A DNA stretch of 50,476 nucleotides, taken from a virus. Location of the stretch: positions 1 through 50,476 of IMG/VR virus record IMGVR_UViG_3300003635_000005, one strand, 5' to 3'. Both the position numbers and the translations under genes were made by a program. Below are positions 1 through 50,476 of the stretch, in pieces. How positions within the stretch are numbered: position 1 is the stretch's first letter; each line of letters begins with the position of its first letter. Below the pieces are notes generated by a model that worked only from the letters and a program-made list of their open reading frames with translations, was not told the DNA's origin and made no database searches.

Positions 1-7454: not shown

Positions 7455-8617
7455 TGGTAACAATAGGATCTCTCACGTGGGTTGCAAAGGTTGAGGGTGC
7501 GAGTCAAGCCCAACGCAAGGCCGACAACGTGGCCGATAGTATGCAAGAGGCCGACGAAAAGGCCAGCGGACTCAACTCTCGGTTGGGTCAAACCGGCTCC
7601 CGGCTCAAGGCCGGCGGCAAGCGTGCCCGGAGCCTCGGCACTCGCATGACTCGGTTGACCGGGATTATGGGACTCGTCACCAGCGGTCTCTTTTTCCTCG
7701 GCTCTCAAGCCACCGCGGCGTGGGCCGCAATCGGCGGCTTGTCCGGCATAGTGGCAACACTCACCGGAGCGTTTTCCACCGCGGTTGGCCTCGTGAGCGG
7801 GTTTATCTCGTGGTTGGCCGCCGGGAGCGCCGGTGCCCTCGCGTTTGCTGGTGCCCTCGGTGCCGCCGTGGGGTTGTTTGTCGTTTGGATCCTCCACATA
7901 ACCGGGGTGATGGATTGGGTCCGCCGCCTCGGCCAAATGATAGGCTCCTCGCTCCCCGCGTGGGCACGTGATGGACTCACCGCTCTCATTGCAATCTTTG
8001 CCGGCCCGCTGGCCGTCATCGGCGGGTTTATCAACGGTTTCATTGAGGGCACCATGAAAGGTGGCCTCGTGCAAGGGATTAGGACCGGCGTGGAGCGTGC
8101 CAAACAAGTGTTTGATACGCTGGCCGGAGCCGTGGACCGCACCGTTGGACGTGCGGCGGACTTTATCACCAACGGTCTCTCCGGTGTTGGTGAGGCCGCC
8201 GCCGAGGGCCTAAGAGGCACCTTCAACTCCATAATCCCCGACCGTCTCAATATCCCGTCCATAACCATTGGCGGCGGGAGCGTGGCCGGTCAAGATCTCC
8301 CGAGTGCCACGATTGGTGGCGGCCACCTTGACATACCGCAACTCCAAACGGGTGGCATGATTGAGCGCACGGGTGTTTTCCTCGGTCACGCTGGTGAGCG
8401 CGTGCTCAACACCGCCGAGGTGAGCCGCACCGGCTCCGGCGGCGGCCCGGATCCGGTTGGGGGTGGCGGCGGCATGGACATAGAGATCTCCGTGGAGTTT
8501 GGAGACCAAACCCTTGACTTGTCCAACCTCACGCAAGCGGACAAGGAGGAGATTGCCCGCCTCGTGGCCGAGGAGACGGGCCGTGAGGTGGAGAGCACCA
8601 TTGGGGGTGGACTATGA
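7454..8617 (+). CDS. Tape measure protein (short)
   Basis: A 387-residue protein with a helical charged N-terminus, a hydrophobic Gly/Ala-rich middle with several possible membrane segments (about residues 72-200), and a C-terminus with LQTGGMIERTGVFLGHAGER, close to the GG...G..GEAGPE motif of many tape measure proteins. At about 1.5 Angstrom per residue it would set a tail of roughly 60 nm, short for a siphovirus. The hydrophobic stretch may enter the host membrane during DNA delivery. It is coupled to the chaperone gene before it and the tail gene after it. Confidence 0.8.
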   Translation: MVTIGSLTWVAKVEGASQAQRKADNVADSMQEADEKASGLNSRLGQTGSRLKAGGKRARSLGTRMTRLTGIMGLVTSGLFFLGSQATAAWAAIGGLSGIVATLTGAFSTAVGLVSGFISWLAAGSAGALAFAGALGAAVGLFVVWILHITGVMDWVRRLGQMIGSSLPAWARDGLTALIAIFAGPLAVIGGFINGFIEGTMKGGLVQGIRTGVERAKQVFDTLAGAVDRTVGRAADFITNGLSGVGEAAAEGLRGTFNSIIPDRLNIPSITIGGGSVAGQDLPSATIGGGHLDIPQLQTGGMIERTGVFLGHAGERVLNTAEVSRTGSGGGPDPVGGGGGMDIEISVEFGDQTLDLSNLTQADKEEIARLVAEETGREVESTIGGGL

Positions 8618-9069
8618 CCTCCACGGGTATCACGTTGGACAAAAATGACGGCACCGAGTCCTTTACGCTCAAGGTCAACAACGTCAAGGTCTCGGTGAGC
8701 AACTCCGTCATAATCAAGAGCATACTCTCCGCCGTGGGTGGCCTCGCTGGTGCCAACCCCGTGCTCTCAAAGGAGACTTACCAACTCTCGGTGGTCATCA
8801 AGGACATGGAGGCCGCCGATTATCCCAACTCGGGCACCTACTCCGTCACTCCCAACACCCACGCTTATGGCCAGCACAACGAGTTGCTCCGGGCCGCTCG
8901 TGAGTGGGGGCCAACCACCGCGGACGGCCTTGACACCCTCAACTATGATGGACGGAGCATTGGTGGTGTCATATCGGATCTCCAATTGAGCGAGGACCGC
9001 ACGAGCGACAACCAGCGGCAATACACCGGCACGTTGGAGTTTACTCACTTTGACGTTTACATAGGGTGA
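8614..9069 (+). CDS. Tail protein after the tape measure (distal tail-like)
   Basis: A 151-residue beta-rich protein, coupled to the tape measure gene by an ATGA overlap. The strand-rich pattern and the closing GTLEFTHFDVYIG are compatible with a distal tail or baseplate component. The position between tape measure and hub protein supports a tail-tip role; no family motif is recognised. Confidence 0.55.
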   Translation: MTSTGITLDKNDGTESFTLKVNNVKVSVSNSVIIKSILSAVGGLAGANPVLSKETYQLSVVIKDMEAADYPNSGTYSVTPNTHAYGQHNELLRAAREWGPTTADGLDTLNYDGRSIGGVISDLQLSEDRTSDNQRQYTGTLEFTHFDVYIG

Positions 9070-9076
9070 TATTGCT

Positions 9077-10528
9077 ATGGTGACATGGGAGGTCTTAGTT
9101 GAGGGCACCGCCGTGGACGCTCTCGTTGACGTAAAGCCGAAAGGGTCCGACGAGGGCAACCTCGCACGAGCGCAAGTTGTGTGTGGCAACACTCCCGCCA
9201 ATCGGGCAATCCAATCCGCGGACGAGGTGCTTATCAACAAAAACGGCACCGAGGAGTTTGACGGATCCGTGGTGAAAAAGCCCACCACCGGAGACAAGGG
9301 AGACTTTCTTGAGTTGGTGGTGGCCGACGAGAGAGCCGAGTTATTTTATGAGGAGGTCCACCGTCCGTTTTACGATATGGACACCGGCACGCTGGTGGAG
9401 GAGGCAATCCTCCAACGTGCTCAAACCCTCAACTCCGTCACCGTCCACGCGGGTGACGAGTCCGGGAGCGAGTGGGATAGTGACGTGCCGGTGTTTGAAA
9501 AGTGCGGTTTCACCAGCAAGCGATACCGTGACCGAGGCACGGATCTAATCTTTTGCGGGTGGCGTGAGGGGGCCAGCGGGGAGTATAGCGTCACGTATGA
9601 CTCGGTGCCCGCCGCCGCAATCCCCGGTGAGGGTCAAATCTCTCGGCTCAAGACTCGGTTGCTGGCCAACAACACCGGAGACCAAATTAAGGGAGAGTTG
9701 GAGTTGACCGACAACGCGGGCAAGACGTATGTGTGGACGCTCCCGCGGCTCAACTCCAACTTTGAGACTTTCAACCTCCGGGCCGAGGACGCCACCACGT
9801 CCGCCAGCATTGGGAGCGTCAACGGATCTCCGGGCACGCTTGAGTATCGGTTTGCTCTCGGCGGTGAGTTGAGTGAGCCGCGGGCCGTGCTCATTGACTA
9901 TGCCGAGACGCTCCCGTTTAGCCTTGAGAGCCGCAACACCTCGCTCACGGCCACCGGCGTGCAAACCACGGGCCGCACTATCAACCGCCGGTATGACGCC
10001 ACTATCATGGAGTTGCTCAACGAGTTGAGCGAGGAGGACGGCTTTACCTCATACGTGGAGGAGGATGACCTCAAGTATGAGCCGAGTGGGCAAACCGTGG
10101 CTCCAAAGTCCATTGACTTTGACGGCGGCACGCCGGTGGTGGACTATTCGGTGGAGCGGGATTATGACCGGATTGTAAACAAGTTGACCGTGCAAGGGTC
10201 CGGTGATATTCAAGTCACGGTGCAAGACAACGCCAGCATTGAGTTTTACGGACTCTCACCCCGCGAGGAGCAACTCGTTGACAAGGAGATCCAAACCAGC
10301 GGGGAGGCTCAACAACGCGGTGAGCAAATCCTTGATAGTGAGGCGTGGCACGAGAGTGCGCTCTCGTTTTCGGTGGCGGACTCAACGTTTAGTGACGTGC
10401 GAGTGGGTGAGGCAATCCAAATCACGTGGCCTCCCGATGACGTGGACGGTGAATTTATCGTATCGGGCAAGGAGATTGACAACCGTGGCATAGTGACGCT
10501 CACGGCCACCGGATCCACGGAGACCTAA
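9077..10528 (+). CDS. Baseplate hub / tail tip protein (gp27-like by position)
   Basis: A 483-residue protein starting MVTWEVLVEG. The middle contains VDYSVERDYDRIVNKLTVQG and a C-terminal EEQLVDKEIQTSGEAQQRGE followed by VRVGEAIQITWP and GIVTLTATG. That arrangement (strand, VN.v.V.G, helix with R.e.iL, then V.vGd.i.v) is typical of phage hub proteins that carry the beta-domains of the tail tip. It is followed one base later by the next tail gene. Confidence 0.65.
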   Translation: MVTWEVLVEGTAVDALVDVKPKGSDEGNLARAQVVCGNTPANRAIQSADEVLINKNGTEEFDGSVVKKPTTGDKGDFLELVVADERAELFYEEVHRPFYDMDTGTLVEEAILQRAQTLNSVTVHAGDESGSEWDSDVPVFEKCGFTSKRYRDRGTDLIFCGWREGASGEYSVTYDSVPAAAIPGEGQISRLKTRLLANNTGDQIKGELELTDNAGKTYVWTLPRLNSNFETFNLRAEDATTSASIGSVNGSPGTLEYRFALGGELSEPRAVLIDYAETLPFSLESRNTSLTATGVQTTGRTINRRYDATIMELLNELSEEDGFTSYVEEDDLKYEPSGQTVAPKSIDFDGGTPVVDYSVERDYDRIVNKLTVQGSGDIQVTVQDNASIEFYGLSPREEQLVDKEIQTSGEAQQRGEQILDSEAWHESALSFSVADSTFSDVRVGEAIQITWPPDDVDGEFIVSGKEIDNRGIVTLTATGSTET

Positions 10529-10529
10529 C

Positions 10530-11384
10530 ATGGGATTTACAGACAGCACCCTCACGGAGGAGAAAAAGTTGATTTGGGCCGGTCTCAAGCGTGCTCAACA
10601 AGACTTTAACACCGGCTCCACGGAGTTGAGCAAGATTGAGTCCAATATCTCATGGGCCACCTTTCAAGGCCACCTTGACGCCTATGATATTGACGAGGAC
10701 GGCAATGACGAGGACATAACTTCATACCCGGAGTTTAAGACCTATCTCGGCCTTGAGCACGGGTTTACCACCGAGGAGCAAGACGCCTTTGTGGAGAAAA
10801 TCAAAGCCTCGTTTAGTGACGAGGACTCAAGCGGCACCTCATATGACGAGTTTGAGGACTATGTGGAAAATGAGGCCACGTCTTTCTCCCAACTCACCAA
10901 TCAGTTTAGCACCACCACCACGTTTGCCACCGAGACAAAGACCGAGGACGGTGAGCCGGTGGCCGGGATACGGGTGCATGACTCGGCGGGTGTCTCATAC
11001 GCTGGCGTGCCGGTGGAGCCGGGCACCACGGAGGTGTTTGGCCGGCGGGTGGAGTTTAGTCAACAAGCGCCACCGCGGGCCGAGGACGGCACCATATCGT
11101 ATGCCAACCTCACCACCGATGACCCCGACAACGTGGTAAACGTTTTTGCCAACGTTGAGATCTCGGCGGACGTGACCAACTCCAACACCGGAGACCGCCG
11201 CGTGACGGTCTCGCTCACCGAGGACGGGAGCGTGGTCAAGGAGAAAACGATTGAGATTAACGGCGGAGCCACCACAACCGTCTCCTTTACCGTTACCAAA
11301 GGGGAGTATGTGTGCCGTGATTACTCAATTGGTGGACTCGGGCCGGTGACGGTTTGTTGGGCACCGTCCGGGTTGCAAGTATAG
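10530..11384 (+). CDS. Tail-associated structural protein with beta-sandwich C-terminus
   Basis: A 284-residue protein: helical, acidic N-terminal half (residues about 1-130), then a Thr-rich linker (TNQFSTTTTFATETK) and a strand-rich region ending in TTVSFTVTKGEY, which resembles an Ig- or CARDB-like sandwich. Two Cys near the C-terminus (EYVCRDYS and VTVCWAP) could form a disulfide in an extracellular virion protein. Function inferred from the tail-tip position only. Confidence 0.55.
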   Translation: MGFTDSTLTEEKKLIWAGLKRAQQDFNTGSTELSKIESNISWATFQGHLDAYDIDEDGNDEDITSYPEFKTYLGLEHGFTTEEQDAFVEKIKASFSDEDSSGTSYDEFEDYVENEATSFSQLTNQFSTTTTFATETKTEDGEPVAGIRVHDSAGVSYAGVPVEPGTTEVFGRRVEFSQQAPPRAEDGTISYANLTTDDPDNVVNVFANVEISADVTNSNTGDRRVTVSLTEDGSVVKEKTIEINGGATTTVSFTVTKGEYVCRDYSIGGLGPVTVCWAPSGLQV

Positions 11385-11397
11385 AGGTGATTTAGGT

Positions 11398-12390
11398 ATG
11401 CCACAAATCACGGAGCAAGTTGCGAAAAATCGAGAGAGCACGCGGCGGCTTGACGGGAGGTTTGTTGACCTCCCGGAGACGGCCAACCGCAATCTCTCAT
11501 TTGCCCGCAACACCATAGAGATCTCCGTCACCATTGAGATATACAAGCGGAGCCTCAATGACTCGCTTATCTCGGGCCACCCGGATCCGTCTCACGGGAG
11601 TGGCCGAGGCGTGGCCGGAGACGTGCGTGGCTCATGGTCCGCCGTGAGCACCACCACCCAAAGCGCACTCTTTGTCCGTGCTGGCCGCAACGCCGTCCGT
11701 GACTCGCTTGATGGACAAGCGGGAGCGGTGCGTGAGGGTGCCGTGGGCACCTCGTCCACGGACGCCTCGGTTGGAGATACGGCTCTCGCGGCGGAGACCG
11801 GGAGCACGCTGGCCTATGGTGTCAAGGACGCCGGCAACGTCACGCGGGCACGCTCCAACTATCTCTTTGCCGAGGACGGCCTCGGGAGCACGGACGCCGT
11901 GGAGTTTGGTGTTAAGGACGAGGATGACCGGCTCCTCGCACGAGTCACCACGGACGCCGTGGACGTGAGCGAGAGTGAGGAGTTGCGGGTGGACATATCG
12001 TTGGAGGTCAACGGCTCCGGCGTGGGTAACTCCGTCATCACCAATGACGGTGAGGCGGCCATTGCGGACTCGCTCCGTGCGATTGGAGACGTGGTGGGTA
12101 TCAACGAGATCCGCTTTGGCACCGGCTCCACGGCGGCCAGCAAGTCGGACTCGGCCCTCGGCAACGAGGAGTATGCTCAAAACGCACTCCGCACGCTCTC
12201 CAACGAGTCCATAGCGGCGGAGGTGGTCACGGACGCCTCGCAACCGTCCACGCAACCCGTGGATCTCACGGAGATTGGCGTGTTTGACAACGCCAGCACG
12301 CCGCGGCTCTTGTGGCGGACCACCATGGATCCGTTGGAGAAAACGGACGCTTTCGGCTTTCGCACAACGGTCTCTTTCCGCATAGTGTAA
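11398..12390 (+). CDS. Tail tip / baseplate periphery protein
   Basis: A 330-residue protein with an N-terminal helix (QITEQVAKNRESTRRLDGRF) and repeated short strands. The C-terminal region (VDLTEIGVFDNASTPRLLWR followed by TTVSFRIV) resembles the end of phage tail-collar and baseplate wedge proteins, where a T.iGif....LL.R.....I pattern is common. It is the last gene before an inserted accessory block and probably belongs to the adsorption apparatus. Confidence 0.55.
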   Translation: MPQITEQVAKNRESTRRLDGRFVDLPETANRNLSFARNTIEISVTIEIYKRSLNDSLISGHPDPSHGSGRGVAGDVRGSWSAVSTTTQSALFVRAGRNAVRDSLDGQAGAVREGAVGTSSTDASVGDTALAAETGSTLAYGVKDAGNVTRARSNYLFAEDGLGSTDAVEFGVKDEDDRLLARVTTDAVDVSESEELRVDISLEVNGSGVGNSVITNDGEAAIADSLRAIGDVVGINEIRFGTGSTAASKSDSALGNEEYAQNALRTLSNESIAAEVVTDASQPSTQPVDLTEIGVFDNASTPRLLWRTTMDPLEKTDAFGFRTTVSFRIV

Positions 12391-12398
12391 CCTCGCAC

Positions 12399-12454
12399 TA
12401 TCTCACACTCCGGTATCTTTATGGTCTCCCCTACTCAAGGAGTAGTATGGTGAG
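12399..12454 (+). promoter_or_regulatory. Type A promoter/operator, copy 2
   Basis: TATCTCAC (12399-12406), ACTCCGGTATCTTTATGG as TATA region, CTACTC-AAG-GAGTAG as a small hairpin around the AAGGAG Shine-Dalgarno sequence, and GGTGAG at 12449-12454 overlapping the start codon at 12447. The half-site spacing is 42 bases. Confidence 0.72.
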
Positions 12455-12812
12455 CCAAACCATGTCCGACAAGACCGAGACCGCAACCACGCTCCCCGGA
12501 GCGTGCGCTCTCCTCAACGAGGAGCACGAGATACCCGCCGCACTCGCGGAGGCCCTTGACTCGCTTGACGTGCCCGCCGGAGCCGCCGGTTGCAACGGGT
12601 GCGTGGCCGCCAGCATGGACGAGGCGTTTGTCTATTACGTGGCCCAAAGCGAGGAGCACGTGGAGCGTCCGCGTTATATCAAATTCCACGCCGATGACGA
12701 GGCCGACAAGGCGGCCCTCGCTGGCCAACTCGTCCACGCACTCAATGACGCCGGCCTCGGGGTGGAGTGGGGTGGAGACCTCGGCACCGCCGTGAGGGTC
12801 CACTATGAGTAA
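12447..12812 (+). CDS. MVSQ-leader accessory protein, 121 residues
   Basis: Starts MVSQTMSDKTE behind a type A promoter. The body has CNGC (about residues 49-52) and a C-terminal alpha/beta segment (RYIKFHADDEADKAALAGQLVHALNDAGL). It overlaps the next gene by eight bases. Two unrelated bodies attached to the same leader (compare 3029) suggest that promoter and start site travel as a unit. Function unknown. Confidence 0.55.
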   Translation: MVSQTMSDKTETATTLPGACALLNEEHEIPAALAEALDSLDVPAGAAGCNGCVAASMDEAFVYYVAQSEEHVERPRYIKFHADDEADKAALAGQLVHALNDAGLGVEWGGDLGTAVRVHYE

Positions 12813-13173
12813 GCAAGAGCGAGTCCGTGAGGATCTCGGTGCGTGCAACGCTGGTGACGTGCTCCGCCTCACCACCGATGACGGAGAGGCATACAAGGCG
12901 CACGTTGTGGACTCGGTGGACTATATCCCCGGTGGCTCCGGTGAGGGCCACTTGTCCACCTCCCTTGAGTTGGACACCGAGGAGCACGCCGTGCCCGAGG
13001 ACTTTGATACGTGCTCCGTCTCGCTCCACGCCAGCGAGACTTACACCGAGTGGCGTGACGTGACCATTGCCGTTTGGGAGCCGGAGGTGGACGAGTCCGG
13101 CCATATCACGGAGGACCATTACCGCTCCCTCGGCACCGTCACGGACGTGGAGGTGGTGGAGCGCCATGAGTGA
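12805..13173 (+). CDS. Small accessory protein with SH3-like segment
   Basis: A 122-residue acidic protein. NAGDVLRLTTDDGEAYKAHV resembles the SH3-like segments of the 3029 and 42633 products, in particular the DGE(A/T)YKA string shared with 3029. It is second in the inserted block 12447-13297 and is translationally coupled on both sides. Function unknown. Confidence 0.5.
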   Translation: MSKQERVREDLGACNAGDVLRLTTDDGEAYKAHVVDSVDYIPGGSGEGHLSTSLELDTEEHAVPEDFDTCSVSLHASETYTEWRDVTIAVWEPEVDESGHITEDHYRSLGTVTDVEVVERHE

Positions 13174-13297
13174 GTGCCGCAACGGGCAAGAGCGGTGCGG
13201 CGGCCCGTGGGGTGCGGATCTCCCGTGCTTTGCGTGCTACATGGACCGTCACCGTGCGCTCGTGCCCGTCTCCTCGGCCAGCACCGAGGCCGCTTAA
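13166..13297 (+). CDS. 43-residue Cys-rich microprotein
   Basis: An ATG at 13166 overlaps the upstream stop by eight bases and opens a 43-residue frame with four Cys at positions 4, 11, 21 and 24, so a single zinc knuckle or treble-clef half is possible. It ends with Ser/Ala-rich residues. The gene is short, but the overlap, codon pattern and spaced Cys residues support it. Function unknown. Confidence 0.5.
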   Translation: MSECRNGQERCGGPWGADLPCFACYMDRHRALVPVSSASTEAA

Positions 13298-13330
13298 GTA
13301 GTAACTAACCCCGTTTTTTATCGGCGTGAG

Positions 13331-13367
13331 GCAAACCTCTTTGTGAGAGCGCCGGCCACACTCCTCT
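13331..13367 (+). promoter_or_regulatory. Type B (structural gene) promoter, copy 2
   Basis: GCAAACCTCTTTGT, then GTGAGAGCGCC at 13343-13353, and 14 bases to the ATG at 13368, the same geometry as the copy before 3720. It restarts structural transcription after the accessory block. Confidence 0.68.
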
Positions 13368-14930
13368 ATGCCAACCGCTCCGCAATTTGAGTGGCCGCAA
13401 GGGGAGCCACTCTTTGAGACGCAATGGAGAGCCGTCACCGAGTCCCTTGCTGGCAACGGCGTGCTTGACAACGGAGACCTCGCACTCACTCCCGGCACGG
13501 CCAACCGTGAGGTGGCCTATGCCGCTGGTGACGTTTACTATGTGGCCACCACATACAACGAGACCGCCGGGAGCGTCACCGTCTCCGCTGGTGACGGCAC
13601 CAATGACCGTTGGGACACCATTGCGTATGATACGGCCACTCCCGGCGTGGAGGTCAAGGAGGGCACGCCAGCGGCCAACCCGGAGCCACCGGACGTGGAC
13701 GGCGGGGAGATCCTCCTCGGCGTGGTGTATGTGCCGCAAAACTTTGATGACGTGCTGGCCTCCTCGCAAATCCTCAATTGGCGTGGCCGAGTCTCCAACG
13801 AGGCCGGTGAGGTGCTATATCAAGACTCAACGGGAGTGTATGGTGTCAACAACGTGGACGCCGCGTTGGACGAGTTGCAAGAGGCGGCCCAAATCACCTC
13901 CTATCCGCTTGACCTTGACGTGGACACCGACATGGACGCAAGCGGCACGGACCTCACGGACTCGTCCGCCGCCGTCACGATATGGGACGCCTCGGCGGTG
14001 GAGGTGCCACAATCACAACTCGGTGGCCCGGCCTCCTCGCTTTCGGCCTATCCACTTGCTCCGGCAACGGATCTCAACGTCAACGCATATCCCTTTGCTC
14101 TCGCGGACCTTGCAAGCCCCTTTGGCCTCCCGAATATCACGGACATGGACGCCGCGGGCACGGATCTCACGGACTCAAACGTTGGAGAGACCATTTGGGA
14201 CACCTCCGCCGGCCTCGTGCCGCGTGCGGTGGTGGACCCTAAACTCCGCCAATCCACACTCTCCTCGGCCACGCTTACCACCAGCGGTGAGGAGATTGTC
14301 CACGTGGACACCGCCACGATTGCCGCCACCAGCACCGTTACAATTGCCTCCGCGGACATTGAGGCCGGGAGGGTCATACGTATTGATGACCTTACCGGAT
14401 CCGCCTATACGTATCCAATCACGGTGGCCACCGAGGGGAGCGAGACAATTGACGGATCCTCAAGCGTCACAATCAACCGTGATTATGGTGGGGTTGTCCT
14501 CACGAGTGACGGCACCAATCTCTCCATAGAGCACCAATACCCGGAGCGGGAGCCTTTACAAGAGGTCTTTAGCGGTGCCGAGACCGGCAATGTGCCAGCG
14601 GGAGAGCAAGGTGTCCTTGCCGTCACCTCGCTTGAGCCGGACGAGACCATTGAGATATACCGTGCCGTCCTCACCACGGACACCGTGGAGGCCGTTGCCA
14701 CCGGCGTGGACCTTGAGTTGGTGACGTTTAACAACGCCGGATCTTTCTCCTCACGGGCCACGCTGGCCGCCGGAGACGGTGCCACAATCTATGATGACGA
14801 GACGGGCAACCCACTCGGCTCATACACCAATCCCGGCACGTCCGCGGTTAGTGCTGGCGTGATTGTGGACAATACACTTACCACAAGTGTTGAGATTGTG
14901 AGCGAGGCCCACGGGAGGACCGGCCTATGA
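13368..14930 (+). CDS. Tail fibre / host-recognition protein with internal repeats
   Basis: A 520-residue protein with a tail-attachment type N-terminus (residues 1-130, strand-rich with DTIAYDTATPGVEVKEG), a helix VNNVDAALDELQEA, and two copies of a repeat with DMDA.GTDLTDS....TIWD.SA..VP (about residues 188-220 and 258-290). The C-terminal half is Thr/Ser-rich beta structure. Repeats of this kind occur in trimeric halovirus fibres. It is coupled by ATGA to the next gene, so the two may form one fibre. Confidence 0.62.
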   Translation: MPTAPQFEWPQGEPLFETQWRAVTESLAGNGVLDNGDLALTPGTANREVAYAAGDVYYVATTYNETAGSVTVSAGDGTNDRWDTIAYDTATPGVEVKEGTPAANPEPPDVDGGEILLGVVYVPQNFDDVLASSQILNWRGRVSNEAGEVLYQDSTGVYGVNNVDAALDELQEAAQITSYPLDLDVDTDMDASGTDLTDSSAAVTIWDASAVEVPQSQLGGPASSLSAYPLAPATDLNVNAYPFALADLASPFGLPNITDMDAAGTDLTDSNVGETIWDTSAGLVPRAVVDPKLRQSTLSSATLTTSGEEIVHVDTATIAATSTVTIASADIEAGRVIRIDDLTGSAYTYPITVATEGSETIDGSSSVTINRDYGGVVLTSDGTNLSIEHQYPEREPLQEVFSGAETGNVPAGEQGVLAVTSLEPDETIEIYRAVLTTDTVEAVATGVDLELVTFNNAGSFSSRATLAAGDGATIYDDETGNPLGSYTNPGTSAVSAGVIVDNTLTTSVEIVSEAHGRTGL

Positions 14931-15967
14931 GTCCACCACTAAACCCAATTGGTGATATTGCAACACCCGGATTAAATGAAAATCTCCCTATTGAAACCGT
15001 CACGTGGGAGACCACAAGCGATTGGGATAACGCCGTGAGCGAGGAGGCCATGGAGCACCCGAGTGGCACCGTCCAACAAACTCCCACCGAGGACGGTTTT
15101 GAGGATCTCACGAGTAGTGACTCGGTGCCCTCCGGGTGGAACCCCGCCACCGGAAAAAGCATTGATGACAGCACGACAACGCCGTTTGGGAGCGTTTCAT
15201 TATATAGCAACACCGACGTGAGTGGTGCGGCATTAGAGGCAACCGGACTAAGCCATGCACCCTCACAAATCACCTTTGCTTACCGGGAGACCTCAACACA
15301 AGGCGGACATCAATATTACATAGAAAACGGGAGCGGTCAAGTAATATGTCACTTTGGCACCGGCAACCCGGAGGTTGGTGTTGAGTCCGGGAGTGGTGCG
15401 TATTGCCTTGAGTCCCTTCCTAACCCGGATTATGGTGCCTTTAGGAGATTTACGGTGACGTTTGATTGGCCCAATGACCAATTTGACATATTGTGGGAGG
15501 ACATAGAGGGATCCACGGGAGACCGCTCCCGTGCGGGCCTATCTTTTCTCAACTCCTCAAGCGAGATTGGATATGTTGCCGTGGGCAACAACTCGCTCCG
15601 GGCCTCAGACTTTTGCTCGGCAAATCCGGGTAATTGGAGTGACGGTTGGGTGGACGAATTGTATGGGGTGCCGGTCTCGGGCACTCTCACCACGGCCACA
15701 AAGTCGTTTACCGGACCCACCCAACCGGACCTCCAAAATCTCGCTTACTCCCTCAACACCGGCAATATCTCGCTGGATATAATCGGCTCTCCGGGCACCG
15801 GGAGCGAGGAGATAGTGACGCAATCCCTTGACGGAGCAACGTCATATACCCTCACGTGGTCCGCCTCGCATGAGGACTTTCGGGTAAAACTCAATCACGA
15901 GTCACCGGATAGGGAGTTGGCCAATATCCCCACGTTGAGCCGCGTGGAGTTGCAAGGTGAGGTCTAA
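14927..15967 (+). CDS. Putative adhesin / receptor-binding protein, AT-richer than its neighbours
   Basis: A 346-residue protein. The middle (about residues 60-240) has the pattern of a jelly-roll lectin/LamG domain: aromatic strands such as ITFAYRETSTQGGHQYYIEN, RRFTVTFDWPNDQFDILW and VDELYG near its end. The DNA from about 14940 to 15700 is visibly richer in A/T and uses contexts avoided elsewhere (for example GACAGC at 15168 and TCAGAC at 15606). This suggests recent exchange of the receptor-binding domain. The cell-surface target is unknown. Confidence 0.55.
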   Translation: MSPPLNPIGDIATPGLNENLPIETVTWETTSDWDNAVSEEAMEHPSGTVQQTPTEDGFEDLTSSDSVPSGWNPATGKSIDDSTTTPFGSVSLYSNTDVSGAALEATGLSHAPSQITFAYRETSTQGGHQYYIENGSGQVICHFGTGNPEVGVESGSGAYCLESLPNPDYGAFRRFTVTFDWPNDQFDILWEDIEGSTGDRSRAGLSFLNSSSEIGYVAVGNNSLRASDFCSANPGNWSDGWVDELYGVPVSGTLTTATKSFTGPTQPDLQNLAYSLNTGNISLDIIGSPGTGSEEIVTQSLDGATSYTLTWSASHEDFRVKLNHESPDRELANIPTLSRVELQGEV

Positions 15968-16668
15968 TGCCGTTTGTCTTTGAGGAGGGTGAGCAAGTTG
16001 TGTCTGGTGCCGAGGGCACTAACAACTATGAGTTTATAGAGGGCACGCCACTCACGGATCTCGGTATCTCCACGCTGGTGTTTGTGAGCGGCACGGGGAT
16101 TGGTGGCTCTCAAATCACGGTCAACGGCACCGACGTTGGCTTTTTCGAGACCGCCGAGAGTCCGGCGGAGTTTATCAATTTCACCGAGTCCGCGCAAATT
16201 GGTGCTCAAGGGTTAGTTGACGCCGGGATAATTGACGATTATCAAACATCGGCGGGAGGAGACGCTCATATGTGGGTCCACCACTCCACCACTCAAGACA
16301 TATGGCACATTGGGTTTTGGTCTCCGCCGCAATCGGCCTCAATCACGACACACAACGGATCCGCTGGTGTTTACAACAACCCCGGAAACCCCGAGTTGAA
16401 AGAGGACGAGGCCAGCGGGGTGGAGTTTACCACGGACGCCGATGGAGACGCCTTGCATAATCTCATTACGGGTGGGACGGAGGGAGACCACGTTGGATAT
16501 TACTTTGACCCCTCCACGCCGGCCACTATTGAGATTGTGTCACAAGATGACCCCAATGAGCCGGAGGGCACGCCGTCCGACATTGATTTTGATGGACCGG
16601 ACGAAAAGGTGACGGTGCCGTATCCCGTGGAGTTGGGTGACTTGACCATTACGCTGGCGGTTGGCTAA
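15967..16668 (+). CDS. Tail fibre-associated protein
   Basis: A 233-residue beta-rich protein starting one base after the upstream stop's G/A overlap region (TAATG). DAHMWVHHSTTQDIWHIGFW and a C-terminal VTVPYPVELGDLTITLAVG suggest a compact extracellular fold. It is last in the fibre operon, so it could be a fibre tip, a chaperone or an adhesin. Base composition is intermediate. No family recognised. Confidence 0.5.
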   Translation: MPFVFEEGEQVVSGAEGTNNYEFIEGTPLTDLGISTLVFVSGTGIGGSQITVNGTDVGFFETAESPAEFINFTESAQIGAQGLVDAGIIDDYQTSAGGDAHMWVHHSTTQDIWHIGFWSPPQSASITTHNGSAGVYNNPGNPELKEDEASGVEFTTDADGDALHNLITGGTEGDHVGYYFDPSTPATIEIVSQDDPNEPEGTPSDIDFDGPDEKVTVPYPVELGDLTITLAVG

Positions 16669-16720
16669 TCCCGGTCTCCGTGAGCGGGATTTATCGTTGA
16701 GGGCCATTAGGTGTCACTTA

Positions 16721-17203
16721 ATGGTTGAGACGTGGCAAATTGTCGTATTGGCCGCCGGTATCCTTGTCACGGTCCTCACGGTTTACGGCGGGATTATCAA
16801 AATTGTGTATGACTCGGTGACGCAAATGCAAACCCGCTTTTTTGGGGCCGACAAGGACGGCACGGATAGTGGATTTGTGGGTGAGACACAAGAGCGCATG
16901 ACGGATCTTGAGAAAGGCCAGCAATCAATCAAGCAAGAAAACCGTATGCAATCCCGGTTGATGACCTCCATTGCATACGGTATTGAGGACTTAACGGCGG
17001 CATTGGACAAAAGTGACGAGGTGGAGGTGGACCTTGACCACGTGCGGGTGAGGGACGATTTTATGCGAGGCGGGGAGGAGGAGCGTGGGGAGACGCAACG
17101 GCGGGGTGGCGGTGGCGGTGACGGAGATCCGGCGGCGGACGGTGGACGCTCTCTTGAGGAGCCGGAGACGTGGCCGGCGGCTCCGTGGCACGGTGACGAG
17201 TAA
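16721..17203 (+). CDS. Membrane protein with N-terminal helix and coiled coil
   Basis: A 160-residue protein starting MVETWQ: one transmembrane helix (about residues 5-27, IVVLAAGILVTVLTVYGGII), an amphipathic segment, a coiled coil (RMTDLEKGQQSIKQENRMQS), and an acidic, Gly-rich tail. The topology resembles XhlA-like or holin-accessory proteins at the end of tail operons, but no family can be assigned. I placed the start at ATG 16721 because the upstream part of the frame lacks the acidic viral composition. Confidence 0.5.
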   Translation: MVETWQIVVLAAGILVTVLTVYGGIIKIVYDSVTQMQTRFFGADKDGTDSGFVGETQERMTDLEKGQQSIKQENRMQSRLMTSIAYGIEDLTAALDKSDEVEVDLDHVRVRDDFMRGGEEERGETQRRGGGGGDGDPAADGGRSLEEPETWPAAPWHGDE

Positions 17204-17232
17204 CCAGCACTTGCCATGAGTTATGGTCTCAC

Positions 17233-17280
17233 TATCTCACTCTCCGGTAACTATAAGGCCCAACAATCTCATAGGGTGAG
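17233..17280 (+). promoter_or_regulatory. Type A promoter/operator with complete inverted half-sites
   Basis: TATCTCAC (17233-17240), CTCCGGTAACTATAAGG as the TATA region, and GGTGAGATA beginning at 17275. TATCTCAC and GTGAGATA are exact reverse complements, separated by 35 bases with the TATA box between them. It heads the non-structural operon beginning at 17326. Confidence 0.7.
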
Positions 17281-17325
17281 ATAAGCGAGAGCGGCGGCCC
17301 GAGACCGTCCGCCTCGTGGAGACCA

Positions 17326-18471
17326 ATGGCAAAAGGAGACCAAACGCCGTTTGCTGGCCTCGTGGCCGGTGACGGCACCGATATGCCCGAGTGGTATAGT
17401 GAGCGCCACGGCGTGACCGTGGCCGAGGATCCGCCGGACCTCCGCACCGTTGTGGAGGGCCTTGAGTCCGTGACGGACGTGACGGCGGGATACAAAGACC
17501 CCGATACGGACGAGTGGATTGAGGTGCCGCGGCGGCGTGCCGTGGTCAACCCCGAGTGGTTGGGAGACGGCCTTGAGGAGGTCAACCGCGGAGACGCCTT
17601 GTGGCAATTTGCGAGTGACCAATACACTCCCGTGACGCCGGAGGATATGTGGGGGCCGCTGGTGAGCGTGGCCCGCCGCATGGATCTCTCGGTGTATGGC
17701 GTGGTGACGGAGCGCCGTCACGGCGGTGAGGTCCACGCGGATCTCGTGCTCCCGGACTTTCGGTTTGACGTTGGTGAGGACACCTATGTGCTCACCTATG
17801 AGTCCGGGTTTAGCCATTACGGAGACCAATCCCTCTATTACTCCGTTGGAGCGGTCAACGAGCGCACCGGCTCCATGTATCGTGGCATGACGGACAAGGA
17901 GACGTGCCCGCACCGCGGCTCCGCCACGGACAAGGTGGCGGCGTGGTGGGAGGACGGCCTCAATCGTGCCGAGGAGGCCACCAGCACTCTCGGCTCCGTC
18001 ATGCGTGAGGCCATGAGATACACCGTGCCGCTCAAGGGTGAGGGTATGCCCTACAATCTCGGTGGATTCTTTGAGGCGCTCAAGTGGCCGGACGCACTCG
18101 GTGAGGCCGCCGCGGCGCACGTCAAGGAGACCAACACCGGCGGTGCGGAGCCGGAGGAGGCCACCGCACTTGCGCTCTATGAGGGCATGGCGGCGGCCAT
18201 GACCAACGAGTATGAGGGCAAGACCGGCGGGTATCACCTCAAGCGGCTCAATCGCAAGGCCAACAAGGTGCTTTTCTCCCCTCCCTCGGCGGAGGCTCAA
18301 GTCATCAACTATTGGCAAACCCAACTCGCGGAGCAAGAGACGTTGGACATGGAGGAGCGCCAGCACAAGACGGCCCTCGGTGAGAGATACGGGGATACGC
18401 AAGCCGCGGTGGAGCACTATCGTGACACCAAAGAGCAACTCAAGGAGATCCTCAACGAGGCCGGAGCATGA
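17326..18471 (+). CDS. DUF932-like viral protein (tentative)
   Basis: A 381-residue protein. SDQYTPVTPEDMWGPLVSVA, then a strand pair with a ribbon (VYGVVTERRHGGEVHADLVLPD), a segment YVLTYESGFSHYGDQSLYYS, and a late N.K....L follow the order seen in the phage/plasmid DUF932 family, which has no established activity. It leads a long operon (to about 23660) behind a type A promoter. The assignment is by eye and could be wrong. Confidence 0.45.
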   Translation: MAKGDQTPFAGLVAGDGTDMPEWYSERHGVTVAEDPPDLRTVVEGLESVTDVTAGYKDPDTDEWIEVPRRRAVVNPEWLGDGLEEVNRGDALWQFASDQYTPVTPEDMWGPLVSVARRMDLSVYGVVTERRHGGEVHADLVLPDFRFDVGEDTYVLTYESGFSHYGDQSLYYSVGAVNERTGSMYRGMTDKETCPHRGSATDKVAAWWEDGLNRAEEATSTLGSVMREAMRYTVPLKGEGMPYNLGGFFEALKWPDALGEAAAAHVKETNTGGAEPEEATALALYEGMAAAMTNEYEGKTGGYHLKRLNRKANKVLFSPPSAEAQVINYWQTQLAEQETLDMEERQHKTALGERYGDTQAAVEHYRDTKEQLKEILNEAGA

Positions 18472-18779
18472 CCGGACTCTCCGCCGAGACCGCACCCACG
18501 GTTGACGACATACGGCATGACCGCGTGACTAAGTTGTGGCTCAAGTGCCCGGCGTGCCGGACCACGCACGTCCGGTGGCCAAAGGACATGGAGGCCAGCG
18601 AGGGCCTCCCGGAGAATAACCTCATTGAGGAGGTGCTTGAGTGCTACTTTTCGCACGAGTGGACACCGGACTCGTGGGAGGAGGCCGACAAGGCCGGCCT
18701 CGTGCCGGACGTGGCCAGCGAGGAGGAGACGGACCCCGCACTTGCGGAGCAATACACCGATGACGGAGACAACCAATGA
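18468..18779 (+). CDS. Small CxxC protein
   Basis: A 103-residue acidic protein with WLKCPACRTTHVRW (CxxC at about 27-30) and a single later Cys/His pair (LECYFSHEW), enough for one zinc site. ATGA overlaps tie it to both neighbours. Unknown function; possibly a nucleic-acid-binding or adaptor protein like the other small zinc proteins here. Confidence 0.5.
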   Translation: MTGLSAETAPTVDDIRHDRVTKLWLKCPACRTTHVRWPKDMEASEGLPENNLIEEVLECYFSHEWTPDSWEEADKAGLVPDVASEEETDPALAEQYTDDGDNQ

Positions 18780-19987
18780 GCGAGACCGACAACACCGACG
18801 AGACCGAGAGCACCGAGGAGGAGACACCGATTGGCACCGAGTTTGACGTGCCACCCACGGGTATGCTGGCCCTTGACCGGACGGATCTTGAGGGCAACCG
18901 TTGCGTGGTGATTGCTCACCACAACACCCGTGCCGGAGACTTTACCGTGGCCGCCACGGGCAAGACCATAGCGGAGCACCAAAGCGAGTGGGAGGACGAG
19001 GAGTGGGCCGAGGACGTTGAGCGTGCTCCCGTGGTGGACGTTGCGTATAAGGGCCGCCTTGAGGAGCGGTGGGACGAGGAGTGGCAAGAGTGGCCCGCCT
19101 CGTTGCTCACGTATCGGGTGGGCAACGAGGGCATGAGGACTTACTCTTTCCCCGTCTCGCGGCTCCTCTTTGGCCCGGAGTATGCCGAGGTCATCAAGGA
19201 GCAAGGCCGGGAGCCGGCGGACACCACCAGCGAGACGCCAGCGGATCCGGGGTTGGTGGACGTGGCGTGCAAGGAGTGCGAGTTTGAGGCCGTGGAGGGT
19301 GACACCAAAGCGGATTATGCACTCCACTTTGAGGAGTGCCCGGAGTGCGGCGGAGAGATCCACGGGAGACTCGTTGACGCCGAGGAGGGAGACCTCGTGA
19401 CGGACGGCGGACTCTATGAGGCCACCACCACCGGCATGGCGTTTGACGGGGTGGAGGTGGACCTCACCACGCGGGCCACCGAGGACGGTGCGGACGCCGA
19501 GGACAAGGCCGAAAAGGTCCATATGGATCTCAAGGCCCGCTTTCAACGCCTCGCTCAAGCGTATGAGGAGGGCCAGCACCCGGACGAGGGCACGCCTTTC
19601 ATGAGCGTGGATTGGGAAAGCGTCCTCGGCCTTGACGAGGAGGACGGTGACGAGGAGTTGATGACGGACGGCGGCACCGTGGAGAAAGCGGAGCCGGACG
19701 AGACGCTCCTCCTCACGGACGAGGGCCTCCAAATGCCCGATATGCTCCGGGGATACGTGGGCCAATTCCACGTCAAGACCGCGGACATTACGGGCCAATT
19801 CAACACCACGGACTCGGGCCTCCCGGACACCGAGTATTATGACGGCGTGATTGCGGTGTATCCCGATGACGAGGGAGATTATAACCCGCACCTCGGGCCG
19901 GGCCTCATGGAGATCTATACCACCAACCCGGACGCCAGCAAGGTGTTTGAGGTTGTGGACAAGCGCACGGAGGAGGACAATGAGTGA
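18776..19987 (+). CDS. Hypothetical acidic protein with zinc-ribbon centre
   Basis: A 403-residue protein. After an acidic leader it has a compact alpha/beta region (residues about 25-145), then CKECEFEAVEGDTKADYALHF.ECPECGGE as a C2H/C2-type zinc unit (about 165-200), and a C-terminal region rich in aromatic residues (DTEYYDGVIAVYPDD). The zinc unit with its spaced HF..C resembles the archaeal ribbon/ARM-type hybrids. Overlaps the genes on both sides. Function unknown. Confidence 0.5.
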   Translation: MSETDNTDETESTEEETPIGTEFDVPPTGMLALDRTDLEGNRCVVIAHHNTRAGDFTVAATGKTIAEHQSEWEDEEWAEDVERAPVVDVAYKGRLEERWDEEWQEWPASLLTYRVGNEGMRTYSFPVSRLLFGPEYAEVIKEQGREPADTTSETPADPGLVDVACKECEFEAVEGDTKADYALHFEECPECGGEIHGRLVDAEEGDLVTDGGLYEATTTGMAFDGVEVDLTTRATEDGADAEDKAEKVHMDLKARFQRLAQAYEEGQHPDEGTPFMSVDWESVLGLDEEDGDEELMTDGGTVEKAEPDETLLLTDEGLQMPDMLRGYVGQFHVKTADITGQFNTTDSGLPDTEYYDGVIAVYPDDEGDYNPHLGPGLMEIYTTNPDASKVFEVVDKRTEEDNE

Positions 19988-20261
19988 GGACATTGACGAG
20001 GAGCGCCTCGCACGTCTCGCGGACTCACCGCTCGTGGAGTTAATCCTCGCGTGCGAGGACGTGGTGGACGCCGCGGACAAGATCCGTGACAATGACTATA
20101 TGTGGGACCGGCTCACGCGAGACGTTGCCAACTCGTGCAACTCAATCTCAAGCGAGGACACCGCCGAGGAGGTCATCACCGAGGCGCTTGAGCAAATGGA
20201 GCGATACGGACGCCTCGGCGTGCGGCCCGAGGACGAGGACACCGAGGAGGGAGACCAATGA
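19980..20261 (+). CDS. Small helical acidic protein
   Basis: A 93-residue protein starting MSEDIDEERLARLA. I chose ATG 19980 because it overlaps the upstream stop and gives the typical acidic N-terminus. It is almost entirely helical with one hydrophobic helix (SPLVELILACEDVVDAADK), suggesting a dimeric helical bundle. No family recognised. Confidence 0.5.
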   Translation: MSEDIDEERLARLADSPLVELILACEDVVDAADKIRDNDYMWDRLTRDVANSCNSISSEDTAEEVITEALEQMERYGRLGVRPEDEDTEEGDQ

Positions 20262-21721
20262 GCACCAGCAAACCCGAGACCGAGAGTGCGGACGAGGAGG
20301 ATAGTGCGGAGTTTAGCATTGACGAGATCCGGCGGCGGCTCCCCGGCCACCTCACCAGCAAACAGCAACGTGCGGCCATTTGCATGGTCCGCAACCCGGA
20401 CGCCTCGCTCAAGGACATTGGAGACAACACCGCCGTCTCCTCCAACACCGTCCTTGAGGCGCTCCGTGGCCTCGCTTTCGGCGTGGGCACCGGATCCAAC
20501 CACTCAACGGACCTTGCCGAGGTCTTTGCAAGGCGTGAGGGTCACAACATGGCGGAGACGTTTGACCAACTCACCGACAAGCAAAAGGCCGTGGTGGATT
20601 GGCTTGCCCGCCGCGAGGGCACGCTCTCCAAACTCCTTGACGAGGACAACGACAACCTCACCGGACCCATGGTGGCGGACGCCGTGGCCAGCAACGAGGA
20701 GTATGACGTTGCCGTAAGCAACTCATATCCTATCCGGGTGGTGCAAGAGTATGGGAGCCTCGTGGAGGAGCGCCGGGAGCAACTCGCACTTGAGGGAGAT
20801 CTCGGTGACGAGGACGAGGAGGTGGAGACCGTCAAGGGCCGCCGGCCTCGTGAGGTGCTGGCCTCCGCTGGCGTGGATCTCCCCGAGTCCAACCTTGACT
20901 CGTTGGACCTCGGTGACGCTCTCACGGAGCAACAACGGCTTGACGCCGCATATGACCGGGCCAATAGCAAGCGGGAGACGGAGCCGGTCACGGAGGAGGA
21001 CCGTGAGCAATACACCGCACCATACGGGTGCCCGTCTTGCGGTCATCAAGAGCGTGAGGACTTTTGTAGCAAGTGCGGGCATGACAAGCGGTATGAGGAC
21101 GCAAAAGAGGACGCCAGCGGATCCGACGAGACCGAGGAGGAGACGCCGGACCACGCGGCGGACCTCACCGCTGGTGACGCCGAGGAGAGCGAGGACGAGG
21201 CGGAGCGTGACCTATCCGACGAGTTGGACCAACCGCTCGTGGACTCTCCCGAGGCGCTCACGGACGCTCTCAACGGCCTCACGGAGCGGCTTGAGGAGCA
21301 CGAGCGTGCGCTTGACACCCTCCGCGAGTCCGCGGTGACGGAGGACGAGGTGGAGAGTATCCTCAACAACTTTGAGGAGCGCATGAGGGCCGCACTTGAG
21401 ACCCACCGTGAGACCACGGTGGAGCACGTGGAGGAGGAGTTGTTGGACGAGGTGATGGACGAGGTTGACCACCGGCTCCACAACTCCGTCAAGGCGGATC
21501 TCAAGCGCGAGGAGTATATGGCGGAGCACCCCACGGACGCCGAGGCCAACGGACGCCTCGGCCTCGTGCTTGACGAGTTGACCACGCTGGCCGAGAGCGG
21601 TGCCGAGGTCTCCGGCCTTGAGGTCAACGAGCGCCGCCACTCCCGTGAGTATGTCCTCACGGTGGACACCGGAGACGCCAGCGAGTCCATGACCACCGAG
21701 GACGCCGAGGTGAGCCGATGA
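20258..21721 (+). CDS. Multidomain putative DNA-binding protein (two HTH-like regions, zinc ribbon, coiled coil)
   Basis: A 487-residue protein. Residues about 20-75 (LTSKQQRAAICMVRNPDASLKDIGDNTAVSSNTV split by motif) form a sigma-region-4-like helix-turn-helix. A second LTDKQKAVVDWLA segment near residue 105 repeats that pattern. CPSC...CSKC at about 258-274 is a zinc ribbon, followed by a long acidic coiled coil (about 325-430). It may be a transcription regulator of this virus, since it is the largest DNA-binding candidate in the region. It is coupled to a small winged-helix gene downstream. Confidence 0.55.
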   Translation: MSTSKPETESADEEDSAEFSIDEIRRRLPGHLTSKQQRAAICMVRNPDASLKDIGDNTAVSSNTVLEALRGLAFGVGTGSNHSTDLAEVFARREGHNMAETFDQLTDKQKAVVDWLARREGTLSKLLDEDNDNLTGPMVADAVASNEEYDVAVSNSYPIRVVQEYGSLVEERREQLALEGDLGDEDEEVETVKGRRPREVLASAGVDLPESNLDSLDLGDALTEQQRLDAAYDRANSKRETEPVTEEDREQYTAPYGCPSCGHQEREDFCSKCGHDKRYEDAKEDASGSDETEEETPDHAADLTAGDAEESEDEAERDLSDELDQPLVDSPEALTDALNGLTERLEEHERALDTLRESAVTEDEVESILNNFEERMRAALETHRETTVEHVEEELLDEVMDEVDHRLHNSVKADLKREEYMAEHPTDAEANGRLGLVLDELTTLAESGAEVSGLEVNERRHSREYVLTVDTGDASESMTTEDAEVSR

Positions 21722-21933
21722 CCTCCGCCGCTTACGATACGGAGACGGCCCGCACGGTCAAGGACGAGTTGCGAGACCATGACGGGGAGTGGTATCCCGT
21801 GGAGGATCTCGTGGAGCGGGTGGCCCTCCTCACGGGCCGCAACGAGGACGCCGTGGAGGCCACCGTGGAGGAGTTGCGCCGGTGCGGTGAGATATACGGC
21901 CCGATGGACGAGGGCCTCAAGGTGACGCCATGA
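21718..21933 (+). CDS. Small winged-helix-like protein
   Basis: A 71-residue protein with a likely winged helix: VKDELRDHDGEWYPVEDLVE, then VALLTGRNEDAVEATVEELRRCGEIY, ending in a wing-like strand. It overlaps both neighbours by four bases. Such single-domain proteins often act as repressors or co-regulators in archaeal viruses; its target cannot be told from the sequence. Confidence 0.5.
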   Translation: MTSAAYDTETARTVKDELRDHDGEWYPVEDLVERVALLTGRNEDAVEATVEELRRCGEIYGPMDEGLKVTP

Positions 21934-22226
21934 GCGCCGAGAGCGAGACCGTGCCCGAGGACACCGACGAGTCCGACGAGGTGCCGGCGTGCGAGACCAC
22001 GCTCATGGCAAGCGAGTGGGAGACCAAAGACGCCGCGGTTTTCCCACCGGGATACCCGCGGCTTTGCCCGCACGAGGAGTGCTTTGGCCAGCACGTGCCG
22101 GACGAGAGTTGGGCCGAGGACGGCACCGCGGCGTTTGACCACGCCGAGGTCACGGACACTCTCGTGCGGGCCAGCAAGTCAAGCACCTCCCGCCGTATGC
22201 ACCTCCCCGAGGTGGACCACTCGTGA
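21930..22226 (+). CDS. Hypothetical small protein with CPHEEC motif
   Basis: A 98-residue acidic protein. It has CETTL, then LCPHEECFGQHVP, where Cys/His spacing could hold a metal. The C-terminus (SSTSRRMHLPEVDH) is basic. Coupled to neighbours through ATGA and GTGA overlaps. Function unknown. Confidence 0.45.
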   Translation: MSAESETVPEDTDESDEVPACETTLMASEWETKDAAVFPPGYPRLCPHEECFGQHVPDESWAEDGTAAFDHAEVTDTLVRASKSSTSRRMHLPEVDHS

Positions 22227-22465
22227 GGTCACGCAAGACCGACGAGGACAAAGAGGACGAGGACCGCGGGCCTTACACCCCGCCAGCACGCCGGAGGCCG
22301 CTCTATACGGGCACGTCCACCCGATACACTCCGCCACGCCGCGGGCCGAGAGTGTGGTTGTGGATCCTCGGCCTCCTCGTGTTTGTCATCCTCGTGCTGG
22401 TGGCCATATGGATTGGCTCCATGAGAGCGGACGCATGGTGGGAGTGGCTCCGGTGGTTGGCATGA
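22223..22465 (+). CDS. Small single-span membrane protein with GTG start
   Basis: An 80-residue protein starting at GTG 22223, which overlaps the upstream TGA. The N-terminal half is Arg/Pro-rich (cytosolic by the positive-inside rule) and is followed by one strongly hydrophobic helix (WLWILGLLVFVILVLVAIWI, about residues 46-65) and a short Trp-rich end. It could be a holin-like or membrane-anchoring protein, but nothing fixes the function. Confidence 0.5.
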   Translation: MRSRKTDEDKEDEDRGPYTPPARRRPLYTGTSTRYTPPRRGPRVWLWILGLLVFVILVLVAIWIGSMRADAWWEWLRWLA

Positions 22466-23367
22466 GTCTTGACCACCTTGAGGAGATCTATGAGGCGTTG
22501 CCCGAGTCCGTGGCGGGCCGTATCGGCACGTTTGCCGAGGCTTACAAGTCCACGCTCGTGGACATGGAGTGGTCCGTCAAGCCGTATGGTGACGCCTCAA
22601 GCGGGCCTCCCGCTGGTGGCCTCACCCTCGGCAACCTCAATCCGTGCGTCCACCTCACGGTGACGTGGGAGGCCGAGGAGCGTGCGTTGGTCTTTGACGA
22701 GGCCGGGGAGTTTGAGGACACCCTCGGTGCAATCAATCGCACCAGCATAACGCTCAACGGCAACCCGCCACCCGAGGCGGCCCGAGACAACAACACCACC
22801 CTCACCGAGTGGGGGCCGGAGGATCCGGGAGCCGGCAACGCACGCGGCACGTTTGTGGTGCCGGTGTATGACCGGGATAAGGACTTTCGGCACGCTGGTG
22901 AGCAACTTGAGCACGCCACGCACCACGAGGTCACGGACAAGGGCAACCACAAGGGAGTGCGGTATATGCTCCTCCGCCGGTGGGTGCCCACGCCGGAGGA
23001 CTTTGACCTTGACACTCGGCTTGAGTGGTGGAGTGGATACGTGGTGATGGGCCGAGGAGACCACGAGGAGTGGACGGCTTACAACCTCCCTCCCACCGTG
23101 GGCAACCCCGGTGTCAACGTGCCCTCGCTGGCCTATCCCAACCGGGAGCACGCCGGAGACATGCGCACCCGAGAGTTTGGAGACACTCACGGGTGGATTG
23201 GGTGGGACTCGGCCAAAGGCGGAGACCTCACCCACAAGAGAGCACTCCGCAAGACGCACCTCCTTTGCACGGCGGTGCGTGAGTTGTGGGAGGATCTCGG
23301 CGTTGAGCCGAGTGAGGTGTATGCCGAGGCCAGCAAGGAGGTGCCCAAATGCCTATCCGCGACTTGA
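22462..23367 (+). CDS. Hypothetical Trp-rich protein, 301 residues
   Basis: I start it at ATG 22462, which overlaps the upstream stop and gives MSLDHLEEIYEAL; the open frame further upstream reads through other genes. The protein has a long strand-rich body with many Trp, and a helical C-terminus that includes KRALRKTHLLCTAVRELWED. No enzyme motif is visible. The following gene begins inside its last 19 bases. Confidence 0.5.
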   Translation: MSLDHLEEIYEALPESVAGRIGTFAEAYKSTLVDMEWSVKPYGDASSGPPAGGLTLGNLNPCVHLTVTWEAEERALVFDEAGEFEDTLGAINRTSITLNGNPPPEAARDNNTTLTEWGPEDPGAGNARGTFVVPVYDRDKDFRHAGEQLEHATHHEVTDKGNHKGVRYMLLRRWVPTPEDFDLDTRLEWWSGYVVMGRGDHEEWTAYNLPPTVGNPGVNVPSLAYPNREHAGDMRTREFGDTHGWIGWDSAKGGDLTHKRALRKTHLLCTAVRELWEDLGVEPSEVYAEASKEVPKCLSAT

Positions 23368-23660
23368 GCGATTGGACCACCGCGGGTGGTATCGTTGCCT
23401 CCCTCCAAAAGGGTGTCCGGCTCAAGACGGACGTGAGCAAGCCGGGTGCCGCTGGCCCGGTGTATCTTGAGGAGGGTGACGAGACGTGCTTTGAGTGCGG
23501 TTGCCTAATCACGGGAGACCACTATCCGGGAGCCGGATATGGCAACCTCCTCGGCAATCAAAAACTCAAGTATGGAGACACCGCGTGCCCGGAGCACCTT
23601 GAGGATCTCCGGGAGCAAGCGCCGGACGGCGATTGGCACGAGCGCCGAGAGCACTACTAA
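23349..23660 (+). CDS. Small CxC zinc-type protein
   Basis: A 103-residue protein containing TCFECGCLITGDHYPGAGYG and a later Cys in DTACPEHLEDL. The combination of C..C.C, H and CPEH suggests one zinc site. It is the last gene of the operon that begins at 17326. Function unknown. Confidence 0.5.
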   Translation: MPIRDLSDWTTAGGIVASLQKGVRLKTDVSKPGAAGPVYLEEGDETCFECGCLITGDHYPGAGYGNLLGNQKLKYGDTACPEHLEDLREQAPDGDWHERREHY

Positions 23661-23706
23661 CACCCCGAGGCTCACCCCTTTTTGTTAACGGCGGCTTACT
23701 CCACCC
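23661..23706 (+). promoter_or_regulatory. Possible promoter of the resolvase gene
   Basis: The 46-base gap has CCGAGGCTCACCCCTTTTTGTTAACGG (read here as two parts around GGCTCACC and TTTTTGTTAA). A CTCAC half-site and an A/T-rich box lie 25-35 bases before ATG 23707. Confidence 0.35.
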
Positions 23707-24168
23707 ATGAGCGCAAGCAAAGGCTCACGAGTGGAGCGCGAGTTGGTCAACCTACTCCTTGACCTCGGGTTTGAGATTATGCGGGCACCGTCCTCGGGAG
23801 CGGCCACGTCACGAGATCTCCCGGACGTGCTGGCCGGCAACGGTGACGGACTCATTGTGGCCGTGGAGTTGAAAGCGTGGAAAGACGGCACGCACTACTT
23901 TGACGAGGAGGAGGTGGCCGCTCTCCAACGGTTTGCAAACGGTTTTCACCCGGACACCGTGCCGCTCCTCGGCACCCGGTGGAATCAAGACACTCGGTTT
24001 TACGTTGCGAGGCCGGACGCCGAGGCGCTCCACCGGACGGACTCGGGCAACGTGCGTGCGAAAAAGGAGGTGGCCCGCGAGGAGTGGGAGACGTTGGAGG
24101 ACTATGTGAGCCGCAATTGGGAGGGTCTCCGTGACCACCAGCACTCTCAATCTCACTCTCCGGTATAA
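23707..24168 (+). CDS. hjc: Holliday junction resolvase, archaeal Hjc-like
   Basis: A 153-residue protein with the archaeal resolvase signature: SKGSRVERELVNLLLDLGF (catalytic Glu after GSRVER), RAPSSGA.TSRDLPDVLA (metal-binding Asp), and VAVELKAWK (the ExK motif). These are the residues of the Hjc/restriction-nuclease fold that cleaves four-way DNA junctions. In a virus it would resolve recombination intermediates or branched concatemers before packaging. Its last codons lie within the type A promoter for the next gene. It is the only recognisable DNA-processing enzyme outside the terminase. Confidence 0.85.
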   Translation: MSASKGSRVERELVNLLLDLGFEIMRAPSSGAATSRDLPDVLAGNGDGLIVAVELKAWKDGTHYFDEEEVAALQRFANGFHPDTVPLLGTRWNQDTRFYVARPDAEALHRTDSGNVRAKKEVAREEWETLEDYVSRNWEGLRDHQHSQSHSPV

Positions 24169-24200
24169 TTAAGAGGCTCCTTACCCAACGTCCGGGTGAG
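24149..24200 (+). promoter_or_regulatory. Type A promoter/operator inside the 3' end of the resolvase gene
   Basis: AATCTCAC (24149-24156), CTCCGGTATAATTAAG as the TATA region, and GGTGAG at 24195-24200. The resolvase stop codon (24166-24168) lies inside the CCGGTATAA part, so the C-terminal residues SQSHSPV are dictated by the promoter. The start context TTGAGCCACAATGCAAG is shared with the gene at 27914. Confidence 0.7.
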
Positions 24201-24210
24201 TTGAGCCACA

Positions 24211-26391
24211 ATGCAAGAGAGTAAGGCACTCGCTCGTTGGCTCCGTGACCTCACGGCCACGTATCACAACGAGGGAGACAAGGTTGACGTTGAGTTAACG
24301 GATCCGCGGGAGGGGAGTTATGCCGCACGAGACGGCTCCCATATCGGTATCAACCCCGCGGTGGAGGAGACCTTTGGAGTTGACGTGGAGCGGCCCAACC
24401 AACTCCGGGTAATATCGGACACCACGAGTCACGAGGTGGAGCACGTCAACGAGAGCGTGCTCACCCACAAGGCCGACTTTGCGGACGAGTATCCCATGGC
24501 GGCGGACGCCGCTGGCATGGTCCAAAACGTCCTTGAGGACACCTATATTGACCGCACCCGCACGGAGCGGTTTAGGGGCCTCCGGCGTGCTCACGCTTTC
24601 AAGATTGACACAATCATGGCCAATGACGAGGCCCGGCCACCCATGGAGGAGTGCAACCGTGGGCAAGCCTTTGTGGAGGGATTCTTGCAAGTGGCGTTTG
24701 CTGGCGGCGCAAAGGGAGACGTGACCGCTCACGAGGATCTTGAGGAGTGGTTGGAGTGGGTCAAGCCCATGATTGACCGTTGCCGGCATACCGACAACCC
24801 GGCGGGCCGGTATGAGATCTCCCACAAGGTCATGGTCAAACTCCTCACGTATCTCCCCGAGGAGGAGGCCCGCAAGCAAGCCAACGAGGCGGCGGACTCG
24901 GCGGCGGACGGCAACACCACGGACAAGACCGGAGACACCAGCGGTGACGCCGAGGATTGGAGCAAGGAGGAGGTGGAGGAGCACCTCAAGAGCCTCACCA
25001 AAGAGGACGTTGAGGACATGGACGGCGGTGAGGGAGGCCAAACGATTGACCCCGACGAGTTGGACGTGGACGAGGACGAGTTGGACTTTGATTGGGAGGA
25101 TCTCCCCGAGGGTGACGGCGGCGGTGGCGGCCCGGACACCACCGAGGAGGACGAGAGTGACGAGGGAGACGGCGGAGACGCCGGTGAGGAGGACGAGGAC
25201 GGTGACGAGGGAGACGGCGGAGACGCCGGTGAGGAGGACGAGGACGGTGACGAGTCCGATGACACCACCGGCGGTGACGAGGACGGTGAGGACGGCAACG
25301 AGGACACCGAGGAGGACGGTGACGGTGAGGACACCAGCGGTGAGGAGGATGACGCCGAGGACGTGAGCAACAAGAGCGGTGACGAGACCGCTCCCGGAGA
25401 GTTGGAAAACTCCGGCGGAGACCACGGACGAGGTGACGAGTTGGACGAGGACGTGGAGTTTGCTGGCCGCTCCGGTGAGTGGCACGGCCTCACGCAAGAG
25501 GAGGACTATGAGAGTCCGGGAGAGCAATGGGAGCGGCGTGCCGAGGCCATTGACCGGGAGGCCATGGAGGGCCAAACGGATCTCGGCCAACTCAAGCACG
25601 AGCGCCACGAGCGCATGGCCGAGGCGCAAGACTTTGGCCGGCAAAACTCCCACCGAGTCCGGGAGATCCTCCGTGACGAGGACACCGCTCAAGAGTTGAT
25701 TGACGCTTTCCGCCGGCTCCGCACGCGAGACGTTAAGGTGCCCGTCACCAGCGGTGAGGAGATCCACCTCAAAAACGCAATCCAACACCTCGCGGGAGAC
25801 TATACGGTGGAGCAAGTGTATCAACGCACCCGCCGGATTGAGACGGGAGACCGTGCCCTTGCCGTGAGTTGTGACCTATCCGGCTCCATGCGGCTCATGT
25901 CCGCTCTCACGGCTCTCGGTGCGTGCTACATATGCACCCGAGAGATTGGTGATGACTTTGCCGCCGTGGGATTTCACGGAGGCAACAACACCCCACTAAT
26001 CAAGGCGTTTGACGAGACGTGGGAGTGGGAGTTGGTGGACGGCGTGACCGCTGGCGGATCCACTCCCATGCCCGCCGGGATTGACACCGCACTCAATCTC
26101 TTTGACGGCGTGCGAGGCAAGGAGCGGGTGCTCATAGTCATCACGGACGGCATGGCCAACACCTCGTTGGACGGCGGAGACCCCGCCGAGGAGAGCGCAA
26201 GCCTCGTCACCACCGCTCAACAAGAGGGTGTCAAGGTCATTGGCCTCGGCGTTGGTGGTGTCAACGAGGAGTATATGCGCCGGATCTTTGGGAGTGACGG
26301 GTATGTGCTGGCGGACTCTCACAAGTTGGCCGAGGCGCTCATTGAGATCTATTACCGCCAAATGGATCTCGTCAAGGAGGGAGTGGTCTAA
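24211..26391 (+). CDS. VWA-domain protein with N-terminal HEXXH metallopeptidase-like region (CobT/NorD type)
   Basis: A 726-residue protein. Residues 74-78 are HEVEH, with a possible third ligand Glu109 in NVLEDTYID, the pattern of metallopeptidase-like domains fused to VWA. Residues about 235-420 are a very acidic low-complexity linker that includes a 45-bp tandem duplication. From about residue 545 a VWA domain follows, with MIDAS elements DLSGS (about 554), GGSTPM and VITDG (about 643). Such proteins act with MoxR-type AAA+ ATPases (CobS-CobT, NorQ-NorD). The matching ATPase is at 27914, and both genes share promoter type and start context. Confidence 0.8.
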   Translation: MQESKALARWLRDLTATYHNEGDKVDVELTDPREGSYAARDGSHIGINPAVEETFGVDVERPNQLRVISDTTSHEVEHVNESVLTHKADFADEYPMAADAAGMVQNVLEDTYIDRTRTERFRGLRRAHAFKIDTIMANDEARPPMEECNRGQAFVEGFLQVAFAGGAKGDVTAHEDLEEWLEWVKPMIDRCRHTDNPAGRYEISHKVMVKLLTYLPEEEARKQANEAADSAADGNTTDKTGDTSGDAEDWSKEEVEEHLKSLTKEDVEDMDGGEGGQTIDPDELDVDEDELDFDWEDLPEGDGGGGGPDTTEEDESDEGDGGDAGEEDEDGDEGDGGDAGEEDEDGDESDDTTGGDEDGEDGNEDTEEDGDGEDTSGEEDDAEDVSNKSGDETAPGELENSGGDHGRGDELDEDVEFAGRSGEWHGLTQEEDYESPGEQWERRAEAIDREAMEGQTDLGQLKHERHERMAEAQDFGRQNSHRVREILRDEDTAQELIDAFRRLRTRDVKVPVTSGEEIHLKNAIQHLAGDYTVEQVYQRTRRIETGDRALAVSCDLSGSMRLMSALTALGACYICTREIGDDFAAVGFHGGNNTPLIKAFDETWEWELVDGVTAGGSTPMPAGIDTALNLFDGVRGKERVLIVITDGMANTSLDGGDPAEESASLVTTAQQEGVKVIGLGVGGVNEEYMRRIFGSDGYVLADSHKLAEALIEIYYRQMDLVKEGVV
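25159..25248 (+). repeat. 45-bp tandem duplication in the acidic linker
   Basis: Two adjacent 45-base units (25159-25203 and 25204-25248) encode two copies of a 15-residue acidic, Gly-rich peptide containing GDGGDAG and EEDEDG. It changes only linker length in the VWA protein. Confidence 0.8.
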
Positions 26392-26702
26392 TGCTCACCC
26401 GTATCAAGGAGGCTCTCGGCCTCACGCCAAAGACAAAGCCGTGCGGGTGCCCGTGGCCGTCTCGTGGTGGATACCGGAGCGTGCGGCCACCGGACGCCAG
26501 CGAGACCGGGGAGTATCTCCGTGAGGTGGACGAGAGCAAGCCGTCCACCGTGGTCACGCGGCACTTGCAAGTCACCATGTACCGTTGCCACGAGTGCGGT
26601 GAGACCTTTGAGCAAGAGGGGCCGTGCGTGGGCAAGACAATCCGGTGGGAGGACGGTGAGGTGGAGCGCACCGGCCTCATTGCGGCCATGGAGGACTCAT
26701 GA
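26391..26702 (+). CDS. Small zinc-finger protein
   Basis: A 103-residue protein with CGCPWP near the N-terminus (Cys 18 and 20) and YRCHECGETFEQEGPCVG in the second half, giving enough Cys for one or two zinc sites. It starts on the A of the VWA gene's stop (TAATG), so it is co-translated with that protein and may be an accessory factor of the same system. Confidence 0.5.
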   Translation: MLTRIKEALGLTPKTKPCGCPWPSRGGYRSVRPPDASETGEYLREVDESKPSTVVTRHLQVTMYRCHECGETFEQEGPCVGKTIRWEDGEVERTGLIAAMEDS

Positions 26703-26719
26703 ACGTTGGAGGAGATCTT

Positions 26720-26989
26720 ATGGGTGAAAACCAGCACCTCATACCCGAGACGGAGATTGAGAGCAACAACGCGGCGTTGTCGGACGTGGAGAGCCTATGC
26801 GGAGAGCACTTTGACCACGTGGGCACCTACAATGTCCACTCGTGGGCCGGGTTTAGAGGCATGGAGGGCATGGAGGAGTATCTTGAGGAGAAAGCGGAGA
26901 CGTTGTGCCGGGAGTGCTTGCAAATAGCAACGCGGCACCACGGGTGGCCAGCAACCGCCGAGGTGCTCAAGGAGGTCCACCATGAGTGA
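26720..26989 (+). CDS. Hypothetical small protein, start fixed by strong SD
   Basis: I favour ATG 26720 (MGENQH) because GGAGGAG at 26708-26714 is an ideal Shine-Dalgarno sequence with 5-base spacing. ATG 26699, which overlaps the upstream stop, would add seven residues. The 89-residue product has SLCGEHF and ETLCRECLQIATRHHG, a possible C..C/H site. Function unknown. Confidence 0.5.
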   Translation: MGENQHLIPETEIESNNAALSDVESLCGEHFDHVGTYNVHSWAGFRGMEGMEEYLEEKAETLCRECLQIATRHHGWPATAEVLKEVHHE

Positions 26990-27656
26990 TGACAAGCCGG
27001 AGTGGGCAAAGCGCAATGACGAGATCCACAAGACCCTCACGGAGGCCGGCAAGGCGCTCAAAGACAAGGACACCCCTATCTCGGTGGAGGATCTCGCGGA
27101 CAACCGGATTGGAGACATAGCACGTGCCGAGGAGGAGCGGTTGGTCCGCACGCTCTTTGAGCGGATCCGGGAGGCCGAGGTGGAGGTGCATGACCCTCAA
27201 TTTGTGACGGACCCCGAGGATCTTGAGCCGGGCACCATGGACACCAGCACGGAGCGTGCTGGCCGGATTGACGCCGAGGGTGAGCCGCTCACCATTGACC
27301 ATATATATGACGCCGCCGAGATTGCCGAGAGCAACGGCTTTAGGGTGGACGCAAATGGGTGGGAGTGGTGGCTCCACCCGCGGCAACTCAACAATCTCCG
27401 TGATGACGAGGACGTAAAGCACCACCTCGCTGGTGCTGGCCCGGTCCTTGAGGCGGAGGAGGGAGAGTATGCCGCGGAGATTATCGGCACGCCAATCCGC
27501 ACTTTCCCGCAATTCCCGCGGGCCGCCGCTCTCCTCATTGACCCCGAGACGTTGGAGCCGGAGCACGCCGTGGGGAGCCGCGTGCCCAAAGCGGTGCTGG
27601 TGCGAGATCCACGCCGCGTGGTCCGTATCACCGGCCTCGGTCTCTCCCCGGACTAA
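26982..27656 (+). CDS. Hypothetical protein, 224 residues
   Basis: An acidic protein with a helical N-terminal half (to about residue 65) and a beta-rich C-terminal half (GFRVDANGWEWWLHPRQL, then IIGTPIRTFPQFP and RAAALLIDP). The C-terminal pattern recalls parts of viral structural proteins, but the gene lies in the MoxR-VWA region. I do not recognise a family. It ends the transcription unit from 24211; a likely new promoter begins at once at 27661. Confidence 0.45.
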   Translation: MSDDKPEWAKRNDEIHKTLTEAGKALKDKDTPISVEDLADNRIGDIARAEEERLVRTLFERIREAEVEVHDPQFVTDPEDLEPGTMDTSTERAGRIDAEGEPLTIDHIYDAAEIAESNGFRVDANGWEWWLHPRQLNNLRDDEDVKHHLAGAGPVLEAEEGEYAAEIIGTPIRTFPQFPRAAALLIDPETLEPEHAVGSRVPKAVLVRDPRRVVRITGLGLSPD

Positions 27657-27851
27657 CCCCGGCCTCTTTAACCCCGGACGGCATACGTCCGCGTGCGGTG
27701 TTGTCGGACATGACCACCGCGGCGGGCCGTGCATTGTGGCTCACCTAACAATCCTCGGCCCGCTCACCTCCGCACTAACATAGTGCGGCGGTGGCATATC
27801 GGCTCACTACTCACCACCCGAAAGCGGTGCTTAACGGCTCCCCGTCCTCCG
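27657..27851 (+). ncRNA. Non-coding segment with own TATA-like box and competing hairpins (candidate small RNA or leader)
   Basis: No convincing gene lies here. CTCTTTAACCCCGG at 27664-27677 closely matches the box before the tRNA (GTCTTTAACCCCGG). CGGACG-GCATA-CGTCCG (27675-27691) is a perfect 6-bp hairpin whose 3' arm could instead pair with CGGAC at 27705-27709. CCGCACTA-ACA-TAGTGCGG (27770-27788) is an 8-bp perfect hairpin. The only short frame (27710, 12 codons) is not supported. It may be a short structured RNA or a regulatory leader. Confidence 0.35.
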
Positions 27852-27880
27852 TATCTCACTATCCGGTATAACTAAGTAGG
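27852..27880 (+). promoter_or_regulatory. Type A promoter before the MoxR-like gene
   Basis: TATCTCAC (27852-27859) and ATCCGGTATAACTAAGTAGG as the TATA region, about 35 bases before ATG 27914. The 3' GGTGAG half-site is degenerate here (GCGAGTGG). Confidence 0.62.
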
Positions 27881-27913
27881 TCCGTGCTAAACAAGCGAGT
27901 GGATTGAGCCACA

Positions 27914-28519
27914 ATGCAAGCGAAAGACGCAATTGACGCCATAGAGGACGGCAACGAGACGGTCAAGGAGATTGCCGAGTATCTTGACCTCCACAAAAAC
28001 AACGTGGGCAAGCAACTCAAGCGCATAGCGGAGGATCCGGGCAACCCCGTGGACCGGGAGCCGGAGGGCCGTGGTCATCGGTATTACCTCAACGAGGATC
28101 TCACCAGCGGAGACGCCGCCGAGGCAACGCCGGTTGCTGGTGGCCGAGACTATGATTGGGAGGAGTATCTCCCGGACCCCAACCGCGTGCCCGCATATGA
28201 GCCGTTTAGGGACGAGTGGGACGGTATCAATGACGAGATTGACTTTGTGCAAGAGTGGTTGGAGGACCACCCGGACCCCGAGAGTTGGGAGGACGCCGCA
28301 TGGGAGCCGCGGCTCCCGCACTTCAAATTGGAGGGGCCAACCGGGAGCGCAAAGACCACGCTTTTCAAATCGCTGGCGTTGGAGCGTGGGTGGCCCGTCT
28401 TTACCCTACAAGTGGCCTATCAAATGGACAAGTCCGACATTGTGGGGAGTGCCCGGCTCCGTGCTGGTGAGACCGTATGGCAAGACGAGGTGCTTGTCAA
28501 AACCGGCCCGTGGTCCTAA
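27914..28519 (+). CDS. MoxR/CobS-type AAA+ ATPase, N-terminal part (HTH plus Walker A)
   Basis: A 201-residue frame. Residues 1-60 are a winged helix (VKEIAEYLDLHKNNVGKQLK then a wing GHRYYL). After an acidic linker comes FKLEGPTGSAKTTLFKSLA with Walker A at 141-149, and then DKSDIVGSARLRAGETVWQ, the post-Walker A segment of MoxR proteins. The frame stops at 28519 just before the Walker B region, which continues in another frame. It is therefore half of an ATPase unless the two frames are joined by frameshifting or the assembly lacks one base. Partner: the VWA protein at 24211. Confidence 0.78.
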   Translation: MQAKDAIDAIEDGNETVKEIAEYLDLHKNNVGKQLKRIAEDPGNPVDREPEGRGHRYYLNEDLTSGDAAEATPVAGGRDYDWEEYLPDPNRVPAYEPFRDEWDGINDEIDFVQEWLEDHPDPESWEDAAWEPRLPHFKLEGPTGSAKTTLFKSLALERGWPVFTLQVAYQMDKSDIVGSARLRAGETVWQDEVLVKTGPWS

Positions 28520-29265
28520 TCGTTGACGAGGCCAACCGTGCGCCGCCGAGAGCAAAGAGTGCGCTCTTTGAGTCTCTTGACTTTCGGTGCGCCATTGAGT
28601 TGAAGGGACGAGGCGGTGAGGTGATTGAGGGCAACCCCTTCAACCTCATAGTTGGTGCCACTATCAACAAGGGGCCGGGATACCACGTTGAGCCGATTGA
28701 CAAGGCCGAAAAACGCCGATACGGCAACACGTGGGAGGTTGGATACCTCGGCATGGCTCCCGAAAACGAGGACGGCGTGAGTGGCAAGGAGCGTGAGGCG
28801 GATCTCATTGCCAGCAAGTCACCGGCCAGCAAGCGCCTCGCGGAGTTAATGGTTGAGGCGGCCAACGACGTCCGTGAGCGGGCCGAGGACCCCACGAGTG
28901 ACGTGCGGAGTGGCCTCCCGGTGGACTATACAATCTCGTGGGCACAAACGGCGGCGGCACGCCACCACGCGGGCCGTGATAATCCCGTCATCAAGGCCGG
29001 GCAAGCCGCGGTCATTGACTCATACTATGACGAGAGACAAGAGGAGGCCGACGAGGTGTTTAGCGTGCTCACCTCGCACCTTGACGGCGTGCCGTTTGAG
29101 CGTGACGAGTTGAGCGAGTGGGCCGGCGGAGCCGAGGAGAGAGTCACGTGCATGAATTGCGATTATACGGACAGCGTGGACGAGGCCGAGAGTCAAGGCG
29201 TGCTTGATTGGATGGAGTGCCCGGAGTGCAACCATGACGTTAAGCGAGTGGGTGGAGGTGAGTAA
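28477..29265 (+). CDS. MoxR/CobS-type AAA+ ATPase, C-terminal part (Walker B) with zinc ribbon
   Basis: A frame open from 28477, one base back in phase relative to the previous gene. Homology begins at PVVLIVDEANRAPP (about 28507), the Walker B motif with the MoxR-type NRAPP, followed by a sensor-1 region (FNLIVGATIN) and the C-terminal lid. The end carries CMNC...CPEC, a zinc ribbon. ATG 28477 has GGTGAG upstream, but its first ten residues look like an out-of-frame translation. Either two subunits are made or one protein is produced across the break. Confidence 0.72.
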   Translation: MARRGACQNRPVVLIVDEANRAPPRAKSALFESLDFRCAIELKGRGGEVIEGNPFNLIVGATINKGPGYHVEPIDKAEKRRYGNTWEVGYLGMAPENEDGVSGKEREADLIASKSPASKRLAELMVEAANDVRERAEDPTSDVRSGLPVDYTISWAQTAAARHHAGRDNPVIKAGQAAVIDSYYDERQEEADEVFSVLTSHLDGVPFERDELSEWAGGAEERVTCMNCDYTDSVDEAESQGVLDWMECPECNHDVKRVGGGE

Positions 29266-29744
29266 TGCCATACACCTATCACAAGGACCCACGGGAGCGC
29301 CACGGCACCCAACGCCACGTTTACCTCGGCGTGGATCTTGAGGCGGACCAAACGAGGACGTGGCCGTGCGCTTGCGGCAACAAGAAGGTCCTCACTATCG
29401 GCCTCGCTCACGTCACCGACGTGGCGGACGTGGAGGGCATGAGCGAGTGGCTTGAGCGGAGCGAGGTCAACAACCATTGCGCCGCAAAGGCCCGCCAGCA
29501 ACTCGGCCTTGCACCAGCACTCACCGAGGTGGACGGCGTGACGTTGAGCAAGTCCCTATACCTCAAGGAGGCCGGCATTGAGACGTGGTGGGATCTCGTC
29601 AACACCAGCGAGGGAGAGTTGGCCATGGTGGAGGGCATTGACAAGGAGTTGGCCGCACGTATCAAGACGGACGTGGGTGGCCACCGTGAGAGCGAGGCCG
29701 TGGCTTACAACGAGCGGCTCACCTCGTGGGGTGGAGGCCGGTGA
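29265..29744 (+). CDS. Hypothetical protein with Cys pair and C-terminal helix-hairpin-helix
   Basis: A 159-residue protein. The N-terminal part has WPCACGNKKVLTIG, one half of a zinc knuckle. The C-terminal part (TWWDLVNTSEGELAMVEGID followed by KELAARIKTDVG) matches a helix-hairpin-helix DNA-binding pattern, with the loop at VEGID. Coupled to the ATPase gene (TAATG) and to the next gene (GTGA), it may be a DNA-binding member of the MoxR-VWA module. Confidence 0.55.
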   Translation: MPYTYHKDPRERHGTQRHVYLGVDLEADQTRTWPCACGNKKVLTIGLAHVTDVADVEGMSEWLERSEVNNHCAAKARQQLGLAPALTEVDGVTLSKSLYLKEAGIETWWDLVNTSEGELAMVEGIDKELAARIKTDVGGHRESEAVAYNERLTSWGGGR

Positions 29745-30211
29745 TATTCACCTCGCACCCGGACCTCACCGAGGAGGTCCACCTATGGCTTGATGACATG
29801 GCGGAGCAAGTCGCTGGAGATCTTGACGAGGACGGCACGCCGGAGAGCCGGACCTTTGAGCCAACCACCTCCGCCATGTGTGGTGAGGAGCCGGACCTCC
29901 ACGGCGGCTCCCTCACGCCAGCAAGCGAGACGTGGGCCAGCAACGTCATGGATCTCCTCGGCACCACCGGAGTGTGTGAGGAGTGCCGGACTCGCGTGGC
30001 CCTCTATTACGATATGGCCGACGAGGTGACGCTTGACGCCACCAGCGACGGGGTGCCGGTTTGCCCGGAGTGTGAGAGCATATACCGGACGGCCACCCTC
30101 CGCCGAGTCTATACGGACACCGTGGACGGCTCCACGGAGGCCATAGCCACCCGCCACCACGGTTGTGACGAGTGCGGCCACGAGTGGGAGACGGACGTGG
30201 TGATTGAGTGA
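29741..30211 (+). CDS. Zinc-ribbon protein with GTG start
   Basis: The most likely start is GTG 29741, overlapping the upstream TGA, with GGAGG at 29733-29737 as SD. The 156-residue product has CEEC (about 85-88), CPEC and CDECGHEW near the C-terminus, compatible with two zinc sites. The final unit resembles a TFIIS-like ribbon ending. Function unknown. Confidence 0.52.
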   Translation: MIFTSHPDLTEEVHLWLDDMAEQVAGDLDEDGTPESRTFEPTTSAMCGEEPDLHGGSLTPASETWASNVMDLLGTTGVCEECRTRVALYYDMADEVTLDATSDGVPVCPECESIYRTATLRRVYTDTVDGSTEAIATRHHGCDECGHEWETDVVIE

Positions 30212-30777
30212 CTATGGTAATGCTCAATACGGACATAGGTGAGGACGAGGACCACGATAAGGTGCACCTCTTTCTCTCCCACAAGACGGAGGACAATCTC
30301 TTGCCGGTGGCGTTGTGTGGAGATATGAGCATGGGTCACTTTCACCTTGAGCCGGCCAGCGAGGCCGTGCAAGTCCTCCCCGTGCCAACCGAAAAGGCAC
30401 GCAAGGGCTTGTGGGCCTCCCTCCGGCACCTTCAAGAGGAGTATCTCCTTTGTGAGGAGTGCACCAGCGAGTATCTTGACGCCACGAGGGAGCCACCGCA
30501 AGAGCACGAGGTGGACGTGGATCCGGTCACGGACGGCGGCGGCAACTTTTGGTGGGCCGCCAAACCCGGCGAGTTGCACATTTGGACGAGGGAGCCGCAC
30601 GTTGACACTCCCGCCTTGTGTGGAGAGTGGGCACGGGAGTGGGACACCAACCCGCTGGCGGAGCACCCTATGGTCAAGGACGGCACTAAGGAGACGTTGG
30701 AGGAGTTTATCCGCCTCGTTGCTGTTTGTGACGAGTGCCGTGAGACCGCACGAGAGCGGTATGGTTTCACCGCATGA
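30208..30777 (+). CDS. Internally duplicated CxxC protein
   Basis: A protein of about 189 residues. GTG 30208 overlaps the upstream stop; ATG 30214 or 30220 are alternatives. It contains two related halves: ALCGDMSMG leading to LLCEECTSEYLDA, and ALCGEWAREW leading to AVCDECRETARERYG. Each half thus has a Cys plus a CxxC, suggesting two tandem copies of one small zinc domain that arose by duplication. It ends the transcription unit before the repeat-rich gap. Confidence 0.52.
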   Translation: MTMVMLNTDIGEDEDHDKVHLFLSHKTEDNLLPVALCGDMSMGHFHLEPASEAVQVLPVPTEKARKGLWASLRHLQEEYLLCEECTSEYLDATREPPQEHEVDVDPVTDGGGNFWWAAKPGELHIWTREPHVDTPALCGEWAREWDTNPLAEHPMVKDGTKETLEEFIRLVAVCDECRETARERYGFTA

Positions 30778-31044
30778 GTCTCCAATAATCTCCACCCGTC
30801 TCCAATTAGTCGTTGGATACCGTCTCTCTCTCTCCAATCTCTCGTGAGTAAGGAGGTCATACCCCCGGCAACCAAACCATAATCGCAAGACGTGGCGGCC
30901 CTCACGTGAGGTAAGGCAACGCCTCGTCAAGGGGCCGAGTCTCTCTATACTACTACTACTAACTAATAAAGTAGTAAGTAAGTAAGTAAGTAAGCCAAAT
31001 CTTAGAAAGAGTTTTATCACGGGAGCCGAGATAGGGAGTTGTTA
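30778..31044 (+). promoter_or_regulatory. Repeat-rich intergenic region (candidate origin or operator/centromere)
   Basis: No gene is visible. The region holds three TCTCCAAT boxes (30779, 30799, 30831), a perfect 12-bp palindrome CCTCACGTGAGG (30900-30911) formed by the CTCAC/GTGAG half-site back to back, an A/T-rich TACTACTACTACTAACTA run (30948-30965), and five TAAG units (30975-30994), the last two partly complementary. It directly precedes an RHH DNA-binding gene. An origin, a partition site, or an autoregulatory operator are all possible. Confidence 0.55.
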
Positions 31045-31779
31045 ATGTCCGACAAAACCACAATCAATCACGAGGTGGACGCCGCCACGTATGAGCGTTT
31101 CAAGGACCTCATACGGCAAAAGCACGGATCCACGCATGGCCGAGTGGCCGAGACAATCACCGAGGCGCTTGACCTATGGGTTGAGGCCCACGAAAACGGT
31201 GATTTGGACCTCCTCAACGAGGATAGCGCCGTGCTGGCCAAACTCGGCAACATAGAGGCCCGCCTTGATTCATTGGAGACGTTGGAGAGAGAGAGACAAT
31301 CTCCAACGGGTGCCGAGGCGGCCAGCGTGGGCACCGAGACGGAGCAAAAGTTGGAGCGTATGGTCAAGAATCTCCCGGACGAGGCTCAAGTGAGCGAGAC
31401 CGTGGTGGAGGCCGTCATTGAGGACGAGGGCCTATCAAGTTACAAGACGCTCAAGAAATACAAGCGGCTCATGCAACGCCGTGGCCACGTCATTGAGCAC
31501 CCGGACGAGAGTGCCACGTATTTCACCGGCGCACGCAAGTTTGCAATTTGGGCCGAGTCCTCGCCGGACGTAACGCCAAAGCGAGTGGATTATCTCGTGG
31601 GCCAGCACGAGGAGGTCCTCGGTGAGGGTTGGTATGCCGAGGCGCTCCCGTCCGACTTTCGCACGGACAAGGAGGCATGGCTCAACACAAAGTATGCTCA
31701 AGCCGTCAACGGTGGCGGGCAAGAGTTAGTGGATCTCCACGTTGAGGGAGAGCGAGGCGGCCAGCGGCACTATCAGTAA
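31045..31779 (+). CDS. Ribbon-helix-helix DNA-binding protein with C-terminal domain
   Basis: A 244-residue protein starting at ATG 31045 with GGGAG seven bases upstream. Residues 5-45 (TTINHEVDAATYERFKDLI, then HGRVAETITEALDLWVEA) are a ribbon-helix-helix motif. A coiled coil follows (AKLGNIEARLDSLETLERE), then an alpha-helical C-terminal domain (about 95-225) with SETVVEAVIEDEGLSSYKTLKKY. The build resembles plasmid and viral RHH regulators or partition proteins. The repeats just upstream are its most likely binding sites. Confidence 0.65.
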   Translation: MSDKTTINHEVDAATYERFKDLIRQKHGSTHGRVAETITEALDLWVEAHENGDLDLLNEDSAVLAKLGNIEARLDSLETLERERQSPTGAEAASVGTETEQKLERMVKNLPDEAQVSETVVEAVIEDEGLSSYKTLKKYKRLMQRRGHVIEHPDESATYFTGARKFAIWAESSPDVTPKRVDYLVGQHEEVLGEGWYAEALPSDFRTDKEAWLNTKYAQAVNGGGQELVDLHVEGERGGQRHYQ

Positions 31780-31799
31780 GCCGCTCACGCCTCACGGCC

Positions 31800-31847
31800 T
31801 ATCTCACCCGGCAAACTTCTTAAGACCCTATCCCAAATGGTGAGATA
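31800..31847 (+). promoter_or_regulatory. Type A-like promoter/operator before the AbrB-like gene
   Basis: TATCTCACC (from 31800) and GGTGAGATA (31839-31847) are exact reverse complements flanking CAAACTTCTTAAGACC, the TATA region. This arrangement suggests a looped or dimer-bound operator at a regulatory gene. Confidence 0.65.
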
Positions 31848-31850
31848 CGT

Positions 31851-32243
31851 ATGCCAGCAACAACCAGCAATGAGGGTTGGGAGCCAACCGAGGCCCGCAC
31901 TATCCGGGCACGGAGCGAGACCAACCGCATAATTACTTTCACGCCGTCCACGCTTGAGGAGAGCGGGATTGCCGTGGGACTTGACATGGCAATCTATGCC
32001 CGCGAGGGAGAGATCCGCCTATACCCGTGGAGTGAGCCAATCCCCGAGGCCGTGGCCGAGTCCGACTTTCGGCCATGCGGCGTGCGGGAGGTCCATACCT
32101 CGGGCACCTCAACGGTTATCACGCTCACCGAGACGGCTCTCGGCGTGGCCGGCGTGACCAAAGGAGTGCGTATGCAACAATGGAGTGGTGACGAGGCGCT
32201 CCGTCTCACCACCGAGGGTCCCAATTTGGAGGTGGCCGCATGA
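31851..32243 (+). CDS. Double AbrB/SpoVT-like transcription regulator
   Basis: A 130-residue protein with two copies of a swapped-hairpin-like unit: RIITFTPSTLEESGIAVGL plus a strand (about 24-55), and TVITLTETALGVAGVTKGV plus a strand (about 84-120). AbrB-type domains normally dimerise to bind DNA, and a tandem pair would form the unit within one chain. Its own operator-like inverted repeat (31800-31847) suggests autoregulation, so it is a candidate for the factor that recognises TATCTCAC/GTGAGATA. Confidence 0.58.
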   Translation: MPATTSNEGWEPTEARTIRARSETNRIITFTPSTLEESGIAVGLDMAIYAREGEIRLYPWSEPIPEAVAESDFRPCGVREVHTSGTSTVITLTETALGVAGVTKGVRMQQWSGDEALRLTTEGPNLEVAA

Positions 32244-32359
32244 CGCTCCACCGGAGGCCTTTCCACGAGCGGGCAACCCGCAAACTCGCGTGGGTCTTTA
32301 CCGCCGAGGTGCTCCTCCTCGGGTATCTCATGGTGGCGCACGCCGGAGGTGCGCTATGA
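32240..32359 (+). CDS. 39-residue membrane microprotein
   Basis: ATG 32240 and stop 32357-32359 overlap both neighbours as ATGA. The peptide has a basic N-terminus and one hydrophobic helix (LAWVFTAEVLLLGYLMVA). The double overlap is the main evidence that it is translated. Function unknown. Confidence 0.5.
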   Translation: MTLHRRPFHERATRKLAWVFTAEVLLLGYLMVAHAGGAL

Positions 32360-32832
32360 CTCGCAAGACCGAGGAGATCCTCGCGGATCTCGGCCTCGGT
32401 GACGAGGTAAAGCCGGCGGACATTGGCGTGATTTGGAAAGACCTCACGCCGTCCGACTTCCCCGAGGCGTGGCGTGAGGTGGAGGACGAGGAGGGTATGG
32501 GCTTTGCCACCCTCGTGGAGGTCATGGCCGAGGACCTTGCGGACCACGAGTGGGAGCGGATCCGTGCGGCCATGCGTGAGAGCATGGACACCAGCAACGT
32601 GGAGGTCCTCCTCACCAACTACAAGGGGCACCGCCGCACGGTCAAGGGTGTCACGAGCGTCAACCTCGTGGGTGCCGAGGCCGACGAGGAGGAGGACGAG
32701 GACGTGCCGCTCCTCCCCAACCTCGCGGGCCGAGACGCCGCACGGTATCCCATGGTTGTCCTCAACAAGGTGGACGGACGGGCCTCTTTCCGCCTTGACG
32801 AGGTTGTGGGTTGGGAGGAGACCCATGAGTGA
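32356..32832 (+). CDS. Hypothetical acidic protein, 158 residues
   Basis: Starts MTRKTEEIL. It is helical for the first half, then has a compact beta segment (VEVLLTNYKGHRRTVKGVTS), an acidic loop, and the ending SFRLDEVVGWEE. It is one of a string of coupled small genes (32240-34996). No family recognised. Confidence 0.48.
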   Translation: MTRKTEEILADLGLGDEVKPADIGVIWKDLTPSDFPEAWREVEDEEGMGFATLVEVMAEDLADHEWERIRAAMRESMDTSNVEVLLTNYKGHRRTVKGVTSVNLVGAEADEEEDEDVPLLPNLAGRDAARYPMVVLNKVDGRASFRLDEVVGWEETHE

Positions 32833-33148
32833 CGCCGACGAGGAGCCGGAGGAGTTTGTGGTCCTCCAACTCCCCGAGTCTTACACCAGCGAGGAGGTGG
32901 CGGAGATTGCGGACCACGTGGAGGAGGGCCTCCCCGATGACCACGCAAGCCTCGTCATCGGTGACGGTATCAAGACGCTCTCCCGCGAGGAGTTGGTCAA
33001 CGTCCTTGAGGACACCGTGGCCTCCGTCAAGGGAGAGCACCGCCTCGCTGGTGCGGAGCCGGCGGAGCAACCAGCGGATCCGCCGTGGGAGGACGAGGAC
33101 GTGGAGCAATTCAAGGAGGACATGGACGAGGGCATGGAGGACGCATGA
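32825..33148 (+). CDS. Hypothetical acidic protein, 107 residues
   Basis: Begins MSDADEEPEEFVVLQLP. The segment FVVLQLPESYTSEEVAEIAD resembles a strand-helix start, while the C-terminus is an acidic tail. It overlaps the previous gene by eight bases. Function unknown. Confidence 0.48.
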   Translation: MSDADEEPEEFVVLQLPESYTSEEVAEIADHVEEGLPDDHASLVIGDGIKTLSREELVNVLEDTVASVKGEHRLAGAEPAEQPADPPWEDEDVEQFKEDMDEGMEDA

Positions 33149-33372
33149 GCCGTCCGCAAGTGTATAGGGACGTGGATCTCCCGGACAAGTGGGACGAGTG
33201 GCCCGAGTCCGCTAAGGTCAACTATCTCTCCTCCGCCATGGACCGTGACAACCTCCTCCGCCTCGTTGGTGAGGCGGGCAACGTGCCCGAGGACGAGATT
33301 GGAGCGCAATCAATCCACAAGGCCGGCCTCGCTCAACTAATTGTGACGCTCACGGGTGATGACGGTGAGTGA
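33145..33372 (+). CDS. Hypothetical small helical protein, 75 residues
   Basis: ATG 33145 overlaps the upstream stop. The product (MSRPQVYRDVDLPDKW start, then LSSAMDRDNLLRLVGEAG) is helical with a C-terminal HKAGLAQLIVTLTGD. It could be a small HTH-like or adaptor protein. No family recognised. Confidence 0.48.
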   Translation: MSRPQVYRDVDLPDKWDEWPESAKVNYLSSAMDRDNLLRLVGEAGNVPEDEIGAQSIHKAGLAQLIVTLTGDDGE

Positions 33373-33604
33373 CCGAGAGATAACGCCGCTCACGGCCACC
33401 GATGACTCGGTGACGCTTTCCGACGAGGACTTTCTCCACCTCATGCGGCTCAAGGAGAGCCTCACGCCAGCGGACGAGGCTCCCGGACGGTGGGACGAGG
33501 AGAGCACGTTTAGGGTCATCAACGGTGAGGTGTATGAGGTGCTCCATGACTCGCGTGGGCACCCATACCTCAAGCAACGCGGGGTGCTGGTGGACCATGA
33601 GTGA
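33359..33604 (+). CDS. Hypothetical small acidic protein, 81 residues
   Basis: ATG 33359 gives MTVSDREITPL; GTG 33356 and GTG 33365 are alternatives, the latter overlapping the upstream stop. The C-terminal part RVINGEVYEVLHDSRGHPYL is a likely beta hairpin. It is translationally coupled to both neighbours. Function unknown. Confidence 0.45.
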   Translation: MTVSDREITPLTATDDSVTLSDEDFLHLMRLKESLTPADEAPGRWDEESTFRVINGEVYEVLHDSRGHPYLKQRGVLVDHE

Positions 33605-33998
33605 CGGTGAGGACGTGCGTGGTCCGTGGCCCGAGGCCGTGGACGCCGCCGCCGAGGATCTCCGTGACATGGACGAGGCCGAGGAGTTGGACCGCGTGGA
33701 CCACCACCTCCGGTCCTATGAGATCTCCCACGCCAATCACCGAGTCAACCGGGCCGGCGGCAACCTCAATTTGGATAGTGAGGAGCCGCACGCCGAGGCC
33801 AGCGTGACGCTTTCGGTGGACCACGAGCGGCTCAACGATATGCCGCCGGTGAGCCTCCACGTCAAGACCACGGACAAGGGACTCAACGAGGGCCTCACGG
33901 TGGCGGACATGACCGTGGAGGAGTTGGAGGATCTCCACGAGCGCATGGGTGAGGCACTTGAGGCCGCCAAAGACGGAGCAAGATACTATGAGCGATAA
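33597..33998 (+). CDS. Hypothetical acidic protein, 133 residues
   Basis: I start it at ATG 33597 (MSDGEDV), which overlaps the upstream stop by eight bases. It has an acidic helical N-terminus, a strand region (ASVTLSVDHERL and VSLHVKTTDKGL) and a closing helix (TVEELEDLHERMGEALEAA). Unknown function. Confidence 0.48.
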   Translation: MSDGEDVRGPWPEAVDAAAEDLRDMDEAEELDRVDHHLRSYEISHANHRVNRAGGNLNLDSEEPHAEASVTLSVDHERLNDMPPVSLHVKTTDKGLNEGLTVADMTVEELEDLHERMGEALEAAKDGARYYER

Positions 33999-34311
33999 GG
34001 ACACCAGCAACGAGACGGACGAGGAGGAGAGCACCGAGGTCCGAGACCTCGCGGAGTATCATTGCGTCCTCGGCGTGCAAGAGCGTGCGTATCCGCGTGC
34101 CGGGCAAGTCACCGAGGCCGTCTTTGACATGGACGTGCTTGAGGAGTGGGTATATCGGGAGTTGTTGGACGTGATTGAGGCCGAGGGATACGAATTTGTG
34201 GCCTTTGCGTCCACCACCGAGGAGGACGTGGCCAGCATGGGCCTCCCCGAGGACGCCGTGGGCAACCCCAAAGGAGCGTGGACATACCGTGGCACCGGAG
34301 GTGGTGAGTGA
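33988..34311 (+). CDS. Hypothetical acidic protein, 107 residues
   Basis: Starts at ATG 33988 inside the end of the previous gene. After an acidic leader it shows a compact region with VFDMDVLEEWVYRELLDVIE and a strand YEFVAFAS. No motif recognised; part of the same string of coupled small genes. Confidence 0.47.
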   Translation: MSDKDTSNETDEEESTEVRDLAEYHCVLGVQERAYPRAGQVTEAVFDMDVLEEWVYRELLDVIEAEGYEFVAFASTTEEDVASMGLPEDAVGNPKGAWTYRGTGGGE

Positions 34312-34844
34312 TGGATCTCTCCGCACTCCCACCACTCGTCATGCTGGTGCCCGCCGTTGCCGCCGGCCTACTCGGGTATGGACTCGGCAAACTCCGGGGA
34401 TTCAACGAGGGAGTGGTCCACGGACGGGCCTCACAAGGAGCGGTCAACCGGATTGCCGAGGAGTTTGATTATGTGCTTGAGGAGCCGGGTGTCATCATGG
34501 TGGACGGTGAGGAGTTTGTCAAGGCCCTCATGCAAGCACAAATCAAGGCCGAGGCGGAGCGCAAGGACGGTATCACCGTTTACCACGCCGAGAGCCACCG
34601 CAAGGGCCGCATGGCCGCTCTCCTTGACGCCGTTTGCAAGCGGTTTATGAATAGCAAGCCCACGCAAATCACGTTTGCCAACGTGGTGAGCGAGTGGACG
34701 GAGGGCCGAGATCTCCGCAACGTCCTCAAGGGATTTGAGGAGGAGACTCGGGTGGCCGAGGAGGGGCCGCACGAGGGAGACAAGTATCAAGTCCTCGTTG
34801 GCACGTGGGAGCCGGAGCAACGCCACCTTGAGGTGGACGTATGA
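34311..34844 (+). CDS. Membrane-anchored hypothetical protein, 177 residues
   Basis: ATG 34311 shares its A with the upstream TGA. Residues 4-24 (LPPLVMLVPAVAAGLLGYGL) form a transmembrane anchor, followed by a soluble part with ITVYHAESHRKGRMAALLDA and PTQITFANVVSEW. The soluble part probably faces the cytoplasm. Function unknown. Confidence 0.5.
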   Translation: MDLSALPPLVMLVPAVAAGLLGYGLGKLRGFNEGVVHGRASQGAVNRIAEEFDYVLEEPGVIMVDGEEFVKALMQAQIKAEAERKDGITVYHAESHRKGRMAALLDAVCKRFMNSKPTQITFANVVSEWTEGRDLRNVLKGFEEETRVAEEGPHEGDKYQVLVGTWEPEQRHLEVDV

Positions 34845-34996
34845 CGCCGGAGGCAATCGGCGTGGCTTTCATCGGCACGTTGTGGGTGGTCTCCATGGCC
34901 GTCCTCGGCGTGCTGGTGCTCCGCGGTGAGGCTCCGTGGCAAGAGCGTGCCCGCGTGGCCGAGACCCCGGACGAGGATCCACGGAGGTCACGGTGA
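34841..34996 (+). CDS. 51-residue membrane microprotein
   Basis: ATG 34841 overlaps the upstream stop. The peptide begins with a hydrophobic helix (AIGVAFIGTLWVVSMAVLGV) and ends with a charged, Arg-rich cytosolic tail. It is similar in plan to the 36543 and 38167 microproteins. Function unknown. Confidence 0.5.
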   Translation: MTPEAIGVAFIGTLWVVSMAVLGVLVLRGEAPWQERARVAETPDEDPRRSR

Positions 34997-34999
34997 GCC

Positions 35000-35212
35000 A
35001 TGTCTCGCAAGTGCCTCAATTGCGGTGCTCAAGTCACCACGCAATACGCACGAGTGTTTTCTCTTGAGGGTGAGGATGACGTGCGAGTGTGCCCGGATTG
35101 CCCGGACAAGATCCGCGGCAAGGGTGGCAAGCCTCGTGACGCACGGAGCACGCGGCGGACGGACACCAGCGAGGACGTGGACCACTCCCGCGAGACAAGC
35201 AAGAGTCTTTAA
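35000..35212 (+). CDS. Small zinc-knuckle protein, basic C-terminus
   Basis: A 70-residue protein with CLNCGAQV (5-8) and VCPDCPDK (31-34), a simple zinc ribbon of a kind I associate with small conserved haloarchaeal and halovirus proteins, followed by a basic, Arg-rich tail that could bind nucleic acid. It immediately precedes the tRNA gene. Confidence 0.58.
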   Translation: MSRKCLNCGAQVTTQYARVFSLEGEDDVRVCPDCPDKIRGKGGKPRDARSTRRTDTSEDVDHSRETSKSL

Positions 35213-35237
35213 CCCCGGCGTGAGTGCTCACGAGCGC
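35204..35237 (+). promoter_or_regulatory. Promoter-like box of the tRNA gene
   Basis: AGTCTTTAACCCCGGCG at 35205-35221 is about 25 bases before the first base of the tRNA, normal spacing for an archaeal TATA box. The same CTTTAACCCCGG occurs at 27666 in the non-coding segment. Confidence 0.5.
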
Positions 35238-35310
35238 ACTCCCGTGGTGTAGTGGCCAATCATACGTGCCTTTGGAGCACGTGACCCCGATTCAAATTCG
35301 GGCGGGAGGA
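35238..35310 (+). tRNA. tRNA-Gln (anticodon UUG)
   Basis: The 73 bases fold as a tRNA: acceptor 35238-35244 with 35303-35309 (an A.G mismatch at 1-72, six pairs after it), a D arm with AGTGGCCAA loop, an anticodon stem CGTGC/GCACG with loop CTTTGGA (anticodon TTG), a 4-base variable loop, and a T arm CCCGA/TCGGG with loop TTCAAAT. The discriminator is A and CCA is not encoded. The D-arm sequence is like that of haloarchaeal tRNA-Gln. It would read CAA, the almost exclusive Gln codon of this genome. Confidence 0.9.
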
Positions 35311-35424
35311 CTTTAGCACTCTCCGCCGTTTATACAAAGCCCTTGAAAGCGTGGAGCACCTCGCTCGTGCCCGCTCGTGCCGTCTCGCTTAGTTGCTCCG
35401 GTGTCCTTAGCACTATCACGCACG

Positions 35425-35480
35425 TATCTCACCGTCCGGTATCTTTATGGTCTCCCCTACTCAAGGAGTAGTATGGTGAG
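35425..35480 (+). promoter_or_regulatory. Type A promoter/operator, copy 3
   Basis: TATCTCAC (35425-35432), CGTCCGGTATCTTTATGG as TATA region, the CTACTC-AAG-GAGTAG hairpin with AAGGAG, and GGTGAG at 35475-35480 over the start codon. The half-site spacing is 42 bases. Confidence 0.72.
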
Positions 35481-36546
35481 CCAAACCATGTCCGATGACC
35501 GCACCGCCGACGAGATCCGTGCCGACGTGCTCCGTGCCGCACGCAACGCACTCAAGAATCACTCAAGTGACGCCACCAGCGGAGCGAGTTACAACAAGCG
35601 CCGTGCCGCGGAGAAAGCGTTTGACGCCGCCATGGCCGCACTCCGGCCCGTGCCCGTGGACGAGAGACCGGACGGCCTCGTGGAGTGCGTTGACCAACTC
35701 ACGAGTCTTGCCCGCCACGAGAGCCGGAGCAAGGCCGAGGAGGCCCTCACGGACGCCGTGGCCGAGTGCCTCACGCGGAGCATGGAGGACGAGGACGGTG
35801 AGTGGGTCCACGTGGAGGACGCCGAGGATCTCTTTGAGCGTGGTGACGAGATAACCGTGCGATACCGAGAGCACTCCGGCGGAGCCGACGAGGAGCCGGG
35901 TGAGTGGGTCAAAGTCACCGGCACCGTCCGCAAGAACGTGCCGCGTGGTGCTGGTGGCCTATGGGTCACTATTGAGGAGGACACCCACCGCGAGTCATGG
36001 CGAAAACTCCACCGCGTGCCCGGCGGCACCGTCACCGGCACCCACCCATACGGCAACCGCAAGGTCCGCAAGGGCCTCCGGGCCAAAGTCCTCCTCCCCG
36101 AGGACGAGGACGAGAGCGAGGATGACGAGGACGCCAGCGAGGAGGAGCACAAGGCCGTCACGGACGGCGGCACCGTCACCGAGGAGAGCGAGGCCATGAG
36201 CACCGTGCCCGAGTGCGTTGTGTGCCACCGGCCTCCGTGCGGACCCACCGAGGGCCTTGAGAGCGTGGACGAGTCCGCCGTGGACCCCTCCAACCGCCAC
36301 CACAACTCCAACCTCGTGGACACCAGCGAGTCACCCGAGGGCACCGTTTGGGTTTGCTCCACGTGCCGTGACGTGCTCCACGCCGAGGGGGAGACCGTGC
36401 GAGTGTGCCACCACAAACTCTCCGTCAAGGAGGAAAACCCGGACTCTTACACCCTCGCGGGTGAGGTGGCCGGTGTCCACCAGCACGTCACCGCCACCAA
36501 ACAGCACGTCCACCAGCAACTCACGGACGCCGAGGTGGATCTATGA
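35473..36546 (+). CDS. MVSQ-leader protein with SH3-like centre and HNH-like Cys/His cluster
   Basis: A 357-residue protein starting MVSQTMSDDRT. Residues about 10-95 are helical. FERGDEITVRY with WVKVTGTVRK (about 120-155) is an SH3-like segment as in the other leader-sharing proteins. The C-terminal part has CVVCHRPPC, NRHHNSNLVDTSE and WVCSTCRDVLH, whose order resembles an HNH-type zinc nuclease, though key residues cannot be confirmed. The frame is open upstream, but promoter and SD fix the start at 35473. Confidence 0.55.
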   Translation: MVSQTMSDDRTADEIRADVLRAARNALKNHSSDATSGASYNKRRAAEKAFDAAMAALRPVPVDERPDGLVECVDQLTSLARHESRSKAEEALTDAVAECLTRSMEDEDGEWVHVEDAEDLFERGDEITVRYREHSGGADEEPGEWVKVTGTVRKNVPRGAGGLWVTIEEDTHRESWRKLHRVPGGTVTGTHPYGNRKVRKGLRAKVLLPEDEDESEDDEDASEEEHKAVTDGGTVTEESEAMSTVPECVVCHRPPCGPTEGLESVDESAVDPSNRHHNSNLVDTSESPEGTVWVCSTCRDVLHAEGETVRVCHHKLSVKEENPDSYTLAGEVAGVHQHVTATKQHVHQQLTDAEVDL

Positions 36547-36632
36547 GCCGCCTCGTGGCCGTCACCGCCGGCCTATACGTCCTCAACGTGGGCCTCGGCA
36601 CGGTGGCCGTCCTCCTTGCGGCACTCGCATAG
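36543..36632 (+). CDS. 29-residue hydrophobic microprotein
   Basis: ATG 36543 overlaps the upstream TGA. The peptide is essentially a single membrane helix (AGLYVLNVGLGTVAVLLAAL). Such short frames can occur by chance, but the overlap and hydrophobicity support it. Function unknown. Confidence 0.4.
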   Translation: MSRLVAVTAGLYVLNVGLGTVAVLLAALA

Positions 36633-36898
36633 AGCCACCAGCACTCTCCTCCTCCCCTCCCTTTCCCCCGCACCCCCTATCCCTCCCCTCCACCTCACGG
36701 GCCACCACCACGCCGCCAGCGGCCCGCACGTGGGGTTATACACCCGCTTGAGACGGGGTTATACACCCACCCTTGAGCCGCCTCTATAACCGGGCCTCGT
36801 CAAGGCCGGGCCTCGCACGCACGCGCAATTAGCGGGCCACCTCGGCCAGCGGGCAACCTCTTTACCCTCGCGTTATCAAGGGTTATGCAAGAGCACCC
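36633..36898 (+). promoter_or_regulatory. Non-coding region with pyrimidine tract and paired iterons (candidate packaging or replication site)
   Basis: After a C/T-rich tract (about 36645-36700), GGGGTTATACACCC occurs twice, at 36732-36745 and 36755-36768, with a 23-bp period, each followed by CTTGAG. A CTATAACCGGGCC segment follows. CCTCTTTACC at about 36857-36866 is the probable promoter box of the gene at 36899. It lies just before the putative small terminase gene, a common place for pac sites. No gene is visible. Confidence 0.5.
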
Positions 36899-37510
36899 AT
36901 GAGCCACAACAAGGGAGAGATTGACTATGCCGCCGTCAAGGTGCCGGAGGGCAAGCACCCGGAGGAGTATCATTATACGGAGCGCCGGGCCGAGATCTTG
37001 AGCAAGATCCGCAACGGCACCTCCCCGTGGGCACTCAATCAAACGGAGTTGGCCAAACGGTATGACGTGAGCCAACCGAGTATCCACAAGGATCTCAAGC
37101 GGCTCAAGACGTATCTCAAGGACCAACTCGGTGCGGACGCCGAGTTGGAGGCCAATGAGTTGTTTAGGGAGATAGTGACCACCATGCGTGAGGACGCCGC
37201 GGCGCTCCGCCAGCAAGGAGAGCGTGGGGAGGCCGCACGAGCGGAGAAAGGTGCCGCTCAAGTCCTCAACAAGTGGTATGATTGGCTCTTTGACGCCGGT
37301 ATCAAGGACCGTGCCCCGCGGCGGAGCGAGGTGGACGCCAATGTGCAAGTGGACAAGCGGGAGACCAAAGTGTATGCTGGCGTGGACGTGGGCCGGCTCC
37401 CCGGCATTGACGAGGCCCGCATGGTGGGCATGACGTTGGACGAGGACGAGAGCGAGGGTGGTGACGGATCCGCCGAGGATGACGAGGCCGTGGAGGTGGA
37501 GGTGGACTAA
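36899..37510 (+). CDS. Putative terminase small subunit (HTH protein)
   Basis: A 203-residue protein. Residues about 40-75 (NQTELAKRYDVSQPSIHKDL followed by KRLKTYLKDQL) are a helix-turn-helix. The long helices after it (FREIVTTMREDAAALRQQGE and KGAAQVLNKWYDWLFDAG) fit the oligomerising core of small terminases, and the C-terminus is acidic. It would bind viral DNA, perhaps the iterons just upstream, and hand it to the large subunit about 3.4 kb further on. A plain regulator is the alternative. Confidence 0.58.
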   Translation: MSHNKGEIDYAAVKVPEGKHPEEYHYTERRAEILSKIRNGTSPWALNQTELAKRYDVSQPSIHKDLKRLKTYLKDQLGADAELEANELFREIVTTMREDAAALRQQGERGEAARAEKGAAQVLNKWYDWLFDAGIKDRAPRRSEVDANVQVDKRETKVYAGVDVGRLPGIDEARMVGMTLDEDESEGGDGSAEDDEAVEVEVD

Positions 37511-37512
37511 AT

Positions 37513-38091
37513 GTGGCGTGGACGGATCTCCTCCCGCCGGTCTTTATCCTCGCGTGGGCCGCTTACAATTGGGTTTGCTACAAGTATCCCGAGAGAGTGC
37601 CCAACCCGTTTGGCCTCAACACTCACCGGCTTGACGCCAGCGAGGACGAGGACATGACGGCCAACGAGGAGTGGACGTGCCCGCGGTGCTTGACCACGTT
37701 TAGTGCTGGCCTTGGGGAGCCACCGCTTTGTGGGAGTTGCGAGGACGAGGCGCTCCTCACGGGCAACCCGGACCACCCTAACCCGCAACTATGGGCCAAC
37801 CGGCTTGACCCCGAGGAGCGAGACCAATTCAAGATAAAGCCGGTGTATCTCACGGTCAACGAGCGGCAAATAGTTGCCCGTGCCCTCGCGGAGTATCTTG
37901 ACAAGGCCGGGCAAATCCGTGGGTGCCCGGAGGCCGAGACGTGGGTGCGTGCGGCGTGGGCAATGCTGGTGGACATGGACGAGAGACTTGACGAGGCCGA
38001 GGAGCCGGAGCCGATTGACCACGAGGCGTGGCGTGAGGAGGTGCAAGAGCGCACCGGCACGGATCCGGTGACGGGCACCGAGGTGGAGTAA
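37513..38091 (+). CDS. Membrane-anchored zinc-ribbon protein
   Basis: GTG 37513 gives a hydrophobic N-terminus (MAWTDLLPPVFILAWAAYNW) likely to be a membrane anchor. A CPRC...CGSC zinc ribbon follows at about residues 56-74, then a helical C-terminal region (LTVNERQIVARALAEYLDKA and AAWAMLVDMDERLDEAEE). A start at the internal MTANEEW would give a soluble zinc protein without the anchor. Function unknown. Confidence 0.5.
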   Translation: MAWTDLLPPVFILAWAAYNWVCYKYPERVPNPFGLNTHRLDASEDEDMTANEEWTCPRCLTTFSAGLGEPPLCGSCEDEALLTGNPDHPNPQLWANRLDPEERDQFKIKPVYLTVNERQIVARALAEYLDKAGQIRGCPEAETWVRAAWAMLVDMDERLDEAEEPEPIDHEAWREEVQERTGTDPVTGTEVE

Positions 38092-38093
38092 CC

Positions 38094-38162
38094 ATGCGTG
38101 GTTGCACCGTGAGACAAACCGCCGGGGAAAATCTCAAGGCGCAACCGCGGGAGGTTACATGA
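38094..38162 (+). CDS. Possible 22-codon leader or microprotein
   Basis: A short frame MRGCTVRQTAGENLKAQPRE... of 22 codons between two genes, ending five bases before the start at 38167. It may only fill the gap. The proximity to the next start would allow translational coupling. Confidence 0.25.
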   Translation: MRGCTVRQTAGENLKAQPREVT

Positions 38163-38166
38163 CGTA

Positions 38167-38316
38167 ATGATGGACGCCACCGCGTTGCTGGCCGCCGGAG
38201 TTGCCGCCTTTCTCATTATCCTCAACGCTCTTGCGGTGGCCGTGGGATACGTGGTGGGCCGTCTCCACGAGCGGTGGAGCAAGATCCAAAACGAGCGTGA
38301 TGACCTCCGCGAGTGA
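38167..38316 (+). CDS. 49-residue single-span membrane protein
   Basis: Two ATGs in tandem at 38167 and 38170. The peptide has one clear membrane helix (AGVAAFLIILNALAVAVGYV) followed by a charged amphipathic tail (RLHERWSKIQNERDDLRE). It resembles small phage membrane proteins such as spanin- or holin-like subunits in plan only. Confidence 0.5.
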   Translation: MMDATALLAAGVAAFLIILNALAVAVGYVVGRLHERWSKIQNERDDLRE

Positions 38317-38344
38317 GGACAAATATCACAACAAGCGGAGAGTG

Positions 38345-38380
38345 CGAGGCTCTTTAACACTCGCTTACCATGGGTCTCCC
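38345..38380 (+). promoter_or_regulatory. TATA-like promoter before 38381
   Basis: GCGAGGCTCTTTAACACTCG at about 38344-38363 matches the box before 2448. The spacing to ATG 38381 (20-30 bases) fits archaeal initiation close to the start codon. Confidence 0.48.
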
Positions 38381-38926
38381 ATGCAAGCCACCGAGGCCGA
38401 GGTGGAGGTGGACACCGGCACCATGCCCGAGACAAGGCCGGGCCTCCACGTCACAAAGGAGGGGAGACTCGTTGGCCACGCCGAGGTCAACGTGGAGTGG
38501 AGTGGTCCGGGTGACGGTGCCGCCGGGCCGGCAACCATTGACGAGATCCGCGAGGCCAGCGAGGAGTTACGTGCAAAGGGCAAGGATCTCCCGGACGTTT
38601 GGGAGGTGGACGAGGAGACCCACAAGGCGCTCAAGGCCGAGGCGGACGCAAAGGCCCGGCTCCCACCCAACGGCGTGGACGGCTCACCCGGCGCTCCCGG
38701 CGTGCCGTCTCACCCCAACGCACGGTGCGGCACCATGGAGGTGGAGGGAGTGCCCGTGGTCCAAACCGCCGTGGGTGCTGGCGGACGCAAGAGCACCACG
38801 AGCGGATCCGTGGACCTCAACATTGACGGTGACGTGACGGACGTGGACGTTGAGGAGGTGGCCCGCAAGGTGGCCGAGGAGGCCCGCCGGGCCAGCATGG
38901 GCCGGACGCCGGGAGGCCGCCGATGA
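38381..38926 (+). CDS. Hypothetical acidic protein, 181 residues
   Basis: I start it at ATG 38381 (MQATEAEVEVD) because a promoter box lies just upstream; the longer open frame overlaps the 38167 gene and has a different composition. It has a strand-rich N-terminus, a helical middle (TIDEIREASEELRAKGKDLP), a Gly/Pro loop, and an ending with SVDLNIDGDVTD and an Arg-rich tail. Function unknown. Confidence 0.47.
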   Translation: MQATEAEVEVDTGTMPETRPGLHVTKEGRLVGHAEVNVEWSGPGDGAAGPATIDEIREASEELRAKGKDLPDVWEVDEETHKALKAEADAKARLPPNGVDGSPGAPGVPSHPNARCGTMEVEGVPVVQTAVGAGGRKSTTSGSVDLNIDGDVTDVDVEEVARKVAEEARRASMGRTPGGRR

Positions 38927-39384
38927 CGGACGAGGCGTGGGGTGAGGACGGCCCGCCGCTCCGTGCCACCGATGACGAGGAGGGCAAGGAGTGGGAGGAG
39001 CAAGAGGCCCGCGAGACGCCGGTGCCGGAGTATCGGTGCCTATGGTGCAAGATACCCATGGACGAGTGGGCCGAGGAGACCGAGAGTGTGGAGGTGGAGA
39101 CGGGTGAGGTGCTTTGTAGTGAGTGCCTCATGGATCTCCGGTATTACAAACGCTTTCTCACGGTCCAAATTGCGGCGCATGACGGGTTTGGCCCGGAGGT
39201 CCGCCGGCTCATGGGCAAGCACTTCAACAACATGGCGGAGGACATGGAGGATCTCTTTCCCGATGACAAGGACGCTTTCCTCCAACCGCCACGCAACTCC
39301 AACGCTCACGGACGGTCCTATGAGCACGGCGTGAGTGCGGACCCCGAGGACGTGGACGGTGACGAGTTTACCCGAGGCGGGTGA
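38923..39384 (+). CDS. CxxC protein, 153 residues
   Basis: An acidic protein with YRCLWCKIPMDEW (CxxC about 39-42) and VLCSECLMDLRYY (about 64-67), forming one zinc ribbon, followed by a helical segment. Coupled by ATGA to the preceding gene. Function unknown. Confidence 0.5.
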   Translation: MTDEAWGEDGPPLRATDDEEGKEWEEQEARETPVPEYRCLWCKIPMDEWAEETESVEVETGEVLCSECLMDLRYYKRFLTVQIAAHDGFGPEVRRLMGKHFNNMAEDMEDLFPDDKDAFLQPPRNSNAHGRSYEHGVSADPEDVDGDEFTRGG

Positions 39385-39386
39385 GC

Positions 39387-39518
39387 ATGGGTGGGTATGA
39401 GTGCCCACTCCCGACTTGTGACAACGTGAGTGCGCTCTCGTGGCGTTGTGACGAGTGCGGCAAACTCTTTGAGGGCAAGGAGAGCAAGGTGAGCCGAGAC
39501 ACCAGCGTGGGCCGGTAA
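39387..39518 (+). CDS. 43-residue zinc-ribbon microprotein
   Basis: ATG 39387 opens a 43-residue frame with CPLPTC and RCDECGKLFEGK, a complete four-Cys zinc ribbon, followed by a short basic tail. It lies two bases after the previous gene's stop. The regular Cys spacing makes chance unlikely. Confidence 0.55.
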   Translation: MGGYECPLPTCDNVSALSWRCDECGKLFEGKESKVSRDTSVGR

Positions 39519-39535
39519 GTCGGACCTACTCCGCG

Positions 39536-39572
39536 GGCAACCTCTTTAGCGGCGGGCCGTCATCACTCGTGC
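39536..39572 (+). promoter_or_regulatory. TATA-like promoter before 39573
   Basis: GGGCAACCTCTTTAGCGGCG at about 39536-39555 is the same type of box as GGGCAACCTCTTTACCC before 36899, 20-30 bases before the ATG. It probably starts the transcript that leads to the large terminase. Confidence 0.5.
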
Positions 39573-40067
39573 ATGGATCTCACGCATGGAGACAAGGTGG
39601 ACTCACGTTGCGGAGTGTGCCAAAAGGAGAGCAAGATAGGGCCGGAGACCATGGCCGTTGATTGGGTGACTCGCACCAACGGCACCCGGCTCTATGTGTG
39701 CCCGGACCACGCTCGTGCCCTCGGGAGGTTTGGCCGTGCGCTTGAGGATCTCCCGGAGACGCCAGCGGCGGACATATGCAACGGGTGCGGGCAACTCACG
39801 CTTGAGGATGACATGGGCAAGCCGCGAGTGTGCAACGAGTGCGCCGGGGAGAGCCTTGACGAGGCCGTGCTCACCAGCATGGGCCGTGACTCGCTCACGT
39901 TTGACGAGGCCATGGACGTGCTTGATGACCTCGTGGCCGAGGACGAGGAGGTGACGCCGGAGCAAGCCGCCGAGGCCGTGGAGCGGTGGAGCGGTATGCC
40001 CGTCACGCCAGCAATGGACGAGGATCCGGCGGACGAGGAGGACGAGGCCGAGGTCACGGAGGAGTGA
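39573..40067 (+). CDS. Zinc-finger protein, 164 residues
   Basis: Contains CGVCQKE (13-16), VCPDH (about 43-46), CNGCGQLT and VCNECAG, so two zinc ribbons in the first half. A helical acidic region follows (FDEAMDVLDDLVAEDEE). It is first in the operon that contains the large terminase and could be a DNA-binding packaging accessory. Function unknown. Confidence 0.52.
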   Translation: MDLTHGDKVDSRCGVCQKESKIGPETMAVDWVTRTNGTRLYVCPDHARALGRFGRALEDLPETPAADICNGCGQLTLEDDMGKPRVCNECAGESLDEAVLTSMGRDSLTFDEAMDVLDDLVAEDEEVTPEQAAEAVERWSGMPVTPAMDEDPADEEDEAEVTEE

Positions 40068-40069
40068 CC

Positions 40070-40381
40070 ATGGTGGACGTATCGGATCTTACGTTTGTCG
40101 TTGAGATTGACGAGGAGCCGCTCATGGACGGGGTGGAGCATATCCGCGAGGACGTGCTCAAGAGCAAGCACAAGTGCCCGGAGTGCTCCACGGTGGCCAC
40201 GTTGGAGATTGAGACAAAGGCCAGCGTGACCGACGAGGGGAGCCGGGCCGTGGTGTTGGTGGGCACGTGCGATAATGGCGGGTGCGAGTGGGAGCACCGG
40301 CTCATGACCGGCGTGGGCATTACGATTGAGGGGCCGGTGCCGCAAGAGGATCCGGGAGAGTGGGAGTGGGGTGTAAAATGA
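40070..40381 (+). CDS. Zinc-ribbon protein, 103 residues
   Basis: Starts at ATG 40070 (MVDVSDLTFVVEID). HKCPECSTVATLEIETK and CDNGGCEWEHRL provide four Cys in the arrangement of a TFIIS-like ribbon. Two bases after the previous stop and coupled to the next gene by ATGA. Function unknown. Confidence 0.52.
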   Translation: MVDVSDLTFVVEIDEEPLMDGVEHIREDVLKSKHKCPECSTVATLEIETKASVTDEGSRAVVLVGTCDNGGCEWEHRLMTGVGITIEGPVPQEDPGEWEWGVK

Positions 40382-40614
40382 GCGAGATACCGCTTTACTC
40401 GTGGCGTGGGCACCTCGTTGAGGTGGAGATATGGGAGGGTCCGTATCAATATGATGACGGCATGGGTCACGTGACGGAGGTAAAGGAGGGAGAGACGGTG
40501 GCGCACGTCCACCTCCTCACCGTCAACCGCTCGTGGCACGTGCCATATGAGGATCTTGAGGAGCACGCGGAGCCGGTCAACCTCGCGGCGCTTGAGGAGT
40601 GTGGTGCCCGATGA
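40378..40614 (+). CDS. Hypothetical small beta-rich protein, 78 residues
   Basis: Starts at ATG 40378 (MSEIPLYSW) over the upstream stop. LVEVEIWEGPYQYDDGMGHV and VAHVHLLTVNRSWHVPYEDL indicate a small beta barrel. Its stop overlaps the next start. No family recognised. Confidence 0.5.
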   Translation: MSEIPLYSWRGHLVEVEIWEGPYQYDDGMGHVTEVKEGETVAHVHLLTVNRSWHVPYEDLEEHAEPVNLAALEECGAR

Positions 40615-40916
40615 CCGACGAGTTGGGTGCGGAGTATCGGTATCTATGCACCACGTGCCACGAGATCCTTGACCCACGCGAGGTCCGCCAGCATACCGGG
40701 GAGTGCGCCGCCGTCTCCACGCTCTCCCGGTTGGATATGTGGCTCACGGACAACGTGGACTCGTGCCCGGAGTGCGAGGCCAGCGTGGAGGAGATCCGTC
40801 CGCCGCACCACGCTCATTGGATACCGTGGCACGAGGACGGAGCCGAGAGCGTGCTCCTCAAGCCGTGCGGGCACGAGGTGGACACCGAGGAGGTCATCAA
40901 TGAGCACGGAGAGTGA
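40611..40916 (+). CDS. Zinc-finger protein before the large terminase, 101 residues
   Basis: Starts at ATG 40611 (MTDELGAEY). It has LCTTCHEILDPREVRQHTGEC, with C..C....H....C spacing like a C2HC finger, and CPEC...KPCGHEV as a second site. The large terminase gene begins inside its last 17 bases, so the two are co-translated. Confidence 0.52.
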   Translation: MTDELGAEYRYLCTTCHEILDPREVRQHTGECAAVSTLSRLDMWLTDNVDSCPECEASVEEIRPPHHAHWIPWHEDGAESVLLKPCGHEVDTEEVINEHGE

Positions 40917-41874
40917 CCAACCGGAGGATAGGGGCCTCCGCAACGCCACGGTGTATGGCTTTGAGCCGCTTGAGTGGCAAGACCCCTTTATCCACACAAC
41001 GGCCCGCGAGGTGTTGGGGAGCGGCGCTTTCGGATCCGGTAAGAGCCGGGCACTCAACGAGCGTGGCGTGCTCTTGAGCATAGCCTATCCGGGCAATATC
41101 GGCCTCCTCACCCGTAACACGCTCAAGGCACTCCGCAACACCACGTTGGAAAACCTCCGCAACGAGGTGCTCCCTCGCTCGTGGATTATCCCGGAGTTGA
41201 CCAACCAGCAAAAGCAAGTCATTGCAATCCAATCCCCGCTTTACCCGGCCTCATATTGCCCGGAGTGTGGCCACGAGAGTGAGCGGCGCACGCACGAGGA
41301 GACGGTGGAGTGTCCGGCGTGCCACGAGGCGCTCCTTGAGGCGGTGCCGGCCTCACTAATCTATTATGACGGCCTCCAAACCACCGATGACGCCGACATA
41401 CCGGAGAATATCCTAAGCCTTGAGTTGGGGTGGATTGGCGTGGACGAGGCAAAGGACATTGAGGAGAGCGCGTGGAAAGCCCTCAACGGACGGCTCCGGT
41501 TGGAGCGCCTCAACAATCCGTATGTGCCGGAGTTGCCCTTTCGCACCATTTTCGGCACCACCAACCCGGCGGATCCTAACCATTGGCTCCACAAGCGATT
41601 TTATGAGGACGGCGTGGGGGAGTATTACGAAAGCGAGACCACGGACAACCTCGCAAATCTCCCCGATGACTATTTGCAAACGCTCAAGGAGCAATATGGT
41701 GAGGACACCAGCGAGGCGCTCCGGTATATCCGCGGCAAGTGGACGGGATACTCCGGCCTCGTGTTTGACGAGTTTAAGGACGAGATCCACCTCGTTGAGC
41801 CGTTGGACGTGCCGGAGATCCTCGGTGACGGGTGGACAGGAGGAGTTAGAGGCCAACGAGCAAGAGGTGAGTGA
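40900..41874 (+). CDS. terL: Large terminase, ATPase part (frame 1)
   Basis: From ATG 40900 this frame encodes 324 residues with an adenine-binding-type WQDPF (26-30), Walker A GSGAFGSGKS (40-49), a CPEC...CPAC zinc insertion (about 119-150), and Walker B-like GWIGVDEAKD, then FGTTNP (coupling motif). This is the packaging motor domain. The frame ends at 41874 in a linker, and the nuclease domain continues in the +1 frame from about 41837. Either this is a true split, a programmed +1 shift near ACAGGAGGAG, or an assembly error. Confidence 0.82.
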   Translation: MSTESDQPEDRGLRNATVYGFEPLEWQDPFIHTTAREVLGSGAFGSGKSRALNERGVLLSIAYPGNIGLLTRNTLKALRNTTLENLRNEVLPRSWIIPELTNQQKQVIAIQSPLYPASYCPECGHESERRTHEETVECPACHEALLEAVPASLIYYDGLQTTDDADIPENILSLELGWIGVDEAKDIEESAWKALNGRLRLERLNNPYVPELPFRTIFGTTNPADPNHWLHKRFYEDGVGEYYESETTDNLANLPDDYLQTLKEQYGEDTSEALRYIRGKWTGYSGLVFDEFKDEIHLVEPLDVPEILGDGWTGGVRGQRARGE

Positions 41875-42571
41875 GCAAGTCGGGGTGCCCAACAAGCCGG
41901 GCCAATACACTCCGGCCCGAGTGTATCCTCCCGAGGACGCCAGCATACTCATGGCGATTGATTGGGGATATAGGCCGGACCCACTCGTGGTCCAATGGTG
42001 GGCACTCACCGAGACCCACGGCTTTGTGCTATATCGGGAGTGGTTCAAGAGCCGAGTGCTCCCCGATGACGCCGCACGGGAGTGCATGGATCTCATGGAG
42101 CCGTATGAGTGCAACAACGTGGTCCGGTGCTATGCGGACCATGATAGTGGAGACCGTGAGAGTTGGCTCAAGGGTGCCCGCGAGTATGTCAACGAGGGAG
42201 TGGAGGAGGGCCGGTGGGAGGGAGACACCAGCAAGCCGGATTGGCGGCGGGTGCAAACCACCGCCGCCGCAAAGGACCGGGAGAAAGGCGTGCAAGAGGT
42301 CAAGCGCCGCATGAGGCCGGACAAGCACAACCGGGCCGAGGTCCACCTCGTCAAGGGAGCGCGTGCTCACCAAATTGACCGGCAACTCAACTCCGCGGAC
42401 AAGCCGGGCCGCACCCTCGCGGAGATCCGCGGGTATGGGTATGAGGACGAGGATAGTGACAACCCGCAAGACGGCAATGACCACGGTGTTGACACCATGC
42501 GGTATTGCATTTACTCCCACCGTAAGAAGGGACGCACCAGCGGATCCGGCTCCTCCGTCATCAAGAGTTAG
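41837..42571 (+). CDS. terL: Large terminase, nuclease part (frame 2)
   Basis: This frame continues the linker (QEELEANEQE) and then gives the RNase H-like nuclease: ILMAIDWGYRPDP (first catalytic Asp), YADHDSGDRESW (second Asp), and GVDTMRYCIYSH (third Asp). It ends in a Ser/Gly-rich tail. If translated alone, the best start is GTG 41867, which overlaps the stop of the first part (GTGAGTGA). Reading both parts as one protein would give about 570 residues, a normal terminase length. Confidence 0.78.
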   Translation, partial: QEELEANEQEVSEQVGVPNKPGQYTPARVYPPEDASILMAIDWGYRPDPLVVQWWALTETHGFVLYREWFKSRVLPDDAARECMDLMEPYECNNVVRCYADHDSGDRESWLKGAREYVNEGVEEGRWEGDTSKPDWRRVQTTAAAKDREKGVQEVKRRMRPDKHNRAEVHLVKGARAHQIDRQLNSADKPGRTLAEIRGYGYEDEDSDNPQDGNDHGVDTMRYCIYSHRKKGRTSGSGSSVIKS

Positions 42572-42584
42572 TGCAACCTCGCAC

Positions 42585-42640
42585 TATCTCACTCTCCGGT
42601 ATCTTTATGGTCTCCCCTACTCAAGGGATTGTATGGTGAG
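42585..42640 (+). promoter_or_regulatory. Type A promoter/operator, copy 4
   Basis: TATCTCAC (42585-42592), CTCCGGTATCTTTATGG as TATA region, and GGTGAG at 42635-42640 over the start codon at 42633. The half-site spacing is 42 bases; the hairpin near the SD is weaker (AAGGGATTG). Confidence 0.72.
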
Positions 42641-44057
42641 CCACAACACCAACGCGGACGAGGAGGAGACGCTTGAGGAGCCAATCAAGATCCGGTGGAC
42701 GGGCAAGGCCCGTGACCGCCTCGGCGGGTGGGCACTTGACTTTGCCAACGCCGACGAGGACAACGGCATGGAGGCTTACGTGCGTGCGGACTCACGGCAA
42801 AAGACCAACGTGGTGCTTGAGACCGTGGAGGAGGCCGAGGCCGTTGCTGGTTTCATGAATAAGGTCATCGGTGAGGGTGGAGACTATGGCCGCACGTGGG
42901 TCAACGGAGCCGTGGACAACGCGGGCCAGCGAGTCCGCCGCGAGATTGTTGACGCCATGGCGGAGCGAGGGTTTGAGGTCTCCAACCTCACCAGCGTTTA
43001 CGGCCTCGCGTTTGAGGAGGCCGAGGAGCCGGACGTGGACGTGGAGGAGGGAGACACCGTGATTGACGAGGCCCATGACGTGACGGGCAACGTCACCGGC
43101 GTGGACGGCAACACCGTCCACGTGGAGTTTACCAACGGCGTGACCTCCGCCACCACCGTCTCGGGCCTCCTTGACGAGAGCAACCCGTGGACGCACGTGC
43201 CCGCCGAGGCGGACGAGGAGCCGGAGATCCGCACGGACGGCGGCGTGGCCACCGAGGAGGAGCGAGAGCCGGACGAGGCGGACGTGGACGTGCCGTGCGA
43301 GGAGGGAGACCGCGTGGCCGTTGAATACCACTCCGCTCACGTGGACCGCCGCAAGATCCTCGTGGGGAGCGTCAAGGAGGTGGTGCTCAAGGGAGCGCCG
43401 CGAGACGGAGAGTGGGTGGCCATGCTGGCGGAGATCTATGTCCGGCCCGAGGAGGGCCACCGCAATGACCGGAGTGAGCATTACACCGAGACCACGCGGA
43501 GCGCCATGCGCCGCGTGACGTGGGAGATTGAGGAGGACGAGGACCGCGGGTGGCACTCCGTGGAGGCCCGCAACGGCCTCCGGTGGAATAGGGTCAACGA
43601 GACCGGCACCCGGACGGAGATCTCCGTGCTGGCCGAGGACGAGGAGCCGCCGCACCCGGACAACGGCGTGGTGCTGGCGGTGGGCCTCCGGTGTCATCGG
43701 TGCAACGGCACCTCGTGCAAGGAGGTCACGGACCCCGAGACGGAGCCGCTCACGGGCACGCGGTGGGCTTGCCCTCATTGCCACGAGATTGATGACGAGA
43801 GCGGTGCCGAGATTGGCCAGCAATATGAGATCCTCGGGTGCAAGCCGGTCTCGCACGTGGACACCTCGTGGTCTCTCGCGGAGCACGAGGCGTTGGAGTG
43901 GGCCGCCTCACCAACGCGGTGGAGGGCTTTCACCGAGACGGTGCTCAAGGGCCGCAAGGCCACGGCCTATGCCGATGACGTGGACGTGACGCCGGGCACG
44001 GTTTACCGGCACGTGCATGACGCTCGTGAGGTGCTCAAGGGTGGTCTCAATGAGTGA
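42633..44057 (+). CDS. MVS-leader accessory protein with SH3-like repeats, zinc ribbon and C-terminal HTH
   Basis: A 474-residue protein starting MVSHNTNAD. VEEGDTVIDEAHDVTGNVTG and CEEGDRVAVEYHSAHV look like two SH3-like barrels. LRCHRCNG...WACPHCHEID is a zinc ribbon (about 355-390), and the C-terminus (ATAYADDVDVTPGTVYRHVH) is a helix-turn-helix. It shares promoter and first residues with 3029, 12447 and 35473, and separates the terminase from the next structural gene. It could be a regulator made early. Confidence 0.58.
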   Translation: MVSHNTNADEEETLEEPIKIRWTGKARDRLGGWALDFANADEDNGMEAYVRADSRQKTNVVLETVEEAEAVAGFMNKVIGEGGDYGRTWVNGAVDNAGQRVRREIVDAMAERGFEVSNLTSVYGLAFEEAEEPDVDVEEGDTVIDEAHDVTGNVTGVDGNTVHVEFTNGVTSATTVSGLLDESNPWTHVPAEADEEPEIRTDGGVATEEEREPDEADVDVPCEEGDRVAVEYHSAHVDRRKILVGSVKEVVLKGAPRDGEWVAMLAEIYVRPEEGHRNDRSEHYTETTRSAMRRVTWEIEEDEDRGWHSVEARNGLRWNRVNETGTRTEISVLAEDEEPPHPDNGVVLAVGLRCHRCNGTSCKEVTDPETEPLTGTRWACPHCHEIDDESGAEIGQQYEILGCKPVSHVDTSWSLAEHEALEWAASPTRWRAFTETVLKGRKATAYADDVDVTPGTVYRHVHDAREVLKGGLNE

Positions 44058-44316
44058 GCACGTCACCGCGGAGGTCCGCGAGGACATTAGTGCGGCCCTC
44101 GGCCCGCTCATGGAGGAGGACGTGGAGGAGTTGCGGTTGGAGGATCTTGAGCACGCCATGGAGGCCATGGACGCCGTGCGCTCCCGCGGCGTGAGCACGG
44201 ACAATGGCCTCCTCGTCAAGGCGGCGGAGCACGTGCAAGAGCAAGTCCGCGAGGAGTTGGTGCGCCGCCAGCGTGAGCGGCACGAGCGTGACGCCGAGGC
44301 GGGCCGCCAGCGGTAA
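44050..44316 (+). CDS. Small helical protein, 88 residues
   Basis: ATG 44050 overlaps the end of the previous gene by eight bases. The product is fully helical (EVREDISAALGPLMEEDVEE, LLVKAAEHVQEQVREELVRR) with a basic C-terminus. It is expressed with the 42633 gene and may partner it. Function unknown. Confidence 0.5.
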   Translation: MSEHVTAEVREDISAALGPLMEEDVEELRLEDLEHAMEAMDAVRSRGVSTDNGLLVKAAEHVQEQVREELVRRQRERHERDAEAGRQR

Positions 44317-44324
44317 GGCCGGAC

Positions 44325-44360
44325 TAACACTTACGTGAGAGCGCCGTCTCGGTGCTCTCA
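44325..44360 (+). promoter_or_regulatory. Type B (structural gene) promoter, copy 4
   Basis: AACACTTACGTGAGAGCGCC, with the core at 44337-44347 and 13 bases to ATG 44361. TGAGAG and the later CTCTCA are inverted around it. Confidence 0.66.
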
Positions 44361-46034
44361 ATGAGGGTCAACGACATTGCGGAGTTTTCGGACACAATAG
44401 ACTCGGGAGGGGAGACCACGCTCACCGTGGAGACCGAGGAGCGCAACGCCACCATGGTCATGCTCTCGGTGGAGGCCGCTGGCGGCGGGAGTGCTGTTTT
44501 CCACGGCCTTGAGTGGGAGTATCGGCCCACGGACGCCGCCGGGTGGAGGTACTACAAGGCCGAGGACGCAAGTGATGACCGCACCCACATTGAGCCGGCG
44601 CTCCCGCGGCAAATGAGAGTCACCGTGACCAACGTGACGGACGCCGCCACCACGTTTGACATACGGCTCTCCTCCATGGGTCCGCAAGGCAACAACGCCG
44701 CCGGCTCCATGGGTATGCCGCCGCTGGCGGACGGGGAGGTAAAGGTGAGTGACGTGAGCGCGTTGCTCTCAACGGTGGATCTCAATGACGGCGTGCGGAC
44801 CACGCCGGTCAAGAGCGAGTTTAACCTCACGCCGGCTCCGCTCTCGGTGTTTCGGGATTGGTGGCCAGCACAAAAGGACAAGGTGGAGGGCACCACCACT
44901 CCCGGCTCCGCGAGTTACAACGGAGACACCTATGTGGTGGAGACGGACGCCGTGACCAACGGGAGATCTTTCCTTGAGACGGCCAGCACGGGCCGATACC
45001 GGAGCGGATCCGTTGGGATTGCTGGCATATATGTGGAGTTTGACGGCCCGCCGGTGGGCTTTGCGGAGTGGGGATACCTCCGGGAGACGGACACCAACGC
45101 ACTCAAGTTTAGGTATGAGAGTGACGGCTCACTCTCGTTTGTCATCACGAGGGCCGGCGTGGATCTCGTCATACCGCAATCCGCGTGGGCACCGAGTGGA
45201 GAGCAAGAGGTCACGGACGCCAATGGAGATCCGGTGGGTGTTGTCATCGGGATTGACGGCATGGACGGCAACGGCCCGAGTGGCGTGACGCTCAACCCGG
45301 ACAACGGGTATGTGTATCGGGTGGACTTTGCGTGGTATGGCGGCGGCGCAATCGCTCCTCACATTGTGGAGATTGGTCCAACGGGCCAGCAACGAGCGTG
45401 GCCAATCTTTGCCTATATGCCTCGTGGCCAAACGAGTATCTCCCAACCCAATCAACCCGTGAGTGCGGTCCTCAACAATGACGGCACGGCCACGGCGGAC
45501 TCGCTCAAGGTTGCTGGCCGGCAATTCTCCACCGCTGGTGACTTTGAGGACGAGGTGCGAGAGACCACGCACCTCCGTGAGGACTTTGACATACAAACCA
45601 CGTGGGAGCCGTGGCTTTTCGTCCGGCGCAAGGACACCATTGACGGATCCGCCACGGCGGAGGGCATATCTTTTGACCTCGGGCCGCTGGCGTGGGCCAT
45701 TGACCAAACCATTGCGTTTGAGGCACGGGTTGGAGTGGTGCCGGACGGATCTCCCGATTGGCAAGCACCCTCCCGGACCTCCCCGGACGAGACGGCGGTG
45801 GAGGTGGCGGAGACGGTGGACGGTGGCAACCCGCTGGCCGTCACGGACAACGGAGAAAAGTATGGCGGCAACCTTGCCGGCTCCGCTCAAGGCGGCAACA
45901 AGACGCTCACGGACCAAAGCCGGGAGTTTGGCGCTCCTTTCCCGAGGAGATCCGTCAACGCAATCTTTGCAAAGGCGGTTGATACGGCCACGTCCGGCTC
46001 CTCGGTCAACACGACAATCCCGGAGGGGTGGTAA
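44361..46034 (+). CDS. Virion structural protein, 557 residues (head-associated or fibre-like)
   Basis: A large beta-rich protein with no Cys. The N-terminal part (about 1-115, LTVETEERNATMVMLSVEAA, then MRVTVTNVTDAATTFDIRLS) is a beta sandwich. The centre (about 155-370) has a phage-fibre-like region with IYVEFDGPPVGFAEWGYLRE and YRVDFAWYGGGAIAPHIVEI, and the C-terminus is extended. It lies between packaging and portal genes behind a type B promoter. A head fibre or vertex protein is plausible. Confidence 0.6.
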   Translation: MRVNDIAEFSDTIDSGGETTLTVETEERNATMVMLSVEAAGGGSAVFHGLEWEYRPTDAAGWRYYKAEDASDDRTHIEPALPRQMRVTVTNVTDAATTFDIRLSSMGPQGNNAAGSMGMPPLADGEVKVSDVSALLSTVDLNDGVRTTPVKSEFNLTPAPLSVFRDWWPAQKDKVEGTTTPGSASYNGDTYVVETDAVTNGRSFLETASTGRYRSGSVGIAGIYVEFDGPPVGFAEWGYLRETDTNALKFRYESDGSLSFVITRAGVDLVIPQSAWAPSGEQEVTDANGDPVGVVIGIDGMDGNGPSGVTLNPDNGYVYRVDFAWYGGGAIAPHIVEIGPTGQQRAWPIFAYMPRGQTSISQPNQPVSAVLNNDGTATADSLKVAGRQFSTAGDFEDEVRETTHLREDFDIQTTWEPWLFVRRKDTIDGSATAEGISFDLGPLAWAIDQTIAFEARVGVVPDGSPDWQAPSRTSPDETAVEVAETVDGGNPLAVTDNGEKYGGNLAGSAQGGNKTLTDQSREFGAPFPRRSVNAIFAKAVDTATSGSSVNTTIPEGW

Positions 46035-46080
46035 GAGTAGGGAGAGATTGTTTAGTGTAAAGTCGGGCCTAACTCCGCGA

Positions 46081-46122
46081 GGCAACACTTTTGGTGAGGC
46101 GCTAAGAAAGTCGGCATAATCA
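46081..46122 (+). promoter_or_regulatory. Type B-like promoter of the portal gene
   Basis: GGCAACACTTTTGGTGAGGCGC at about 46080-46101 parallels ACTAACACTTACGTGAGAGCGC before 44361, but is diverged in the core. The ATG follows at 46123. Confidence 0.5.
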
Positions 46123-48543
46123 ATGGCTCCTCGGCGCTCCCCTCTTGACCACGCACTCCATGGGCCAGCGGACGAGGACGGTGCCGATGACTCAAGCACC
46201 GTCCAAAAGGGCACCACTCCGGGCCGTGCCTCCGGCGTGAGTGCTGGTGGATCCACACAAGGCACCGGGCAAGCCGTGGTGGACACCACGAGGCCCGGCA
46301 AGTCCATGTTTGGCCAGCAATCAGTTTTCAAGCAAGAGGTGGACCGCCGTGCCACCACCTCACCGCAAGTCTCCCGCTCCGTGCGGGCCAACGGCGGCGT
46401 GACAAAGCCGTATGACCCCGCTCTCCTCCGTGACGTGGCGGATAGTGGGCCAGCACAAGCGTATATTGACACTCTCGCGCAAGACGTTGCGAGTGCCCGG
46501 TGGAGCCTCGTGGCCCGTGACGAGGACACCGATTTGGAGGACGAGGACCGTGCCGAGTTGGAGCGCAAGTTGGAGAGCATACACCCCGAAAAGTCTTTCC
46601 GGGATATTCTTGAGCAAACGGCCCGCAATCTCCTTGAGTTGGGAGACGCCGCGTGGGTCAAGCACTACTTTGAGAATAGTGACGAGTTGGCCGAGGTGGT
46701 GCCGGTGGACTCGGCCCGGATTTTCAAGCGGGTGGACAACCACGGCCTCACGCAAGCGTATCTCCAAACCGAGTTTAGCACGTTGGACATTGGAGACACT
46801 CTTGACACCAGCGAGGTGGTTTGGTTTGAGTGGGCAAGCCGGACGGACCACGTATATGGCCACGGGCCGGTGGAGAAAGGGCTTGAGACGCTCATGCTCC
46901 TTGACGAGTTGCAACAAAAGGAAAAGAAAGATCTTGAGGAGGGTATGCCGCCGGGCATAGTCTCCGCCGCCGAGGACGCCGACAACCCGTTGCCGCCGGA
47001 CGAGTTTGATACCGTCAAGGAGGAGTTTGAGTTGCACGAGGGTGAGCGGCACCGGCTCCTCGTCACCCGCGGTGAGTGGGACTTTACGGACTTTAGCGGT
47101 AACTATCAAGAGTTGCAAATCCTTGACCGCAACAAGTTTTGGATCCACGTCCTCGGTGCGGTCATGAAAGTCAACCCGCCGTATGCTGGTTTTGACTTTC
47201 AAGAGGGCAACAAGGCTCAAAACGAGAGCCAAAAGGAGGCTTACGCTCAACGTGGGTTTAGGCAAACCCTCCGGCAAGTGGAGGAGGCAATCACGCGGCA
47301 ACTTATCCACGAGGATCTCACCGAGGAGTTGGACTTTAAATTTGAGCGAGAGCAAACCGTGGCGGAGCGCAAGGAGCAAGCCACGCTCCTTGAGCAAGCG
47401 GCCAACGCCGCCGAGGCGTGGGCCAACAATGGCCGCAACGTGACGGTGGACGAGGACGGCACTATCTCCGTGGAGCCGGGTGAGGTCACTCCCGATGACG
47501 TGGACAAGCCGGACTCGGGAGGCCCGCTTTTCGGATCCGTGGACAAGGAGGGTGTCCAAAAGGCCGTGCCACTCTCGGCACCAGCGGGTAACAACCCGGT
47601 GGGTGATGACGCCATGGGTGAGTGGCGCAAATTCCTTGCCGACATAGCGGACGAGGGAGGCATGGTGATGGACCCCGAGAGTGAGCGGACGTATCCCGGT
47701 GACGAGTTGGCTCCCACGGGCAACGTGGTGGTCTTTGGCGTGGAGCCGGAGCGTCTCCGCTCCCTCATGGAGGCATATCCCGGCGTGCAATACAACGTGG
47801 AGGAGCCGACAAGCCGAGATCCGCCGGGAGGTGACGAGTTTGAGGATAGTGAGGCCGAGTCACCAGCGGACGAGGCACCACCGGGCATGGATCTCACCGA
47901 GGACGAGGTGCTCCGCATGGACGAGATCCTTGAGGGAGCGTATAAGTCCCAAATTTGGCCGGAGAGCGTTGATGACATAGAAAAGCGGGCATGGAGCGGA
48001 GACCAATCCGTGCCGGACTATGTGTTGGAGCAAATCAGCATGGCCATTGACCGTGGAGCGGTCTTTGACGACTTTGAGACCCTCCCGGAGCGCGTTGTGG
48101 AGGAGGTCAAGAGCCTCCTCAAGGACAACCTCACGCAACCGCAAGGGTGGAGCCTTGACTCGGTGGTTGATGACTTCAAGGACGTTTTCCCCGGCGTGCC
48201 CGAGGAGCAACTTGAGACGGTGGCCCGGACGGAGACCGCCAGCGTGCTCAACACCGCACGCGAGGAGGGTTATCAATCCCGCGAGGAGAGCGGACGGTTT
48301 AAATTCAAGTGGGTGGGTCCGTCCGACAACCGGACCACGGACGCTTGCACCGAGTTGAAAGAGCGGACCAACCCGGACCACGGCGGCACTCCCGTGAGCC
48401 TCCCGGATCTCAAGCGCATGGAGCAAGAGGTCCACGCGGAGCACTTTGAAAACCTTGAGTTTAGGACTCACACAATCCACCCCAACGAGCGGCATACGTT
48501 TGTCCGACTCGCGGAGAGTGGTGAGGGAGGTGACTTGACGTGA
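46123..48543 (+). CDS. Portal protein fused to a Mu gpF/SPP1 gp7-like domain
   Basis: An 806-residue protein. Residues about 90-460 are the portal: LLRDVADSGPAQAYIDTLAQ, FRDILEQTARNLLELGDAAW, VVWFEWASRTDHVYGHGPVE, and a long helical end (RQTLRQVEEAITRQLIHEDL). From about 640 a Mu F-like domain follows, with VARTETASVLNTAREEGYQ, KWVGPSDNRTTDACTELKE and IHPNERHTFVRL near the C-terminus. These two head proteins are separate genes in many phages. The fused form would place the minor head protein at the vertex at fixed copy number. Confidence 0.8.
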   Translation: MAPRRSPLDHALHGPADEDGADDSSTVQKGTTPGRASGVSAGGSTQGTGQAVVDTTRPGKSMFGQQSVFKQEVDRRATTSPQVSRSVRANGGVTKPYDPALLRDVADSGPAQAYIDTLAQDVASARWSLVARDEDTDLEDEDRAELERKLESIHPEKSFRDILEQTARNLLELGDAAWVKHYFENSDELAEVVPVDSARIFKRVDNHGLTQAYLQTEFSTLDIGDTLDTSEVVWFEWASRTDHVYGHGPVEKGLETLMLLDELQQKEKKDLEEGMPPGIVSAAEDADNPLPPDEFDTVKEEFELHEGERHRLLVTRGEWDFTDFSGNYQELQILDRNKFWIHVLGAVMKVNPPYAGFDFQEGNKAQNESQKEAYAQRGFRQTLRQVEEAITRQLIHEDLTEELDFKFEREQTVAERKEQATLLEQAANAAEAWANNGRNVTVDEDGTISVEPGEVTPDDVDKPDSGGPLFGSVDKEGVQKAVPLSAPAGNNPVGDDAMGEWRKFLADIADEGGMVMDPESERTYPGDELAPTGNVVVFGVEPERLRSLMEAYPGVQYNVEEPTSRDPPGGDEFEDSEAESPADEAPPGMDLTEDEVLRMDEILEGAYKSQIWPESVDDIEKRAWSGDQSVPDYVLEQISMAIDRGAVFDDFETLPERVVEEVKSLLKDNLTQPQGWSLDSVVDDFKDVFPGVPEEQLETVARTETASVLNTAREEGYQSREESGRFKFKWVGPSDNRTTDACTELKERTNPDHGGTPVSLPDLKRMEQEVHAEHFENLEFRTHTIHPNERHTFVRLAESGEGGDLT

Positions 48544-48884
48544 GCCGCACGCCGCTCAAGGGCACGGACTATGTGTATGAGGAGCCGCCGTGGTGGGCCG
48601 TGGGTCCGCTCAAGGCGGTCTCCATGGACCTCACGTATGACGAGGCGCACGCGGCGCTCCTCGGCCTCGTGGGCATACCGTTGGCCCTCGCGTGGGCCGC
48701 TGGCCTCACCACCGAGGTGGCCGGCCTCGTGGTGGCGCTCGTGGCTCTCGCGTTTGGCCTCAAGCGGGCACCGGACACCGCACCGATTGCCCGGCGGATT
48801 GTCCGCAAGGAGCCGTGGTATTTCACCACGGTGCTGGTGGCCGCACTCGTGCTCTCCCTCGGCACCGTGGAGGTGCTGGCATGA
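48540..48884 (+). CDS. Three-span membrane protein, 114 residues
   Basis: GTG 48540 overlaps the portal stop (GTGA). Three hydrophobic segments: AALLGLVGIPLALAWAAGL, VAGLVVALVALAFGL and FTTVLVAALVLSLGTVEVLA. It may be a holin-like protein or a membrane factor for head assembly. No family recognised. Confidence 0.52.
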   Translation: MSRTPLKGTDYVYEEPPWWAVGPLKAVSMDLTYDEAHAALLGLVGIPLALAWAAGLTTEVAGLVVALVALAFGLKRAPDTAPIARRIVRKEPWYFTTVLVAALVLSLGTVEVLA

Positions 48885-49162
48885 GCGGATCCGACGAGGA
48901 GGAGGCACCCGAGGAGGTGGTGGACGGCGGCGGCACCACCACGGCCACGTATCGGTTTAAGTATCTCTCCACCATTGTCACGGTCCTCGTCACGCTTGCT
49001 TACTCGGGCCTCGTCATCGGGCAAGCGTTTGGATACACCGCCAGCACGGTGGACGGCGGCACGTGGGCCACGTTTTCGCTGGCGTTTGTGGCCGTGATTG
49101 CTTACTCCGTGGGAGTGGACACACTCAAGGCCGCCGCGGAGGCACGTGGAGGTAACTCATGA
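48881..49162 (+). CDS. Two-span membrane protein, 93 residues
   Basis: ATG 48881 overlaps the previous stop. An acidic N-terminus is followed by YLSTIVTVLVTLAYSGLVIG and WATFSLAFVAVIAYSVGVDT as membrane helices. Together with the preceding gene it forms an adjacent pair of small membrane proteins, a layout often seen for holin/antiholin, but the location among head genes makes that uncertain. Confidence 0.52.
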   Translation: MSGSDEEEAPEEVVDGGGTTTATYRFKYLSTIVTVLVTLAYSGLVIGQAFGYTASTVDGGTWATFSLAFVAVIAYSVGVDTLKAAAEARGGNS

Positions 49163-49437
49163 AAGACACCAGCGAGATCCTCAAGGAGGCCGGCGGGTAT
49201 GAGGGCATAGTCAAGGGCATGGACGAGGATCTTGCCCGGACTAAACGGCAACGTGAGGTGGAGAGTTGCTTTGGCAAGAGCCTCCCGGCGGTGCTCCGGG
49301 AGTTGCACGGCAAGGAGGACTCAAAGGCGGCCATGCTCCGCCGTATCAACGAGGCGTTGGAGGCCAACAACTTTGACGGCTCACTCTCTCGGCCCACGCT
49401 TTACTCGTGGCTTGACACCGTGGAGTTGGACGCTTAG
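49159..49437 (+). CDS. Small helix-turn-helix protein, 92 residues
   Basis: Coupled by ATGA to the membrane gene. The C-terminal half (SKAAMLRRINEALEANNFDG, then LSRPTLYSWLDTVEL) is a likely helix-turn-helix with the recognition helix at RPTLYSWL. The N-terminal half is a charged helix. It may regulate the head operon starting at 49785. Confidence 0.52.
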   Translation: MKDTSEILKEAGGYEGIVKGMDEDLARTKRQREVESCFGKSLPAVLRELHGKEDSKAAMLRRINEALEANNFDGSLSRPTLYSWLDTVELDA

Positions 49438-49784
49438 GCCAACCTTCTTAATGGAGTGCCGTCTTGCCTTACTTGCGTCTCCCACCGGAGACGTATGCCG
49501 GTCTCGGGCCGGTTGTCAGAGGCACCACGTCTCCCCACTCGGGCACGTGGTCTCCCCCACCGCCACCGACGAGGGCCAGCACGCGGGGTGCTAAAGCCGG
49601 CTTTTCTCCGGCAAACACCTCCGCACGCTCCACCCTTTCCCCTACCCACTCCCTTCATGCGATTAGTGGAGACCTCCGTGCTCCTTAGTGCGAGAGTGTT
49701 AAGCGATTGTGTAAACCGTTTAGTCACGGCCAGCGGCCCGCTTTTTACATCACATTAAGTAAGGAGGCCCTTGAGGAGGCTTGT
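49438..49784 (+). promoter_or_regulatory. Non-coding, pyrimidine-rich region before the protease gene
   Basis: No gene is supported; open frames here are basic and unlike the rest of the proteome. It has hairpins CGTCTCC-CACC-GGAGACG (49476-49493) and GCCGG-CTTTTCT-CCGGC (about 49591-49607), a C/T-rich tract (about 49610-49655), and an A/T-rich end (TTTTTACATCACATTAAGTA) that probably contains the promoter of the head operon. It could also hold a packaging or transcription termination signal. Confidence 0.45.
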
Positions 49785-50476
49785 GTGGCAAGCGAGACCC
49801 ACAAGGACGAGGAGGTAAGCAAGCCACTCCCCGGTGGCTCCTTTGAGGGGTGCGTCCGGCGTTTTGGACAAGATCCGGGGATTGATGACCCCGAGGCGTT
49901 TTGCGGTTGGTTGGAGCAACAAGCGAAAGAGGGCAACGAGGCCGTCCTCAATTGGGACGCCGAGGAGGATACCGTTGAGGATCTCATTGAGGCCCTCAAT
50001 GACCCCGAGGCGGAGAAAGTGCTCCAAAACCTCACGGTCACATACGTGAGCGGCGTTGAAAATCCGGCTCAAGACTCGCAATGGGTCATGGCCAAAGACG
50101 CCGATGACCGCGGAGCGGATTGGGGTGTCACCGCACCCCTTGTGGTCAAGGAGGGAGATCTCCCGATGACCGACGAGGACGGTGAGGAGGAGCAAAAGGC
50201 GTGGGCACCCGTCTTAATCCCCAACGAGACCGACAAGCAAGGTGACGTTATCCCGGTCAAGGAGATTGAGACGGCGGCCCATGACTTTCTTGCCGAGTAT
50301 CGGCAAGTGGATACGGACCATGACCTCCTCGCTGGCAAAGGCACGCCAATTGAGAGTTGGACACTCAAGACGGACACCACGTTTGACCTCCCGGACGGAT
50401 CCGAGAGCCGCGAGTATCCCGCGGGCACGTGGTTTATGGGTGTCCAATTCACGGACGAGGCGTGGGACCGTATCAA
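49785..50476 (+). CDS. XkdF-like head maturation protease, N-terminal part (continues at base 2)
   Basis: Starts at GTG 49785 with GAGGAGG six bases upstream. The first 130 residues are acidic and helical, not part of the protease fold. From about residue 130, AWAPVLIPNETDKQGDVIPV, KEIETAAHDFLAEYR and VDTDHDLL follow the XkdF-type protease, with the catalytic His expected in DTDHD; the Ser motif GFS is encoded after the contig joint. The protease would trim scaffold and capsid protein during head maturation. The full product is 507 residues. Confidence 0.82.
   Translation, partial: MASETHKDEEVSKPLPGGSFEGCVRRFGQDPGIDDPEAFCGWLEQQAKEGNEAVLNWDAEEDTVEDLIEALNDPEAEKVLQNLTVTYVSGVENPAQDSQWVMAKDADDRGADWGVTAPLVVKEGDLPMTDEDGEEEQKAWAPVLIPNETDKQGDVIPVKEIETAAHDFLAEYRQVDTDHDLLAGKGTPIESWTLKTDTTFDLPDGSESREYPAGTWFMGVQFTDEAWDRI
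50378..50476. repeat. Right copy of 99-bp terminal direct repeat (assembly overlap)
   Basis: Identical to bases 1-99. Removing one copy gives a circular sequence of 50,377 bp. Confidence 0.95.

What the first reader, a model, noticed from the sequence alone, without database searches (positions are those of the whole stretch)
24211..30777. Viral MoxR-VWA module with metallopeptidase-like domain, zinc and HhH partners
Seen: a VWA protein with MIDAS motif and N-terminal HEVEH plus Glu, an HTH-fused MoxR-type ATPase, a helix-hairpin-helix protein coupled to it, and several zinc proteins, with both key genes sharing promoter type and start context (TTGAGCCACAATGCAAG). Known: MoxR-VWA pairs act as metal-insertion or remodelling chaperones (CobS-CobT, NorQ-NorD). 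Inference: in a virus lacking replication genes, this ATP-driven remodelling system may act on host complexes, possibly with proteolysis, and the HTH and HhH parts suggest recruitment to DNA.
Basis: partly seen in the sequence, partly recalled or inferred. Interest (0 to 1): 0.72.

Follow-up and report, generated by a model that had tools for sequence, protein, structure and literature searches.

The report
Viral protease-chaperone pair, misnamed as CobST
A virus of salt-loving archaea carries a two-gene molecular machine, an ATP-driven ring and a partner with a likely zinc-protease domain, that the literature on these viruses files under vitamin B12 synthesis but that looks more like a protein-remodelling protease.

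Summary
The pair is real. The window is a Saparoviridae-like halovirus genome. Its VWA protein (24211-26391) has an intact MIDAS site and an N-terminal domain with HEVEH plus NVLED. A predicted model of that domain (pLDDT 85) matches zinc metallopeptidases of the gluzincin type, with both motifs on the expected helices. Across 16 phage and halovirus VWA proteins the only invariant columns are H, E, H, N and D of these motifs. Five cellular CobT proteins lack HExxH, although their N-terminal domain has the same predicted fold. So halovirus 'CobT' (Liu 2021) keeps a metallopeptidase site that true CobT lacks. The terminase gene is broken too, so this is probably an assembly error. The ATPase and VWA genes are linked in all seven relatives where both could be seen. 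In most of these viruses the two genes carry matched upstream leaders, restricted to this module in the window and in HHTV-2. HhH and small zinc proteins are not conserved partners. Jumbo phages were already reported to carry MoxR plus metallopeptidase-VWA, so this is a new variant of a known kind. Substrate and proteolysis remain unproven.

The parts
24159..24173 (+). TATA-like promoter element TCCGGTATAATTAAG of the VWA gene, matched to the one of the ATPase gene
   Evidence: exact only here and at 27862; the 75-nt leader pair outscores all 496 background comparisons
24201..24217 (+). shared start context TTGAGCCACAATGCAAG (VWA gene)
   Evidence: exact copies only at 24201 and 27904, 0.07 expected at up to 3 mismatches
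24211..26391 (+). zincin-VWA protein, 726 aa
24211..24846 (+). N-terminal gluzincin-like domain, residues 1-212
   Evidence: AF2 pLDDT 84.8, pTM 0.81; zincins head the structural matches; BFVD matches to phage VWA proteins
24430..24444 (+). HEVEH zinc motif, residues 74-78, on predicted helix 61-81
   Evidence: H, E, H invariant in 16 phage proteins
24526..24540 (+). NVLED, predicted third ligand E109 with N106 and D110, on helix 95-120
   Evidence: N and D invariant, E 15 of 16
24853..25500 (+). low-complexity acidic linker; the place where HHTV-2, L007 and L011 encode two separate proteins instead
25852..26352 (+). VWA domain with MIDAS DLSGS (25873-25887) and TDG (26143-26151)
   Evidence: Pfam VWA; best solved relatives are NorD, 1.1e-23
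27862..27876 (+). matched TATA-like promoter element TCCGGTATAACTAAG of the ATPase gene
27904..27920 (+). shared start context (ATPase gene)
27914..28519 (+). 5' part of MoxR/CobS-like ATPase: wHTH (residues 1-59) and Walker A GPTGSAKT (28334-28357)
   Evidence: PF07728 2.8e-8 and weak HTH hits; PHROG 29395 2.9e-27; conserved wHTH in relatives
28477..29265 (+). 3' part of the ATPase in another frame: Walker B VVLIVDE (28510-28530) to C-terminal zinc ribbon CxxC..CPxC (29149-29229)
   Evidence: PHROG 29395 1.5e-73; 37-47% identity to HHTV-2, HCTV-2 and Hardycor1 ATPases
28495..28515 (+). frame break: about 19 nt missing relative to relatives (LTKALLASREGP against LVKTGP)

Best explanation
The two genes encode an ATP-driven remodelling machine with a built-in metallopeptidase. 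The ATPase is a MoxR/CobS-type AAA+ ring carrying a winged HTH and a zinc ribbon. Its VWA partner docks through the MIDAS site, as in NorQD, and carries an N-terminal gluzincin domain (HEVEH plus NVLED). Most likely the ring, positioned by the VWA protein, unfolds or loosens a bound target so that the zincin domain can clip it. The genes have separate but matched promoters and leaders, so both parts are made together. It is not a cobalt chelatase in the strict sense: it is a homologue of CobST in which the peptidase site is kept. The target is probably a protein of a replication, transcription or host nucleoprotein complex rather than the capsid. Shown: domains, conserved residues, predicted fold, linkage, matched leaders. 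Inferred: zinc binding, proteolysis, complex formation, target.
For: Linkage: ATPase and VWA genes lie in the same direction within about 3 kb in HCTV-2, HHTV-2, Hardycor1, L006, L007, L009 and L010. HVTV-1, Cyrano, RHph_X66, PokyPuppy and the cyanophages P-SSM2 and S-RIM14 pair them too. Zincin: AF2 model pLDDT 84.8; of the first 27 VIA rows, 26 are named metallopeptidases (BepA Z 6.5, rmsd 4.0, 134 aligned; DPP III 6.1; abylysin 5.7; Wss1 5.6; selecase 5.4; LTA4 hydrolase 5.4). H74, E75, H78, N106 and D110 are the only invariant columns among 16 phage proteins, the others 11-42% identical to the window. Five cellular CobT proteins have no HExxH. VWA part: NorD is the best solved relative (1.1e-23). 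Co-inheritance: distances of zincin, VWA and ATPase domains correlate 0.90-0.96 over 8 viruses. Co-expression: matched leaders. Neighbours: in other phages the pair sits beside clamp, clamp loader, DNA polymerase, ligase or sigma genes.
Against: No activity or complex is shown. Zincin folds with intact HExxH can act as non-proteolytic metal-binding scaffolds. The ATPase in this record is frameshifted. The target is inferred from neighbourhood only.
Confidence: 0.55

Rival explanations
1. Viral CobST: the pair replaces the host's missing CobS and CobT, hijacks host CobN and raises cobalamin production for nucleotide synthesis (the published reading for Druskaviridae and Saparoviridae).
For: Proposed in Liu 2021, PMC8651126. 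Cellular CobT's N-terminal domain has the same predicted order of helices and strands and matches HHTV-2's domain in BFVD with probability 1.0. The enterophage Cyrano protein matches Pfam CobT (6.4e-27) while also carrying HEVAH and NALED, so the families are homologous.
Against: The window protein has no Pfam CobT or CobT_C match at E up to 1; among 12 halovirus sequences there is one weak match to each model. Cellular CobT lacks HExxH, while phage proteins keep it as their most conserved feature. The best solved VWA relatives are NorD. No cobN-like or other cobalamin gene was seen among the window proteins scanned.
Confidence: 0.17
2. Virion assembly and maturation chaperone-protease: it remodels and clips structural proteins, as proposed for the jumbo-phage MoxR and metallopeptidase-vWA pair and by analogy with the tail chaperones of Acidianus two-tailed virus.
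For: Proposed in PMC7824862; the virus needs head maturation, and head genes are in the window.
Against: The window already has a separate protein matching head maturation protease families (59-931). The pair lies outside the morphogenesis module here and beside replication genes in other phages. It has its own promoter-like leaders.
Confidence: 0.18
3. The N-terminal domain is a catalytically silent zincin scaffold, and the pair is a plain MoxR-VWA chaperone or metal-insertion factor like NorQD or RavA-ViaA.
For: MoxR-VWA pairs studied experimentally so far act without a peptidase; NorD is the best PDB relative.
Against: The HExxH and NxxED residues, including the catalytic Glu, are the most conserved positions across very divergent phages.
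Confidence: 0.1

Closest known systems
MoxR AAA+ with N-terminal metallopeptidase-vWA protein of group 2.2 jumbo phages (PMC7824862)
   Same: two-gene pair, VWA protein fused to an N-terminal metallopeptidase domain
   Different: halovirus ATPase adds a wHTH and a C-terminal zinc ribbon; peptidase and VWA are separate genes in some haloviruses; matched leaders; no direct sequence comparison with those accessions was made here
Halovirus 'CobS/CobT' of Druskaviridae and Saparoviridae (PMC8651126) and vwa/aaa of Hardycor1 (PMC7911831)
   Same: the same genes: HCTV-2 and HHTV-2 are direct relatives of the window's module, HVTV-1 a distant one
   Different: in the passages read, those papers name no metallopeptidase domain; one calls the peptidase annotation of cyanophage cobT mistaken
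Cellular CobST of aerobic cobaltochelatase
   Same: AAA+ plus VWA pair; the CobT N-terminal domain has the same predicted fold
   Different: cellular CobT lacks HExxH; the window protein does not match the CobT or CobT_C profiles
NorQD nitric oxide reductase chaperone
   Same: closest solved relative of the VWA part (9qhd, 1.1e-23)
   Different: the match covers only the C-terminal part of NorD (398-642 of 646); no match to the zincin part
Minigluzincins (abylysin, jannalysin, selecase) and M48 peptidases
   Same: predicted fold and HExxH plus Glu helix
   Different: embedded in a VWA protein paired with an AAA+ ATPase; weak structural scores; no sequence similarity detected

Membership tests
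MoxR AAA+ / VWA chaperone pair | AAA+ ATPase of MoxR/CobS type with Walker A and B | tested here: met
   AAA_5 1.5e-19 and AAA_3 1.1e-9 in HHTV-2; both motifs present in the window but in two frames
MoxR AAA+ / VWA chaperone pair | neighbouring VWA protein with MIDAS | tested here: met
   DxSxS and TDG; linked in all seven relatives with both genes in view
MoxR AAA+ / VWA chaperone pair | physical ATP-dependent complex | not testable with these tools
   needs proteins
gluzincin metallopeptidase | HExxH on a helix and a third-ligand Glu on a following helix | tested here: met
   residues 74-78 on helix 61-81, E109 on helix 95-120; HExxH in 16 of 16 and E109 in 15 of 16
gluzincin metallopeptidase | zincin fold | tested here: met
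   26 of the first 27 VIA rows are metallopeptidases, Z 4.6-6.5; middling scores, on a predicted model
gluzincin metallopeptidase | zinc binding and peptide cleavage | not testable with these tools
   no coordinates or assay
cobaltochelatase CobST | Pfam CobT (PF06213) and CobT_C (PF11775) over cut-off in the VWA protein | tested here: not met
   none at E up to 1 in the window protein; one of 12 members at 0.77 and one of 12 at 0.0024
cobaltochelatase CobST | N-terminal fold of CobT | tested here: met
   same order of elements, BFVD match to HHTV-2 probability 1.0; sequence profiles do not match
cobaltochelatase CobST | works with CobN in cobalt insertion | not testable with these tools
   host unknown
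jumbo-phage MoxR plus metallopeptidase-vWA pair | homology to ASV44728/ASV44729 | not tested
   architecture taken from PMC7824862; sequences not fetched

The most novel reading that the evidence does not exclude
Phage and halovirus 'CobT' proteins are members of one ancient class of ATP-driven zincin-VWA proteases, and cellular CobT is a descendant whose peptidase site has decayed, so 'cobST' counted as a B12 auxiliary metabolic gene in hundreds of phages is a protease-chaperone for viral replication or takeover.
Probability: 0.33. Interest if true: 0.75.

Novelty: new variant of a known kind. Interest (0 to 1): 0.5.

Why it matters
Relatives of the pair's ATPase (searched with the Cyrano phage CobS) were found in 797 of 50,697 phage records, and the pair is commonly counted as a vitamin B12 auxiliary metabolic gene. 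If the partner is a working metallopeptidase, that label is wrong for many viruses, and a conserved phage protein-remodelling protease is waiting for an assay. HHTV-2 and HCTV-2 are cultured, and HHTV-2 makes the peptidase domain as a separate protein, so the question can be tested directly.

Tried and rejected
Programmed frameshifting of the ATPase was rejected: no slippery site is evident, six codons are missing as well, all relatives are single ORFs, and terL is also out of frame in this record. Sequence homology of the zincin domain to CobT by profile comparison gave probability 1-2%; the link appears only through the Cyrano protein and predicted structures. NorD does not appear among the listed structural matches of the N-terminal domain. 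No cellular homologue of the halovirus domain was found in genome contigs. An RNA element in the matched leaders was tested: folding z-scores ranged from -4.1 to +1.5, with no common structure. Rfam found only a tRNA. The HhH protein as a conserved partner was rejected: its only hits are the C-termini of 530-545 aa proteins in L009 and L010. No near-identical strain was found by exact 29-mer to settle the frame break. Foldseek alone gave no significant PDB hit for the zincin domain (best E 0.37).

Full report
What the window is. The record is a 50,476-base viral contig. Its major capsid protein is 64% identical to those of HCTV-2 and HHTV-2, and its terminase is closest to HHTV-2 (46%), so it is a Saparoviridae-like tailed halovirus.

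The VWA protein. Window 24211-26391 encodes 726 residues. The C-terminal VWA domain has the MIDAS residues DLSGS and TDG. A profile of twelve sequences from relatives finds NorD as best solved structure, 1.1e-23, over the C-terminal part only. A long acidic linker separates it from the N-terminal domain.

The N-terminal domain. Relatives in IMG/VR and GenBank keep HExxH, followed about 27-30 residues later by N[VI][LV]ED. An AlphaFold2 model of the window's domain, from eight sequences, has pLDDT 84.8 and pTM 0.81. It has a helix, two strands, a helix with HEVEH, and a later helix with E109, which is the order expected of a gluzincin (established knowledge of the fold). Foldseek alone gives no significant PDB match, but VIA-align puts named zinc metallopeptidases in 26 of the first 27 rows, Z 4.6-6.5. 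These scores are middling by the tool's own note, so the weight rests on the agreement of fold class with motif position. In an alignment of sixteen phage and halovirus proteins, the others 11-42% identical to the window, the only invariant columns are H74, E75, H78, N106 and D110; E109 is kept in 15.

Relation to CobT. Liu 2021 (PMC8651126) calls these genes cobS and cobT, proposes that they hijack host CobN, and calls the peptidase annotation of cyanophage cobT mistaken. Five plasmid-borne bacterial CobT proteins lack HExxH, and the window protein matches neither CobT Pfam profile. Yet the CobT N-terminal domain, modelled from 26 sequences at pLDDT 88.9, has the same order of elements, matches phage VWA proteins and the HHTV-2 domain in BFVD, and its first three VIA rows are selecase twice and an M61 peptidase, although unrelated folds follow closely. 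The Cyrano phage protein is a bridge: it matches Pfam CobT at 6.4e-27 and carries HEVAH with NALED. The simplest reading is one superfamily in which phages keep the metallopeptidase site and cellular CobT has lost it; the direction of that change is inferred, not shown. Thus the viral proteins are homologues of CobT but not CobT by its defining profiles.

Prior art. Jumbo phages were reported to have a MoxR ATPase paired with a vWA protein fused to an N-terminal metallopeptidase, proposed for virion assembly (PMC7824862). Hardycor1's vwa and aaa genes were described without the peptidase domain in the passages read (PMC7911831). The architecture is therefore not new; its identity in haloviruses and the conflict with the CobST label are.

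The ATPase. The wHTH and Walker A lie in ORF 27914-28519, and Walker B to the zinc ribbon in ORF 28477-29265, in another frame. Relatives have one ORF. Comparison shows about 19 nt missing at the junction. TerL, an essential gene, is also broken in this record, while HHTV-2's is intact. An assembly or sequencing error is most likely; a real defect of this genome is not excluded. The wHTH and the C-terminal CxxC/CPxC ribbon are conserved in the Saparoviridae and Hardycor1 group; the HVTV-1 ATPase shows neither in its sequence.

Linkage and co-expression. Both genes occur together in all seven relatives where both could be seen; in L011 the contig ends first. In HHTV-2, L007 and L011 the peptidase and VWA parts are separate genes. 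Upstream leaders of the module genes resemble each other within a virus but differ between viruses. The window's pair outscores all 496 background comparisons. In HHTV-2 the leader occurs in the whole record only before genes 2, 3 and 10. L009 and L010 have near-identical leaders of more than 50 nt on both genes, with partial copies elsewhere. In L007 and Hardycor1 the same leader also precedes other genes, and HCTV-2 and L006 lack the pattern. No common RNA fold was found. This suggests shared regulation, perhaps by a viral DNA-binding protein; whether the ATPase's own wHTH does this is speculation.

Mechanism. Shown: domain anatomy, conserved residues, predicted fold, linkage, matched leaders, co-inheritance. 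Inferred: zinc binding, peptide cleavage, assembly of ring and VWA partner, and target. Because the pair sits beside replication or transcription genes in several phages and the halovirus ATPase carries a wHTH, a nucleoprotein target is favoured over the capsid, with low confidence.

Verdict. The finding is a new variant of a known kind whose main value is to put the published cobalamin reading in doubt.

Noticed in passing
window 40627-41874 and 41420-42571: Terminase large subunit is split by a frame break near 41835-41860, while HHTV-2's is one ORF; a second sign of indel errors in this record.
   Followed up: partly
window 24159/27862 and 24201/27904; L012:387, 1697, 5952; L010:6192, 7943; L011:7947, 8986, 12590: Module genes carry leaders that are near-copies within a virus but differ between viruses; in L011 a third copy lies at the contig end, where the ATPase gene would be expected.
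   Followed up: yes
L009:7939-7999 and L010:7940-8000: The leaders hold an inverted repeat with matching changes on both sides (AGCAGC..GCTGCT against AGCGCCG..CGGCGCT), a possible operator or hairpin.
   Followed up: partly
L004:1703 and L007:9301: When the VWA part is a separate gene, its product starts with a short conserved segment (ETGEVIAEDLTAVEIEKLQAAGAEV-like) not seen in the fused proteins.
   Followed up: no
window 23707-24168: Archaeal Holliday-junction resolvase (Hjc, 8.8e-19) lies directly upstream of the VWA gene.
   Followed up: no
window 35238-35311: tRNA-Gln(TTG); HVTV-1 also has a tRNA-Gln(ttg), close to its VWA gene.
   Followed up: no
window 28334-28357: Walker A reads GPTGSAKT, with Ala where relatives have Gly; from own knowledge, archaeal MCM helicases have a similar GDPGTAKS.
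   Followed up: no

What the first reader, a model, noticed from the sequence alone, without database searches (positions are those of the whole stretch)
35238..35310. Virus-encoded tRNA-Gln(UUG) matches near-exclusive CAA usage
Seen: a well-formed tRNA-Gln with anticodon TTG, and Gln codons that are almost all CAA in this genome. Known: GC-rich haloarchaea prefer CAG. Inference: avoidance of CAG drove Gln to CAA, and the virus carries the tRNA to read it during late translation. This gives a functional link between a DNA-level constraint and tRNA carriage.
Basis: partly seen in the sequence, partly recalled or inferred. Interest (0 to 1): 0.72.

Follow-up and report, generated by a model that had tools for sequence, protein, structure and literature searches.

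The report
Virus tRNA matches motif-forced glutamine codon
This salt-loving-archaea virus has purged so many short DNA words from its genome that glutamine is almost always spelled CAA, and it carries its own tRNA for exactly that codon; related viruses have or lack the tRNA in step with this purge, which makes it a natural test of why viruses carry tRNAs.

Summary
Window 35238-35310 (+) is a tRNA-Gln(UUG), the only tRNA gene found, and Gln codons are 345 CAA to 30 CAG. The window is a complete circular genome, a relative of Saparoviridae HCTV-2 and HHTV-2.

594 of 1828 testable 6-mers are nearly absent. CAG survives almost only as RCCAGCR; there Gln is CAG 25:1, elsewhere CAA 341:4. So motif purging, not translational preference, sets the codon.

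CAA is the codon most enriched over host genes (5.9x). The tRNA gene itself has lost forbidden words while keeping its cloverleaf.

Within the capsid-protein family, all 3 near-complete CAG avoiders carry tRNA-Gln(UUG) and none of 8 non-avoiders does; 3 of 3 independent contrasts agree, one at a syntenic locus.

Outside the family the link is not strict. Several haloviruses without CAG avoidance carry the same tRNA, one CAG-avoiding relative of another carrier lacks it, and CAA-rich isolates such as HFTV1 lack it.

Best reading: a codon-compensating viral tRNA favoured, but not required, when motif purging forces CAA. Expression, charging and host are untested.

The parts
35238..35310 (+). tRNA-Gln(UUG) gene, no intron, no encoded CCA
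   Evidence: RF00005 51.6 bits; all helices pair except 1-72 (A.G) and the innermost D-stem pair (U.U; unpaired in every sequence aligned)
35000..35212 (+). upstream 70-aa CxxC protein (DUF7563), stop 25 nt before the tRNA
   Evidence: a CxxC-type gene also precedes the tRNA locus in relatives G432 and G436
35208..35212 (+). TTTAA, 26-30 nt upstream of the tRNA: possible archaeal TATA-like element (unverified)
   Evidence: read from the sequence printed; overlaps the stop codon of the upstream gene
35473..36546 (+). downstream 357-aa ORF, function unknown
   Evidence: no Pfam match
928..2127 (+). major capsid protein, used to collect and order the relatives
   Evidence: 64% identical to HCTV-2 and HHTV-2 major capsid proteins
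46306..48543 (+). portal / Mu gpF-like fusion, places the virus next to HCTV-2 and HHTV-2
   Evidence: Phage_portal 1.3e-27; 52% and 49% identity

Best explanation
The virus has purged over a hundred minimal 4-7-mer words from both DNA strands, most simply read as long-term escape from host restriction-type defences (inferred). Because nearly every CAG context is among them, Gln is forced to CAA (shown). That raises demand for the host's minor tRNA-Gln(UUG), present as a single gene in the hosts examined (shown for proxy hosts). The virus carries its own copy of this tRNA, which supplements CAA decoding during virus protein synthesis (inferred). The gene has been rewritten to remove forbidden words while keeping its cloverleaf, so it was kept as a tRNA under the same DNA constraint (sequence shown, history inferred). 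Within its family the tRNA is present in avoiders and absent in non-avoiders (shown); it is favoured, not obligatory, because exceptions exist elsewhere (shown).
For: tRNA. Purge: CTGC 0, AGCT 0, CTAG 0, CAGG 1; 594 of 1828 testable 6-mers at <=10% of expectation against 29-38 after synonymous codon shuffles that keep protein and codon usage. Cause: RC-CAR-CR context CAG 25:CAA 1, all other contexts CAA 341:CAG 4. Demand: CAA most enriched codon over host loci, 22.9 against 3.9 per 1000; tRNA species rank 1 of 45 under a simple decoding scheme. Gene rewritten: 3 forbidden words against 8-13 in 36 host tRNA-Gln(UUG) genes and 5-15 in other viral ones; GTTCGA became ATTCAA with the compensating A53-U61, while position 53 is G in 62/62 host and 98 other viral tRNAs (I take the single other 'A' to be the window's own sub-locus L001). 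Family contrast: avoiders window, G008, G432 carry it; HCTV-2, HHTV-2, G013, G015, G016, G018, G019, G436 do not, 1 in 165 by hypergeometric count; 3 of 3 independent pairs; G432 and G436 share the upstream gene and tRNA-Leu(UAA) but only the avoider has tRNA-Gln.
Against: tRNA-Gln(UUG) is carried by viruses with CAA fractions of 0.22-0.48 and no strong CTGC avoidance (HVTV-1, HCTV-1, HCTV-5, HCTV-16, HRTV-7, HSTV-2, HATV-3). G031, a collinear relative of the carrier G009, avoids CAG (CAA 85%) and lacks the gene. HFTV1, BLv36, HRTV-4 and G032 have CAA 55-62% without it. Across lineages not collected by the tRNA, CAA density does not differ significantly (p=0.11). Only three independent contrasts exist, too few for significance; G008 was first met through its tRNA, and G018 and G436 are intermediate (CAA 46-47%). 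The host is unknown.
Confidence: 0.62

Rival explanations
1. The tRNA is general haloviral cargo that helps translation of any virus with more CAA than its host; motif purging is not what selects it, and the match to CAA dominance is largely coincidental.
For: tRNA-Gln(UUG), often as the only tRNA, occurs in Druskaviridae, Mincapvirus and HATV-3 with ordinary CAG usage. All carriers have at least 8 CAA per 1000 codons and all 12 lineages below 8 lack it.
Against: Within the capsid family absence and presence follow the avoidance in 3 of 3 independent pairs, including one syntenic locus.
Confidence: 0.22
2. The tRNA replaces host tRNA-Gln destroyed by an anticodon nuclease or toxin during infection.
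For: This role is proposed for phage tRNAs of mycobacteria and enterobacteria (PMC10264068).
Against: The anticodon loop CUUUGGA is identical to that of all aligned host tRNAs, whereas that hypothesis predicts loop changes; no tRNA repair gene was found among the ORFs scanned with Pfam.
Confidence: 0.07
3. It is an attachment-site copy of a host tRNA-Gln gene.
For: Host-like tRNA-Gln(UUG) genes lie at the ends of provirus-like contigs G006 and L017.
Against: The best host match among 391 haloarchaeal genomes is about 84% over 76 nt; no integrase was found in scanned ORFs; the paper's list of families with integrases does not include Saparoviridae (PMC8651126).
Confidence: 0.03
4. Reverse causality: the tRNA came first and translational selection drove Gln codons to CAA.
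For: Codon and tRNA match.
Against: Where DNA context tolerates CAG the virus uses it 25:1, and CAG is also depleted out of frame and on the other strand.
Confidence: 0.03

Closest known systems
Codon-compensating phage tRNAs (codon compensation hypothesis)
   Same: tRNA decodes a codon enriched in the virus and rare in the host
   Different: the mismatch comes from short-word purging, not from a G+C difference; the tRNA gene is itself purged
tRNA-Gln(UUG) of HVTV-1, HCTV-1, HCTV-5, HCTV-16, HRTV-7, HSTV-2, HATV-3
   Same: often the sole viral tRNA, same anticodon and anticodon loop
   Different: those genomes do not avoid CAG; their tRNA genes hold 5-15 of the window's forbidden words
Palindrome avoidance in HF1-group haloviruses (PMC7230728) and motif purging in archaeal tailed viruses (PMC8651126)
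   Same: complete loss of short motifs such as CTAG, read as escape from restriction
   Different: here many non-palindromic words too, enough to change codon usage; a link to a tRNA was not found in the passages read
Saparoviridae HCTV-2 and HHTV-2
   Same: capsid, portal and tail genes, gene order
   Different: CAA only 3% and 8% of Gln codons, no tRNA gene

Membership tests
tRNA (RF00005), tRNA-Gln(UUG) | covariance model score and cloverleaf | tested here: met
   51.6 bits against cut-off 29; stems 93% paired over 16 aligned tRNA-Gln with 76 double-sided changes, 0 of 500 shuffles
tRNA (RF00005), tRNA-Gln(UUG) | anticodon UUG and Gln-type sequence features | tested here: met
   A1, A73 and the loop CUUUGGA are invariant in the alignment; 1-72 is A.G instead of A-U
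tRNA (RF00005), tRNA-Gln(UUG) | transcribed, processed and charged | not testable with these tools
   only a TTTAA 26-30 nt upstream
codon-compensating viral tRNA | decodes a codon enriched over the host | tested here: met
   CAA 5.9x, rank 1 of 45 tRNA species; host proxy only
codon-compensating viral tRNA | presence tracks codon bias among relatives | tested here: met
   within the capsid family 3/3 against 0/8 and 3/3 pairs
codon-compensating viral tRNA | presence tracks codon bias across all haloviruses | tested here: inconclusive
   p=0.11 without tRNA-selected records; exceptions both ways
codon-compensating viral tRNA | improves decoding or yield | not testable with these tools
   needs an infection experiment
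nuclease-resistant phage tRNA | anticodon-loop changes against host | tested here: not met
   loop identical to hosts
tRNA attachment site | near-identity to a host tRNA plus an integrase | tested here: not met
   best about 84% in 391 genomes; no integrase among scanned ORFs (not every ORF scanned)

The most novel reading that the evidence does not exclude
Escape from DNA-sequence-based host defences reshapes the codon usage of a virus so far that it selects for gain or retention of a matching tRNA gene, which is then itself edited, with compensating base pairs, to obey the same forbidden-word rule.
Probability: 0.55. Interest if true: 0.75.

Novelty: new variant of a known kind. Interest (0 to 1): 0.6.

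Why it matters
Why viruses carry tRNAs is an old open question, and codon compensation is usually tied to differences in G+C content. Here the codon shift has an identifiable DNA-level cause, an internal control (the tolerated context) and sister viruses with and without it, so cause and consequence can be separated and tested.

Tried and rejected
Simple CAG avoidance was rejected: 222 of 242 CAG lie in RCCAGCR. Translational selection for CAA was rejected by the context test. Reading TTCAAAT in the T-loop as a purge mark on its own was dropped, since HVTV-1 has it without avoidance; the A53-U61 pair is the specific mark. A host search by 20 kb of the window against 391 haloarchaeal genomes gave only tRNA and coding-region similarity and no clear spacer, with only the top candidates scored per genome. 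The intron-containing tRNA-Gln called in fragment L169 looks spurious. Relatives by baseplate protein in IMG/VR: none. RF00005 alone can miss intron-containing tRNAs, so ARAGORN with introns was used as well.

Full report
What is there. The window has a 99-base end repeat and is a virus record. Capsid, portal, tail and terminase proteins place it beside HCTV-2 and HHTV-2 of the Saparoviridae. It holds one tRNA gene, tRNA-Gln(UUG), at 35238-35310 +, 25 nt after a small CxxC gene (35000-35212, DUF7563). A TTTAA lies 26-30 nt upstream; whether it is a promoter is not shown.

Codon bias. Gln codons are 345 CAA and 30 CAG in 71 called genes. CAG is also rare out of frame and on the opposite strand, so the cause is in the DNA. 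It is not CAG itself: CTGC, AGCT and CTAG are absent, CAGG occurs once, and many 5- and 6-mers are missing. In the first 35 kb, 594 of 1828 testable 6-mers occur at 10% or less of a base-composition expectation; after shuffling synonymous codons, which keeps the proteins and the codon counts, the number is 29-38. CAG is tolerated as RCCAGCR (222 of 242). In Gln codons with that context the virus uses CAG 25 times and CAA once; in all others CAA 341 and CAG 4. RCCAACR is not itself forbidden (44 occurrences). This separates DNA avoidance from translational preference.

Demand. Against pooled coding sequence of haloarchaeal loci above 58% G+C, CAA is the most enriched of all codons (22.9 against 3.9 per 1000), and under a simple archaeal decoding scheme tRNA-Gln(UUG) ranks first of 45 tRNA species. 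Other enriched codons such as TAT, TTT and ATT share a G34 tRNA with the host's favoured C-ending codon and need no extra tRNA (general knowledge of archaeal decoding). The host genomes examined gave one UUG gene each in nearly all cases. CAA density is higher in the structural region (27.1 against 18.8 per 1000).

The tRNA gene obeys the same rule. Forbidden words were defined from the window with the tRNA masked: 114 minimal words. Host tRNA-Gln(UUG) genes hold 8-13 of them, other viral copies 5-15, the window's copy 3. The near-universal GTTCGA of the T-arm became ATTCAA, with the paired change to A53-U61; position 53 is G in all 62 host tRNAs and 98 other viral tRNAs checked. All stems pair apart from 1-72 and one D-stem pair that no aligned sequence forms, with many two-sided changes across the 16 aligned sequences. 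The closest host gene in 391 genomes is about 84% identical. The gene was therefore kept folding while its letters were changed.

Comparative test. Relatives were collected by capsid and tail-tube proteins, not by tRNA, and near-complete records were read in full. CAA fraction is strongly split in this family. Near-complete avoiders (CAA 0.81-0.92): window, G008 and G432, all with tRNA-Gln(UUG); G008's has a 43-nt intron in the anticodon loop. Near-complete others: HCTV-2, HHTV-2, G013, G015, G016, G018, G019, G436, none with it. On the capsid tree the avoidance label changes three times, and all three independent pairs agree (too few for significance). G432 and G436 share the upstream CxxC gene and a tRNA-Leu(UAA); only the avoider G432 has tRNA-Gln between them. 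Caveats: G008 was first seen through its tRNA, and G018 and G436 are intermediate in CAA.

Limits. In a wider survey the tRNA occurs without avoidance in Druskaviridae, Mincapvirus, HATV-3 and HGTV-1, and is absent from CAA-rich HFTV1, BLv36, HRTV-4 and G032, and from G031, which avoids CAG and is collinear with the carrier G009. All carriers have at least 8 CAA per 1000 codons and no lineage below 8 carries it (10/21 against 0/12, p=0.004; 6/17 against 0/12, p=0.026 without the window and tRNA-selected records; the cut was chosen after seeing the data), but a rank test without those records gives p=0.11. So the tRNA is favoured by CAA demand, not required.

Verdict. A real tRNA gene and a real, DNA-driven codon shift. 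Codon compensation is the likeliest role, with good support inside the family and exceptions outside. Restriction escape as the cause of the purge is inferred from published motif avoidance in haloviruses (PMC7230728, PMC8651126); host, methylome, expression and charging are unknown.

Noticed in passing
window, whole: Extreme word purge: 48 of 512 5-mers and 511 of 2080 6-mers absent in the first 35 kb; GATC occurs at expected frequency but CGATC and GATCA are absent or nearly so, so it is tolerated mainly as RGATCY; RCCAGCR is far above expectation.
   Followed up: partly
HHTV-1 (KC292025; L243-L245): An isolate with an equally extreme purge (656 low 6-mers) but opposite codon effect: CAA 3%, no tRNA gene.
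   Followed up: no
G008 (IMGVR_UViG_3300048114_000266) 35600-35716 -, and G010 85543-85678 +: Viral tRNA-Gln(UUG) genes with introns in the anticodon loop, like those of several haloarchaeal hosts.
   Followed up: partly
window 35238-35310 and viral tRNA-Gln of HVTV-1, HCTV-1, HCTV-5, HCTV-16, G002, L013, G009: Position 1 is always A but 1-72 is unpaired (A.G, A.A or A.C), while host genes have A-U; may matter for archaeal Gln-tRNA formation.
   Followed up: no
L154, L159, L176: Fragments of close relatives (L154 capsid 98% identical, L159 80%) with CAA 86-100%; no tRNA found in these short pieces.
   Followed up: no
G006 18760-18833 - and L017 12223-12295 -: Host-like tRNA-Gln(UUG) at contig ends, suggesting proviruses that use this host gene as attachment site.
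   Followed up: no
G031 (IMGVR_UViG_3300010222_000009) 1-56 and its far end: Contig starts with the 3' part of a tRNA (probably Thr) whose last bases recur near the other end: looks like a provirus with its attachment repeat.
   Followed up: partly
window, scanned ORFs: No methyltransferase was found among the ORFs scanned with Pfam, while HCTV-2 is annotated with several; not every ORF was scanned.
   Followed up: partly

What the first reader, a model, noticed from the sequence alone, without database searches (positions are those of the whole stretch)
41800..41880. Large terminase interrupted by a +1 frame change in the linker
Seen: the ATPase part ends at 41874 while the nuclease part is in the +1 frame from about 41837. 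The site has GGTGGACAGGAGGAG, which contains one of the rare CAG exceptions and an SD-like AGGAGG. GTG 41867 overlaps the first stop as GTGAGTGA. Options: two-subunit terminase made by coupled translation, SD-stimulated +1 frameshifting, or an assembly error. Two split key genes in one contig make either recoding or local sequence error worth settling.
Basis: partly seen in the sequence, partly recalled or inferred. Interest (0 to 1): 0.7.

Follow-up and report, generated by a model that had tools for sequence, protein, structure and literature searches.

The report
Terminase gene broken by short deletion
The DNA-packaging enzyme gene of this salt-lake archaeal virus is split in two reading frames because a dozen or so bases seem to be missing from the record, most likely an assembly error or a stray mutation rather than a new way of making the enzyme.

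Summary
In detail: the large-terminase (TerL) ATPase part ends at 41874 in frame 1 and the nuclease part lies in frame 2 from about 41837. All 17 related contigs compared (16 viruses; two contigs are one virus) carry TerL as one open frame. Between an invariant W and the nuclease they have 19 residues (15 of 17 contigs) or 17 (2 of 17). The tetramer CAGG/CCTG is otherwise absent from this virus: the only copy in 50,476 nt (544 expected) sits exactly on the frame joint. The joint is therefore probably not native, selected sequence. The second split gene, a CobS-type AAA ATPase (joint near 28500), is 19 nt short inside its AAA core, where two chains could hardly work. No slippery site, correctly placed stimulator or RNA structure supports recoding, and AGGAGG is common here (155 copies on both strands). 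Best reading: a small net deletion, more likely a consensus or assembly error than a recent real lesion. I cannot see reads. A two-chain terminase is not formally excluded (about 7%).

The parts
40900..41874 (+). TerL ATPase part, frame 1; homology ends at about 41838, the rest (to the TGA at 41872-41874) is out-of-frame tail
   Evidence: Pfam Terminase_3 E 1.4e-8; PHROG terminase large subunit E 1.6e-18; 46% identical to HHTV-2 TerL over 310 columns; predicted fold matches D6E, Sf6 and P74-26 TerL
41837..42571 (+). TerL nuclease part, frame 2
   Evidence: PHROG terminase large subunit E 1.2e-11; 53% identical to HHTV-2 TerL C-terminus; predicted fold of 41867-42568 matches SPP1 TerL nuclease, Foldseek E 4.8e-5
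41831..41845 (+). frame joint GGTGGACAGGAGGAG; holds the only CAGG/CCTG of the window (at 41837); 40 nt from the W codon to the QVG motif where relatives have 57 (15 of 17 contigs) or 51 (2 of 17)
41825..41827 (+). GTG in the nuclease frame with GGAG 7 nt upstream: the best-placed possible start of a separate nuclease chain (alternative: GTG 41867)
   Evidence: no evidence of use
27914..28519 (+). CobS-like AAA ATPase, first part (frame 2), through Walker A
   Evidence: Pfam AAA_5 profile positions 4-63 of 139; matches HHTV-2 gene 10
28477..29265 (+). CobS-like AAA ATPase, second part (frame 1), from just before Walker B (PVVLIVDEANRA); joint near 28500-28506, about 19 nt short of relatives
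   Evidence: PHROG 29395 E 1.5e-73

Best explanation
The record carries a small net deletion (about 17 nt, or 11 nt if the native linker was of the shorter kind) in the linker between the ATPase and nuclease domains of an otherwise ordinary single-chain TerL of a HHTV-2-like (Saparoviridae) haloarchaeal tailed virus. The deletion shifts the frame and created a tetramer, CAGG, that this lineage does not otherwise contain. Its most likely cause is an assembly or consensus error; it is not an evolved recoding site. Shown here: the frame change, the length deficit, the conserved single frame in relatives, and the unique forbidden tetramer at the joint. Inferred: that it is an error rather than a real recent mutation (given as the first rival; the two together stand at 0.83).
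For: 17 of 17 related contigs (16 viruses; L035 and L036 are one) have ATPase and nuclease in one frame with no stop across the junction. Linker length is nearly constant, 19 residues in 15 of 17 and 17 in 2 of 17, against 40 nt in the window (the script printed 32 for L038 because it took an earlier W, and the sequence reads 19). CAGG/CCTG occurs once in the window, at the joint, with 544 expected; synonymous shuffles expect 82 and genes show 0; L021, 96-97% identical to the window DNA in three blocks, has 0 against 50 expected. Simulated 11-23 nt deletions create one of 18 strongly avoided tetramers in about 12% of joints and CAGG/CCTG in 2-3%, while a native 10-nt stretch holds an avoided one in 0.4%. 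A second conserved gene (CobS-like AAA) shows the same kind of damage, 19 nt short, between Walker A and Walker B. The other 30 matched HHTV-2 proteins show no frame change.
Against: I have no reads, and no close relative covering this gene was found. A 99-nt exact terminal repeat suggests a de Bruijn assembly in which spanning k-mers should come from reads, so a real deletion in part of the population is possible. The CobS joint holds no avoided tetramer, so the tetramer argument covers TerL only. Linker length does vary by two residues in relatives, so the native length here is inferred. The 11 avoided-motif pairs were chosen from this same window.
Confidence: 0.55

Rival explanations
1. Genuine recent deletion in the sampled virus: the molecule exists but its TerL (and CobS) is inactive, as in a defective or mixed population complemented by intact genomes.
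For: Same data as the best explanation; a terminal 99-nt repeat suggests k-mer assembly from real reads. The unique CAGG fits a joint not yet purged.
Against: Two independent frame-breaking deletions in two conserved genes of one near-complete genome, with 30 other matched genes in frame, would make it doubly defective; such a genome should not dominate a consensus.
Confidence: 0.28
2. Two-chain terminase: the ATPase is made from 40900 and the nuclease separately from GTG 41825 (GGAG 7 nt upstream) or GTG 41867 (overlapping the stop as GTGAGTGA) by coupled translation.
For: Each half is a recognisable domain with its own predicted TerL fold; start codons lie in suitable places.
Against: No relative does it (0 of 17 contigs). 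The linker is short by a non-multiple of three and carries the only CAGG of the genome. GGAG/AGGAGG and GTGA are very common here. The same event in CobS cuts an AAA core, where a split would be useless.
Confidence: 0.06
3. Programmed +1 ribosomal frameshifting in TerL, slipping for example on GGG-T at 41830-41833.
For: GGG to GGT re-pairing is possible in principle, and +1 frameshifting has been suggested in another halovirus, HSTV-2 (review PMC8211752, passages seen).
Against: It would drop the W found in every TerL compared. The SD-like AGGAGG lies downstream, not upstream, of the slip. No unusual downstream structure (z 0.32), no Rfam hit, no relative with the shift. A selected site would be expected to lack the purged CAGG.
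Confidence: 0.03

Closest known systems
HHTV-2 TerL (gene 31, KC292024.1 15670-17364) and other Saparoviridae-like TerL
   Same: Same two domains at 46% and 53% identity; in both, the genome also holds the portal/Mu-gpF fusion downstream
   Different: One open frame with a 19-residue linker; the window is 17 nt shorter and frame-broken
HCTV-2 TerL (gene 22)
   Same: Same family, 41-45% identical
   Different: One open frame, 19-residue linker
Programmed frameshifts of haloviruses (HVTV-1, HCTV-1/2/5 -1; HSTV-2 +1), as cited in PMC8211752 (passages)
   Same: Frame change inside a gene of a haloarchaeal tailed virus
   Different: From recall these are tail-assembly genes; no conserved site, slippery sequence or stimulator here
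Motif purging in haloviruses (Hardycor1, PMC7911831, passages; arTV survey, PMC8651126, passages)
   Same: Near-absence of particular 4-mers, AGCT and CTAG included
   Different: The set purged here (CAG in most contexts, GAAC, TCGA, GTAC) differs from the Hardycor1 list; it served here as a test of the joint

Membership tests
TerL (Terminase_3-type large terminase) | N-terminal packaging ATPase with P-loop | tested here: met
   Pfam Terminase_3 E 1.4e-8; GSGAFGSGKS aligned with the relatives' GAFGxGKT; fold match to TerL structures
TerL (Terminase_3-type large terminase) | C-terminal RNase H-like nuclease with conserved acidic residues | tested here: met
   IDWGYRPDP and YADHDSGD conserved; fold match to SPP1 nuclease domain
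TerL (Terminase_3-type large terminase) | Both domains on one polypeptide | tested here: not met
   Frame change at about 41837 in this record; met in 17 of 17 related contigs
Programmed +1 ribosomal frameshift | Frame change conserved in relatives | tested here: not met
   0 of 17 related contigs
Programmed +1 ribosomal frameshift | Slippery codon with re-pairing plus a stimulator (upstream SD-like, hungry codon, structure) | tested here: not met
   Only GGG-T can re-pair; AGGAGG is downstream of it and common; structure z 0.32
Programmed +1 ribosomal frameshift | Fused product made | not testable with these tools
   needs proteomics or a reporter
Split (two-gene) terminase | Independent start and ribosome access for the nuclease chain, conserved | tested here: inconclusive
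   GTG 41825 and GTG 41867 exist but no relative shares the split, so there is no conservation to test
Assembly or consensus indel | Intact form in reads or in a second copy of the same virus | not testable with these tools
   No reads; no other copy of this gene at high identity in viral contigs or in one scan of genome contigs

The most novel reading that the evidence does not exclude
This one lineage really makes TerL as two polypeptides. The nuclease would be re-initiated at GTG 41825 or 41867 inside the end of the ATPase gene, and the single CAGG of the genome would be kept at that point for a reason, for example as a recognition or pause site.
Probability: 0.07. Interest if true: 0.6.

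Novelty: not a real feature. Interest (0 to 1): 0.13.

Why it matters
It keeps a false 'split terminase' or 'recoded terminase' out of the record. It also gives a reusable check: in viruses that have purged a short motif, a lone copy of that motif at a frame break marks a non-native joint. If the two-chain reading were true, it would show that packaging ATPase and nuclease need not be on one chain.

Tried and rejected
Looked for the same or a near-identical terminase to read the joint directly. Two exact 20-21-base patterns flanking the joint gave 0 matches in viral contigs. Searches with the nuclease, the ATPase (one distant relative, L028, 26% identity over 128 residues, not used) and a nuclease alignment found only relatives at about 55% identity or less. 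One genome-contig scan gave one remote bacterial MAG hit (L049). L048 and L049 are remote and were left out of the linker count, though both are open across the region. The only close relative, L021, covers the capsid region, not the terminase. The second half of CobS found no relative in viral contigs.

Simple 1-nt insertion or 2-nt loss: rejected as the full explanation, since the linker is 11 or 17 nt short. Repeat-mediated slippage: no direct repeats near either joint that would explain it. Downstream stimulatory structure: z 0.32. Rfam: nothing. Frame scan by codon usage was noisy; it did show the change from frame 1 to 2 at about 41791. Literature: 'split terminase' 0 papers; 'terminase large subunit' + 'split into two' + phage 24 papers, 20 listed, three opened in passages, none of whose passages describes a split TerL; frameshift + halovirus + terminase 1 paper, seen only in the listing. 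These cover only the open-licence PMC library.

Full report
What is there. The window is a virus record of 50,476 bases with a 99-nt exact terminal repeat, so it closes to a circle of 50,377 bases. The prohead-protease gene runs across that closure in a consistent frame. Its relatives HHTV-2 and HCTV-2 have circularly permuted genomes (PMC3950731, passages), and HHTV-2 belongs to Saparoviridae. The terminase ATPase part (40900-41874, frame 1) and nuclease part (frame 2 from about 41837 to 42571) are both unmistakable: Terminase_3 and PHROG terminase hits, 46% and 53% identity to the two halves of HHTV-2 TerL, and predicted folds matching solved TerL ATPases and the SPP1 TerL nuclease (the models are of modest confidence, mean pLDDT 73 and 65).

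What relatives show. I compared the joint with 17 contigs. L035 and L036 are the same virus, so these are 16 viruses. Duplicate loci (L037, L041, L045, L046, L047) were dropped because they repeat contigs already counted, and the remote L048 and L049 were left out. All 17 read through from ATPase to nuclease in one frame. From an invariant tryptophan to the [QP]xG motif before the nuclease, 15 of 17 have 19 residues and 2 of 17 (L042, L043) have 17. The script printed 32 for L038 because it picked an earlier W; the sequence shown gives 19. The window has 40 nt in this interval, where relatives have 57 or 51. The record is thus 17 or 11 nt short, which moves the nuclease to the next frame. This is a small net deletion, not a one-base insertion.

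The forbidden tetramer. This virus almost completely lacks a set of 4-mers: AGCT 0 of 123 expected, CTAG 0 of 80, GCAG/CTGC 0 of 474, CAGG/CCTG 1 of 544, GAAC/GTTC 4 of 469 and others. The single CAGG is at 41837, on the joint. It is the only 4-mer that occurs exactly once in the window with both strands pooled. With synonymous codons shuffled among 27 genes (27.1 kb), 82 CAGG/CCTG are expected (63-102 in 200 shuffles) and 0 are seen. The near-identical contig L021 has 0 of 50. HHTV-2 and the eight other terminase relatives tested there (L003-L010) do not purge CAGG, so this is a trait of this lineage. Purging of restriction motifs is known in haloviruses (PMC7911831, passages; PMC8651126, passages). 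If 17 nt are cut out at random positions of the window, 12% of joints gain one of the 18 avoided tetramers and 2% gain CAGG/CCTG; a random native 10-nt stretch holds an avoided one in 0.4% of cases. The joint thus looks like a junction that has not been through this virus's selection.

The second split gene. HHTV-2 gene 10 (annotated AAA domain; taken here as CobS from the account of CobS/CobT in PMC8651126) matches the window in frame 2 (27914-28501) and then frame 1 (to 29241). In HHTV-2 and in two relatives eight residues separate the K of 'ETVWxDGxLTK' from 'PxVLIVDEAN', and HCTV-2 shows the same spacing (L031). The window has 5 nt there, so it is 19 nt short (my count). Records holding this gene are intact: 4 of 13 records searched had it, all four without stops, plus HHTV-2. 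The break lies between Walker A and Walker B of one AAA_5 domain, where two separate chains would hardly work. Its joint holds no rare tetramer, which neither supports nor weakens the tetramer argument for TerL.

Mechanisms considered. For +1 frameshifting, only GGG-T at 41830-41833 can re-pair, it would skip the invariant W, the AGGAGG is downstream of it, and the stretch below folds no better than shuffles. For a two-chain terminase, GTG 41825 (GGAG 7 nt before it) or GTG 41867 could start the nuclease, and both domains are complete, so it cannot be excluded on anatomy alone. But no relative does it, the deficit is not a multiple of three, and the CobS break shows that the record contains a break of the same kind that is hard to see as functional. 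I therefore hold a net deletion at 0.83 for both causes together, and within that favour an assembly or consensus error (0.55) over a real recent lesion (0.28). That last split is judgement, not measurement.

Limits. No reads, no second copy of the gene, no access to the source metagenome. The motif set was chosen in the same window in which it is applied; the CAGG argument does not depend on the set, only on its single copy falling on a joint that homology had already placed.

Noticed in passing
window 1-50476: Extreme short-motif avoidance: AGCT, CTAG, GCAG/CTGC absent; CAGG, CAGT, CAGA, GAAC, TCGA, GTAC nearly absent; CAG/CTG occurs almost only as CCAGC/GCTGG (226 of 242 preceded by C, 233 of 242 followed by C). 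Shared by L021, not by HHTV-2 apart from AGCT and CTAG.
   Followed up: partly
window 35238-35311: A tRNA-Gln with anticodon TTG, in a genome whose genes use CAA 250 times and CAG 13 times for Gln in the 27 genes counted.
   Followed up: no
window 27914-29265: CobS-like AAA ATPase split between frames, about 19 nt short between Walker A and Walker B.
   Followed up: partly
window 24211-26391: CobT-like vWA protein in one 726-aa frame; both HHTV-2 genes 2 and 3 match it in the same frame, and PMC8651126 (passage) says that HHTV-2 cobT is split in two ORFs.
   Followed up: no
window 1-99 and 50378-50476: Exact 99-nt terminal repeat: the record closes to a circle of 50,377 bases, perhaps an assembler k-mer overlap.
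   Followed up: no
L021 (IMGVR_UViG_3300007038_000137): 4.6-kb contig about 96-97% identical in DNA around the capsid gene, with indels near window 49430-49500 against it and no gaps in the two other high-identity blocks: a near-twin from a numbered sample that may help to find this virus's terminase in reads.
   Followed up: partly
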